Positions 1 through 47,414 of a stretch of 47,414 nucleotides of DNA are shown here, piece after piece. The position numbers were made by a program, and so were the translations under genes. The notes beneath the pieces are model-generated. The model did no database searches and was not told where the DNA came from. It was given only the letters and a program-made list of their open reading frames with translations. This DNA comes from Mitsuaria sp. GD03876. GTDB lineage: Bacteria > Pseudomonadota > Gammaproteobacteria > Burkholderiales > Burkholderiaceae_C. The stretch covers positions 1 through 47,414 of the forward strand of contig NZ_JAOCCU010000048.1 in NCBI RefSeq assembly GCF_029840635.1, read 5' to 3'. Within the stretch, counting starts at the first letter, position 1; every line of letters starts with the position of its first letter.

Positions 1-969
1 CGGCCCGAGCCGCGCGGCGATGCGCTCCAGCGTCAGGTACAGCGTCTCGCCGGTGCGCACCACGTCGGGCAGCAGCGAGGCGCTGTCCTCGGTCAGCGCC
101 TGCACGCCGATCGCCGTCAGCCGCAGCTCGCCGACCGGCGCGCGCAGCGTCGTCTTGGCCAGGTGCTCGGCCATCAGCCGGCAGAAGTGCTCGAGCTCGC
201 GGATCGGCTCGGCGGTGCGGATCGTCAGCGCGCCGCCGTCGCCGGCGTCCTTGGCGCGCATCGAGTCGTGCACCCAGTGCAGCGTCACGCCGGTCGCGCC
301 GGCATGGCGCGCGGCCAGCCAGCCGCACAGCCGCATCAGCAGCGGCCGCGCGCCCATCAGCAGCGCCGGGCCGTGGTCCTCGCGGCTGGGCAGCTCGACG
401 CGGGCGAGGAATTCCTCCGGCAGCAGTTCCCAGCGGTGCGCCTCCGGCCGCAGCCCGTAGGCCTGGTCCAGCATCGTCAGCAGCGCCGCGCCGAAGCGCC
501 GGCCGATGCCGCCGCGCGGCAGCGCCCGCAGCTGGCCCAGCGTGTTGATGCCGGCGCGGCTGAGCGGCTCCGCGTGCTCGGCCGCGGCGCTCAGCGCCTG
601 CAGCGGCAGCGGATCCAGCACCGCCTGCAGCAGCCGGCCGCCCAGGTCCGTCACGCCGCAGCGCGCCAGCACCAGCGCGGCGGTGGCCGTCGGCGCCCAG
701 CCGATGCCCACCGCGCCCAGGTCGGGCGCCTCCTCGCCGATGCGCGCCTTCAGCGCGGCCAGGCCGCGGAACAGCCGCAGGCTGGCCTCGACCTCCAGGA
801 CGACGGCGTCCTCCATCAGCGCCACGCGCGGCGTGAACTGCAGGCACCAGACCGCCAGCCCCGCCTGCGCCTCGGCGCACACCCCCCAGGGATGCGGCGG
901 CGGCGCGGTGGCCGGGTCCTCAAACGGCGCCGGCGGACGAGGCGGCAGGATCAGCGCGACCCACAACAT
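1..969 (-). CDS. imuB: ImuB, Y-family DNA polymerase-like mutasome protein (partial)
   Basis: The reading frame opens at an ATG at 969 (MLWVALILPP) and runs without a stop to the left edge, giving about 323 residues with the C-terminus missing. The MLW(V/L)AL start and the Y-family-like body (for example GINTLGQLRALPRGGIGRRFG, a helix-hairpin-helix-like segment near residues 160-180) fit ImuB. This is the catalytically inactive polymerase relative that bridges ImuA, the beta clamp and DnaE2 during SOS-induced translesion synthesis. It overlaps the end of imuA by 50 bp in another frame, so the two are probably translationally coupled. In this type of cassette dnaE2 normally follows, which would lie just left of the window. 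The C-terminal clamp-binding motif cannot be seen. Confidence 0.9.
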   Translation of the reverse strand, partial: MLWVALILPPRPPAPFEDPATAPPPHPWGVCAEAQAGLAVWCLQFTPRVALMEDAVVLEVEASLRLFRGLAALKARIGEEAPDLGAVGIGWAPTATAALVLARCGVTDLGGRLLQAVLDPLPLQALSAAAEHAEPLSRAGINTLGQLRALPRGGIGRRFGAALLTMLDQAYGLRPEAHRWELLPEEFLARVELPSREDHGPALLMGARPLLMRLCGWLAARHAGATGVTLHWVHDSMRAKDAGDGGALTIRTAEPIRELEHFCRLMAEHLAKTTLRAPVGELRLTAIGVQALTEDSASLLPDVVRTGETLYLTLERIAARLGP

Positions 970-1816
970 CGGGCGACTCCGGGAACAGGGCGAGCGCGAC
1001 GCGCGCGCGGGGGGATTCGGTCGAGGCCGGGGGAGCGGCCTGGAGGGCGGCTTCGAGGGACCCGAGGGTCTCGAGGGCTTCGGGCGCGGACGCGGTCGCC
1101 GGGGCAGGCACGGCCTCGGGCACCGGCGCCACCGGGCGCATCGTGCCGGGCTGCATCGTGCGCGGCGTCAGCACCCGCGCCAGCCCGCCCGGGATCGACG
1201 CCAGCCGCAGCGGCGTCTCGTGGGCGGGGCCCTTGCGCTTGAGGATGCGGACGTTCAGCGCCCAGTCGATGTCGACCGTCACCTCCACCCGCAGCGGCGC
1301 GGGCGACGGATCGTGGCGCGCGGCCAGCGGCCGGAACAGGAACACCGGGCCCTCGAACGACTGCGCCAGCACCTGCAGCCGCCGCAGCTGCTCGGGCGAG
1401 GCCTGCGGCATCCAGGCCAGCACCGCGCCGGCGGCGTTGGACTTGATCAGCTGCTCGGCGCACCAGAGCCGCTCCGACGGCGCCTGGGCCTGGATCCAGA
1501 CCAGGTGGCGCTCGTCCAGCCCCAGGTGCAGCAAGCCGGGCAGGTGGGGGCGCTTGGGCGGGCCGACCAGCGCCACCGCGGCGCCGTCGGCGACGACGCG
1601 GCGCAGCGCCGGACCCGCCAGCCGCCATTCGGCGAGCGAGAACTGCGGCATCAGCACTTCGGTCAGCTGGCGGCCGGGCCAGCCGCCGCCGGGCAGCTCG
1701 GCGTCGAGCGCGTCGAAGCCGCTGGGCCAGACGGTGTCGGTGCCGCGGCCCAGCGCGTCGCCGCGCCAGAGCGCCTCGGCCACCGCCGGGGGCAGGGGCG
1801 TGGGCAGGGGAATCAT
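920..1816 (-). CDS. imuA: ImuA, translesion DNA synthesis-associated RecA-like protein
   Basis: This 298-aa protein starts MIPLPTPLPPAVAEALWRGD. It has the ImuA/SulA-like pattern: an N-terminal GFDALDAELPGGGWPGRQLTEVL segment (about residues 33-55) typical of RecA-fold relatives, a degenerate nucleotide-binding core, and a low-complexity Ala/Pro-rich C-terminus that overlaps imuB. In known cassettes ImuA works with ImuB and DnaE2 in damage-induced mutagenesis. The ATG at 1816 lies 55 bp downstream of a LexA box (1871-1890), so SOS control is expected. A terminator-like hairpin (1844-1865) sits between box and gene. The DNA-directed role is inferred from family membership. Confidence 0.9.
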   Translation of the reverse strand: MIPLPTPLPPAVAEALWRGDALGRGTDTVWPSGFDALDAELPGGGWPGRQLTEVLMPQFSLAEWRLAGPALRRVVADGAAVALVGPPKRPHLPGLLHLGLDERHLVWIQAQAPSERLWCAEQLIKSNAAGAVLAWMPQASPEQLRRLQVLAQSFEGPVFLFRPLAARHDPSPAPLRVEVTVDIDWALNVRILKRKGPAHETPLRLASIPGGLARVLTPRTMQPGTMRPVAPVPEAVPAPATASAPEALETLGSLEAALQAAPPASTESPRARVALALFPESPDVVGRADPAASSAGAV

Positions 1817-1843
1817 GGCGAGTCGGTCGATGGAGAGACAAAA

Positions 1844-1865
1844 ACGCCGGTTGTCGAACCGGCGT
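1844..1865 (-). terminator. Hairpin plus T-run between LexA box and imuA
   Basis: A perfect 9-bp stem (acgccggtt / aaccggcgt) with a 4-nt loop is followed on the minus strand by a run of Ts. It could terminate the histidine-kinase transcript that ends at 1923. It lies downstream of the LexA box and 28 bp upstream of the imuA ATG, so it could equally act in the imuA leader. Confidence 0.6.
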
Positions 1866-1870
1866 GGATT

Positions 1871-1890
1871 TACTGTATGTGCATACAGTA
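1871..1890. promoter_or_regulatory. LexA (SOS) box of the imuA-imuB operon
   Basis: A palindromic SOS box with core CTGTATGTGCATACAG, flanked by TA on both sides, matches the CTGT-N8-ACAG LexA consensus perfectly. It lies 55 bp upstream of imuA, the only nearby damage-response gene, and 33 bp beyond the 3' end of the kinase gene. Confidence 0.92.
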
Positions 1891-1922
1891 TAGGTTGGCG
1901 ATCGACTCGTCCAGGGGCTGTT

Positions 1923-3263
1923 TCAACTCGAGTGGGGAGAATCTCCCGGATCGCGGGGCGGCGGTGCCGTCGGGGCCGGCGCGGGCGCGAAGCTCAGCAC
2001 GAAGCGCGTGCCCCCGCGGGCCGGCGCCTCCAGGCTGACGGTCCAGTCCAGGTGCTCGGCGACGCGCTTGACGATGGCCAGGCCCAGCCCGGCGCTGCCG
2101 GCGCCGGCGGGGTCGACCTGCATGAAGCGGTCGAAGATGCGGTCGCGCACCGCCGGCGGGATGCCGATGCCGGTGTCCTCGATGACGACGCGGCCGGCCT
2201 CGAGCCGGATGTCGACCCGGCCCTGCTCGGTGAACTGGCAGGCGTTGCGGATCAGGTTGCCCACGGCGATGGCGGCCAGCTCCGGCCGCGCCGGGACCTC
2301 CAGCGCCGCGGCGTCCGGATCGGCGTGCAGCGTCATCTCGACGTCCTTGCCGCGCAGCAGCGGGCGGCAGCGGTCCATCTCCTGGCGCAGCAGCGGCAGC
2401 ACGGCGGTCGGCGGGGCGCCGATGCTGGCCGGGTCGCGCGACAGCAGCAGCATCGCCACGACGCGCTCGCTGGTGTCGGCGGCGGTGCGGCGGATGCGCT
2501 CGGCCAGCTCGACCATGTCGTCGCGGCCGTGCAGCCGCGCCTTGAGCACCTCGGCGGCGCCCAGCATGACGGCCAGCGGGGTGCGCAGCTCATGGCTGAC
2601 GTCGCCGGTGAACCAGCGCTCGCGGTCCAGGTAGCGCTGCTGGGCCTCGGTCTTGGCGGCGAAGGCGCGCGAGAGCACGCCCAGCTCGTCGGTCGATTCC
2701 TGCAGCGGGTACTCGCGCGGCGCGGCGCCGGTCTCCACGGCGCGGGCCAGCGCGGTCACCGGCGCGACGATGCGGCTGGCGGTCAGCTGCGCCAGCAGCA
2801 GCGCCAGGCCCAGGCAGCAGACGAAGGCCAGGCCGAGCAGGCCGTAGACGCCGGCCTCGATCTTGGCGAAGTCCTCGTCGCGGTCGGTCAGCACGAAGGG
2901 CGCGCCGAGGTCGTCGCGGACCAGCACGTTGACCTCGACGCCGTCCTGCGGGAGCGTGTACTTGCCCGCGGGCTGGCCGCGCAGCGAGGCCGGGATCTCG
3001 GCGCCGCGGTACAGCGTGACGCTGGGCGGCAGGTCGGGCGGCAGGCCCTGGCGCTCGCGCGCGACGAGCTCGTCGGCGGTGCGGCTCAGGCGCTGGTCGA
3101 TCAGCCGGTCCTCGATGCTGGATGCGATGCGCACCGCGGCGACCGCGAAGGCGCCGCACACCAGCAGCGTCAGCAGCAGGAAGGCCGCGGCGACGCGGGT
3201 GCGCAGCGTGGTCGGCGCGGCGGTCGAGCGCGCGCGCCGGACCTCGCCGCCGTCATCCCGCAT
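1923..3263 (-). CDS. Sensor histidine kinase
   Basis: A 446-aa inner-membrane two-component sensor. TM1 lies about residues 22-47. A short periplasmic domain of about 90 residues follows, then TM2 about 139-160 and a HAMP-like linker. The HisKA box (SHELRTPLAV) has the phospho-accepting His at about 224. The HATPase_c domain has an N box (GNLIRNACQFT) and a G1 box (IEDTGIGIPP), so the kinase looks intact. The start overlaps the end of the response regulator upstream by 11 bp, which marks an operon and cognate pair. The stimulus cannot be read from the sequence. The C-terminus is Pro-rich and non-conserved. Confidence 0.93.
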   Translation of the reverse strand: MRDDGGEVRRARSTAAPTTLRTRVAAAFLLLTLLVCGAFAVAAVRIASSIEDRLIDQRLSRTADELVARERQGLPPDLPPSVTLYRGAEIPASLRGQPAGKYTLPQDGVEVNVLVRDDLGAPFVLTDRDEDFAKIEAGVYGLLGLAFVCCLGLALLLAQLTASRIVAPVTALARAVETGAAPREYPLQESTDELGVLSRAFAAKTEAQQRYLDRERWFTGDVSHELRTPLAVMLGAAEVLKARLHGRDDMVELAERIRRTAADTSERVVAMLLLSRDPASIGAPPTAVLPLLRQEMDRCRPLLRGKDVEMTLHADPDAAALEVPARPELAAIAVGNLIRNACQFTEQGRVDIRLEAGRVVIEDTGIGIPPAVRDRIFDRFMQVDPAGAGSAGLGLAIVKRVAEHLDWTVSLEAPARGGTRFVLSFAPAPAPTAPPPRDPGDSPHSS

Positions 3264-3936
3264 CGGGCGACACCAGCCGGTAGCCGATGCCCGGATGGGT
3301 CTTGAGCAGCGGGACGGGGAAGGGCTTGTCCAGCGCGGCGCGCAGCGCGTGGATGTGGGTGCGCAGCGCGTCGCTGTCGGGCGGGTCGTTGCCCCAGACC
3401 TCGCGCTCGAGGTCCTCGCGGCGGACCAGCTTGGGCGCCTCGCGCAGCAGCGCCGCCAGCAGCTTGTAGCCGGTGGGGGTCAGTTGGATCGGCTTGCCGG
3501 CGCGGGTGGCCTCCAGCGTGTCGGGGTCGAAGCTGACGTCGGCGTAGCTGACCGCGGAGCTGAGGTTCAGCCCGTGGGAGCGCCGCATCAGCGCCTTGAG
3601 CCGGATCTCCAGCTCGACCAGCGAGAAGGGCTTGACCAGGTAATCGTCGGCGCCGTTCTCGAAGCCGTTGACCTTGTCGGCGATGGTGTCGCGGGCGGTC
3701 AGCATCAGGATCGGGGTGGGGCGGCGGAAGTCCTTGCGCAGGCGCCGGGCGACGTCCAGGCCGTCCAGCCCCGGCAGGGTCAGGTCCAGCACGATCGCGT
3801 CGTAGGAGCCGGCGGCGGCCTGCGCCAGGCCGCCCAGGCCGTTGCGGGCCACGTCGAGCTGGTAGCCCATCGGCTCCAGGTAGGCGAACAGGTTGGCGAC
3901 GATGTCCGGGTTGTCTTCGATGACCAGCAGCTTCAT
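3253..3936 (-). CDS. OmpR/PhoB-family response regulator
   Basis: A 227-aa regulator with an N-terminal receiver (MKLLVIEDNPD; phospho-acceptor Asp about 51 in AIVLDLTLPG; conserved Lys in DDYLVKPFS). The C-terminal winged-helix DNA-binding domain ends in LKTHPGIGYRLV, typical of OmpR proteins. I chose the ATG at 3936, which puts the Met directly before the first receiver strand. In-frame GTG codons at 3939 and 3948 are alternatives. It is first in a two-gene operon with the kinase. Targets are unknown. No gene nearby is obviously controlled by it. Confidence 0.92.
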   Translation of the reverse strand: MKLLVIEDNPDIVANLFAYLEPMGYQLDVARNGLGGLAQAAAGSYDAIVLDLTLPGLDGLDVARRLRKDFRRPTPILMLTARDTIADKVNGFENGADDYLVKPFSLVELEIRLKALMRRSHGLNLSSAVSYADVSFDPDTLEATRAGKPIQLTPTGYKLLAALLREAPKLVRREDLEREVWGNDPPDSDALRTHIHALRAALDKPFPVPLLKTHPGIGYRLVSPDAG

Positions 3937-4287
3937 CACGAGGCTCACGTTCTGCGGCGCCCAGGGGCCGCGTCGTCCGACGGATGCGGGCCCGGCGGCG
4001 AGTGTTCGCCAGGAGCCCGCGGAAGCTGGGAATGCTATGCCAGCAGGGGGCGGCGGACCTGTCGGCGGGCTGTCGCCCTCGCCCCGTCAGGGGAGGCGCG
4101 CCATGTTTCGCGGGCGTACAGCGCGCACCGGCGCCGTCCGGCATGCGACGCGGTGAGACGCCGGTGCCCCGGCCACCGGGCGTCGGACGTGGGGCGAGCG
4201 TGATGCAAGTCCGGTCCGTGGTTCGGCGATCTCGAGGGGCTGGACCTTGAAATCTTGTCCAGGCGCATAATGTGCGGGTTAACCCTT
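3937..4287. other. Divergent intergenic region
   Basis: About 350 bp separate the response-regulator gene (leftward) from the GNAT gene (rightward). Open frames here are short, GC-skewed and not protein-like. The only signal I see is a weak rightward promoter candidate, TTGAAA at 4247-4252 and TAATGT at 4268-4273 with a short 15-bp spacer. No hairpin or operator stands out. Confidence 0.4.
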
Positions 4288-4878
4288 ATGTTTGCACCTG
4301 CCTTTTCCATCCCGGCGGTCGAGCGGCTCACCGAGACCCGCCGGCTGACGCTTCGCCCGCCCGAGGCGGCCGATGCCCGGACGTTCCGCGAGCTGCTGAC
4401 CGATCCCGCGAACCGCCGGTTCGACGCGGGCGGTCCGGCCGCGTCGGAGCGGCTGGAGCTGTGGCGCGCGCTGTGGGCGCGGGACGGGCTGGGGCCGTGG
4501 GCGGTGGCGCTGCGGGAGCAGCCGTCGCTGGGCTCGATCGGTTTCGGCGGGCTGAGCCGGGGCAGGATCTGCGGCGTGCCGGCGCTGCTGCTGGAGTTCC
4601 ACTTCCTGTCCGATCACTGGGGACGGGGGTATGCGGCGGAGATGTCGCTGGCGGCGTTGTCGCTGGCCTTCGACAGCCTGCACGCGGGGTCGGTGCAGGC
4701 CCTGCTCGGGGCGAGCAACACGGCGGCGCGCAAGACGCTGGAGCGGGTGGGGCTGCGGCTGACCGGCTCGGTTGCCGAACACCCCGGGGAAGCCGCGAGC
4801 CTGCTCTACGAGATCAACGCCGCGCAGTACGCGGCCCTGCCGCGCCAACAGCCGGAAGCGACGCCGTTCGGGGCGTGA
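4288..4878 (+). CDS. GNAT-family N-acetyltransferase (RimJ/RimL-like)
   Basis: A 196-aa protein with the RimJ/RimL-like GNAT start RLTETRRLTLRPPEAADARTF. The acetyl-CoA pyrophosphate-binding region is HWGRGYAAEMSLAALSLAF and the late motif is ASNTAARKTLERVGLRLTG, where GASN and the Arg/Lys are typical. The family transfers acetyl groups from acetyl-CoA to an amine, often a protein N-terminus or small molecule; the acceptor here is unknown. The start is uncertain: an ATG at 4270 and a TTG at 4255 are in frame. I prefer 4288 because a possible -10 element overlaps 4270. It is a single gene between two divergent or intergenic regions. Confidence 0.8.
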   Translation: MFAPAFSIPAVERLTETRRLTLRPPEAADARTFRELLTDPANRRFDAGGPAASERLELWRALWARDGLGPWAVALREQPSLGSIGFGGLSRGRICGVPALLLEFHFLSDHWGRGYAAEMSLAALSLAFDSLHAGSVQALLGASNTAARKTLERVGLRLTGSVAEHPGEAASLLYEINAAQYAALPRQQPEATPFGA

Positions 4879-4953
4879 GGGCGGGGCGCGAGCGGCGCCC
4901 TCGATCGACGTCTTCCAGCAAAACAGGCTGAAGTCCTACCCATTCGTTTGGAA

Positions 4954-4977
4954 GATGCACGAGTTTGGGTGTGCATC
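4954..4977. repeat. Inverted repeat upstream of bacteriocin-like gene
   Basis: Two perfect 7-bp arms, gatgcac (4954-4960) and gtgcatc (4971-4977), are separated by 10 nt. The pair lies about 115 bp upstream of the bacteriocin-like ORF in a stretch of clearly lower GC than the surroundings. It could be an operator or a small hairpin. No regulator can be assigned. Confidence 0.35.
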
Positions 4978-5092
4978 GGTCATCGAAGCCAGGGCGGGAA
5001 ATGAATGCAATGAAGTCGTCCCATTGACGAACGCCGTCAGGGGACGGAGGCGGGCATGTCGCCGCGCCTCCTCCATCCAACTGGAGACTTTC

Positions 5093-5422
5093 ATGACTGC
5101 ATTCATTGCCAATCCGACCCCCGTCCATGCCGGCGCGTGGCGCGCCGACGCCGGGGAGCCGGTCGGCATTCAGGAATTGACCTTGGAGGAGATCGAGCAG
5201 GTGCATGGCGGGTTCGGGCCCGCTGGAGCCCTGGCGGGAGCGGTGGGCGCTGGCGTGGGCTCGTACTTGACGGGAGGCAACGCTGGTCAAGTCGCCGCCG
5301 CAGCGATCTTCGGTGGCGTCGCCGGCTTCTTCTGCGGCGTGGGGATGTACGCCAGTTCGGCAACGGTGGCCGCCATGGGCACGTTCGCCACCAGCAGCAC
5401 GAACAGGTACACGCAGCGCTAA
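5093..5422 (+). CDS. Class II bacteriocin-like peptide precursor with double-glycine leader
   Basis: A 109-aa precursor starting at the ATG at 5093 behind a ctggag ribosome-binding site. Residues 28-40 (ELTLEEIEQVHGG) match the double-glycine leader consensus, with Leu -12, Glu -8, Ile -7, Val -4 and GlyGly at -2/-1. Cleavage after Gly40 would release a 69-residue, Gly/Ala-rich hydrophobic peptide with repeated GxxxG-like spacing (AGAVGAGVG, GGVAGFFCGVG) and one Cys, so no internal disulfide. Such leaders are cut and exported by peptidase-containing ABC transporters; none is encoded in this window. The next gene is a small membrane protein, a candidate immunity partner. The 40-aa leader is longer than usual. 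Antibacterial activity is inference. Confidence 0.8.
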   Translation: MTAFIANPTPVHAGAWRADAGEPVGIQELTLEEIEQVHGGFGPAGALAGAVGAGVGSYLTGGNAGQVAAAAIFGGVAGFFCGVGMYASSATVAAMGTFATSSTNRYTQR

Positions 5423-5435
5423 AAGCCCGATGAAT

Positions 5436-5463
5436 GGTCGGCACGGTGTCAGCCGTGCCGACC
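5436..5463 (+). repeat. Perfect 11-bp stem hairpin between bacteriocin-like and membrane gene
   Basis: ggtcggcacgg (5436-5446) pairs perfectly with ccgtgccgacc (5453-5463) around a 6-nt loop. No T-run follows, so it is a poor intrinsic terminator. It may stabilise or partly attenuate the transcript between the peptide gene and the downstream gene, giving unequal expression. Confidence 0.6.
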
Positions 5464-5482
5464 TCACTCCAAGAGCCCAACG

Positions 5483-5824
5483 ATGAACAACTTCGACATT
5501 CAGTTCGGCCTCAATAGCGTCACCTTCGTCGTCATCATGGTCAGTCACGCGGACCGATTTGCTTCAAGGGCGGGCCGCCTGTCATTGATTGGATTCCTGG
5601 CGGTCGTCTTCGCCAGCAATGCCGTGTTGAACCTGGACCGGTTCGCGCCGTGGGAGGCCATCGTGCGAGGAGCAGGAAATGCCGCGGTCGTCGCCGTGTG
5701 CACCCTCGCGCTGGCCCGCTACAACGAATGGCGCCGCATGAAGAAGGCAAGCGCCGCGCCCCGCGGCGCCACTTCGGCTACTGCTGCGGATACACCCGCA
5801 GCCCCGCCAGGTCCAGCACCCTGA
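5483..5824 (+). CDS. Small membrane protein, candidate bacteriocin immunity protein
   Basis: A 113-aa protein with three hydrophobic stretches (about residues 10-22, 32-50 and 59-78), followed by a basic segment (RYNEWRRMKK) and a disordered Ala/Pro-rich tail. I recognise no family. It starts 60 bp after the bacteriocin-like gene on the same strand with only a hairpin between, the usual place and size for an immunity protein that protects the producer's membrane. Its last 47 bp overlap the convergent Crp/Fnr-type gene, and the tail is compositionally like that overlap, so the C-terminus may be secondarily extended. Immunity function is inferred from position and topology only. Confidence 0.65.
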   Translation: MNNFDIQFGLNSVTFVVIMVSHADRFASRAGRLSLIGFLAVVFASNAVLNLDRFAPWEAIVRGAGNAAVVAVCTLALARYNEWRRMKKASAAPRGATSATAADTPAAPPGPAP

Positions 5825-6569
5825 GGCCGCCGTACTCGACCGCGATGAGGCGCTGCTCCTGCAGGTGGCGCAGCGCCTCGTTGACGCGCTGGCGCGAGAG
5901 CCCCACCAGGTGCCCCAGCTCCTGCTGCGTGATCCGCAGCAGCCCGTTCACCCCCGGGTACAGCATCGGATGGAACAGCGCCGCCAGGTTGCGCGCCACC
6001 CGCAGGTCCGGATCGCTCTGGCGGTCGATCTCGCGCGCCGCGATGAACTGCCCCAGCCGCTCGTTGAGCTGGTTCAGCACGTAGCGGTTGAAACCCAGGC
6101 TGGTCTCCAGCAACTCGTGGAAGCTCTCCAGCGGCAAGCCCGCCACCACGCTGCGCCGCAGCGCCTGGATGTTGTAGCGGTAGCACTCGCGCTTGAGCAG
6201 CGTGCCCTCGCCGAACCAGCCCCCCGGCGGCACCCCGGTGAAGGTCACCGGCCGCGCCGCCGCGTCGTCGTTGCTCATCTTGAGCAACCCGTCGATCACG
6301 CCGAACCAGAAATTGGCCTCGCGCCCCAGCCGGCAGATCCGCTCGCCGACCTCCACCTCCGCCACCTGGATGCTCGACGCGACCCGCTCGCGCCGCTCCG
6401 GCTCCAGCGCCTTCAGCCAGGGGATCGCCGCCATCTCCTGCGCCGTCGCGGCCCGCGCGCGCAAGCGGATCGGCTGCGTCGGCACCGTGCCGGACGGGAG
6501 CGGACGCAGGGGCACCGGGGTGGGCGAACCCAGCGCGGCGTGGACGGCGGAGTCGGGGGTGGCGGCCAT
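5778..6569 (-). CDS. Crp/Fnr-family transcriptional regulator
   Basis: A 263-aa regulator. It has an N-terminal extension of about 40 residues, a cyclic-nucleotide-binding-type beta-barrel (about 55-150, with GERICRLGREANFWFGVIDG and GGWFGEGTLLKRE), a dimerisation helix and a C-terminal helix-turn-helix (ITQQELGHLVGLSRQRVNEALRHLQEQRLI). No Fnr-type N-terminal cysteine cluster is seen, so oxygen sensing through an iron-sulfur cluster is unlikely. The recognition helix (SRQRVNEAL) differs from E. coli Crp at the key contact positions. It is divergent from the acyl-CoA synthetase/ABC operon, with a palindrome (6651-6666) between them, so it likely controls that operon and perhaps itself. The effector is unknown. 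Confidence 0.9.
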   Translation of the reverse strand: MAATPDSAVHAALGSPTPVPLRPLPSGTVPTQPIRLRARAATAQEMAAIPWLKALEPERRERVASSIQVAEVEVGERICRLGREANFWFGVIDGLLKMSNDDAAARPVTFTGVPPGGWFGEGTLLKRECYRYNIQALRRSVVAGLPLESFHELLETSLGFNRYVLNQLNERLGQFIAAREIDRQSDPDLRVARNLAALFHPMLYPGVNGLLRITQQELGHLVGLSRQRVNEALRHLQEQRLIAVEYGGLRVLDLAGLRVYPQQ

Positions 6570-6650
6570 CCCCCATTCATCGCGCCCGCGCTTGACATCA
6601 ACCTGACGCGACCCCCTGGGGAAAACGCTTCCCCGAACTCTCCCTAGGAA

Positions 6651-6694
6651 TGTCGTCGCAACGACAACACGACGTCAATGAGCCAGCCTACAGT
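6651..6694 (+). promoter_or_regulatory. Candidate Crp/Fnr-type operator and promoter of the acyl-CoA synthetase/ABC operon
   Basis: The perfect inverted repeat TGTCGT-cgca-ACGACA (6651-6666) has the 6-4-6 geometry of Crp/Fnr-family sites. A possible -10 hexamer, TACAGT, lies at 6689-6694. This would put the repeat centre near -42, the class II activator position, with no good -35 box. The site lies between the divergent regulator and the operon it probably controls. Binding is inferred. Confidence 0.5.
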
Positions 6695-6763
6695 CCATCC
6701 AACCCCGCACCACGAGCGCCCCCGTCAGAGGGGCGACCGCGAGGGCCCCACAAGGAGACGACG

Positions 6764-8710
6764 GTGGAGCAGACCTTCCCCCGCTGGTTGCTCGCCCATG
6801 CCCGGCAGCGTCCCGACGCTCCCGCGCTGCGCGAGAAGGAACTCGGCATCTGGCAGACGCTGACCTGGTCCGCGCTCGCGGCGCTGGTGCGCGAGCTCGC
6901 GCATGGCTTCGCCGCCGCCGGCCTGCAACGCGGCCAGCACCTGGTCGTCATCGGCGAGAACCGCCCGCGGCTCTACGCGTCGATGCTGGCCGCGCAGTCG
7001 CTCGGCGCGATCCCGGTCCCGCTGTACCAGGACGCGGTCGCCGCCGAATTCGTCTTCCCGCTGCAGAACGCCGAGGTCGCCTTCGCCGTCGTCGAGGACC
7101 AGGAGCAGGTCGACAAGCTGCTCGAGATCCGCGACCAGTGCCCCGCGCTCGGGCGCATCTGGTTCGACGACCCGCGCGGCCTGCGCCATTACGCGGCCGA
7201 CGGCCTGGCCTCGCTCGACGGCCTGCGCGACGACGGCCGCGCCCACGCGCTGCGCCATCCCGGCGCCTTCGAGCGCGAGGTCGAGGCCGGCCGCGCCGAC
7301 GACGTGGCGGCGATGTTCTTCACCTCCGGCACCACCGGCCATCCCAAGGGCGTCGTCCACACCCACGCGACGCTGCTCGACCGCGCGCAGGCCGGCGCGC
7401 GCTTCGACCGGCTCACCGCCGACGAGGAGGTCCTGGCCTACCTGCCGTGCGCCTGGATCGGCCAGAACATCTTCAGCTACGCCCAGTGGCTGGCCTGCGG
7501 CTACGTGGTGAACTGCCCCGAGTCCGCCAGCACCGTCAGCATCGACCTCAAGGAGATCGGCCCGACCTACTACTTCGCGCCGCCGCGCGTCTTCGAGGGC
7601 CTGCTCACCAGCGTGATGATCCGCATGGAGGACGCCGGCGCGCCCAAGCGCTGGCTGTTCGCGCGCTGCATGGCGCTGGCCCATCGCGTCGGCCCCACGC
7701 TGATGGACGGCAAGCCGGTCAGCGGCTGGGACCGCTTCAAGTACCGGCTCGGCGACCTCGCGATCTACGGCCCGCTGCGCAACTCGCTGGGTTTCTCGCG
7801 GGTGCGCGTCGCCTACACCGCGGGCGAGGCGATCGGCCCCGACCTGTTCAGCTTCTACCGCTCGATCGGCATCAACCTCAAGCAGCTCTACGGCTCGACC
7901 GAGACCGCGGTCTTCGTCTGCCTGCAGCCCGACCACGAAGCCAAGTCCGACACCGTCGGCGTGCCGATCGACGGCGTGGAGATCCGCCTGGCCGACAGCG
8001 GCGAGATCCTGGTGCGCTCGCCCGGCCTGCTCAAGGGCTACTACAAGAACCCCGAGGCGACCGCCGAGGTGCTGGGCGCCGACGGCTGGTACCGCACCGG
8101 CGACGCCGGGTTCCTCGATGCCGGCGGGCATCTGAAGATCATCGACCGCGCCAAGGACGTCGGCCGGCTGCGCGGCGGCGCCTTCGACGGCGCGATGTTC
8201 GCGCCCAAGTACGTCGAGAACAAGCTGAAGTTCTTCTCCTTCGTGAAGGAGGCGGTGGCCTTCGGCGACGGCCGCGACCGCGTCTGCGCCTTCGTCAACA
8301 TCGACTTCGAGGCCGTGGGCAACTGGGCCGAGCGCCGCAACCTGCCCTATGCCGGCTACACCGACCTGGCGGCCAAGCCCGAGGTCTACGCGCTGATCCG
8401 GGACTGCGTGCAGAAGGTCAACGCCGACCTGGCACAGGACGAGCGCCTGGCCGGCAGCCAGGTCACCCGCTTCCTGGTGCTGCACAAGGAACTCGACGCC
8501 GACGACGGCGAGCTCACCCGCACCCGCAAGGTCCGCCGCGGCGCGATCGCCGACAAGTACCGCGTGCTGATCGACGCGCTCTACGACGGCAAGACCTCGC
8601 AGTTCATCGAGACGGCGGTCCGCTTCGAGGACGGCCGCGCCGGCAAGGTCGCCGCCGACCTGCGCATCGAGGAGGCCGACACCTTCTCCCCCACCCGGAG
8701 GGCCGCCTGA
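6764..8710 (+). CDS. AMP-dependent acyl-CoA synthetase/ligase
   Basis: A 648-aa ANL-superfamily enzyme that would adenylate a carboxylic acid and transfer it to CoA. The A3 P-loop motif FTSGTTGHPKGVVHTH lies near residue 185-200, A5 is YGSTET, and A8 is GWYRTGDAGFLDAGGHLKIIDRAKDVGRL. The size and the insertions resemble long-chain-type synthetases. I start it at GTG 6764, six bases after a strong aaggag site. An upstream in-frame ATG at 6650 would add 38 low-complexity residues and overlap the candidate operator. It is first in the operon, and its stop overlaps the ATP-binding gene (TGATG), so it likely activates the acid brought in by the transporter. The substrate is unknown. Confidence 0.9.
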   Translation: MEQTFPRWLLAHARQRPDAPALREKELGIWQTLTWSALAALVRELAHGFAAAGLQRGQHLVVIGENRPRLYASMLAAQSLGAIPVPLYQDAVAAEFVFPLQNAEVAFAVVEDQEQVDKLLEIRDQCPALGRIWFDDPRGLRHYAADGLASLDGLRDDGRAHALRHPGAFEREVEAGRADDVAAMFFTSGTTGHPKGVVHTHATLLDRAQAGARFDRLTADEEVLAYLPCAWIGQNIFSYAQWLACGYVVNCPESASTVSIDLKEIGPTYYFAPPRVFEGLLTSVMIRMEDAGAPKRWLFARCMALAHRVGPTLMDGKPVSGWDRFKYRLGDLAIYGPLRNSLGFSRVRVAYTAGEAIGPDLFSFYRSIGINLKQLYGSTETAVFVCLQPDHEAKSDTVGVPIDGVEIRLADSGEILVRSPGLLKGYYKNPEATAEVLGADGWYRTGDAGFLDAGGHLKIIDRAKDVGRLRGGAFDGAMFAPKYVENKLKFFSFVKEAVAFGDGRDRVCAFVNIDFEAVGNWAERRNLPYAGYTDLAAKPEVYALIRDCVQKVNADLAQDERLAGSQVTRFLVLHKELDADDGELTRTRKVRRGAIADKYRVLIDALYDGKTSQFIETAVRFEDGRAGKVAADLRIEEADTFSPTRRAA

Positions 8711-9621
8711 TGAGCGCCAGCCTCACCGCGTCCGCGGCGTCCGCCCCGGCGCTGTTCCAGGACACCGCCGCCACGCCGGGCCTGGCCGCGCCGGGCAGCG
8801 CCGACGGCTCTTCGGAGGGCCTCTCGCCGCGCCGGCGCACCGGCGGCGTGATCCTGTCGGTGCATGACATCACGCTGTCCTTCGGCGGCGTGAAGGCGCT
8901 CAACGAGATCAGCTTCGACGTCCGCGAGCACGAGATCCGCGCCATCATCGGCCCCAACGGCGCGGGCAAGAGCTCGATGCTGAACTGCATCAACGGCGTC
9001 TACCAGCCGCAGCAGGGCCGGGTGATGTTCCGCGGCGAGGACGTGCGCCGGCTCAGCCCCCGCACCCGCCAGCGCCGCATGGCCGAGATGGGCGTGGCGC
9101 GCACCTTCCAGAACCTGGCGCTGTTCAAGGGCATGAGCGTGCTGGACAACATCATGTCCGGCCGCAACCTGCACATGAAGCGCAACCTGCTGTGGCAGGC
9201 GCTGCGCCTCGGACCGGCGCTCCAGGAGGAGATCGCCCACCGCGAGCAGGTCGAGCGCATCATCGATTTCCTCGAAATCCAGGCCTACCGCAAGACGCCG
9301 GTGGGCGGGCTGCCCTACGGGCTGCAGAAGCGCGTGGACCTGGGCCGCGCGCTGGCGATGGAGCCCAAGGTGCTGCTGCTGGACGAGCCGATGGCCGGCA
9401 TGAACGTCGAGGAGAAGCAGGACATGTGCCGCTTCATCCTGGACGTGAACGACGAGTTCGGCACCACCATCGTGCTGATCGAGCACGACATGGGCGTGGT
9501 CATGGACATCAGCGACCGCGTCGTGGTGCTGGACTACGGCAAGAAGATCGGCGACGGCACGCCCGACGAGGTGCGCGCCAACCCCGAAGTCATCCGCGCC
9601 TACCTGGGCGCCGGCGAATAA
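8710..9621 (+). CDS. LivG-type ABC transporter ATP-binding protein
   Basis: A 303-aa ATPase of the branched-chain amino-acid (HAAT) transporter family. After a non-conserved N-terminal extension of about 45 residues come Walker A (GPNGAGKSS, 81-89), the LivG-specific FGGVKALN start, a Q-loop (ARTFQNLALF), a degenerate signature (LPYGLQKR in place of LSGGQ), Walker B (VLLLDEPMAGM) and the switch His (IEHDMGVV). It pairs with LivF (13167-14015) on the cytoplasmic face of the LivH/LivM channel. The start ATG overlaps the previous stop. Neighbouring acyl-CoA ligases suggest a carboxylate substrate rather than an amino acid. Confidence 0.92.
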   Translation: MSASLTASAASAPALFQDTAATPGLAAPGSADGSSEGLSPRRRTGGVILSVHDITLSFGGVKALNEISFDVREHEIRAIIGPNGAGKSSMLNCINGVYQPQQGRVMFRGEDVRRLSPRTRQRRMAEMGVARTFQNLALFKGMSVLDNIMSGRNLHMKRNLLWQALRLGPALQEEIAHREQVERIIDFLEIQAYRKTPVGGLPYGLQKRVDLGRALAMEPKVLLLDEPMAGMNVEEKQDMCRFILDVNDEFGTTIVLIEHDMGVVMDISDRVVVLDYGKKIGDGTPDEVRANPEVIRAYLGAGE

Positions 9622-9643
9622 CCCGGCGGCGAAGGACACGACC

Positions 9644-10573
9644 ATGGGCTTCTTCCTCGAAACCGTCTTCGGCGGCCTGATGGCCGGCATGCTCTACGCG
9701 CTGGTGGCGCTGGGATTCGTGCTGATCTTCAAGGCCTCGGGCGTCTTCAACTTCTCGCAGGGCGCGATGGTGCTGTTCGCGGCGCTGGCGATGGCGCGCT
9801 TCGCCGAATGGTTCCCGCAGTGGCTCGGCTTCGAGAGCGCGCTGCTGGCCAACGTGCTGGCGCTGGCGGCCGCGGCGGCCTGCCTGGTCGTCGTGGCCTG
9901 GCTGGTCGAGCGGCTGGCGCTGCGCGGCCTGGTCAACCAGCCCGCGATCACGCTGCTGATGGCCACGCTGGGCATCAGCTACTTCCTGGACGGCGCGGGC
10001 CAGCTGATCTTCGGCAGCGCGACCTACAAGATCGATGTCGGCCTGCCCAAGGACCCGATGTTCGTGCTCGAGGACACCTTCCCCGGCGGCCTGCTGCTCA
10101 ACAAGGAGGACCTGTACTCCGCGGTGATCGCGGCGCTGCTGGTCGCCCTGCTGTCGCTGTTCTTCCAGAAGACCCGCACCGGGCGCGCGCTGCGCGCGGT
10201 CGCCGACGACCACCAGGCGGCGCAGTCGATCGGCATCCCGCTGTCGCGCATCTGGGTGATCGTGTGGTCGGTCGGCGGGCTGGTGGCGCTGGTGGCCGGG
10301 ATCATCTGGGGCAGCAAGCTGGGCGTGCAGTACTCGATCTCGCTGGTGGCGCTCAAGGCCTTCCCGGTGGTGATCCTGGGCGGCCTGACCTCGGTGCCGG
10401 GCGCGATCGTGGGCGGGCTGATCATCGGCGTGGGCGAGAAGCTCTCCGAGATCTACCTCGGCCCGGCGGTCGGCGGCGGCATCGAGAACTGGTTCGCCTA
10501 CGTGCTCGCCCTGGGGTTCCTGCTGGTGCGGCCGCAGGGCCTGTTCGGCGACAAGATCATCGACCGCGTCTGA
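9644..10573 (+). CDS. LivH-type ABC transporter permease
   Basis: A 309-aa inner-membrane permease of the HAAT family. It starts GFFLETVFGGLMAGMLYALVALGFVLIFKASGVFNFSQGAMVL, the characteristic LivH opening, and has about eight hydrophobic segments. The cytoplasmic coupling segment TGRALRAVADDHQAAQSIGI (about residues 180-200) contacts the ATPases, and the C-terminus is LLVRPQGLFG. It begins 22 bp after LivG and precedes LivM by 13 bp. With LivM it forms the transmembrane pathway. Confidence 0.93.
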   Translation: MGFFLETVFGGLMAGMLYALVALGFVLIFKASGVFNFSQGAMVLFAALAMARFAEWFPQWLGFESALLANVLALAAAAACLVVVAWLVERLALRGLVNQPAITLLMATLGISYFLDGAGQLIFGSATYKIDVGLPKDPMFVLEDTFPGGLLLNKEDLYSAVIAALLVALLSLFFQKTRTGRALRAVADDHQAAQSIGIPLSRIWVIVWSVGGLVALVAGIIWGSKLGVQYSISLVALKAFPVVILGGLTSVPGAIVGGLIIGVGEKLSEIYLGPAVGGGIENWFAYVLALGFLLVRPQGLFGDKIIDRV

Positions 10574-10586
10574 AGGGGGAACGACC

Positions 10587-11651
10587 GTGCTCTATCGTGA
10601 AAACGGCCAGTTCAAGGCCTCCTACCGCGCGGACCTGGGGCTGTTCCCGGTCGCGCAGGACCGCGTCGCGATGCTCGCGCTCGCGCTGGTGGCCTTCGTC
10701 GCGGTGCCCTGGCTGGCCAGCGACTACACCTTCCGCGCCGTGCTGATCCCGTTCCTGGTGCTGTCGCTGGCGGCGCTGGGCCTGAACGTGCTGGTGGGCT
10801 ACTGCGGGCAGATCTCGCTGGGCACCGGCGCCTTCATGGCGGTGGGCGCCTACGCGGCCTACAACCTGCTGGTGCGCGTCGAGGGCATGCCGCTGCTGCT
10901 GGCGCTCATTGGCGGCGGGCTGGCGTCGACGGTGTGCGGCGTGCTGTTCGGGCTGCCCAGCCTGCGCATCCGCGGCCTGTACCTGGCGGTGGCGACGCTG
11001 GCGGCGCAGTTCTTCATCGACTGGTTCGTCAACCGCGTGCCGTGGGTGACGAACAACTCGTCCTCGGGCTCGGTCAGCGTGGGCGCGCTGCAGGTCTTCG
11101 GGCTGCCGCTGGAGACGCCGGCGCAGCGCTACCTGCTGTGCCTGTCGCTGGTGGTCGTGTGCGGCGTCGTGACCAAGAACCTGGTGCGCGGCGCCATCGG
11201 CCGGGAGTGGATGGCGATGCGCGACATGGACGTCGCCGCCGCCGTCATCGGCATCCGGCCGGTGCACGCGAAGCTGACCGCCTTCGCGGTGAGCAGCTTC
11301 ATCGTCGGCGTGGCCGGCGCGCTGTGGGGCTTCATCCACCTGGGCGCGTGGGAGCCGGCGGCCTTCGGCATCGACAAGTCGTTCCAGCTGCTGTTCATGA
11401 TCATCATCGGCGGGCTGGGCTCGATCGCCGGCAGCTTCTTCGGCGCCGCGTTCATCGTGTTGCTGCCGCTGCTGCTGAACTACGTCCCGCACTGGCTGGG
11501 CCTGCCGCTGTCCACGGGCACGGCCTCGCACCTGGAGCACATGATCTTCGGCGCGCTGATCGTGTTCTTCCTGATCGTCGAGCCGCACGGGCTCGCGCGC
11601 CTGTGGTCCACGGCCCGCCAAAAGCTGCGGCTATGGCCCTTCCCCCACTGA
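10587..11651 (+). CDS. LivM-type ABC transporter permease
   Basis: A 354-aa second permease. It starts with GTG at 10587 behind a strong aaggggga site. The LivM core is LGLNVLVGYCGQISLGTGAFMAVGAYAAYNL, followed by GLPSLRIRGLYLAVATLAAQFFIDW, the coupling segment REWMAMRDMDVAAAVIGIRPVHAKLTAFAVSSF and the terminal ALIVFFLIVEPHGLARLW. It has about ten hydrophobic segments. It is immediately followed by a 125-nt palindrome and then the receptor gene. Confidence 0.93.
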   Translation: MLYRENGQFKASYRADLGLFPVAQDRVAMLALALVAFVAVPWLASDYTFRAVLIPFLVLSLAALGLNVLVGYCGQISLGTGAFMAVGAYAAYNLLVRVEGMPLLLALIGGGLASTVCGVLFGLPSLRIRGLYLAVATLAAQFFIDWFVNRVPWVTNNSSSGSVSVGALQVFGLPLETPAQRYLLCLSLVVVCGVVTKNLVRGAIGREWMAMRDMDVAAAVIGIRPVHAKLTAFAVSSFIVGVAGALWGFIHLGAWEPAAFGIDKSFQLLFMIIIGGLGSIAGSFFGAAFIVLLPLLLNYVPHWLGLPLSTGTASHLEHMIFGALIVFFLIVEPHGLARLWSTARQKLRLWPFPH

Positions 11652-11776
11652 TCCCGCAGCCGCCGCAGCCCCGCTTCGGGCGGTCCGCGTTGTTGCAGAT
11701 CCTCGCCATAGCGTCGCTATGGCTCCGGTCTGCGCCTAGCGGCCCATCCCGAATCGGAGCCGCGGCGGCCGCGGGA
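11652..11776. repeat. 125-nt imperfect palindrome between LivM and receptor genes
   Basis: The arms begin tcccgcagccgccgc at the left and end gcggcggccgcggga at the right; read inward they pair with few mismatches. The centre is a perfect hairpin, gccatagc-gtc-gctatggc (11705-11723). The midpoint of the outer arms and of the inner hairpin is the same base (about 11714), so this is one long symmetrical structure, or a pair of inverted repeat-element copies. As RNA it would fold into a very stable stem. No T-run follows. It may protect or terminate upstream RNA and let the receptor gene be expressed at a different level. Confidence 0.8.
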
Positions 11777-11817
11777 TGTCCAGCGTAGTACCCGATGCTC
11801 ATAACAGGAGACAAGAC

Positions 11818-13125
11818 ATGAACTTCAAGATCCTTCTGTCTGTGGCGGCCTTGGCCGGCGCATTGCTACCCATGACGGCGCAGGCGCAAGCCGCCAACGA
11901 GCAGTTCATCCCGCTGCTGGTCTACCGCACCGGCCAGTTCGCGCCGCTGGGCATGCCCTGGGCCGACGGCAAGCAGGACTACCTGAAGCTGGTCAACGCG
12001 CGCGACGGCGGCGTCAACGGCGTGAAGCTGTCCTTCGAGGAATGCGAGACCGCCTACGACGCCGCCAAGGGCGTCGAGTGCTACGAGCGGCTCAAGGGCA
12101 AGGGCGGCGGCGCGTCGGGCTTCGACACGCAGTCCACCGGCATCACCTTCGCGGTGACCGACAAGGCCTTCGTCGACAAGGTCGTCGTCGAGACCCCGGG
12201 GTACGGCCTGTCGCAGTCGGCCGACGGCACCGTCTTCGAATGGAATTTCCCGCTGCTGGGCACCTACTGGACCGCCGCGGACGTGATGCTCCAGGACATC
12301 GCGAAGAAGGAGAAGGGCTCGCTCAAGGGCAAGAAGATCGCGCTGGTCTACCACGACAGCCCCTACGGCAAGGAACCGATCCCGCTGATCCAGAAGCGCG
12401 CCGCGGCCGAGGGCTTCGAGGTGCTGCTGTACCCGGTCACGCCCCCCGGCGTGGAGCAGAAGTCGACCTGGCTGCAGATCCGCCAGCAGCGCCCGGACTA
12501 CGTGCTGTTCTGGTCCGCCGGCGTGATGACCCCGGCCGGCATCCGCGAGGCCCAGGCCAGCGGGTATCCGCGCGAGAAGATCTACGCGATCTGGTGGGCC
12601 GGCTCGGACCACGACGTCAAGGACATCGGCGCCGGCGCCAAGGGCTACAACGCGATCACGCTGCACAACAGCGCCGCCAAGGACAAGGTCCACGACGAGC
12701 TGAAGAAGTTCGTCTACGACAAGGGCCAGGGCACCGGCCCGGCCACCGGCGTGGGCACGCTGGCGCACACGCGGGGCATGATGATCTCGATGCTGCAGGT
12801 CGAGGCGATCCGCGCCGCGCAGGAGAAGTTCGGCAAGGGCAAGGTCATGACGCCGGAGCAGGTGCGCTGGGGCTTCGAGAACCTGAACCTGACCGCCGAC
12901 CGGCTCAAGGCGCTGGGCTTCGGCGAGGTGATGCGCCCGGTGCAGACCAGCTGCGCCAACCACATGGGCACGGACTGGGCGCGCATCGTCCAGTGGGACG
13001 GCGCGAAGTGGAACATCGTGTCCGACTGGTACCAGTCGGACAAGACCCACATCGATCCGATGGTCAAGGAGTACGCCGCCAAGTACGCCCAGGCCAAGAA
13101 CCTGAAGCCGCGCAGCTGCAGCTGA
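11818..13125 (+). CDS. ABC transporter periplasmic substrate-binding protein (LivK-like)
   Basis: A 435-aa receptor beginning at ATG 11818 behind aggag. Its Sec signal peptide (about residues 1-23, ending TAQA) is followed by a two-lobe periplasmic-binding fold of the Leu/Ile/Val type (FIPLLVYRTGQFAPLGMPWADGKQDYLKLVNARDGGVNGVKLSFEECETAYD). It is longer than classical LivK (about 345 residues after processing). This matches the receptor subgroup found in operons with acyl-CoA ligases rather than amino-acid uptake. It would capture the substrate in the periplasm for LivH/LivM. The ligand cannot be read from the sequence. A palindrome directly upstream may set its expression apart from the permeases. 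Confidence 0.9.
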   Translation: MNFKILLSVAALAGALLPMTAQAQAANEQFIPLLVYRTGQFAPLGMPWADGKQDYLKLVNARDGGVNGVKLSFEECETAYDAAKGVECYERLKGKGGGASGFDTQSTGITFAVTDKAFVDKVVVETPGYGLSQSADGTVFEWNFPLLGTYWTAADVMLQDIAKKEKGSLKGKKIALVYHDSPYGKEPIPLIQKRAAAEGFEVLLYPVTPPGVEQKSTWLQIRQQRPDYVLFWSAGVMTPAGIREAQASGYPREKIYAIWWAGSDHDVKDIGAGAKGYNAITLHNSAAKDKVHDELKKFVYDKGQGTGPATGVGTLAHTRGMMISMLQVEAIRAAQEKFGKGKVMTPEQVRWGFENLNLTADRLKALGFGEVMRPVQTSCANHMGTDWARIVQWDGAKWNIVSDWYQSDKTHIDPMVKEYAAKYAQAKNLKPRSCS

Positions 13126-13166
13126 AGCGTCGACCGCCGAACCGACTGCTGAACGGGAAAGCCGCC

Positions 13167-14015
13167 ATGCATGCCACCTCCGTCTCCTCACCGCCGGCGG
13201 CCTCCGCCGCCGTCGCGCCGCTGCTCGACGTCAACGGCATCGAGGTCATCTATCACCACGTGATCCTGGTGCTCAAGGGCGTCTCGCTGCGCGTGCCCGA
13301 GGGGAAGGTGGTGGCCCTGCTCGGCGGCAACGGCGCGGGCAAGACCACCACGCTGCGCGCCATCTCCAACCTGCTGGCCGGCGAGCGCGGCGAGGTCACC
13401 AAGGGCTCGATCGAGCTGCGCGGCGAGCGCATCGAGCGGCTCTCGCCGGCGGACCTGGTGCACCGCGGCGTGGTGCAGGTGATGGAGGGCCGGCACTGCT
13501 TCGCGCACCTGACCATCGAGGAAAACCTGCTGGCCGGCGCGTACACCCGCACCGACGGCAAGGCCGCCGTGGCCCAGACGCTGGAGAAGGTCTACGCCTA
13601 CTTCCCGCGGCTCAAGACGCGGCGGGGCTCGCAGGCGGCCTACACCTCGGGCGGCGAGCAGCAGATGTGCGCGATCGGGCGGGCGCTGATGGCCAATCCG
13701 AAGATGGTGCTGCTGGACGAGCCGTCGATGGGTCTGGCGCCGCAGATCGTCGAGGAGGTGTTCGAGATCGTCCGCGACCTCAACCACAAGGAGGGCACCA
13801 CCTTCCTGCTGGCCGAGCAGAACACCAACATGGCGCTGCGCTACGCCGACTACGGCTACATCCTCGAGAACGGCCGCGTCGTCATGGACGGCGAGGCCAA
13901 GGCGCTGCGCGACAACGAGGACGTGCGCGAGTTCTACCTCGGCATGGGCGGCGGGGACCGCAAGAGCTTCCGCGACGTCAAGAGCTACAAGCGCCGCAAG
14001 CGCTGGTTGGCCTGA
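13167..14015 (+). CDS. LivF-type ABC transporter ATP-binding protein
   Basis: A 282-aa ATPase. Walker A (GGNGAGKTT, about 53-61), the LivF-type Q-loop region (VVQVMEGRHCFAHLTIEENLLAGAY), the signature SGGEQQMCAIGRAL, Walker B (MVLLDEPSMGLAPQ) and the switch region (LLAEQNTNMAL, Gln where many ABC proteins have His, as is normal for LivF) are present. The C-terminal extension (GGGDRKSFRDVKSYKRRKRWLA) is basic and typical of the homologues in ligase-linked operons. It starts at ATG 13167, 41 bp after the receptor stop, with only a weak ribosome-binding site. Confidence 0.92.
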   Translation: MHATSVSSPPAASAAVAPLLDVNGIEVIYHHVILVLKGVSLRVPEGKVVALLGGNGAGKTTTLRAISNLLAGERGEVTKGSIELRGERIERLSPADLVHRGVVQVMEGRHCFAHLTIEENLLAGAYTRTDGKAAVAQTLEKVYAYFPRLKTRRGSQAAYTSGGEQQMCAIGRALMANPKMVLLDEPSMGLAPQIVEEVFEIVRDLNHKEGTTFLLAEQNTNMALRYADYGYILENGRVVMDGEAKALRDNEDVREFYLGMGGGDRKSFRDVKSYKRRKRWLA

Positions 14016-14110
14016 GGGCAGGCGCGACCGCGTCGGGCCGCGAGCGTCGCCCGGTCGCGGGTGCCGCGGGGCCGCCGGGGGATCGAATCGGAATTCTTTG
14101 GGAGCAGTTC

Positions 14111-14401
14111 ATGGACAACGACTTCTTCGCGCCGCCGCCGTTCAAGGCCGAGGAGGCGCTCGTGCAGCTCAAGCGCGCGTTGCGCGACCTGCGTGCGCTG
14201 ACGGAGCGCGGCACCGGCTGGAGCTTCGAGAACCAGGAGGTCCTGACGCTGGCCGCCGGCGACGGCGTCATCGACGCGAGGCTGGCGAAGAAGCCGGCGC
14301 GCAGTCCCGACTGGGAGGCACGGACGCTGCGCAACGCGGCCGACGTGCGCAAGCTGCAGGACGAGCTCAAGCGCCGGCTGGCGCAATGGGCCGACGAGTG
14401 A
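14111..14401 (+). CDS. Unknown small protein in ABC/acyl-CoA ligase operon
   Basis: A 96-aa protein (MDNDFFAPPPFKAEEALVQL...) starting at ATG 14111 behind a gggag site. No signal peptide or membrane segment is seen. It is charged and mostly helical: a helix around residues 13-30 (EEALVQLKRALRDLRALTE), a short beta-like middle containing GWSFENQEVLTLA, and a C-terminal helix (RTLRNAADVRKLQDELKRRLAQWADE). I do not recognise a family. It lies 95 bp after LivF and 27 bp before the ligase-like gene, so it is probably co-transcribed. A small cytoplasmic accessory or regulator of the ligase or transporter is possible, but that is a guess from position. Confidence 0.75.
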   Translation: MDNDFFAPPPFKAEEALVQLKRALRDLRALTERGTGWSFENQEVLTLAAGDGVIDARLAKKPARSPDWEARTLRNAADVRKLQDELKRRLAQWADE

Positions 14402-14428
14402 GGAGACCCGCGTGAAAAGGAACAAGCG

Positions 14429-15712
14429 ATGAGCGCCGAGTTCTACGACACGCTCGAGACCCGCGACCCGGCCGCGCGGGAGGCCGCGCTGATGGCGGCG
14501 CTGCCGCACCAGGTGGCCAACGCGCGGCAGAACACCGAGGCCTTCGGGGCGCTGCTGGAGGAGGTCGAGCCCGACCTGGTGCGCACCCGCGCGGCGCTGG
14601 CGCGGTTGCCGGTGACGCGCAAGTCGGAACTGCTGGCGCGCCAGCAGGCGGTGCGCGCCGACGCGTCGCGCACGCCGTACGAGCCCTTCGGCGGGTTCTC
14701 GACGATCGGCTGGCGCGGCCTGAAGCGCGACGGCGGCGCGCGGCGCGTGTTCCAGTCGCCGGGCTCGATCTACGAGCCCGAAGGGCAGGGCCGCGACTAC
14801 TGGCGCGTCGGACGGGCGCTGCACGCCGCCGGGCTGCGGGCGGGGGACCTGGTCCACAACTCGTTCAGCTATCACCTGACGCCGGCCGGCGCCATGATGG
14901 AAGGCGGCGCCGAGGCGCTGGGCTGCACCGTCTTCGCCGGCGGCGTCGGCAACACCGAGCTGCAGCTGCAGGCGATGGCCGAGCTGCGGCCGCATGCCTA
15001 CATCGGCACGCCCAGCTTCCTCAAGATCCTGCTGGACAAGGCGGCGGAGCAGGGCCAGCCGCTGTCGGTGCGCAAGGCGCTGGTCAGCGGCGAGGCCTTC
15101 CCGCCGGCGCTGCGCGACTGGTGCGGGGAGCGCGGCGTGGCCGGCTTCCAGTGCTACGCGACCGCGGACCTCGGGCTGATCGCCTACGAGACGGCGGCGC
15201 GGCAGGGACTGGTCGTCGACGAAGGGGTGATCCTCGAGATCGTGCGCCCGGGCACCGGCGACCCGGTGCCGGACGGGGAGGTGGGCGAGGTCGTCGTCAC
15301 GACGCTCAACCCGGACTACCCGCTGATCCGCTTCGGCACCGGCGACCTGTCGGCGGTGCTCCCCGGACCGTGCCCGACCGGACGGACCAACGTGCGCATC
15401 CGCGGCTGGATGGGCCGGGCCGACCAGAGCGCCAAGGTGCGCGGGATGTTCGTCCACGCCGGCCAGGTGGCCGACGTGCTGCGGCGCTTCCCGGAAGCGC
15501 GGCGGGGACGGCTGGTCGTCGAAGGGGAAATGGCGCAGGACCGGATGACGCTGAAGGTCGAGACCGAAGAGGCGCCGCCGGAAGGACTCGCCGAACGCCT
15601 GGCCGGCGCGCTGCGCGAGGTCACCAAGCTGCGCGGGGAGATCGCGTTCGTCGCCGCCGGGGCGCTGCCCAACGACGGGAAAGTCATCGAGGATCTTCGG
15701 AAGTTCGATTGA
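14429..15712 (+). CDS. Phenylacetate-CoA ligase-like AMP-binding enzyme
   Basis: A 427-aa PaaK-type member of the ANL superfamily. Recognisable parts are RLPVTRKSELLARQ near the N-terminus, FQSPGSIYEPEGQGRDYWR (in place of the usual SSGTTG loop), DLVHNSFSYHLTPAG, the adenylate-binding stretch ALVSGEAFPPALRDWCGERGV followed by CYATADLGLIAYE, the Asp-containing RFGTGDLSAVL, and a C-terminal domain with KVRGMFVHAGQVADVLRRFPEARRGRLVVE. The phosphate loop is degenerate (SPGS...EPEGQG), as in some PaaK relatives, so activity should not be assumed. A carboxylic acid is the likely substrate. It is last in the operon. The aspartate and Gly-rich elements otherwise look intact. Confidence 0.85.
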   Translation: MSAEFYDTLETRDPAAREAALMAALPHQVANARQNTEAFGALLEEVEPDLVRTRAALARLPVTRKSELLARQQAVRADASRTPYEPFGGFSTIGWRGLKRDGGARRVFQSPGSIYEPEGQGRDYWRVGRALHAAGLRAGDLVHNSFSYHLTPAGAMMEGGAEALGCTVFAGGVGNTELQLQAMAELRPHAYIGTPSFLKILLDKAAEQGQPLSVRKALVSGEAFPPALRDWCGERGVAGFQCYATADLGLIAYETAARQGLVVDEGVILEIVRPGTGDPVPDGEVGEVVVTTLNPDYPLIRFGTGDLSAVLPGPCPTGRTNVRIRGWMGRADQSAKVRGMFVHAGQVADVLRRFPEARRGRLVVEGEMAQDRMTLKVETEEAPPEGLAERLAGALREVTKLRGEIAFVAAGALPNDGKVIEDLRKFD

Positions 15713-15719
15713 TCCGTCG

Positions 15720-15807
15720 GGGAACGCCGACTGCCCCCATCCAGCGCGGGGGGGCTGCGCGGTGGGAACGCCGACTGCCTCCGCCCAGCGCGGGCTCTGC
15801 GCGACGC
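15720..15807 (+). repeat. Two tandem copies of a 44-bp GC-rich unit
   Basis: The unit beginning gggaacgccgactgcc occurs at 15720 and again at 15764, a 44-bp period. The second copy has drifted (cccccatccagcgcgg versus cctccgcccagcgcgg). It lies in the 309-bp gap between the ligase-like gene and the TctC receptor gene, which holds no ORF worth calling. Confidence 0.6.
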
Positions 15808-15835
15808 GAGGGGGCTCCCTCCTGGACCCCCTCGC
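15806..15835 (+). terminator. Possible terminator hairpin after the ABC/ligase operon
   Basis: gcgaggggg (15806-15814) pairs perfectly with ccccctcgc (15827-15835) around a 12-nt loop. It lies 94 bp after the last operon gene. No T-run follows, so intrinsic termination is doubtful; it may be only an RNA-stability element. Confidence 0.35.
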
Positions 15836-15936
15836 ATCACTCCGGCCCCAGTGACATCGGTGCGTGCGGGCCTTGGGATGCGGGTGGGGCATGGCACCGG
15901 TGCCATCGGGCGTGGCGGGGGGGCGGGGTATCCCGC

Positions 15937-15955
15937 CTTACGTAGTTTCCGTAAG
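15937..15955. promoter_or_regulatory. Candidate LuxR/FixJ-type activator site upstream of TctC receptor
   Basis: A perfect inverted repeat, cttacg-tagtttc-cgtaag, is embedded in a FixJ-like core (tacgtagtttccgtaa). From memory this agrees at 12 of 16 positions with the rhizobial FixJ site TAAGTAATTTCCCTTA. A -10-like TAGCAT lies at 15977-15982, which puts the repeat centre near -43 with no -35 box, as for an activator-dependent promoter. Confidence 0.5.
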
Positions 15956-16021
15956 TCGCGGGGGAGGGCGTCGACCTAGCATCCGCGCCATCACCCACAC
16001 CTCCATCGAGGAAGAGACACC

Positions 16022-16987
16022 ATGAAGAAGATCCTGCTCGCCTGTGCCGCGGCGCTGAGCGTTGGCGCCGCCTGGGCCGAATACCCGGACAAGCCGGTGA
16101 CCATCGTCGTCCCGTTCGCCGCGGGCGGACCGACCGACAAGGTCGCGCGCGACCTGGCCGAAGCGCTGCGCAAGCCGCTCAACGCGACGATCGTGATCGA
16201 GAACGTCGGCGGCGCCGGCGGCACGCTGGGCGCCACCAAGGTGTCCAAGGCCGCGCCGGACGGCTACACGCTGCTGCTGCACCACATCGGCATGTCGACC
16301 TCGCCGGCCCTGTACCGCAACCTGCAATACAAGACGCTGGACGACTTCGAGTACCTGGGCCTGATCAACGAAGTGCCGATGACGCTGATCGCGCGTCCGA
16401 CGCTGCCGGCCGCCAACTACGCCGACCTGGTGAAGTGGCTGGGCGCCAACAAGGGCAAGATCAACCTGGCCAACGCCGGCCTGGGGTCCGCCTCGCACCT
16501 GTGCGGCCTGCTGTACATGAGCACGGTGAAGATCGACATGACGACCGTGCCGTACAAGGGCACCGGCCCGGCGATGACCGACCTGATCGGCGGCCAGGTC
16601 GACCTGATGTGCGACCAGACCACCAACACGACGTCGCAGATCGACGGCGGCAAGGTCAAGGCGTTCGCGGTGTCGACGCCCAAGCGCCTGGGCGGTTCGC
16701 TGTCCAAGCTGCCGACGCTGGACGAGTCCGGCCTGAAGGGCTTCAACGTGACGATCTGGCACGGCATGTACGCGCCCAAGGGCACGCCCAAGGCAGTGCT
16801 GGACAAGATCAACACCGCGCTGAAGACGGCCCTGAAGGACGCCGAGTTCCACAAGCGCGAGGAAGCGCTGGGCGCCGTGATCGTGACCGACAACCGCGTC
16901 AACCCGGCCGAGCACAAGAAGTTCGTCGAGTCGGAGATCAACAAGTGGACGCCGGTGATCAAGGCCGCCGGCCAGTACGCCGACTGA
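16022..16987 (+). CDS. Bug/TctC-family tripartite tricarboxylate transporter substrate-binding protein
   Basis: A 321-aa periplasmic receptor. The signal peptide (residues 1-19, ending AAWA) is followed by the family hallmark YPDKPVTIVVPFAAGGPTDKVARDLAEAL and later ENVGGAGGTLGATKVSKAAPDGYTLL, PYKGTGPAMTDLIGGQVDLMCDQ and GMYAPKGTPKAVLDKIN. These proteins bind small carboxylates and either feed a TctA/TctB permease or act as sensors. No tctA or tctB lies nearby, which is common for Bug proteins in Burkholderiales. It is a single gene with a ggaagag ribosome-binding site, a terminator at 17046 and a palindromic candidate activator site upstream. The ligand is unknown. Confidence 0.93.
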   Translation: MKKILLACAAALSVGAAWAEYPDKPVTIVVPFAAGGPTDKVARDLAEALRKPLNATIVIENVGGAGGTLGATKVSKAAPDGYTLLLHHIGMSTSPALYRNLQYKTLDDFEYLGLINEVPMTLIARPTLPAANYADLVKWLGANKGKINLANAGLGSASHLCGLLYMSTVKIDMTTVPYKGTGPAMTDLIGGQVDLMCDQTTNTTSQIDGGKVKAFAVSTPKRLGGSLSKLPTLDESGLKGFNVTIWHGMYAPKGTPKAVLDKINTALKTALKDAEFHKREEALGAVIVTDNRVNPAEHKKFVESEINKWTPVIKAAGQYAD

Positions 16988-17045
16988 TCGATCGCTGAAC
17001 GCCGGCGGCTCGCCGGCCCGGCCCGCGGCTCGCGCCGCGACCTCG

Positions 17046-17068
17046 AAGCCCGCCACTCGGCGGGCTTT
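17046..17068 (+). terminator. Intrinsic terminator of the TctC receptor gene
   Basis: aagcccgcc (17046-17054) pairs with ggcgggctt (17059-17067) around a 4-nt loop, followed by T-rich ttgtcatt. It lies 59 bp past the receptor stop codon. Confidence 0.8.
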
Positions 17069-17238
17069 GTCATTGGCGGGGGTGGTGATCAATGAACGGT
17101 GCGGAGCTGACCTGCATCGGTGGTGGTACTGCCTTGGATGGCTGGCACTCGAGGTGAATCTGACTTGGATGCGGCAGTGCGGGAAGGGGCGGGGATTTGG
17201 AGACTCGCTGGTTCTTTTGTCGAGCAAGGAAACAGCAG

Positions 17239-19209
17239 ATGAGCACCTCGCACACCCGCGCGCGGCCGGTTCCGGAACCGGCGGCCAAGTCCACGACCGT
17301 CACCCCGCGCCGGCTGCGGCGTGACGGAGATCAAGTCCCGTCGGAGCACCCGACCGACGACCCGGCACACGGCGCGCGCGCTGAAGCGGCCGAGGTCGAC
17401 AAGGCGTCCACCGCCGCCGAAGTAGCACAGGCGTCCGCCTCGCCGGACGTCGCGGCCGAAGCGGCTCCCGACGCCGCTGCTGCGGCCGATCTGCCGGTCG
17501 ATGCCGGCCTCGGCGGTGGCCTGGCCAACAACAAGCTGCAGGTCGCTGGCCTGGGCCTGCTGGGGCTGACGGTCGTCGGCGCAGCAGCAGGCGGAGGCGG
17601 CGGTTCGATCGGGAGCGCCGGTGCCGCGATTCCCCCTGCACCCGCTCCCGCCCCAACCCCCTCGCCGACGCCGGAGCAGCGCCCGCCCGAAGGGCAGTCG
17701 CCCGACGGCGCGAAGCCCGATGGCACGAAGCCTGATGGCCAGCAACCGGGCGGCCAAATGCCGGACGCACAGCAACCCGGCGGTCAGACCCCTGGCGGGC
17801 AGACGCCCGAAGGCCAACAACCCGGCGGCCAGACGCCAGACCCACAGCAACCTGGCGGTCAAACCCCTGGCGGGCAGACGCCCGATGGCCAACAACCCGG
17901 CGGCCAGACGCCGAATCCCCCGCAGTCGGATGGCCAGACCCCTGGCGGCCAGACGCCCGGTCCCGGTCCCGGCCCCGATGTCACGCTGCCCACGCCGCCT
18001 GCCAAGCCCGCGCTCGCGCTGGTGAATGACACCGGCATCAGCGCCACCGATGGGCTCACGAAGGACGGCACGATCCAGGTCGACGGCATCCTGCCCGGCA
18101 ACACCTGGAAGTACAGCGTGGATGGCGGCGCGACCTGGGTGACCGGCGGTGAGGATCACCGGGTGCCCGGCGCCAGCTTCCCGACCGATGGCGAGCAACG
18201 CGTGCAGGTCATGCAGTTCGATGCGTACGGGCAGCCCAGCGAGGTGGGCGAGCTGCCGTTCCACCTGGATCGCACCGGTCCGGAGGGACAACCCGTGGTT
18301 GTCCTGGCAAATGACACGTTCAACTGGGCATTCCCTGCCAACATTCCTGATCGCATCACAAGCGACGGCACGCTGAACATCGGCGGGTTGAATGCCTCAA
18401 CCCCTTGGTCCTACAGCATTGATGGTGGAGCGTGGGTGCCTGGTGTCGGCAGTCAGATCCCGAACGGCGCCTTCGCGAAGGAGGGGCTGCATACCGTTCA
18501 AGTCAAGCAGACCGACGTGGCGGGCAACGACGGCACGATCGCGTCGTTCGAGTTCACGCTGGACCGGGTCGTCGCGCCAAACTCGATCACGTTCGATCGA
18601 GTCAGCAAGATCGCGGATGGTCAGTTGGTGACCAACGGAAGCAAATTGCTGATCGAGGGGCTGGAGGACGGGGCGATTGCCATGTTGCGACTGAACTCGG
18701 ACGCCGGGACCTATCTTCGGTTCTCTGACCGTCCCGCCAAAGCGGACCACCCATTGGAATTTAGCTTGAAGGAGGTGGAGTTCCAGGCGCAGGGTGGTGT
18801 CTTGAAGCAAGGCGTCAATACCCTCGATGTCTTTGTGACTCACGTTTCTGACACCTCTGAGTTCCGCCGCTACACCTTCATCTACGACACCCTCGCCCCC
18901 GACGCCCCCACCATCGCGCTGAAGCACGACGACGGCGCGTCCTCCACCGACAAGCTCACCTCCGACGGGACCTTGGTGATCACCGGCCTGGAGAAGGAAG
19001 CCAGCTGGAAGTACAGCCTGGACGGTGGCAAGACCTGGGACAAGGGCACGGGCAACGAGCTGTCGGGCACCGTCTTCACCGCGGCGGGTGCGCAGTCGGT
19101 GCAGGTGATCCAGACCGATCTGGCGGGCAACGACAGCAAGGTCCAGCCCTTCGAGTTCACGCTGGTCCAGCCGCCGCTGCTGCCGCCGGGCGGGAACTCG
19201 GTGATCTGA
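17239..19209 (+). CDS. Ig-like repeat surface/adhesin-type protein
   Basis: A 656-aa protein starting at ATG 17239 behind aagga. Residues 1-95 are charged, disordered and Ala-rich. A hydrophobic Gly-rich segment (about 97-122, AGLGLLGLTVVGAAAGGGGG) resembles the N-terminal region of large BapA/Ig-like adhesins. Residues about 131-250 are a Pro/Gly/Gln linker with tandem repeats. Then come four Ig-like units of about 90-100 residues (for example WKYSVDGGATW...VQVMQFDAYG and WKYSLDGGKTW...VQVIQTDLAGND), of which the third is most divergent. No Sec signal, sortase motif or RTX/type I secretion C-terminus is visible, so its location is uncertain. It is small for the family and may be a truncated or minimal form. 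It stands alone with its own terminator. Confidence 0.75.
   Translation: MSTSHTRARPVPEPAAKSTTVTPRRLRRDGDQVPSEHPTDDPAHGARAEAAEVDKASTAAEVAQASASPDVAAEAAPDAAAAADLPVDAGLGGGLANNKLQVAGLGLLGLTVVGAAAGGGGGSIGSAGAAIPPAPAPAPTPSPTPEQRPPEGQSPDGAKPDGTKPDGQQPGGQMPDAQQPGGQTPGGQTPEGQQPGGQTPDPQQPGGQTPGGQTPDGQQPGGQTPNPPQSDGQTPGGQTPGPGPGPDVTLPTPPAKPALALVNDTGISATDGLTKDGTIQVDGILPGNTWKYSVDGGATWVTGGEDHRVPGASFPTDGEQRVQVMQFDAYGQPSEVGELPFHLDRTGPEGQPVVVLANDTFNWAFPANIPDRITSDGTLNIGGLNASTPWSYSIDGGAWVPGVGSQIPNGAFAKEGLHTVQVKQTDVAGNDGTIASFEFTLDRVVAPNSITFDRVSKIADGQLVTNGSKLLIEGLEDGAIAMLRLNSDAGTYLRFSDRPAKADHPLEFSLKEVEFQAQGGVLKQGVNTLDVFVTHVSDTSEFRRYTFIYDTLAPDAPTIALKHDDGASSTDKLTSDGTLVITGLEKEASWKYSLDGGKTWDKGTGNELSGTVFTAAGAQSVQVIQTDLAGNDSKVQPFEFTLVQPPLLPPGGNSVI
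17764..17913 (+). repeat. Two 75-bp in-frame tandem repeats encoding PGGQTP linker
   Basis: Two near-identical 75-bp units (17764-17838 and 17839-17913) each encode 25 residues of the QQPGGQTPGGQTP type. A partial third unit follows. They lie in the Pro/Gly/Gln linker of the Ig-like protein and are likely to vary in copy number between strains. Confidence 0.8.
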
Positions 19210-19230
19210 CCCAGCGATCTCCCCTCAACG

Positions 19231-19258
19231 AAAAACGCCGCGTGATCGCGGCGTTTTT
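19231..19258 (+). terminator. Strong intrinsic terminator of the Ig-like protein gene
   Basis: aaaaacgccgcg pairs perfectly with cgcggcgttttt around a tgat loop. The A- and T-runs on both sides make it potentially bidirectional, ending the Ig-like gene from the left and the VOC gene (stop at 19330) from the right. Confidence 0.9.
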
Positions 19259-19329
19259 TCATGGGCGCTGGCACGCCCCCAACCCACTCCCGGCGGGCGC
19301 GAGCGCAACGCCCGCCGCCGCCTCGCGCG

Positions 19330-19713
19330 TCAGCCCGGCGAGCGGCACACCACACCCACCTTGTTGCCGTCCAGGTCGCGGAAGTACGCCGCGTAGAAGT
19401 TCGGCCCGTACTGCTCGCGAGGCCCCGGCCGGCCCTCGTCGCGCCCGCCGCCGGCCAGCGCCGCCGCATGCGCCGCATCGACCTGCGCCCGCGTCGACGC
19501 CGCCAGCGCCAGCATCACGCCGTTTCCGACCGTCGCCGCCAACCCATTGAAGGGCGCGACCACCCAAAGCTGCGTCTCGCCGCCCTCGGGGCCGTAGCCG
19601 ACCATCTCGTCGTCCGAATACCCGGCCTTCAACCCCAGCGGGGCGAGCACGGCGTCGTAGAACTCCTTGGCCGCGCGGCGGTCGTTACTGCCCAGGGTCA
19701 CATAGCTGATCAT
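19330..19713 (-). CDS. VOC-family (glyoxalase/bleomycin-resistance fold) protein
   Basis: A 127-aa vicinal-oxygen-chelate protein: MISYVTLGSNDRRAAKEFYDAVLAPLGLKAGY at the N-terminus and YAAYFRDLDGNKVGVVCR at the C-terminus, the two beta-alpha-beta-beta-beta halves of the fold. I start it at 19713 because an aggag site lies 7 bases upstream. Longer in-frame starts exist but would pass through non-conserved sequence. The usual first metal His is replaced here (ISYVTLG), which is common in this uncharacterised subgroup, so the metal chemistry is uncertain. The substrate is unknown. Confidence 0.85.
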   Translation of the reverse strand: MISYVTLGSNDRRAAKEFYDAVLAPLGLKAGYSDDEMVGYGPEGGETQLWVVAPFNGLAATVGNGVMLALAASTRAQVDAAHAAALAGGGRDEGRPGPREQYGPNFYAAYFRDLDGNKVGVVCRSPG

Positions 19714-19848
19714 CAATCGCTCCTCTGTCATTGCGATGGGGGATCCCGCATTCTCGTCAGTTCGGCTGACCTGAATCACCAGCCCTCCTGGAGAACGACG
19801 CTCGCCTCCCGGCCACTGAACCGGCTTCCTCAACTCGTCAGGACGGCC

Positions 19849-20373
19849 ATGTTCTTCCAAATCGATTCGATGGAAGGGGTCCAGATCGGCGGCCACCAGG
19901 TCATCGGTCCGGACAAGTCGATCACCCGATCGGGATGCGCTCCAAGCCTCGAAAAGGTCGCCGCGAAGGCGCTCGAACGGCATCACGCGCTGCTGGACCT
20001 GTTCGGCACGTGCAGGACGGACGAACAGCGCGACTGCTGGCGCGCGGCCGCGGAGCGCAGCGGGAAGCTGCTGTCCCAGGCGCAGTCGAAGGACGGTGGC
20101 GACCTCGCCAGGCTCGCCGCCGAGGCGATCGCCGATCTGCTCTCGGCCACGAAGGCGCGCATCCGCGAGTTGGAGCCGCCCGACACCCGTGCCGGCCGGC
20201 GCGTCTCAAGCAGGGAAGTGCCGCTGACGTACACGCGCGTGGCGCCGGGAACGGTGCTCGACAAGGTGGACATGGTCTCGTTCAGCGAGCACGGCGTGTT
20301 CGTCGTCACGCCCGACTTCAGCCGCGTGCGGAAGAAGACCCCGAAGCCCTCGCCGGATCCGAAACAGGCCTGA
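19849..20373 (+). CDS. Unknown protein, first of a pair
   Basis: A 174-aa protein (MFFQIDSMEGVQIGGHQ...) not recognised as any family. No signal peptide or membrane segment is visible. Residues 30-110 are predicted long amphipathic helices rich in Ala, Arg, Lys and Glu. The C-terminal part is beta-like (LTYTRVAPGTVLDKVDMVSFSEHGVFVVTP) with a basic Pro/Lys tail. It is followed 46 bp later by a second unrecognised gene with a weakly similar helical part, and the two probably form an operon. Base composition is somewhat less GC-rich than the flanks and codon use is less biased, hinting at acquisition. The ribosome-binding site is poor (caggac). A secreted-effector role is possible but unsupported. 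Confidence 0.65.
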   Translation: MFFQIDSMEGVQIGGHQVIGPDKSITRSGCAPSLEKVAAKALERHHALLDLFGTCRTDEQRDCWRAAAERSGKLLSQAQSKDGGDLARLAAEAIADLLSATKARIRELEPPDTRAGRRVSSREVPLTYTRVAPGTVLDKVDMVSFSEHGVFVVTPDFSRVRKKTPKPSPDPKQA

Positions 20374-20419
20374 CGGCCAGCGCACCCGCTCCACCCCCCG
20401 CATTCACGAAAGGAACCCC

Positions 20420-21457
20420 ATGTTCAACATGACATCGAGCAGCGGCTTGTCGATCAACTTCCACAACGTCGACAACCACTATTTCAAGAACAAGCTCCTG
20501 GTGAGGTCCCCTGACGGGCAGATGGTGGAGGTCCCGTTCGACAAGCTCCGCGCCGATGCCGCGGCCGGCTGCCAGCGGCTGGATGAACTCGTGGGCCGGG
20601 CGCGGGCGAGCGGCAACGCGGAGCACCTGGCGACTGCCCAGAAGCACGCGGACCGCGCCGCTGGCATGTTCCGGAAGCTCACGCGCCAGATCGAGACTGG
20701 GAAACTGATCGCGGACGCGTTTCCCCACCAGTTGGTCGAGCGGATCGAGCGCGCCGCGAAGAGGGTCGAATCGCTGCTCGACGGCAAAGCCCCAGTCCTC
20801 TTTTCCACCACCGAAACCACGACGGAAACCAAGAGAATCCAAATGTCCATTTGCGTGTCGCGCAACCCAGCCCCGCCGGCCGATGACATCGGCAGCGACG
20901 ACGTGATCGTCGGCCCGGCGAGCAGCGCGCCCGCGGCGCGGATGCCCACGCCGTCGATCGCGCAACGCCCGCGCGCCTGGATCGGCGGTGCCGCGAACGC
21001 GCCGCGTGACGCGTCGAAGCAGGCGTCGACCGTGAAGCCCGAACCGGTGAAACCTCGACCTAGCGAGCACTCGGGTTTCGCGGTCGATCCGCACGCGACC
21101 GGGACGGCGCTGCGTCAGCGCGAGACGAATGAAATGGTCATCCAAGACCACCTGACCCTGTCGAGCATGGCCGAGCAGATCCGGGCGTTCGACGTGGATA
21201 CGGCCGGCGGTCCGGCCGGGCTGAACGAGGTCCGAAGCCTGATCAAGGCCAATCCCTACCCCGAGGAGGAACCGTTCCTCGAGGACCGCGAGAACTATTG
21301 GGCGTTCTCGCTGCCGATCGAGCGGAATTGGGCGTCCTACACGGACGACGAGCGCACGGAAAAGTTCAAGCAGCTGGAAAACATGTGCGCGGTCGGCCTG
21401 AACTGGGTGAAGGCCGAACGGAAAGCCGCCTCGGTCACATCCGCATCGGAATCGTGA
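20420..21457 (+). CDS. Unknown protein, second of a pair; possible two-part fusion
   Basis: A 345-aa unrecognised protein with a good ribosome-binding site (gaaagga) before ATG 20420. Residues 1-37 are polar, 38-125 helical and weakly like the upstream gene's helical part, and 126-145 a Thr/Glu-rich linker. About 146-225 are disordered and Pro-rich, and 230-335 are an acidic globular-looking domain with several Trp and Tyr ([26 protein letters not shown]). An internal in-frame ATG at 20843, right after the linker, could start the second half independently, so this may be two ancestral genes fused. No signal peptide or membrane segment. Its last 23 bp overlap convergent dtd. Confidence 0.65.
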
Positions 21458-21872
21458 CCGGCCCGTCGTTGACCAGGCTCACCCGCATGTCGGCACCGAA
21501 CTCCCCGGTCTCGACCAACGGGTGCTGCGCCCGCGCGAACGCCACCGCGTGGTCGTAGAGCCGGCGGCCCAGCGCCGCCGGCGCTGCGCCGGTGAAGCTC
21601 GGGCGGTTGCCGCCCGAGGTGTCCGCCGCCAGCGTGAACTGCGAGACGATCAGCAAGCCGCCGCCCACATCCTGCACGCTGCGGTTCATCTTCCCGGCCT
21701 CGTCGCTGAAGATCCGCAGCTTCAGGATCTTCGCCAGCAGCTTCTCCGCCACCGCCTCGTCGTCCTGCGGCTCGGCGCAAATCAACAGCAGCAGCCCCTG
21801 GCCGATGCGCCCGGTGCAGCGGTCACCGACATCGACCCGGGCCTCCTTCACGCGTTGCAGCAGCGCGATCAT
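21435..21872 (-). CDS. dtd: D-aminoacyl-tRNA deacylase
   Basis: A 145-aa protein of normal Dtd length. It hydrolyses D-amino acids (and glycine mischarged on tRNA-Ala) from tRNA, a cytoplasmic proofreading role. The signature motifs are [24 protein letters not shown] (here [20 protein letters not shown], the SQFTL active-site stretch) and the C-terminal Gly-cisPro-like NDGPVTIPM. The N-terminus [15 protein letters not shown] is also typical. It overlaps the cation-efflux gene upstream by 4 bp (ATGA), so the two are co-transcribed and translationally coupled. Confidence 0.96.
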
Positions 21873-22777
21873 CCGCGTTCCTCCTCGTTCTCCCGCGCCG
21901 CCTGCTCGGCGAAGCGCGTCTCGACGTTGACCGGCAGCAGCTGGATGCTGGCGCGGATGCCGGGCAGGGCGCGCATCAGCGCCTGCTCCACCTCGCCGCG
22001 CAGCCGGGCCGCCTCGCCCAGCGTCCAGCGCGCGGGCACGTGCAGGTGGAAGTCCACGTAGCGCCGCTGCCCCGCCACCCGCGTGGCCACATGGTCGAAG
22101 CGAAGCTCCGGCGACTCGAAGCGCTGCAGCACCGCGGCGATCGCGAGCTGGTCCTCCGGATCGAGCGCCATGTCCATCAGCCCGCCGGTGGAGCGCCACA
22201 TCAGGTGCATCGCCTCGCGCAGGATGTTCAGCGCCACCAGGATCGCCAGCAGCGGGTCCAGCCAGGTCCAGCCGGTCAGCCAGACCCCGATCAGCCCGGC
22301 GACCACGCCCACCGAGGTCCACACGTCGGTGAACAGATGCCGCGCGTCCGCCTCCAGCGCGATCGAGCGGTGCGCCCGCGCCGCCTTGAGCATCGCCATC
22401 GCCAGCCAGCCGTTGATCGCCGTGCTCACCAGCGACAGCGCCAGGCCCAGGCCCAGCGACTCCAGCGGCTGCGGCGCGCGCAGCCGGTCGATCGCCGCCC
22501 AGCCGATGCCCAACGCCGCGATCAGGATCAGCGCGCCCTCGAACGCGCTGGAGAAGTACTCCGCCTTGTGGTGGCCGAAGGGGTGGTCCTCGTCGGGCGG
22601 GCGCCGCGCGATCGTGACCATCGCCAGCCCGAACAGCGCCCCGGCCAGGTTCACCCCCGACTCCAGCGCGTCCGACAGCAGGCCGACCGAGCCGGTCCAC
22701 CACCAGGCGGCCGTCTTCAGGGCGATCGTCGCCATCGCCACGCCGGCCGAGAGCTTCATGTATTGCTGGACTTGCAT
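21869..22777 (-). CDS. Cation diffusion facilitator (CDF) family efflux protein
   Basis: A 302-aa inner-membrane metal/proton antiporter with about six TM helices and a cytoplasmic C-terminal domain. Metal-site motifs are visible: [11 protein letters not shown] in TM2 (Asp with Glu/Ser, where many have HxxxD), [16 protein letters not shown] after it, and [12 protein letters not shown] in TM5. The C-terminus has [19 protein letters not shown], the ferredoxin-like dimerisation fold. I chose ATG 22777 ([12 protein letters not shown]); a longer in-frame start adds 19 unlikely residues. The metal is not certain; zinc or iron is usual. It is first in an operon with dtd and divergent from argB. Confidence 0.93.
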
Positions 22778-22851
22778 GGGCCGGGATTTTGCCGGTGCTC
22801 CTCCTACAATCGCCGCCGATTTCCTTCCACCCACTCCAGCCGGACAGCACC

Positions 22852-23766
22852 ATGAGCAATACCCCGCCCGTCCACGACGCCGACCTCAGCCACATCCCGC
22901 CGCGCGACAAGGCCGAGTTGCTGTCCCAGGCGCTGCCCTACATCCGCAAGTACCACGGCAAGACCATCGTCATCAAGTACGGCGGCAACGCGATGACCGA
23001 CCCCGCGCTGCAGCAGGACTTCGCCGAGGACGTGGTGCTGCTCAAGCTGGTCGGCCTGAACCCGGTGGTGGTGCACGGCGGCGGCCCGCAGATCGAGGAC
23101 GCGCTCAACAAGCTCGGCAAGAAGGGCCACTTCATCCAGGGCATGCGCGTCACCGACGAGGAGACGATGAGCGTCGTCGAATGGGTGCTCGCCGGCGAGG
23201 TGCAGCAGGACATCGTCGGCCTGATCAACGTCGCCGGCGGCAAGGCCGTGGGCCTGACCGGCCGCGACGGCGGCATGATCCGCGCCAAGAAGCTCAAGAT
23301 GGTCGACAAGGACGACCCGTCCAAGGAACACGACGTCGGCTCCGTCGGCGACATCGTCGCCATCGACCCCAGCGTCGTGAAGGCGCTGCAGGACGACCAG
23401 TTCATCCCCGTCATCAGCCCGATCGGCTTCGGCGAGAGCAACGAGAGCTACAACATCAACGCCGACGTCGTCGCCGGCAAGCTGGCCGAGGTCCTCAAGG
23501 CCGAGAAGCTCGTGCTGCTGACCAACACCCCGGGCGTGCTCGACAAGCAGGGCAACCTGCTGACCGACCTGTCCGCGCGCGAGATCGACGAACTCTTCGC
23601 CGACGGCACGCTCTCGGGCGGCATGCTGCCCAAGATCGCCTCGGCGCTGGACGCCGCCCGCAGCGGCGTCAAGGCCGTGCACATCATCGACGGCCGCGTC
23701 CCCCACGCGATGCTGCTGGAGATCCTCTCCGAGCAGGCCTACGGCACGATGATCCGCTCCCACTGA
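22852..23766 (+). CDS. argB: Acetylglutamate kinase
   Basis: A 304-aa ArgB. It phosphorylates N-acetylglutamate, the second step of arginine biosynthesis, in the cytoplasm. Motifs: [14 protein letters not shown] (ATP-binding Lys and Gly loop), [35 protein letters not shown] (substrate site), the [14 protein letters not shown] nucleotide region, and [36 protein letters not shown]. Start ATG 22852 ([17 protein letters not shown]). A TACAAT -10-like hexamer lies at 22805-22810. It ends in a strong terminator and is separated from slmA by a response-regulator gene. Confidence 0.97.
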
Positions 23767-23816
23767 GCGTCGCCCGCGCGGGGGGCAACCCCCCCGCGAC
23801 CGGCCCCGACCCCCTG

Positions 23817-23850
23817 CGAGCCCCCTCCAAACGAGGGGGCTCGTTTGTTT
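23817..23850 (+). terminator. Intrinsic terminator of argB
   Basis: cgagccccct (23817-23826) pairs with agggggctcg (23834-23843) around a 7-nt loop, followed by tttgttt. It lies about 50 bp after the argB stop. Confidence 0.88.
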
Positions 23851-23992
23851 CCGGGAGCGTCATTTGCCTCCGGCACCCCTCTGGACCGCGGGGGTGGTCG
23901 AAGGTCATACCACTGCAAGCTGGGGATTGCCGCTGAAACACGCGACATCCCAGAATGCGCCCCGGAACGGCTCCATAGCCGTGAGGGATTGC

Positions 23993-24682
23993 ATGTCACT
24001 GTTCAGCGTCTTGATCGTCGAGGATCAGCTTCGTTTCCGCGAAGCGTTCGCCCATGCCCTGGAAAAAGCGCCGGACATCCGTCTGGTGGGCATGGCCACC
24101 GATCTCCAGCAGGGTCGCAAGATGTTCGACCAGACACGTCCGGACGTGCTGCTGGTCGACCTGGACCTGCCCGGCGGCAGCGGGATCGAACTGATCCGCC
24201 ACGCCGCCCACGTCGCCCCGGAATGCGAGGTGATGGTCATCTCCGTCTTCGGCGACGAGCAGCACGTGCTCTCGAGCATCGAGGCCGGCGCGACCGGCTA
24301 CCTGCTCAAGGACTCGCTGGCGCTAGATCTGCCGGGCCAGCTGCGCTCGCTGCGCGCGGGCGGCAGCCCGATCTCGCCGGTGATCGCCCGCCGGCTGCTG
24401 CTGCGCCTGGCGCCGCAGGGCGGCGGCGCGCATCCGCGCGGCTTCGGCGACTCCGCCCCGATGCCGCTGGTGGACGAGCAGGTCGTCGCGCTGTCCGAGC
24501 AGGAATCGCGCGTGCTGCACCTGGCCGCCAAGGGCTTCACCTTCGACGAGATCGCGCAGTTCATGAACGTGTCGCCGCACACGATCATGACCTACGTGAA
24601 ACGCACCTACCGCAAGCTGCAGGTGCGCTCCAAGGTCGAGGCGATCTACGAGGCGCGCCGCCTGGGCTGGTTGCGCGACTGA
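23993..24682 (+). CDS. NarL/FixJ-family response regulator (orphan)
   Basis: A 229-aa regulator starting at ATG 23993 behind gaggga. The receiver has SVLIVEDQLRFREAF, the phospho-acceptor Asp in DVLLVDLDLPGGSG and Lys in GYLLKDSLA. After a Pro/Gly linker (about 140-160) comes a LuxR-type helix-turn-helix: LSEQESRVLHLAAKGFTFDEIAQFMNVSPHTIMTYVKRTYRKLQVRSKVEAIYEARRLGWL. No sensor kinase is beside it, so it is an orphan here. It sits between argB (which has its own terminator) and slmA, interrupting an order that is often direct in Burkholderiales. Targets are unknown. Confidence 0.92.
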   Translation: MSLFSVLIVEDQLRFREAFAHALEKAPDIRLVGMATDLQQGRKMFDQTRPDVLLVDLDLPGGSGIELIRHAAHVAPECEVMVISVFGDEQHVLSSIEAGATGYLLKDSLALDLPGQLRSLRAGGSPISPVIARRLLLRLAPQGGGAHPRGFGDSAPMPLVDEQVVALSEQESRVLHLAAKGFTFDEIAQFMNVSPHTIMTYVKRTYRKLQVRSKVEAIYEARRLGWLRD

Positions 24683-24794
24683 GCGGCGCGCGGGCAACGA
24701 GGGGGCGGCCAGGCGGCTGCCGTACGGCGTGCGGCATCGCCGTCAAGACGGCGTTCCGGGTGTGCCAGAATCGCCGCACACTTCGGCCCCTCCC

Positions 24795-25433
24795 ATGCAC
24801 ACCAGCCCCCCGGACACCACGGATTCCGCCGCTGCCAAGCCGGCGGAACTCCCGCGCAAGCGGCTCAAGCCGGGCGAGCGCCGCGTGCAGATCCTGCAGA
24901 CGCTGGCCAGCATGCTGGAGCAGCCCGGCGCCGAGCGCGTCACCACCGCCGCGCTGGCCGCGCGGCTGGAGGTCAGCGAAGCTGCGCTCTACCGCCACTT
25001 CGCCAGCAAGGCCCAGATGTTCGAGGGCCTCATCGAATTCATCGAGACCAGCATCTTCTCACTGCTCAACCAGATCGCCGAGCGCGAGACCGACGGCCTG
25101 GCCCAGGCGCAGCGCATCGTCGCGGTGCTGCTGCAGTTCGGCGAGCGCAACCCGGGCATGGCCCGCGTGATGGTCGGCGACGCGCTGGTCTACGAGAACG
25201 AGCGCCTGGTCGCGCGCATGAACCAGTTCTTCGACAAGGTCGAGTCCTCGCTGCGCCAGGCGCTGCGGACCGCCGCGGAGGCCTCGGGCTCCAGCACCCC
25301 GACCGTCGAGGCGCAGGCGCAGGCCTCGGTGCTGGCGAGCTTCATCATCGGCCGGCTGCAGCGCTACGCGCGCTCGGGCTTCAAGCGGCTGCCCACCGAG
25401 CAGCTGGACGCGGCCATGCGAATGCTCGCTTGA
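24795..25433 (+). CDS. slmA: Nucleoid occlusion factor SlmA
   Basis: A 212-aa TetR-fold protein. After a short Pro/Ala-rich N-terminus come LKPGERRVQILQTLASMLEQPGAERVTTAALAARLEVSEAALYRHFASKAQMFEGLIEFIETSIFSLLNQI, the helix-turn-helix and start of the SlmA core, and later VMVGDALVYENERLVARMNQFFDKVESSLRQALR, the characteristic SlmA stretch. SlmA binds specific DNA sites and blocks FtsZ polymerisation over the nucleoid. Start ATG 24795. It is first of a row of rightward genes (DUF815 ATPase, Nudix, hisI, hisE), with 58 bp to the next. Confidence 0.93.
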   Translation: MHTSPPDTTDSAAAKPAELPRKRLKPGERRVQILQTLASMLEQPGAERVTTAALAARLEVSEAALYRHFASKAQMFEGLIEFIETSIFSLLNQIAERETDGLAQAQRIVAVLLQFGERNPGMARVMVGDALVYENERLVARMNQFFDKVESSLRQALRTAAEASGSSTPTVEAQAQASVLASFIIGRLQRYARSGFKRLPTEQLDAAMRMLA

Positions 25434-25491
25434 GGCTTCGCGACGTCCCGCGCCCCTGATCCGGCCAGGGGGCCGCCTACACTCGGCCCCT

Positions 25492-26448
25492 ATGTCCCAA
25501 GCCCCTGACGCCCCCAACGCCCTGGAAGCGCTGCTGCGGCGCGCCGACACCCTGCTGAGCCGCCTGGAGGCGGTGCTGCCCCAGCCCCTGACGCCGCCCG
25601 ACTGGGACGCCACCGTCGCCTTCCGCTACCGCAAGCGCGGCGCCAGCGCCCGGCTGGAACCGGTCCGGCACCTGTCGGCGATTCGGCTGGGCGACCTCAA
25701 GGAGGTCGAGCCGCAGAAGGAACGCCTGCTGCGCAACACCCGCCAGTTCGTCCAGGGCCAGCCCGCCAACAACGTGCTGCTGACCGGCGCGCGCGGCACC
25801 GGCAAGAGCTCGCTGATCAAGGCCTGCCTCAACGAGTTCGCCGACCGGGGCCTGCGGCTGATCGAGGTCGACAAGGCCGACCTGGTCGACCTGCCGGACC
25901 TCGCCGACCTGGTCGCCGACCGGCCGGAGCGCTTCGTGATCTTCTGCGACGACCTCAGCTTCGACGAAGGGGAGGCCGGCTACAAGGCGCTGAAGTCGAT
26001 GCTGGACGGCTCGGTCGCCGCCGCCACCGACAACCTGCTGATCTACGCGACCAGCAACCGCCGCCACCTGCTGCCCGAGCAGATGAAGGACAACCTCGGC
26101 TACACCCACGGCGAGCGCGACGGCAACGTCGAGGTGCATCCGGGCGAGGCGGTCGAGGAGAAGATCTCGCTGTCCGAGCGCTTCGGCCTGTGGATCAGCT
26201 TCTACAGCTTCAGCCAGCAGGAATACCTGGCGATCGTCGCGCAGTGGCTGACGCACTTCGGCCTGGACGCCGCCCGCATCGAGGCCGCGCGCCAGCCGGC
26301 GCTGGTCTGGGCGCTGGAGCGCGGTTCGCGGTCGGGCCGCGTCGCCTACCAGTTCGCGCGCGACCTGGCCGGCCGCGGCGGCGCCGCCGACGCGGCGCCG
26401 GTCATCTCCCAGGACGGCGACGCGCCGGAAGGACTCGACCATGTCTGA
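25492..26448 (+). CDS. DUF815-family ATP-binding protein
   Basis: A 318-aa AAA-type P-loop ATPase of the DUF815 family. Walker A GARGTGKSSLIKA lies about residues 98-110, Walker B VIFCDDLSFDEGE about 148-160, and sensor region IYATSNRRHLLPE about 182-194. Then NLGYTHGERDGNVEVHPGEAVEEKISLSERFGLWISFYSF matches the conserved C-terminal half. Its function is not established. In Burkholderiales it commonly sits beside slmA. A TACACT -10-like element lies just before the start (near 25479). Its last 8 bp overlap the Nudix gene. Confidence 0.92.
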   Translation: MSQAPDAPNALEALLRRADTLLSRLEAVLPQPLTPPDWDATVAFRYRKRGASARLEPVRHLSAIRLGDLKEVEPQKERLLRNTRQFVQGQPANNVLLTGARGTGKSSLIKACLNEFADRGLRLIEVDKADLVDLPDLADLVADRPERFVIFCDDLSFDEGEAGYKALKSMLDGSVAAATDNLLIYATSNRRHLLPEQMKDNLGYTHGERDGNVEVHPGEAVEEKISLSERFGLWISFYSFSQQEYLAIVAQWLTHFGLDAARIEAARQPALVWALERGSRSGRVAYQFARDLAGRGGAADAAPVISQDGDAPEGLDHV

Positions 26449-26923
26449 GCCGCTCAAGGCCAATCCCCACAGCCCCTCCGCCGCCACCGACCGCGAGCCG
26501 GTGGACGTGGCCGTCGGCGTGCTGGTGCGCCGCGATCCCCGCGGCCGCGAGACCGAGTTCCTGCTGACCTCCCGCCCCGAGGGCAAGGTCTACGCCGGCT
26601 ACTGGGAATTCCCGGGCGGCAAGCTCGAGGCCGGCGAGACGGTCGAGCAGGCGCTGCGGCGCGAGCTGCACGAGGAACTCGGCATCACCATCGGCGCCGC
26701 GTTCCCCTGGAAGATCGAGTTGATGGAGTACCCGCACGCGAAGGTGCGGCTGCATTTCTGCAAGGTCCACGAGTGGTCCGGCGAGTTCGAGATGCGCGAA
26801 GGCCAGGCGATGAGCTGGCAGCAACTGCCGGTGCAGGTCCAGCCGGTGCTGCCGGGCACGATCCCGGTGCTGCAGTGGTTCGCGGCCGAGCGCTTCCATG
26901 TCGGCCTCACCCATGTCGTCTGA
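26441..26923 (+). CDS. Nudix hydrolase (MutT-like)
   Basis: A 160-aa protein with a complete Nudix box at residues 60-82 (G-x5-E-x7-REL-x-EE-x-GI). The preceding EFPGGKLE is the MutT hallmark. MutT-type enzymes hydrolyse oxidised nucleotides such as 8-oxo-dGTP in the cytoplasm. The [11 protein letters not shown] strand opens the fold, and [30 protein letters not shown] is typical of MutT beta strands. The sanitising substrate is family knowledge, not shown here. The start overlaps the DUF815 stop by 8 bp. Confidence 0.9.
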
Positions 26924-26969
26924 AGGCATGAGCGGGGCTTCGGCGGTGGGCGCGGACTACACTGCCGCG

Positions 26970-27362
26970 ATGGACTGGCTGGATCAGATCAAGTGGGACC
27001 GCGACGGGCTGGTGCCCGTCATCGCCCAGGAGCAGGGCTCGAACGACATCCTGATGTTCGCGTGGATGAACCGCGCGGCGCTGGCGCGCACCGCCGAGCT
27101 CGGCGAGGCGGTGTACTGGAGCCGCTCGCGCCAGAAGCTGTGGCACAAGGGCGAGGAGTCCGGCCACGTGCAGCAGGTGCACGGCATCCGGCTGGACTGC
27201 GACAACGACGTCGTGCTGCTGAGCGTCACCCAGCACGGCCACGAGCCCGGCATCGCCTGCCACACCGGCCGCCACAGCTGCTTCTTCCAGAAGCTCGAGG
27301 GCGGCCAGTGGACGACGGTGGAGCCGGTCCTGAAGGACCCGGCCAGCATCTACAAGGCATGA
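26970..27362 (+). CDS. hisI: Phosphoribosyl-AMP cyclohydrolase
   Basis: A 130-aa HisI. It opens the purine ring of PR-AMP, the third step of histidine biosynthesis. Signatures: [42 protein letters not shown], the metal-binding DCDNDVVLL (Asp/Cys), and the zinc-site [11 protein letters not shown] start it at ATG 26970 ([10 protein letters not shown]), where conservation begins; in-frame ATGs further upstream, within or just after the Nudix gene, are alternatives. The stop overlaps hisE by 4 bp (ATGA), marking coupled translation. Confidence 0.95.
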
Positions 27363-27784
27363 ACGCCATGGACACGCCGGTTCCCGCCGACATCCAGTCT
27401 CCCGACAGCCCGTCCCCCGCGGTGACGGCGCCGCCGCCCGCGCCGCTGACCGGGACCGATGTCCTGGCGCACCTGGGCGACGTGATCGCGCAGCGCCGCG
27501 CCGAGGGCGATCCGGACAAGAGCTACGTCGCCAAGCTGTTCGCCAAGGGCCTGGACCAGATCCTCAAGAAGGTCGGCGAGGAAGCGACCGAGGTCGTCAT
27601 CGCCGCCAAGGACGGCGCGCCGGACGCGCTGGTCTACGAGGTCGCCGACCTGTGGTTCCACACGATCGTCGCGCTGGCCGCGCTCGACGTGCGGCCCGAG
27701 CGGGTGCTGGCCGAACTCGCGCGCCGGGAGGGGCTGTCCGGCCTCGAGGAATTCGCCAACAGAAGCAAGAAGGAGCAGGCATGA
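27359..27784 (+). CDS. hisE: Phosphoribosyl-ATP pyrophosphatase
   Basis: A 141-aa HisE. It converts PR-ATP to PR-AMP, the second histidine step, and so feeds HisI next to it. After a Pro-rich, poorly conserved N-terminus of about 35 residues ([13 protein letters not shown]...) come [52 protein letters not shown] and [16 protein letters not shown]. These contain the KVGEEATE and EVADLxFH metal-binding motifs of all-alpha MazG-like pyrophosphatases. The start could be 27359 or the in-frame ATG at 27368. The stop overlaps the next gene (ATGA). Confidence 0.94.
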
Positions 27785-28182
27785 CCGAAACGTTCGAACC
27801 GCAACCGCCGGCGGTGGTGCTCGATCCGGAGCGCGAGGCCAACCTGCGCACCGTGGGCATCATCAGCTACGTGCTGCATGCGATCGTGGCGATCGGCGCG
27901 CTGCTGCCCGGCGTGCAGGCCAGCATCGTGCTGCTGGTCGTGGCGGTCATCGTCGACCTGGTGAAGCGCGACGACGCCGCCGGCAGCTGGCAGGCCAGCC
28001 ACTTCTCGTGGCGCCTGCGCAGCGTGCTGTGGTGCGGCATCCTGTACGTCGTCACGATCCCGCTGTGGTTCCTGTTCGTCATCCCGGGCTGGATCGCCTG
28101 GTGCGGGATCTCGATCTGGTTCCTGTACCGCATCGTGCGCGGCTGGCTGGCGATGAACGACCGCCGACCGATGCCGACCTGA
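27781..28182 (+). CDS. DUF4870-family membrane protein
   Basis: A 133-aa small inner-membrane protein with three likely TM segments (about residues 26-42, 44-60 and 83-118, the last possibly two helices). It has the DUF4870-type pattern [19 protein letters not shown] ... [49 protein letters not shown]. Its function is unknown. It overlaps hisE by 4 bp (ATGA), as it often does in Burkholderiales, although it has no obvious histidine-pathway role. Confidence 0.85.
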
Positions 28183-28255
28183 GCGCGACGGGATCCCGAT
28201 CCCGCCGCTTCCGGATTTCCGAACCTTCCTTCGCCGACCCGACGCCCCGTCCATC

Positions 28256-28603
28256 ATGAGCCACGACCCCAACTGCATCTTCTGCAAGATCGTCCAGGGC
28301 CAGATTCCCGCCAAGAAGGTCTACGAGGACGACGAGCTGATCGGCTTCCACGACATCCACCCGTGGGCGCCGGTGCATTTCCTGCTGATCCCCAAGCAGC
28401 ACATCGCCAGCATGGCCGACCTGCAGCCCGAGCATGCGCCGCTGCTGGGTCGCATGTCGGTGCTGGTGCCCCGGCTGATGAAGGAACTGGGCGTCACCAA
28501 CGGCTTCCGCACCGTGGTCAACACCGGCGCGGACGGCGGGCAGGAGGTCTTCCACCTCCACATGCACGCGATCGGCGGCCCGCGCCCCTGGTTGAAGGGC
28601 TGA
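28256..28603 (+). CDS. HIT-family (histidine triad) nucleotide-binding protein
   Basis: A 115-aa HINT-type protein: the zinc-like [14 protein letters not shown]-terminus, [25 protein letters not shown], and the catalytic triad in [12 protein letters not shown] (H-x-H-x-H). HINT enzymes hydrolyse AMP-linked phosphoramidates and acyl-adenylates in the cytoplasm. It lies 73 bp after the DUF4870 gene and ahead of tatA. The conserved order his-DUF4870-HIT-tatABC supports operon-like grouping. Confidence 0.94.
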
Positions 28604-28796
28604 ACGCCGGCCCCACCTTCGCGCCGCCCGGCCGTCCGGCGGAGCGCCCGATCCGCCGGATGTCGTACGCCGGCGTTCGTCCAACGGGCGTGATCGGGCG
28701 GATAAGCCGCTAATGCGGGCAGGGATGGGCTTTGATCGCCGAGATGCCTGTCATGCGCGGACCTTAGAATTTCGGCTTCCGACTCTGGAGAATGTC

Positions 28797-29024
28797 ATGG
28801 GTAGTTTGAGCATCTGGCACTGGCTGATCGTGCTGGTGGTCGTGATCGCCGTGTTCGGCACCAAGAAGCTGCGCAATGTCGGCGGCGACCTGGGCGCCGC
28901 GGTCAAGGGCTTCAAGGACGGCATGAAGGACGGCACGTCCGACACGCCGCCGCAGCAGGTGGCCAACGCCAACAAGGCCGCGGACCCCAACACCGTCGAC
29001 GTCGACGCCAAGACCCGTAGCTGA
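28797..29024 (+). CDS. tatA: Sec-independent protein translocase subunit TatA
   Basis: A 75-aa TatA/E. The short N-terminal hydrophobic helix ([17 protein letters not shown]) is followed by the [24 protein letters not shown] amphipathic helix and a charged tail. It forms the pore-like assembly that moves folded twin-arginine proteins across the inner membrane. Start ATG 28797 with ctggag seven bases upstream; a TAGAAT hexamer near 28764 is a possible -10. TatB follows 11 bp later. Confidence 0.95.
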
Positions 29025-29035
29025 GCGCGACCCGC

Positions 29036-29524
29036 ATGGTCGATTTCGGTTTCGACAAGCTGCTGCTGATCGGCGGCGTGGCGCTGGTCGTGCTCGGTCC
29101 TGAGCGCCTGCCGCGCGTCGCCCGCACGGTCGGCACGCTGCTGGGCAAGGCGCAGCGCTACGTGTCCGACGTGAAGGCGGAGGTGAACCGGTCCATCGAG
29201 CTGGAGGAACTCCAGAAGATGAAGGGCCAGTTCGAGACCGCCGTCAGCGACGTGCAGTCCAGCGTGCAGGAGCACGTGGACGCCGCCAACCAGTCGCTGC
29301 AGTCGACGTGGAACGACGTGTCAGTCGACGGCACGACGGCCGAGGGCGGGCTCATCGGCGGCCATGGCGGTCCGGTGCCCGTCTATGCGCATCCGAAGAA
29401 GAACTGGCGCCTCAAGCGCGGCGCGACCCCGGTCTGGTACAAGCAGCGGCAGGGCGTGCGCCGCCACGCCCAATCCGGCGCGGCCCGCGTGGCGCGCTTC
29501 CGTCCCCCTCGCCGAGCCTCATGA
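29036..29524 (+). CDS. tatB: Sec-independent protein translocase subunit TatB
   Basis: A 162-aa TatB. MVDFGFDKLLLIGGVALVVLGPERLPRVARTVGTLLGKAQRYVSDVKAEVNRSIELEELQKMK has the TatB-type GPERLP motif after its TM helix and the amphipathic helix that docks substrate with TatC. The C-terminal third is long and basic (KKNWRLKRGATPVWYKQRQGVRRHAQ). It overlaps tatC by 4 bp (ATGA). Confidence 0.95.
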   Translation: MVDFGFDKLLLIGGVALVVLGPERLPRVARTVGTLLGKAQRYVSDVKAEVNRSIELEELQKMKGQFETAVSDVQSSVQEHVDAANQSLQSTWNDVSVDGTTAEGGLIGGHGGPVPVYAHPKKNWRLKRGATPVWYKQRQGVRRHAQSGAARVARFRPPRRAS

Positions 29525-30318
29525 GCCCTCCCCAAGAAGACGAACTGGCCGGCACCGAACAGCCCTTCGTGTCCCACCTGATGGAGCTGCGCGACCGGTT
29601 GATCCGGGCGCTGCTGGCCGTGGTGGTCGCCTTCGGCCTGCTGTGCATCTGGCCGGGCACGAGCGGTCTGTTCGACCTGCTCGCGAAGCCGCTGGTGGCG
29701 CACCTGCCGCAGGGCGGCTCGCTGATCGCGACCAATGTGCTGTCGCCCTTCCTGGTCCCGCTGAAGGTCACCTTGCTGGCCGCCTTCCTGCTGGCCCTCC
29801 CGGTGGTGCTGTACCAGGTCTGGGCCTTCGTGGCGCCGGGCCTGTACTCGCATGAGAAGCGGCTGGTGATGCCGCTGGTGGTGTCGAGCACGCTGCTGTT
29901 CTTCGGCGGGGTGGCGTTCTGCTACTTCTTCGTGTTCGGCAAGGTCTTCACCTTCATCCAGAGCTTCGCGCCCAAGAGCATCGCGGCCACGCCCGACGTC
30001 GAGGCCTACCTGGGCTTCGTGATGAACATGTTCATCGCTTTCGGCGCCGCGTTCGAGGTGCCGGTGGTGGTGGTGGTGCTGGCGCGCATGGGCATCGTCT
30101 CGGTGCAGCAGCTCAAGCAGTTCCGCGGCTACTTCATCGTCCTGGCCTTCGTCATCGCGGCGGTCATCACGCCGCCGGACATCGTGTCGCAGCTCGCGCT
30201 GGCGATCCCGATGTGCCTGCTGTACGAGGTGGGCCTGTGGGCCGCCGGCGCCTTCGCCCGCTACACGCGCTCCCCGGAGGCGGAATCGGAAGAAGGCAAC
30301 GGCAGCGCCGCGAGCTGA
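29521..30318 (+). CDS. tatC: Sec-independent protein translocase subunit TatC
   Basis: A 265-aa TatC with six TM helices and the conserved N-terminal SHLMELRDRLIRA. It has the first periplasmic-loop/TM pattern, LPVVLYQVWAFVAPGLYSHEKR and the C-terminal FAVTPPD-like stretch (AAVITPPDIVSQLALAIPMCLLYEVGL). TatC recognises the twin-arginine signal peptide. It is the last gene of the tat operon and ends before a 28-bp palindromic terminator shared with the convergent S41 protease gene. Confidence 0.96.
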   Translation: MSPPQEDELAGTEQPFVSHLMELRDRLIRALLAVVVAFGLLCIWPGTSGLFDLLAKPLVAHLPQGGSLIATNVLSPFLVPLKVTLLAAFLLALPVVLYQVWAFVAPGLYSHEKRLVMPLVVSSTLLFFGGVAFCYFFVFGKVFTFIQSFAPKSIAATPDVEAYLGFVMNMFIAFGAAFEVPVVVVVLARMGIVSVQQLKQFRGYFIVLAFVIAAVITPPDIVSQLALAIPMCLLYEVGLWAAGAFARYTRSPEAESEEGNGSAAS

Positions 30319-30360
30319 GCAGTCGACAAGCCCCAAGGCGGAACGTCCGATCCCAAAGCA

Positions 30361-30388
30361 AAACGCCCGATGCATGCATCGGGCGTTT
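30361..30388. terminator. Bidirectional terminator between tatC and the S41 protease gene
   Basis: A perfect 28-bp palindrome: aaacgcccgatgca pairs exactly with tgcatcgggcgttt. The A/T-rich ends give Ts on both strands, so it can terminate tatABC from the left and the protease gene from the right. Confidence 0.85.
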
Positions 30389-30423
30389 GTCATTGAGGGA
30401 CCGGAATCCCCGGGCTGGATCGC

Positions 30424-31869
30424 TTATTCGGTCTTGGCTTCCGCCTTGCGCTCCTGCGCGACCTTGGATACCGCGACCGGCTTGCCTTGCAACTGGTTCA
30501 GTGCCTGGCGCAGCGGGAAGTCCTCGGCGCTGCCGAACTCGGGCAGCGGCTTGAGCGGCTCGCCGCGCTTGGCGTAGTCGGCTTCCAGCTTCTGGCGGCG
30601 CTCCTCGCGGATCTTCTCGAGTTCCTTGGTGCGCGATTCCTCGGCCTTCTCGTCGCTGGCGTTCAGGTGCTTCTCGAGGTCGGCTTCGCGCATGCGCAGC
30701 TCGGCGAAGATGTTGCCTTCGGCGGTCTCGTCCAGCGGGATGTCGGGGACGATGCCCTTGGCCTGGATGGAGCGGCCGCTGGGCGTGTAGTAACGGGCGG
30801 TGGTCAGCTTGACCGCGGTGTCCGGGCCGAGCTGGCGGACCGTCTGCACCGAGCCCTTGCCGAAGGTCTGCAGGCCCATCACCGTGGCGCGCTTGTGGTC
30901 CTGCAGCGCGCCGGCGACGATCTCGCTGGCCGAGGCCGAGCCTTCGTTGACCAGCACCACCATCGGCACGTTCTTCAGCGCGTCGGGCAGCTTGCGCAGC
31001 GGATCGCCGGCGCCGCGGCGGGCGTAGAAGTCAGGATCGGCGCGGTAGCTGGCCTTGGACTCGGCCAGCTGGCCGTTGGTCGAGACCACCTCGACGCCCT
31101 TGGGCAGGAAGGCCGCGGAGATCGCCACCGCGCCCTCGAGCAGGCCGCCCGGGTCGTTGCGCAGGTCCAGCACGACGCCCTTGATCTTGGGGTCCTGCTT
31201 GTAGAGGTCGCCGAGCTTCTGCGCGAAGTCGTCGACGGTGCGGTCCTGGAACTGGCTGACGCGGATCCAGGCGTAGCCCGGTTCGACCAGCTTGGCGCGC
31301 ACGCTCTGGACGCGGATTTCCTCGCGCGTGATCGTGATGGGGAAGGTGCGGCTCTCCGACTTGCGGTAGATGGACAGCATCACCTTGGTGTTGGGTTCGC
31401 CGCGCATCTTCTTGACGGCCTGGTCCAGCGTCAGGCCGCGGACCGCCGTGTCGTCGATCTTGCTGATCAGGTCGCCGCTCTTGAGGCCGGCGCGGAAGGC
31501 GGGGCTGCCTTCGATCGGGGAGACGATCTTGACCAGGCCGTCCTCCATGCCGATCTCGATGCCCACGCCGACGAACTTGCCGGAGGTGCTCTCGCGGAAT
31601 TCCTTGAAGCTCTTCTTGTCGAAGAACTGGGAGTGGGGGTCCAGGCCGCTGACCATGCCGGAGATGGCGTCGTTGATCAGCTTCTTCTCGTCGACGGATT
31701 CGACGTAGTCCGATTTCACGATCCCGAAGACCGCGGCGAGCTGCTGCAGTTCCTCGAGCGGAAGGGGGCTGGCGGTGCTGCGCGCGTTGGCCTGCAGCTG
31801 CATCGTCGTCATGACGCCGGCCATCGCACCCAATGCGACCCAGCCCGCGACTTTCAGTTTGGCGCCCAT
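30424..31869 (-). CDS. S41-family C-terminal processing peptidase
   Basis: A 481-aa protease of the CtpA/CtpB type, probably anchored in the inner membrane by an uncleaved N-terminal helix (LKVAGWVALGAMAGVMTTMQL). It contains a PDZ domain (about residues 90-165, GVGIEIGMEDGLVKIVSPIEGSPAFRAGLKSGDLISKIDD) and an S41 catalytic domain. The nucleophile is Ser313 (GSASASE) and the general base Lys338 (TFGKGSVQ), 25 residues apart as in Prc and CtpB. It would trim the C-termini of periplasmic substrates. The C-terminal Lys/Glu-rich coiled-coil-like tail (about 400-481) is long. Start ATG 31869; an upstream in-frame extension is not protein-like. Substrates are unknown. Confidence 0.93.
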   Translation of the reverse strand: MGAKLKVAGWVALGAMAGVMTTMQLQANARSTASPLPLEELQQLAAVFGIVKSDYVESVDEKKLINDAISGMVSGLDPHSQFFDKKSFKEFRESTSGKFVGVGIEIGMEDGLVKIVSPIEGSPAFRAGLKSGDLISKIDDTAVRGLTLDQAVKKMRGEPNTKVMLSIYRKSESRTFPITITREEIRVQSVRAKLVEPGYAWIRVSQFQDRTVDDFAQKLGDLYKQDPKIKGVVLDLRNDPGGLLEGAVAISAAFLPKGVEVVSTNGQLAESKASYRADPDFYARRGAGDPLRKLPDALKNVPMVVLVNEGSASASEIVAGALQDHKRATVMGLQTFGKGSVQTVRQLGPDTAVKLTTARYYTPSGRSIQAKGIVPDIPLDETAEGNIFAELRMREADLEKHLNASDEKAEESRTKELEKIREERRQKLEADYAKRGEPLKPLPEFGSAEDFPLRQALNQLQGKPVAVSKVAQERKAEAKTE

Positions 31870-32190
31870 GATGAAAAACCTTGAATCAGTACAGCCTGGC
31901 TGCTTGGCGCCGGATGCCCGTCCCTGTTGCGCGGGACGGAACAATGGCGTTCCCAGTATATGCGTCGGGCAAAAACCCGGCCCGGCATGACGCGGCGGTT
32001 TACCCCTCATTTACGCGTATCGCGTGGATTGCTGGCGCCTGGCGCGGCGGTGGGGGGACGAGGCGGTGACTTCCGGCAGGGGCGGTTCGCGGCGGGGGTG
32101 CGGGCACGGGCCGTCGGTGCCATGATCCATCGATGCCGGCGCGCGATTCCGTCGAGGCGCCGAAGTCGTCCTTCCACCAGGAGCAGTTCC
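31870..32190. promoter_or_regulatory. Divergent intergenic region with candidate protease promoter
   Basis: A leftward -10 hexamer TATACT (reverse strand, 31955-31960) lies about 85 bp upstream of the protease start, with only a weak -35. The predicted leader contains a 7-bp hairpin, ccgtccc/gggacgg (31918-31939). No further ORF or RNA gene is supported. The region holds the start area of the cupin gene on the other side without a clear promoter. Confidence 0.35.
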
Positions 32191-32532
32191 ATGGCCCTGC
32201 CGCATGCCGCCCCCGCCCAGCCGATCGACGTCGCGCCGCTCGGTGCCGCGCTGTCCGCCACGCCGTCGTCCGCGCTGTTCAAGTCGCAGGGCCTGGAAGT
32301 GATGCGGCTGGTGCTGCCGGCGGGCAAGGCGCTGCCGCCGCACAAGGTCGAGGGCGAGATCACCATCCAGTGCCTCGAGGGCGAAATCGAGCTGAGCGTG
32401 CAGCGCGACGGCGCGGAGCAACGCCAGCGGCTGGGCGCCGGACAACTCTGCTACCTGGACGGCGGGGTGATGCACGGCGTGGCCGGCGTGGTGGACGCGT
32501 CGGCGCTGGTGACGATCGTGCTGAAGCGCTGA
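32191..32532 (+). CDS. Cupin-domain small protein
   Basis: A 113-aa single-cupin beta-barrel protein. LVLPAGKALPPHKVEGEITIQCLEGEIELSV (about 40-70) and GAGQLCYLDGGVMHGVAGVVDASALVTIVL (about 80-110) are the two cupin motifs. The metal-binding His and Glu pattern is only partly kept (PPHKVEGE, GGVMHG). Its role is unknown; single cupins of this size are often sugar- or metal-binding regulators or isomerase-like proteins. Start ATG 32191 behind caggag. The tRNA-Arg gene on the other strand ends two bases after its stop. Confidence 0.75.
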   Translation: MALPHAAPAQPIDVAPLGAALSATPSSALFKSQGLEVMRLVLPAGKALPPHKVEGEITIQCLEGEIELSVQRDGAEQRQRLGAGQLCYLDGGVMHGVAGVVDASALVTIVLKR

Positions 32533-32534
32533 GC

Positions 32535-32609
32535 TGGTCCCTCCGACAGGAATCGAACCTGTATTTGCCGCTTAGGAGGCGGCCGTTCTATCCATTGAAC
32601 TACGGAGAG
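32535..32609 (-). tRNA. tRNA-Arg (anticodon CCT)
   Basis: A complete cloverleaf on the minus strand. The 7-bp acceptor ctctccg/cggaggg has one G-T wobble. The D arm gttc...gaac, a perfect 5-bp anticodon stem gccgc/gcggc around ctcctaa (anticodon CCT, decoding AGG), the T arm with ttcgatt and an encoded CCA are all present. No intron. Confidence 0.95.
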
Positions 32610-32673
32610 CCCGCGCGGCCGGCTCAGTGGCGCCGGCCCGCGAAAGCGGCGGATTCTCGCACGGCTCTCCGCG

Positions 32674-35600
32674 CTACTCCCACTTCCATTGCCAGATGAC
32701 GTCCAGCCCTTGCTGGACGTCATTGGCCTGCGCCCGCAGCGTGAAGCGCTGCGCGACCTTGTACATCAGCTGCCAGGTGCCGGTGGTGGCGTTCAGGCCG
32801 CGCTCGTAGGCGACGAACACGTTGCGGCTCACCTGCTTGCCCAGCCGCACCACCGTGCCGCGGGCGTCGTCGCCTTCGCCGCTGAACGAGAGCTCGTCCA
32901 GGCCGATGTTGTGGATCAGCTTGTCGCTGGCGCTCTCGCCGTCGCCGGAGATCAGCGCCATCGCCGCGCGCTGCATCAGCGCGGTGTCGGTGCGGCCGAG
33001 GTTCTCAGGCGCGCGGCCCAGCACCAGCCACGACAGCTTGTTGGTCTCGCTCATGTCCGGTTCGGAATACAGCCGGATGCGCGGGCTGCCGGCCGTGCCG
33101 GTGACGGTCACGCCGACGCGCACGTTGTCGTTCTCCATGCCGGAGCGGATCGCCAGCACGTCCAGCCGCGGGTTGTCCAGCGGGCCGACGAAGCTGAACA
33201 CGCCGCGCTCCACCACCAGCTTCTGGCCGTAGGCGTTGAAGGTGCCGCCCTCGCTGCGGACCTCGCCGGTCATCTGCGGCCGCGGCTGGCCGTCCTGCGC
33301 CAGGTGCAGCACGCCGCGCAGCTTGGTGTCGATGCCGTAGCCCTTGAGCTGCAGCCGCCGGCCCAGGTCCAGGTCGAGGTCCAGCTTGAGCCGCATCGGC
33401 TTGCCGCTGCCGTCGACGGCCTTGGGCGGCGCGCTCTGGCGCACCACCTGCACGTCGCTGTCGAGCTGCGGCGCGTCGCCGCGCGAGAAGTCGAACAGCC
33501 CCTCGACGACGACGAACTGGCCCTTCAGGTCCAGCAGCTGCGCGCTGGCCTTGAGCTGCGCCGCGCCGGTGGCGACGATGCGCCGGTCCACCCGCTGCAG
33601 CAGCGCGAAGGTGTCCGCCTTCAGCGACAGCTCGGCGCTGGGCTGGGCGCCCAGGCGCAGTGTGCCGTCCAGGCTGACCGTGCCGTTGCCGGCCCGCGCG
33701 GTGAATTTCTCCAGCTTGGCCTCGCGGCCGCTCATCGTCAGCGCCAGCTCGCCCTGCTGCATGTCGACGCCCAACAGCGGATTGCGCAGCGAGAGCTTCT
33801 GCGCGCCCGCCTGGCCCCGGACCTCCGGCGCGCCCAGCGTGCCGCCGAGCTGCAGCGTCGCCGCCAGGCTGCCGCCGGCGCGCCAGCCCGCCGGCAGCCA
33901 CGGACCCCAGTTGCCGATGTTGTCGACCTTGGCCTCGATGCCGCCCTCGAGCTTCGCGCCCGGTGTCGGCAGCGCGTGCGCGTTGGCGCTGCGGAAGGTC
34001 ACCGCGCCGCCGACCGCGCCCATGTTCTCGCCGGCCACGCCCTGCACCAGGTGCCACACGCCCTGGTCGGCGAGCACGCCCAGCCGCAGGTCGGTCAGCG
34101 CCAGGCGCTGCGTGCTGACTTCGTCGGTCACCGTCAGGTCGCCGCGGGTGCGTTCGATCATCGCGTCCAGCGTCAGGCCGCGGGCATCGCGGCGCGACTT
34201 CAGCCGGCCCTCGATCTGCAGGTCGCCGCCCCAGCCGAAGTCCGGCTGCAGCTTGGCCAGCACCGGCGACGCGGCCAGCGGCTCCAGCACCGCCTGCACG
34301 TCCCACTCGCCCGACTCGAGCGCCGGCAGCGTCGAGCTCTGCCACATCATCCGGTCCCAGCGCACGCCGGCGCCGAGCAGCTCGATCCGTCCCGGCGCCA
34401 GCGTCGCCTGGCGCGGCGCCAGCCCGGGATCGAGCCGCAGCGCCAGCGCCAGCGGGCCGGCCTTGAGCAGCGGCACCGGCTGCTGGCTGGCCTCCAGCGC
34501 CAAGGTCAGCCCGCGCGCCTGCCACAGCCCGCCCTGGCGCCAGGCGCGCAGCGGATCGCCGTCCAGCGCGCCGTCCAGCGAGAGCCGCGCCCGCGCGCCC
34601 TGCGGGTCCAGCGGCACGGTCTGCGCGCCCGGCAGCGACGGGGCGCTGGCCGATTGCGCGCGCGCGACGACCTTGGTCGGCGAGGGCTGCGTCAGCACCG
34701 GCGGCAGCGGCACCTGGCCCTGCGTCGACAGCGTCAGCGTGTGCTGCGCCCAGCTGCCGCCGAGCTCGATCTGGACCTCGTCCAGCCGGGTGCTCTGCTG
34801 CGGCAGCCGCAGGCCGCGGACCTGCGTCGTCCAGGCGAGCTTCGCGTCGCGTTGGCTCGACAGCGTCCACTGGCCGGAGGCGTTCTCGACCTGCAGCGCG
34901 GGCCGGCTGCCCGAGTTCGCCGGCAGGCCCGGCACGCCGGACAACCCGAAGCCCTGCAGCCGCCATTTGCCGTCGCTGCCGTACTGGGCCTGGCGCGCGC
35001 CGGGCTGGATCAGCACGACGCTGGCCTGCGCCTGCGCGCCGCCGACGATCGTCGCCTGCGGGAAGCGCGCGCGCAGCATCGGCTGCAGGCTGGCGAGCTT
35101 GGGCGCGTTCAGCTCGATGGCGAGGTCGACCTGCTCGCGCCGGGCCGCGGCGTTGATGCGGCTGCGGGCCTGCAGCGTCGCGTCCGCCAGGCGCAGGTCC
35201 GCCTGCAGGTCGGGCGCGGCGGTGCCGGCACGGGCATACCGGACCTGGCCGCTGAGCGGCAGGCCCTGCCACTGGCTGGGCTGCAGCTCGAGCTCGGCCT
35301 TGCCCTGCGGCCACAGGCTGCCGCGCACCGATTGCAGCGCGGCCTGCAGCTTCGCGTTGACCGCCTGCGGCAGCGCGCCGTCGGGCAACGGTTCGGCGCT
35401 CAGCCGGCGCGGATCCAGCCCTTGCACCGACGCGGCCAGCCGCGTCTTCCAGCCCTCGGCCAGGCTCAGCGCCTGGTTGAGCGTGAACTCGCCCTCGGCC
35501 TTCAGCGCGGCGGGGCCGGAGCGCGCCTGCAGCTGGCGCAGCGCGATCGACTGCGTGCGCAGTTCGGCGTCCAGCGTCATCTCCAGCGGCGCCTGCAGCT

Positions 35601-36960
35601 TGCCCTGGCCGAGCTGGCCGGCGAGCTCGCCCTCGACCTGCAGCGACTGGTCGGCCGAGGCCTTCGTCAGGTTGGCCTGCGTGCTGAGCTTGAGCTCGCC
35701 GCGCGCCTGCACCAGCGGCCAGCGGGCGTCGATCTGGCGGCTGTCCAGGCCGCTCAGGCGCAGCGTCAGCACGCTGCCGGCGGCCTGGCTGGTCTGGCCG
35801 ACCGCCTGCAGCCGGCCGCCGCCGGCCAGTTGCGCGTCCAGCCGCGGCAGCCGCAGCCGGGTCCAGTTCGCCGGGTCGAGCAGCAGGTCCAGTTCCAGCG
35901 CCCGCAGAGGCAGCCGGTCCTGGTCGAGCCGGCCGGCGGCGCTGTTGTCGAGGTCCGCCTTGACGCCGAGCGACTTGTCCGCGTTCGGCACCATCGTGAC
36001 GGTGCCGGTCAGGCCGGTGCGCGGCACGCCCTCGGTGCCGGGCAGCAGCGCGGCCAGGTCCAGGTCCCTGGCCTGCGTCGCCAACTGCGCGACGGGGAAG
36101 GGCGCGAAGGGCTGCAGGCGCGCGCGCACCTGCAGGCGCTGCTTCGCGGCCTCGAGCGCGCCCTGCAGCGTCAGGTCGGCGATCGGTCCGTCGAGCTGGA
36201 ACGGCGCGGTCCAAGGCAGCTCGCCGGTGGGCTGGCTCAGCGTCCAGCGGCTGGCCAGCTTCAGGTCGTCCCGCGTGGCGATGCGGGCCTGGCCGGCGAG
36301 CGTCAGCTGTTGCCAGCCCAGCGACTTGACGGTGAGCTCGTGCAGCTTGCCGCCGTCGGCGCCCAGCGACGCGCTGCCGCGCAGGCCGCGCAGCGGTTGG
36401 TCGAGGCCGGGGACGAACAGCTCGCCGATCTCCAGGTCCGCGATCGTCAGCGCGACCGGCGACAGCAGGCTCAGCGGCGGCTTGGCCGGTTCGGCGGTCG
36501 GGCTCGGCGCGACCTGCACGCGCAGCCGCGCGACGGCGAGCCGGTCCGCCCGCACCTCGCCCCACAGCAGCGGCGAGCGGTTCCAGACCAGGCGCACGTT
36601 GCGCCACTGCAGCTGCTCCAGCACGAGGCGGTCCTCGGTGCCGGGCAGCACCAGTTCCGCGCGCTCGACGTCGAAATCGCCGAGCAGCCGGCCGCGCGCG
36701 TTCTGCAGCGACAGGCCCGGCACCTTGGCCAGCACGTAGGCGGTGCCGCCCTCGGTCTTCAGCGCCCAGGTCAGCGCCAGCAGCAGCACGCCCACCAGCA
36801 GCGGGATCGTCAGCAGCGCCCACAGCAGGCCACGGCCGCGGCGGCGCCGGCGGGACGCGGGGACGGCCGCCTCGGCGGGCGTGGCCGGCGCGCCGGACGA
36901 CGTGGACGGGCTCGACGTTGGGGTCGGGCTCGGGGAGGGGGTGTCGCGCGGGTCGCTCAT
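32674..36960 (-). CDS. tamB: Translocation and assembly module subunit TamB
   Basis: A 1428-aa AsmA-like periplasmic protein. An N-terminal inner-membrane anchor (LLWALLTIPLLVGVLLLALTWAL, about residues 44-66) is followed by more than 1200 residues of repetitive beta strands rich in Leu, Gln and Gly. The conserved C-terminal DUF490 domain contains LRGVLHLAQDGQPRPQMTGEVRSEGGTFNAYGQKLVVERGVFSFVGPLDNPRLDVLAIR and LLVLGRAPENLGRTD-like stretches. TamB spans the periplasm with the TamA barrel and is linked to assembly of outer-membrane proteins and to lipid transport. It starts 4 bp after the tamA stop, so the two are co-expressed. Start ATG 36960. The length is within the usual range. Confidence 0.95.
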   Translation of the reverse strand: MSDPRDTPSPSPTPTSSPSTSSGAPATPAEAAVPASRRRRRGRGLLWALLTIPLLVGVLLLALTWALKTEGGTAYVLAKVPGLSLQNARGRLLGDFDVERAELVLPGTEDRLVLEQLQWRNVRLVWNRSPLLWGEVRADRLAVARLRVQVAPSPTAEPAKPPLSLLSPVALTIADLEIGELFVPGLDQPLRGLRGSASLGADGGKLHELTVKSLGWQQLTLAGQARIATRDDLKLASRWTLSQPTGELPWTAPFQLDGPIADLTLQGALEAAKQRLQVRARLQPFAPFPVAQLATQARDLDLAALLPGTEGVPRTGLTGTVTMVPNADKSLGVKADLDNSAAGRLDQDRLPLRALELDLLLDPANWTRLRLPRLDAQLAGGGRLQAVGQTSQAAGSVLTLRLSGLDSRQIDARWPLVQARGELKLSTQANLTKASADQSLQVEGELAGQLGQGKLQAPLEMTLDAELRTQSIALRQLQARSGPAALKAEGEFTLNQALSLAEGWKTRLAASVQGLDPRRLSAEPLPDGALPQAVNAKLQAALQSVRGSLWPQGKAELELQPSQWQGLPLSGQVRYARAGTAAPDLQADLRLADATLQARSRINAAARREQVDLAIELNAPKLASLQPMLRARFPQATIVGGAQAQASVVLIQPGARQAQYGSDGKWRLQGFGLSGVPGLPANSGSRPALQVENASGQWTLSSQRDAKLAWTTQVRGLRLPQQSTRLDEVQIELGGSWAQHTLTLSTQGQVPLPPVLTQPSPTKVVARAQSASAPSLPGAQTVPLDPQGARARLSLDGALDGDPLRAWRQGGLWQARGLTLALEASQQPVPLLKAGPLALALRLDPGLAPRQATLAPGRIELLGAGVRWDRMMWQSSTLPALESGEWDVQAVLEPLAASPVLAKLQPDFGWGGDLQIEGRLKSRRDARGLTLDAMIERTRGDLTVTDEVSTQRLALTDLRLGVLADQGVWHLVQGVAGENMGAVGGAVTFRSANAHALPTPGAKLEGGIEAKVDNIGNWGPWLPAGWRAGGSLAATLQLGGTLGAPEVRGQAGAQKLSLRNPLLGVDMQQGELALTMSGREAKLEKFTARAGNGTVSLDGTLRLGAQPSAELSLKADTFALLQRVDRRIVATGAAQLKASAQLLDLKGQFVVVEGLFDFSRGDAPQLDSDVQVVRQSAPPKAVDGSGKPMRLKLDLDLDLGRRLQLKGYGIDTKLRGVLHLAQDGQPRPQMTGEVRSEGGTFNAYGQKLVVERGVFSFVGPLDNPRLDVLAIRSGMENDNVRVGVTVTGTAGSPRIRLYSEPDMSETNKLSWLVLGRAPENLGRTDTALMQRAAMALISGDGESASDKLIHNIGLDELSFSGEGDDARGTVVRLGKQVSRNVFVAYERGLNATTGTWQLMYKVAQRFTLRAQANDVQQGLDVIWQWKWE

Positions 36961-36964
36961 CGGA

Positions 36965-38892
36965 TCACAGGCTGATCGCCACGCTGAAGTGCAGGCGCCA
37001 TTTGTCGACCAGGTTGCCCTTGGCGAAGTCGAAGCGCAGCACGCCGACCGGGCTGCGGTAGCGCAGGCCGGTGCCGACGGCCCAGGCGGGGTCGTAGCCG
37101 CCCCAGTTCTGCGCGGCCTGGCCGGCGTCGACGAACAGCGCGCCCATCAGCTGCGGGATGCGCGGCGTCAACGGATGCGAGACCTCGACGCTGCCGTTGA
37201 GCATCACGCGGCCGCCGATCTGGTTGTTGTTGGAATCCACCGGCCCCAGGTCGTTGTAGCCGTAGCCGCGCACGCTGTCGTCGCCGCCGGTGCGGAAGCG
37301 CAGCGCCTCGGGCAGGCCCAGCTTGCCCTTGGCCAGGATCTGGCCGCCCTCGACCCGGGTCGACAGCAGCCAGCGCCCGGGCAGCGGCGAGTACCAGTAG
37401 AACTTGCCCGTGGCCCGCGCGAACGGACCGTTCTTCTCGGTCGTGCTGTCGGCCCAGCCGCCGCCGACGGTCATCGTCGCGCTCCAGCCCTTGGTCGGCA
37501 GCACGCGGGAGTCCAGCCGGCGCCAGGTCATCTGCTGGTTCAGCGACACCGCGCCGGCCACGGTGGTGGGCAGATCGGGCTTGTGTTCCCAGGCGCGGAT
37601 CACCTCGATGTAGCTCAGCCGGTCCTCGGGCTCGCTCTCCTTCGCGTAGCCGAGCCGGGTGCTGAGGTTGAGGTTGACCTGGTTGTTGTCGTCCACGCGC
37701 TCGGCCTTCACCAGCACCAGGCTGCGCTGCATGTTGGGCTGCGGATGCGAGCTGATTTCCGTGTCGATCGCCTGCCGTTTGCGGGCGAGCTCGAGCTTGG
37801 TGCGCTCGCGGATGTTCAGCCCGAACGGCTTGCGGTGCGTGTATTCGACGCTGGCGCTGGGCCCGTCGACGGTCCGGTAGCCGACGCCCAGCGTCACCTG
37901 CTGGCGCGCGGCCTCGCGGATCTTCACCGTCACCGGCACCTCGACCGTCTCCGCGCCGGGCGGCGGCGTGACGCTCTCGGGCTGGATCTCGACACTGGCG
38001 CTGTCGAACAGCTGCGTGCCGACCAGCCGTTCCTGGAAGTCCAGCAGCAGCTTCTCGTTGTAGGGCTGATGCAGCTTGTAGCCGGCCAGCCGGCGCACGC
38101 TGTCCTCGGGCTGGTGCTTCAGGCCCTCGACCGTCAGCTCGCCCAGCGTGAACAGCGGGCCGCTTTCCAGCGTCACCGCGATGTCGACCTGGTTGTCGTC
38201 GGCCTGCACGACGGCCTCGCTGTGCGTCATCCGCGCCAGCGGGTAGCCCTGCGCGCGAGCGCGGGTCAGCAGCGCGTTCTTCGCGGCGGACCAGTCGCCC
38301 TGGCTGAAGCCGGTCTGCGGCTGCAGCAGCCAGCTCTGCGTCAGCGTGCGCTCGAGCGCGCCCGCGAGCTTGTCGCCGCGTTCGGCGGCGATCTTGAGCG
38401 GGCCTTCCAGGCGCAGGTCCATCTGCCGCACCAGCGCCCGGGGCCCGGTGTCGACGATCAGGCGCAGGTTGCGCACGCCGTCGGACAGGTCGCCGACTTC
38501 CTCGGTCCGCACCTTGGCGTTGAAGTAGCCAGCCGTCTCCAGCAGCTTGGTCGCCTGCTCGGGCGCGACGGCGGCGAGCCGGCGCAGCTCGGCCGCGGTC
38601 AGCCGCATGTCCTCGGGCGAGTCGCGGAAGCGCGCCAGGTCCAGGTGCTCCATCAGCAGCGAGCGCAGCTCGGGCGGGGCCTCGATCGTCAGCTCGTAGG
38701 CGGAGATCCGCCGGCGCGTGACGTTCGGGTTGGCGGTGTCGGCCTCTTCCGGGGCGGCGACCTTGAGCTCGGCCTTGCGGTCGGTGGGCAGCAGCGAGCA
38801 GCCGCCCAGCATCGCGCCCGCCGCGCCGATCGCCAGGATCGGCAGCAGGCGCCGCAGCAGGTGGGGGAAGCGGGGCGTCGGGAACGTCGACG

Positions 38893-38896
<4 letters not shown>
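36965..38896 (-). CDS. tamA: Outer-membrane assembly factor TamA (BamA-type beta-barrel)
   Basis: A 643-aa Omp85-family protein: POTRA domains (about residues 60-330) followed by a C-terminal 16-stranded barrel. The family motifs RGYGYNDLGP (lid/loop 6, the VRGY-like RGYG) and the C-terminal strand ending in SL (WRLHFSVAISL) are present. It works with TamB to insert outer-membrane proteins. Unusually, its N-terminus has a lipoprotein signal (LLPILAIGAAGAMLGGC, lipobox Cys33), as in a number of betaproteobacterial TamA proteins. The start ATG at 38896 overlaps the end of the VWA gene by 4 bp, and TamB follows, so all three are one leftward operon. Confidence 0.94.
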
Positions 38897-40074
<1,178 letters not shown>

Positions 40075-40206
40075 GGGCCTCCCCCTGAACTTCGGGGCAT
40101 CGGGCCATTATCCATGCCGCCTGGCGAGGCTCAGGCGTAGCATCGGCGGCAAGCACGACCCCGCGGTCGCGGGGCGGCGCATAACAGACACGTCGGGATC
40201 GGGCGC

Positions 40207-41499
40207 ATGGAGCACGGGTTGGGCAACGACGGCGACGACGCCGAGGTCGAGGCGATGCTGCGCGCGCTCTACGGCGCGATCGGCGAGGAGCGCGGCCGCT
40301 GGATCGCGCGCTTCGAGCACTACCGGCTGAGCAGCGCGTTCCAGCCGGTCTACAGCTTCCCGCACCGGCGCCCGGTCGGCTACGAGGGCCTGATCCGGGT
40401 CGAGGACGACCGCGGCCGGGCGGTCGCCCCGGTCACCGCCTTCGAGGGCGTGGGCAGCTTCGACCAGCAGGTCTGGCTGGACCGGCTGTGCCGGCTGCTG
40501 CACGTGCACAACTTCGTCGCGCAGGGGCAGCCCGACTGCTGGCTGTTCCTGAACATCCATCCGGCGGTCTTCATGCACGCGGCGCTGCAGGTGCGCATGC
40601 TGGCGCGGGCGGTGGAGGTGGTGCACCAGCTGGGCCTGCCGACGCACCGGCTGGTCTTCGAGGTCACCGAGGACGTCATGGCCCGGGACGACAGCTTCGA
40701 GGACGCGGTCGAGGCCGCGCGGGCGACGGGCTGCCTGCTGGCGCTGGACGACTTCGGCGTCGGGCATTCGAACTTCGACCGCATCTGGCGGATCCGTCCG
40801 GAGATCGTGAAGCTGGACCGCTCGCTGCTGCGGCGCTCGCGCGGATCGCGGCGCATGGCGCGGGTGCTGTCGCAGATGGTGGCGCTGCTGCATGAATGCG
40901 GCGCGCTGGTGCTGCTGGAGGGCATCGAGACCGCGGAGGACGCGCAACTGGCGATGGACGCGGACGTGGACCTGGTGCAGGGCTTCGCGTTCGGGCATCC
41001 GGCGCCGTTCCTGCGGATCGAGGAGGGCGTCTCCGCGCTGGAGGACGTCTGGTCCCTGTTCAACGAGCGCCAGGCGCTGCTGCGGCGCGACCACCTGGAC
41101 CGGCTCACGCCGTTCCGCACGGCGATCGCGCTGGCGCTCCAGCCGCTGCAGCAGAGCCGGCCGCTGGCCGAGTCGTGCCATGCCTTCCTGGCGCTGCAGG
41201 GCGCGCAGATGTGCTACCTGCTGGACGAGGACGGCCGCGAGATCGGACCGCGGGCGGTGCCGGCGAGCGGGCCGGCGGAGATCGATCCGCGCTTCCTGCC
41301 GATGGAGCGCGCCGGCGACGCCCGCTGGGCGCGGCGCCCGTACTTCCGCCGCGCGGTGGAGAGCGTCGGCGAGGTCCAGACCACGCGGCCCTACCTGAGC
41401 CTGCACGGCGCGCGCATGTGCGTGACCGTCTCGGTCGCGTACTGGCAGGGCGGCCGGCTGCGGGTGCTCTGCGGCGACCTCGATTGGGACGAGGTCTGA
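40207..41499 (+). CDS. EAL-domain c-di-GMP phosphodiesterase with C-terminal Cache-like domain
   Basis: A 430-aa protein that would hydrolyse cyclic di-GMP to pGpG. The motif is YEGLIR (E60; EGL in place of EAL), followed by LFLNIHP (Asn), VFEVTEDV (Glu), LDDFGVGHSN (DDFGxG), IVKLD (Lys), LLEGIE (Glu) and VQGFAFG (QG). All metal- and substrate-binding residues I can identify are present, so activity is plausible. There is no N-terminal membrane anchor. The C-terminal about 110 residues (SCHAFLALQGAQMCYLLDEDGREIGP ... RPYFRRAVES ... PYLSLHGARMCVTVSVAY) resemble a Cache/PAS-like sensor. The effector of that domain is unknown. Confidence 0.88.
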   Translation: MEHGLGNDGDDAEVEAMLRALYGAIGEERGRWIARFEHYRLSSAFQPVYSFPHRRPVGYEGLIRVEDDRGRAVAPVTAFEGVGSFDQQVWLDRLCRLLHVHNFVAQGQPDCWLFLNIHPAVFMHAALQVRMLARAVEVVHQLGLPTHRLVFEVTEDVMARDDSFEDAVEAARATGCLLALDDFGVGHSNFDRIWRIRPEIVKLDRSLLRRSRGSRRMARVLSQMVALLHECGALVLLEGIETAEDAQLAMDADVDLVQGFAFGHPAPFLRIEEGVSALEDVWSLFNERQALLRRDHLDRLTPFRTAIALALQPLQQSRPLAESCHAFLALQGAQMCYLLDEDGREIGPRAVPASGPAEIDPRFLPMERAGDARWARRPYFRRAVESVGEVQTTRPYLSLHGARMCVTVSVAYWQGGRLRVLCGDLDWDEV

Positions 41500-41630
41500 G
41501 CCACCGTCAGGCGGGCCGTCCGTTCGCCATCCGTTCGCCCTGGGACGCAAGTCCTGGCCCCGGGCATCGCATTTGCTGACATCGCTTCGGGTCCACTTCG
41601 ACGAGGTCCACCAGGGCCGCCACCCTGCCG

Positions 41631-42509
41631 ATGTCTCGATTGCTGCACGCGCTGGCCGCCCTGGCCTGGGTGGCGGGTGCGCTTTTCGCCCCGCCGTCCG
41701 TCCGGGCGGCAACGCCTGCCCCCGCCCCGTCCTGTTCCTGGGACCGGCCGGGCCATGACAGCTTCACCGGCGACGTGCCGGCGGCGGTCGACCGGTATGT
41801 CGACCTCGCGCCGGACGTGCGCGAGCGGTTGAAGGCGCGGATGCGCCGTCACGACTACGACGATGTCGTCGAGATCTCGCGCGATCGCATCGCGGGCCGC
41901 GCGGGGTATGGATCGTCGATCCGCGGCATGCATTTCGGCGAGGGCCGGGTCTGCGCGTCGGTGAGTCGCGAGCGCTGGTCCGAGGACCATGTCGAGCGGG
42001 CGCTCGTCTACTGCGAGGGCAACGACTGCGTGATGGTGCCGACGGTCTGCCGCAACGTCAGCCGGATCCAGCGCGTGCCGGGGGGCGGTGCGCCGCCGGG
42101 CGAGGGCGAGCTGCCCTTCGATCCGCCGGGGGCGGGCGCGCCGACGCCGGTGCCGATGGGCGACGTGCCGCCCGAGATGCCCGTGATGCCGGAGCCCGTG
42201 CCGTTGACCGGCGTGCCGGTCACGCCGCCGGGGGCGTTGCTGACGCCGCCGCGCGCGGTCATCGGGCCGCCGTCGGCGGGCCCGCCGACGTCGATCCCGA
42301 CGCCGCCGGTGTTCGTGCTGCCGCCGAAGCTCGAGGAGCCGCCCGTCCCGGCGGTGCCGGAGCCCTCGACGCTGTGGACGAGCGCCGCGGGCGTCCTGTT
42401 GTTGGCGTCGTTGGTGCTGCGCACCCGAAGCCTCACGGGGTCTTTCGTCCTTTCTTCGCCTTGCCCTTCGCCTTCCCGCCATCCCCGACGCCGCCGTCAT
42501 GGCGCTTGA
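41631..42509 (+). CDS. MHFG-type PEP-CTERM protein
   Basis: A 292-aa exported protein: Sec signal peptide (about 1-26), then a domain with MHFG at 100-103 (SIRGMHFGEGRVCASVSRERWS...CEGNDCVMVPTVCRN), which I recognise as the MHFG PEP-CTERM family. A long Pro-rich stretch (about 150-240) follows. The sorting signal is VPEP (242-245), TM segment 249-264 and Arg cluster RTR. PEP-CTERM proteins are processed by an exosortase (not in this window) and linked to extracellular matrix. It then continues for about 26 residues beyond the Arg cluster and overlaps the convergent S9 peptidase gene by 77 bp, an odd extension. The function of the MHFG domain is unknown. Confidence 0.85.
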   Translation: MSRLLHALAALAWVAGALFAPPSVRAATPAPAPSCSWDRPGHDSFTGDVPAAVDRYVDLAPDVRERLKARMRRHDYDDVVEISRDRIAGRAGYGSSIRGMHFGEGRVCASVSRERWSEDHVERALVYCEGNDCVMVPTVCRNVSRIQRVPGGGAPPGEGELPFDPPGAGAPTPVPMGDVPPEMPVMPEPVPLTGVPVTPPGALLTPPRAVIGPPSAGPPTSIPTPPVFVLPPKLEEPPVPAVPEPSTLWTSAAGVLLLASLVLRTRSLTGSFVLSSPCPSPSRHPRRRRHGA

Positions 42510-44589
42510 GCCAATCGAAGAACTCCCCGTACCAGAGTTTCGAGTTGCGCGGCTTCATGACCCAATGGTTCTCATCCGGGAACCACACGAGCCGCGCATC
42601 GACGCCCTGCGCCTTGAGGGTGTTGTAGTAAGCGAGCCCCTGCGCGTCCGGCACGCGGTAGTCGAGCTGGCCGTGGATGACGAGCGTGGGCGTGTTGAAG
42701 TGCTGCGCGTAGCCGATGGGGCTTTGGGCCGCGACCTTCGCCGGGTCCTGCCAGTACGAGGTGCCGAGCTCCTTGGCGTGCCAGAGGTAGGCGTCGTTGG
42801 CGTACATCGCGGTCCAGTCGAAGCAGCCCGCGTGGCAGACGTAGGCCTGGTAGCGGCCTTCGGGCACGTGGCCGTTCATCCACGCGACCATGTAGCCGCC
42901 GTAGCTGCCGCCGGTGGCGAAGACGCGGTCCGGATCGGCCCAGGGCTGCTTGAGCAGCAGGTCGGTGGCGATCTCGATGTCCTGGAGCTCGAGTTCCCCC
43001 CAGCGCCCGGTGATCGAGTCGGCGAAGCGGTTCCCGAAGCTCGACGAGCCGTGGTAGTTCACGCAGGCGACGACATAGCCTTGGGCGGCCATCGCCTGGT
43101 GGTTCCAGCGCCAGTGCCAGCTGTCGCCCATGGCGGTGTGCGGGCCGCCGTGGATCAGGTGCATCAGCGGCGCCTTGGTCTTCTTTTTCGGGTCGAAGCC
43201 GGGCGGGTGGTAGAGCCACAGCTGCACCAGCTCGCCGAGCGCGCCTTCGTACCAGAGCTCCTCGACCTGGCCGAAGCGCAGCGACGCGAGCGCCTCGTCG
43301 TTGAACGACTCGATGCGATGCAGCACCTGCTCCTGGGCGTCGCCTTCGTGCTCGACGACGGACAGCCGCGGCGGGAAGGAGGCGCTGTCGTGCAGCACGA
43401 CCAGCGTGCCGGCCTCCAGCGCGAAGGCGCCGACATGGCCGCCCTCGCACAGCGGGAAGGCGTGCAGCGTCTTCACGTCGAAGCGGTAGAGGTGGCGGCG
43501 GCCCTGCAGCTCGGCGCAGAACAGCACGCCCAGGTCGTCCTCGTCCCAGCGCAGCGGGGCGGCGACCTCCTGGTCCCAGTCCTCGGACAACACCGCCCAG
43601 TGGCCGTGGGTGTCGAGGACGGCCAGCTGCTGCGGCATCGTGTGCTTGAGGCCCTGGTGGCAGGCGACGAAGGCGATGTGGTGGCCCGCGTGGCTGTAGA
43701 CCGGCGCGACGAAGTCCCAGCCGGGTTCTTGCAGCAGCACCTGCGCGCGGCCGGAGCGCACGTCGATCTCGGCCAGCGCGTTGCGGTGTTCCAGCGTCTT
43801 GGGCGTGTTCGGGTCGAAGCTGAACACGACGCGGCGGCCGTCGGGCGAGATGTCGAAGGTGTCGGCATCGGGTTCGGCGCGGCTGAGTTCGAACTCGGTG
43901 CCCTCGAACAGGTCGCGGACCTCGCCGCCGTCGAGCTCGACCACGTGCAGGTGCGGCACGCGGTTCATCGGCAGCGCATGGTCCCAGAAGCGGTAGAAGC
44001 CTTCCTCGGTCACGTAGGCCGATTCCTTGCGGTCCTTCTCCGCCTTGCGGCGCACCGTCTGCGCGGCCTGGCCGCGCAGGGCCGGGTCGACCCAGGACAC
44101 GAAGGCCAGCCGCTTGCCGTCGGGGAACCACTTGAACGACTCGACGCCGAAGGGCACGCGCGTCACGCGGCGCGCCTCGCCGCCGTCGGGCGGGATCACG
44201 TAGAGCTGCGGCGCCTCGTCCTTGTCGCCTTCCTGCTCGCGCCGGGCGATGAAGGCGACCTGGTCGCCTTGCGGGCTCCAGCGCGGCTGGCCGTCCTTCT
44301 CGCCGGCGGAGGTCAGCGCGCGCGGCTCGCCGCCCAGCGTCGACAGCAGCCACAGCGAGGTGCTGCCCTTGTTCTTGTCCATGTCGAAGCGCGTCACCGG
44401 CACCACGGCCTGCGCGCCGTCGGGCGACAGGCTCGGGGCGCCCAGCCGCGCCAGCGCCCACAGCGCGTCGACGTCCAAGGTCCGGGACGGCGTGTCGCCG
44501 CGCGTCTTGGCGGCCTTGGCGGCCTTGCCGGCCTTGCCGGCGCTGTCGGACGGGGCGGTCTTGTCGGTCTTTTTCTTCACGGCGGGCAT
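42433..44589 (-). CDS. S9-family serine peptidase (prolyl oligopeptidase/acylaminoacyl-peptidase type)
   Basis: A 718-aa cytoplasmic peptidase: an N-terminal Lys/Ala-rich segment, a beta-propeller (about 45-470) and a C-terminal alpha/beta-hydrolase domain. The catalytic triad by motif is Ser562 (GGSYGGYM), Asp643 (GQLDYRV) and His675 (PDENHW). The oxyanion region is HGGPHTAMGDSW. S9 members cut short peptides or release blocked N-terminal residues. No signal peptide is seen. I start at ATG 44589; the upstream in-frame extension overlaps the GNAT gene and is not protein-like. The start shares one base with the GNAT stop, so the two are coupled. Its 3' end overlaps the PEP-CTERM gene. Confidence 0.93.
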   Translation of the reverse strand: MPAVKKKTDKTAPSDSAGKAGKAAKAAKTRGDTPSRTLDVDALWALARLGAPSLSPDGAQAVVPVTRFDMDKNKGSTSLWLLSTLGGEPRALTSAGEKDGQPRWSPQGDQVAFIARREQEGDKDEAPQLYVIPPDGGEARRVTRVPFGVESFKWFPDGKRLAFVSWVDPALRGQAAQTVRRKAEKDRKESAYVTEEGFYRFWDHALPMNRVPHLHVVELDGGEVRDLFEGTEFELSRAEPDADTFDISPDGRRVVFSFDPNTPKTLEHRNALAEIDVRSGRAQVLLQEPGWDFVAPVYSHAGHHIAFVACHQGLKHTMPQQLAVLDTHGHWAVLSEDWDQEVAAPLRWDEDDLGVLFCAELQGRRHLYRFDVKTLHAFPLCEGGHVGAFALEAGTLVVLHDSASFPPRLSVVEHEGDAQEQVLHRIESFNDEALASLRFGQVEELWYEGALGELVQLWLYHPPGFDPKKKTKAPLMHLIHGGPHTAMGDSWHWRWNHQAMAAQGYVVACVNYHGSSSFGNRFADSITGRWGELELQDIEIATDLLLKQPWADPDRVFATGGSYGGYMVAWMNGHVPEGRYQAYVCHAGCFDWTAMYANDAYLWHAKELGTSYWQDPAKVAAQSPIGYAQHFNTPTLVIHGQLDYRVPDAQGLAYYNTLKAQGVDARLVWFPDENHWVMKPRNSKLWYGEFFDWLKRHDGGVGDGGKAKGKAKKGRKTP

Positions 44590-45197
44590 CAGGCGCTCCG
44601 GGGTTTGTCGAGTTGCCACTGCAGGTGGGTCTGGATGGTCGGCCATTCGGCCGCGGTGATGCTGTAGACGCAGGTGTCGCGCAGCGTGCCGTCGGGCATG
44701 CGCAGGTGCGAGCGCAGGATGCCGTCGAGCTGCGCGCCCAGCCGCTCGATCGCGCGGCGGCTCTGCTGGTTCAGCCGGTGGGTGCGGAACTCCACAGCGA
44801 TGCACCCCAGCGTCTCGAACGCGTGGCGCAGCAGCAGCAGCTTGCACTGCGTGTTCAGCCCGCTGCGCTGGCAGGAGGCGCGGGTCCAGGTGGAGCCGAT
44901 CTCGACGCGGCGGTTGGTGGCGTCGATGTTCATGTAGGTCGTCATGCCGGCGACGCGGCCCTGGGCGTCGAACACGACGAAGGGGTGCATCGAGCCGGCC
45001 TCGCGCAGCGCCAGGCGCCGGTCGATCTCGGCGGCCATGCGCTCGGGCGCGGGGACCGAGGTGTACCAGAGCTGCCAGAGCTGGCCGTCGTCGGCGGCCT
45101 CGGCGAGGGCGGCGAGGTGCTCGCGGGACAGCGGCTCGAGCCGGGCGTGCGGGCCGGTCAGCGTGACCGGCGCGGTGAACGGGTTGGGAGCGGTCAT
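44589..45197 (-). CDS. GNAT-family N-acetyltransferase (second copy type)
   Basis: A 202-aa GNAT enzyme of the RimJ/RimL-like subgroup: LTGPHARLEPLSREHLAALAEAADD, MTTYMNIDATNRRVEIGSTW, then SCQRSGLNTQCKLLLLRHAFETLGCIAVEFRTHRLNQQSRRAIERLGAQLDGILRSH, the acetyl-CoA-binding core with QRSGLNTQ in place of the usual GRGYA. The family transfers an acetyl group to an amine; the acceptor is unknown. I start at ATG 45197 (MTAPNPF); 45215 is an in-frame alternative. The stop touches the peptidase start, so it is upstream in one operon. Confidence 0.88.
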   Translation of the reverse strand: MTAPNPFTAPVTLTGPHARLEPLSREHLAALAEAADDGQLWQLWYTSVPAPERMAAEIDRRLALREAGSMHPFVVFDAQGRVAGMTTYMNIDATNRRVEIGSTWTRASCQRSGLNTQCKLLLLRHAFETLGCIAVEFRTHRLNQQSRRAIERLGAQLDGILRSHLRMPDGTLRDTCVYSITAAEWPTIQTHLQWQLDKPRSA

Positions 45198-45259
45198 TCG
45201 GTCGTGCCGGCCCACCGGCCGGGAGTGGGGGGAACGGGAATCGGCGCGGGCGGCGGGGC

Positions 45260-45484
45260 TCAGCCCTTGCCGCCGAGCAGCAGCCGGCGCAGCAGCCAGC
45301 GGCAGCCGCCCATGCCGGCGAGGATCAGCAGCAGGCCCAGGATCTGCGGCGTGCCCCAGCCGGGGGCGCCGATGAACTCCCAGCCCAGCGCGCGGCCGAC
45401 CAGCAGGCCGATCACGCCGCCGCCGACGAATCCGAGCGCGTCCGCCAGCGCGGCGCGCCAGGCGGCGTTGAAGTCCTGGCTCAT
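45260..45484 (-). CDS. Small membrane protein, unknown
   Basis: A 74-aa protein with two likely TM helices (about residues 17-33 and 48-62, VGGGVIGLLVGRAL and ILGLLLILAGMGGCRWLL), then a short basic tail (RRLLLGGKG). No family recognised. It begins 10 bp after the MoxR ATPase gene ends, so it is probably translated from the same transcript. It may be a membrane partner or merely a passenger. Confidence 0.7.
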   Translation of the reverse strand: MSQDFNAAWRAALADALGFVGGGVIGLLVGRALGWEFIGAPGWGTPQILGLLLILAGMGGCRWLLRRLLLGGKG

Positions 45485-45494
45485 CGTCGGGGCC

Positions 45495-46337
45495 TCAGCG
45501 GTTGCGGCTCTGCATGTACACGAGCTTCTCGAACAGGGTCAGGTCCTGCTCGTTCTTCAGCAGCGCGCCCACCAGCGGCGGGATGGCGACCTTGTCGTCC
45601 TGCGTCTGCAGCGCCTCGAGCGGGATGTCCTCGGCCAGCAGCAGCTTGAGCCAGTCGATCAGTTCCGAGGTCGAGGGCTTCTTCTTCAGCCCGGGCAGCT
45701 TGCGCACGTCGTAGAAGGTCTTCAGCGCGGCGGCCAGCAGTTCCTGCTTGAGGCCGGGGAAGTGGACGTCGACGATGGCCTGCATCGTGTCGGCCTCGGG
45801 GAACTTGATGTAGTGGAAGAAGCAGCGGCGCAGGAAGGCGTCGGGCAGCTCCTTCTCGTTGTTGGAGGTGATGAACACCAGCGGCCGGTGTTTGGCCCGG
45901 ACCCATTCGCGGGTCTCGTAGACGTAGAACTCCATCCGGTCGAGCTCGCGCAGCAGGTCGTTGGGGAACTCGATGTCCGCCTTGTCGATCTCGTCGATCA
46001 GCAGCGCCACCGGCGTGTCCGACGCGAAGGCCTGCCACAGCGTGCCCTGGACGATGTAGTTGCGGATGTCGCGGACCTTGTCGTCGCCGAGCTGGCTGTC
46101 GCGCAGCCGGGAGACGGCGTCGTACTCGTACAGGCCCTGCTGGGCCTTGGTCGTGCTCTTCACGTGCCACTGCAGCAGCGGCAGGTCCAGGGACTTGGCG
46201 ACTTCCTCGGCCAGCAGCGTCTTGCCGGTGCCCGGTTCGCCCTTGACCAGCAGCGGCCGCTTGAGCGTGATCGCCGCGTTCACCGCCAGCATCAGGTCGG
46301 GCGTGGCGACGTAGTCCTGGGAACCTTTGAATTTCAT
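45495..46337 (-). CDS. MoxR-type AAA ATPase
   Basis: A 280-aa AAA+ ATPase of the MoxR family: DLMLAVNAAITLKRPLLVKGEPGTGKTLLAEEVAKSL (Walker A about 34-43), VALLIDEIDKADIEFPNDLL (Walker B), VFITSNNEKELPDAFLRRCFFHYIKFP (sensor and Arg finger). MoxR ATPases act with VWA-domain (CoxE-type) proteins to insert cofactors or assemble complexes. The likely partner, 38893-40074, is several kilobases away rather than adjacent. The next gene in the operon is a small membrane protein. Its promoter region is shared with the cytochrome gene. Confidence 0.93.
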   Translation of the reverse strand: MKFKGSQDYVATPDLMLAVNAAITLKRPLLVKGEPGTGKTLLAEEVAKSLDLPLLQWHVKSTTKAQQGLYEYDAVSRLRDSQLGDDKVRDIRNYIVQGTLWQAFASDTPVALLIDEIDKADIEFPNDLLRELDRMEFYVYETREWVRAKHRPLVFITSNNEKELPDAFLRRCFFHYIKFPEADTMQAIVDVHFPGLKQELLAAALKTFYDVRKLPGLKKKPSTSELIDWLKLLLAEDIPLEALQTQDDKVAIPPLVGALLKNEQDLTLFEKLVYMQSRNR

Positions 46338-46370
46338 GAGGGTCTTCTCTAGCGCAGCGGTGAAAACCAG

Positions 46371-46392
46371 TATATAGGGGCCCCCCTATAAT
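46371..46392. promoter_or_regulatory. Palindromic divergent promoter between MoxR and cytochrome c genes
   Basis: A perfect inverted repeat, tatagggg-cc-cccctata (46373-46390), carries a consensus -10, TATAAT (46387-46392), for the cytochrome gene and a TATA-type element on the other strand for the MoxR gene. Good -35 boxes are not seen. A regulator that binds the palindrome could control both genes at once. Confidence 0.55.
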
Positions 46393-46424
46393 CGCGCCGC
46401 CCCAAATCCTCGAAGATCGGGACC

Positions 46425-47138
46425 ATGAGAAGACAACTGCAGATCTCCCTCGCGTTGATGCTGGCTGGAAGCGCTTTTGTTGTATCGGCCCAGTCCAACG
46501 CCTCCTCGTCGCCCGCGCCGGGACAGGCGTCGTCGACGACCGCCCCCGCCGCAACACCTGGCCCCCAGGCGCCGGTGCAGTCCAAGGTGGCCATGTGCAT
46601 CGGCTGCCACGGCATCCAGGGCTACCAGGCGACCTTCCCCGAGGTCCACAAGGTCCCGATGATCGCGGGCCAGAACGCCAAGTACATCGCCGCGGCGCTG
46701 ACGGCGTACGCCAAGGGCGACCGCAAGCATCCGACGATGCGCGGCATCGCGCTGCCGCTGGCGGACCAGGACATCGCCGAGATCTCCGAGTACTACGCCG
46801 GCCTGGCCAAGGTCGACGCGGTGCCGGCGGTGGCGGAGGCCCCGGCCGACATCAAGAAGCTGCTGGACAAGGGCGCCTGCGCGAGCTGTCACGGCGCCAA
46901 CTTCAGCAAGCCGATCGACGGGACCTATCCGAAGATCGCCGGCCAGCACGCGGACTACCTGTACGTGGCGCTCAAGTCCTACCAGGCCGACGGCAAGCAG
47001 CCGTACCTGGGTCGCGCCAACGCGGTGATGGCGGGCCAGGTCAAGCAGTTCAGCCACGCGGAGCTCAAGCAGCTGTCCCAATACCTGGCGAGCCTGCCGT
47101 CGGAACTCCGTACAGTCCCGCAATCCCGGTTCCGCTGA
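46425..47138 (+). CDS. Di-haem cytochrome c (c4-like)
   Basis: A 237-aa periplasmic electron carrier: signal peptide (about 1-22), a Ser/Ala/Pro-rich linker, then two class I cytochrome c domains with haem-binding CIGCH (58-62) and CASCH (152-156). The fold pattern MIAGQNAKYIAAALTAYAKGDRKHPTMRGIA repeats as IAGQHADYLYVALKSYQADG. Met in VPMIAG and VMAGQV-type positions are possible sixth ligands. It would pass electrons between the quinol-oxidising complex and an oxidase. It is a single gene with a TATAAT element upstream and a terminator downstream. Confidence 0.93.
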   Translation: MRRQLQISLALMLAGSAFVVSAQSNASSSPAPGQASSTTAPAATPGPQAPVQSKVAMCIGCHGIQGYQATFPEVHKVPMIAGQNAKYIAAALTAYAKGDRKHPTMRGIALPLADQDIAEISEYYAGLAKVDAVPAVAEAPADIKKLLDKGACASCHGANFSKPIDGTYPKIAGQHADYLYVALKSYQADGKQPYLGRANAVMAGQVKQFSHAELKQLSQYLASLPSELRTVPQSRFR

Positions 47139-47185
47139 ATCGTGGCAGGCTGCGAACCACCGGGGCGCAGCGGATCGAAGGAGCC

Positions 47186-47208
47186 AAACCGCCCTCGGGC
47201 GGTTTTTT
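47186..47208 (+). terminator. Intrinsic terminator of the cytochrome gene
   Basis: aaaccgccc (47186-47194) pairs with gggcggttt (47197-47205) and is followed by more Ts (six in total). The literal loop is 2 nt, so the end pair probably opens. It lies about 48 bp after the cytochrome stop. Confidence 0.85.
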
Positions 47209-47272
47209 CATGGCGGTTTGCCAGAGCGGGAGAGGCCGCCATACTGTGATGTCCTGGACGAAGACGCCAGCC

Positions 47273-47414
47273 ATGCTGAAGAAGATCCCCACGACCGAGG
47301 TCAAGCTGGGCATGTACCTGCAAGGGATGGAGGGGTCCTGGCTGTCTCATCCCTTCTGGAAGACCAAGTTCGTCCTGACCGATCCCGAGGACCTGAAGGC
47401 GCTCCAGGCCAGCG
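47273..47414 (+). CDS. Start of a DUF3391/HD-GYP-type protein (partial)
   Basis: An ATG at 47273 opens a frame that runs off the right edge after 47 codons. The sequence MLKKIPTTEVKLGMYLQGMEGSWLSHPFWKTKFVLTDPEDLKAL matches the N-terminal DUF3391 domain (KVGMYVxxLxGSWLxHPFWxxxFxL) that commonly precedes an HD-GYP c-di-GMP phosphodiesterase domain. Only this domain is visible, so the HD-GYP part is inferred. With the EAL gene at 40207 it would be a second c-di-GMP protein here. Confidence 0.8.
   Translation, partial: MLKKIPTTEVKLGMYLQGMEGSWLSHPFWKTKFVLTDPEDLKALQAS

Follow-up and report, generated by a model that had tools for sequence, protein, structure and literature searches.

Class II microcins of the microcin V type are encoded by the genes CvaA, CvaB, CvaC and Cvi, and class IIb bacteriocins consist of two peptides that are normally encoded together and carry GxxxG helix–helix motifs. 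Criteria given for class II microcins include hydrophobic residues at positions −4, −7 and −12, a glycine content of 12–26% and a length below 150 residues (excerpts of PMC11494933). Immunity candidates have been chosen as small proteins (51–216 aa) with membrane segments whose genes adjoin the peptide gene, and the number of validated class II microcins is given as only ten, most of them from E. coli (excerpts of PMC9746304). A shown case outside the enterobacteria is McbABCI of Moraxella catarrhalis, described in extracts of its report as an intact, transcriptionally linked cluster in which genes for secretion accompany a GG peptide of 101 or 77 aa (its start being variable) that is immediately followed by a small immunity gene; mcbC and mcbI overlap, and both killing and immunity were shown (PMC2761928). 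The nap island of Neisseria gonorrhoeae, again from extracts, holds three bacteriocin-like peptides and a downstream candidate immunity gene and has a reported role in autolysis of the producer (PMC11798529). Among the matches listed in our literature search, no titles or abstract openings named a Roseateles bacteriocin.

The locus described here looks like a new instance of this known kind, a GG peptide with a small membrane partner, and one of several such pairs in its genus. It lies in a stretch of 47,414 nucleotides from Mitsuaria sp. GD03876 (the window, which is the whole of contig C43). Judging from sequence, the pair is probably a microcin-like bacteriocin precursor with its immunity gene, gained as a cassette insertion, with the precursor exported by a C39 ABC/HlyD system encoded elsewhere in the genome. 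Like the nap island, it combines a bacteriocin-like peptide with a downstream candidate immunity gene; unlike what the extracts describe there, it has neither three peptides in one island nor a reported role in producer autolysis.

The precursor gene (5093–5422, forward strand, with GGAG upstream at 5083–5086) encodes 109 aa with GG at residues 39–40, as the original prediction stated, and its assignment rests on the reading frame, the relatives P0002–P0005 and the NCBIfam model TIGR03949 (lactobin A/cerein 7B class IIb family; 25.3 bits against a cut-off of 21.5). The leader (residues 1–40; 5093–5212, forward strand) places V37, I34 and L29 at −4, −7 and −12 of the GG site. Cleavage after GG would leave a mature peptide of 69 aa (5213–5419, forward strand) with 22% Gly, a net charge of +2 and one Cys. 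Twenty of the 109 precursor residues are Gly (18.3%), which is within the microcin range, as is the length. The leader residues, glycine content and small membrane partner are shared with class II microcins of the microcin V type, as is the presence of C39 ABC and HlyD genes somewhere in the genome. The window differs from them in the exporter not being at the locus and in a longer N-terminal extension ahead of the leader motif. For leader length the class criterion is 15–18 aa; the leader has 40 aa here, while those of P0003 and of the peptide in G013, counted from their sequences, have 15 aa. A further difference is that neither the partner nor the later part of the peptide matches any library family searched.

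The peptide had first been thought to match nothing known; this was put too strongly, as it passes the TIGR03949 cut-off, though the model covers only residues 26–58, that is, the leader and the first mature residues. The precursor is the sole place above this cut-off in its own genome, and 14 control genomes contained no such place. Of the seven sequences in alignment A4, five match the model with E values of 0.1 or lower. Pfam gave no match above cut-off for the peptide or its partner, and solved structures searched with the peptide gave two matches, at E 0.24. The mature part is glycine-rich, as predicted, but the number of GxxxG motifs does not exceed chance: five were found against 2.9 expected, and the fraction of 5000 composition-keeping shuffles reaching five was 0.11, so GxxxG enrichment was rejected. 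Strong peptide matches came from the window genome (G000), G013 and G004, all three used in the model, and five more genomes gave weaker ones (E 1e-5 or worse). Plasmid carriage was considered and dropped, P0001 and P0018 having no match in 72,556 plasmid records, and searches of genome_contigs and viral_contigs confirmed no relatives.

TIGR03949 is named for class IIb, and the genome encodes more glycine-rich GG peptides, both of which would suit a pair that is one half of a two-peptide bacteriocin with its second peptide elsewhere, for example on contig C13 or C44. We regard this as improbable, since the leader profile finds a single GG leader on the window contig, whereas the two peptides of class IIb normally lie together, and the C13 and C44 peptides each have their own downstream membrane ORF. 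A bacteriocin precursor with its immunity gene remains the reading we prefer.

Downstream of the peptide gene, after a gap of 60 bp, lies the partner gene (5483–5824, forward strand), whose 113-aa product is a candidate immunity protein on the basis of its ORF, hydropathy and family alignments A2 and A6; gap and length are as first described. Its size, membrane segments and position 60 bp downstream of the peptide all agree with how immunity candidates have been chosen (51–216 aa). Three transmembrane segments had been proposed; membrane segments are indeed present, but a simple hydropathy scan gives two for the window protein. Over 16 family members the scan found three segments in eight, two in six and one in two; all these counts are rough because gapped alignment rows were used. 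Of the 16 proteins listed as partner matches, thirteen measure 82–97 aa and the other three 113, 126 and 142 aa. In the window the last 15 residues (99–113; 5777–5824, forward strand) are the 3' end of crp read on the opposite strand. P0007, 84% identical to the window partner, has the same crp-derived tail and therefore probably sits at the same insertion site. The partner had no NCBIfam match, no Pfam match over cut-off and no solved-structure match, in keeping with the original view that it resembles nothing known, at least in the libraries searched. Two source names (RDD/YckC) had suggested an RDD family protein; neither P0009 nor the window protein gave a Pfam RDD match, and the candidate was dropped.

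Judged by DNA comparison, the pair is an insertion of roughly 0.9 kb between a GNAT gene and crp. Similarity of the window to seven relatives ends at 4879–4900 and restarts at 5756–5785. In 14 of the 15 other genus genomes GNAT and crp are convergent, with 15–188 bp between aligned ends and neither peptide nor partner; these comparisons place the inserted stretch at approximately 4881–5776. In G007 (L192:507-1433) the GNAT–crp interval holds a 308-aa ORF, so that the same site is filled differently. The pair was predicted to lie in a lower-GC island, and it does: GC content is 60.7% in the upstream region, 67.9% in the peptide gene and 63.7% in the partner gene, compared with a window value of 70.2% and with 72.6% and 72.0% in the two neighbouring genes. 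A direct repeat, GCGGCGCC, at the insertion ends (4892 and 5763) was considered and set aside because the window contains 20 occurrences of this 8-mer.

The 190 bp upstream of the peptide gene (4903–5092, forward strand) are possibly regulatory. They are 88% identical to positions 2810–3000 of contig C63 of the same genome, the only other near-full match there, and the similarity extends into the peptide gene. No sigma-70-like site was found in this region. It contains a candidate inverted repeat, GATGCAC/GTGCATC (4954–4977), both arms of which are kept in the C63 copy, with two loop bases differing. Between the two genes a hairpin (5436–5463, forward strand) was identified from the fold of 5420–5485, which has −27.3 kcal/mol and, relative to 200 shuffled sequences, a z of −4.4; it was not called as a terminator. 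The exact pattern searched for is present in the genome only here and at C63:3421-3448, where it follows the partner gene. At this C63 hairpin, after the partner, another small ORF begins (L074:3428-3703), whose product has two hydrophobic segments.

The sister cassette on C63 carries an internally deleted peptide gene; what is left corresponds to approximately the first 27 and the final 19 residues of a peptide resembling P0005 (70% and 95% identity), and the two remnant matches overlap by 15 bases. Downstream of it the partner homologue (P0008) has an open reading frame. P0011 is very similar to P0008, and P0005 and P0011 are each listed with one contig, of 14524 bases in both cases, which suggests that these are probably the intact form of the C63 cassette.

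Across the genus, seven copies of the partner family were found in five of 16 genomes: two follow an intact peptide gene (the window and G013), one the deleted peptide gene on C63, and four have no peptide. For those four, in G001, G003 and G014 (two copies), tblastn at E 0.01 over fetched loci of about 10 kb detected no such peptide. The original prediction asked whether homologues of the two genes always occur as a pair and staked itself on their not being always apart. Co-occurrence is found in the window, in G013 and, with its peptide gene deleted, on C63, and probably holds for P0005/P0011; constant pairing fails, as the four copies without peptide make plain. The listed contigs of P0002–P0004 (the longest contig per cluster) had none in common with the partner matches. 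In a family-wide sample, with 12 candidates scored per genome, the partner appeared in two of 399 genomes, both of the genus, and a single-sequence partner search of 199 relatives gave E better than 1e-3 in genus genomes only, with many weaker matches elsewhere.

The G013 locus runs HlyD, peptide, partner and a truncated C39 transporter, the fragments of which match residues 8–56 and 523–693 of the transporter sequence from contig C23 of the window genome. All four gene types that the extracts describe for McbABCI are present there, with a different gene order and a truncated transporter, and the window has no transporter at all. In G001 the partner stands alone; the genes on either side of it share 95% and 88% identity with their counterparts flanking the G013 cluster. 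Loss of the rest in G001 seems the simpler reading of this comparison, the alternative being a gain in G013.

The four partners lacking a peptide of the window type are also compatible with another role for the partner. The peptide might be an exported signal or biofilm factor that the membrane protein senses or escorts, and GG peptides in such roles exist, as with the biofilm proteins of Synechococcus elongatus (PMC4997328, in extracts). We think this unlikely. Partners that have lost or lack their peptide (C63, G001), the diversity of peptide and partner types in one genus, and the patchy spread of the partner family all suit a toxin with its immunity gene better than a signal.

No export peptidase-transporter had been seen near the pair, and indeed the window contig has no C39 match. 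The expectation that one would be encoded elsewhere was borne out: six C39 matches above cut-off are found in the genome, two of them strong and located on contigs C1 (E 2e-36) and C23 (E 8e-34), both genes with open reading frames, and each of the 16 genus genomes has at least three. Class II microcins are expected to have a C39 transporter and HlyD near the peptide; the window contig has no C39 match, and both genes are present on C23, where the order is HlyD, a 49-aa GG peptide and C39-ABC. The leaders of this 49-aa peptide and of the window peptide align well. On contig C18 of G014 a partner gene lies behind a C39-ABC gene with an open frame and an HlyD gene. Two further arrangements were seen: in L163 (G013:C1:884453-886003) a C39 gene at 886283 is preceded by a pair of short GG peptides, both of which carry a doubled leader-like motif, and in L093 (G006:C2:489432) about 1.5 kb separates a C39 match from a GG-leader ORF of 190 aa, long for a bacteriocin precursor.

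The exporter genes also bear on whether the locus is silent, its precursor unexported and the pair a relic on the way to loss, as on C63. Decay of that sister cassette, truncation of the G013 transporter and the tail that the partner gained from crp would all be in keeping with such a fate. To us it has little probability: both window frames are open, the C39 genes on C23 and C1 have open frames, and P0007, with 84% identity and the same tail, indicates that the partner has at least been retained for some time.

Other GG-leader genes, which the original prediction had proposed looking for, are found elsewhere in the genome (e.g., on C13, C44 and C23). Across the loci examined we took 39 leader-profile matches (E up to 0.025, weaker ones being left out), some of which may not be genes, and counted a downstream ORF if it was on the same strand, 45–170 aa long, had at least two hydrophobic segments and started −30 to +260 bp from the stop. 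Such an ORF followed 13 of the 39 GG leaders and two of 126 long genes of the same loci (Fisher p 9e-8, a value that is too strong because the leader matches are related rather than independent). The remaining 26 had no downstream ORF with two or more transmembrane segments; nine of these had a one-segment ORF, including an artefact in G012 where the downstream ORF is the GG peptide itself. Recurrent peptide types had related downstream genes across genomes: type B in three (31–35% identity over short stretches), type E in two and type F in three. Type D downstream genes are related in three genomes, with a distant fourth (E 0.003); from the look of their sequences these were guessed to be CPBP proteases, and the two tested gave no such Pfam match.

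Several of these loci have recognisable forms. On C13 (L077:4963-5439) an 88-aa GG peptide is followed directly by a 69-aa membrane ORF, with related pairs at G002:C14 and G006:C4. On C44 (L095:6131-6832) a 130-aa membrane ORF lies downstream of an 86-aa GG peptide that scores just below the cut-off of Pfam Bacteriocin_IIc (26.8 against 27.1 bits). GG peptides ending in GAGSGAGTFG in three genomes (L174:4932-5429, L160:1064-1546 and L100:2748-3230) precede related membrane proteins of 161–166 aa, two of which were tested and gave no Pfam match over cut-off. Mature parts starting DxWAG (L101, L161, L175, L158, L164 and L169) occur in several genomes, three of them with a membrane ORF of 143–150 aa downstream.

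The precursor has an export leader and a small membrane partner, the pair was gained as a cassette, and the partner also occurs where the peptide is lost or missing; together these features form the pattern expected of a bacteriocin with its immunity gene. Against this reading we count the absence of an exporter at the locus, a number of GxxxG motifs no higher than chance, the four partner copies lacking such a peptide, the listed contigs of P0002–P0004 that do not recur among the partner matches, the 26 of 39 GG leaders with no multi-transmembrane ORF downstream, and the G004 peptide, which is followed by an unrelated 71-aa ORF different from the window partner. We hypothesize that a peptidase-C39 ABC transporter would recognise the precursor by its GG leader, cleave it after Gly40 and export the product, with HlyD as its partner; the likeliest candidate is the system on C23, away from the locus. 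Once exported, the mature peptide, hydrophobic and rich in glycine, may attack the inner membrane of closely related bacteria and kill them, while the producer would be shielded by the small membrane protein.

More tentatively, the genus, probably Roseateles, may possess a modular bacteriocin arsenal in which cassettes of upstream region, peptide, hairpin and immunity gene occupy scattered sites on the chromosome and share a C39/HlyD exporter that has its own small GG peptide, with decayed cassettes keeping immunity genes against kin. A genus with many GG peptides, 13 of 39 of them with small multi-transmembrane genes, offers testable pairs of peptide and immunity gene, and its decayed cassette and solitary partner genes are a natural record of the gain and loss of such pairs.
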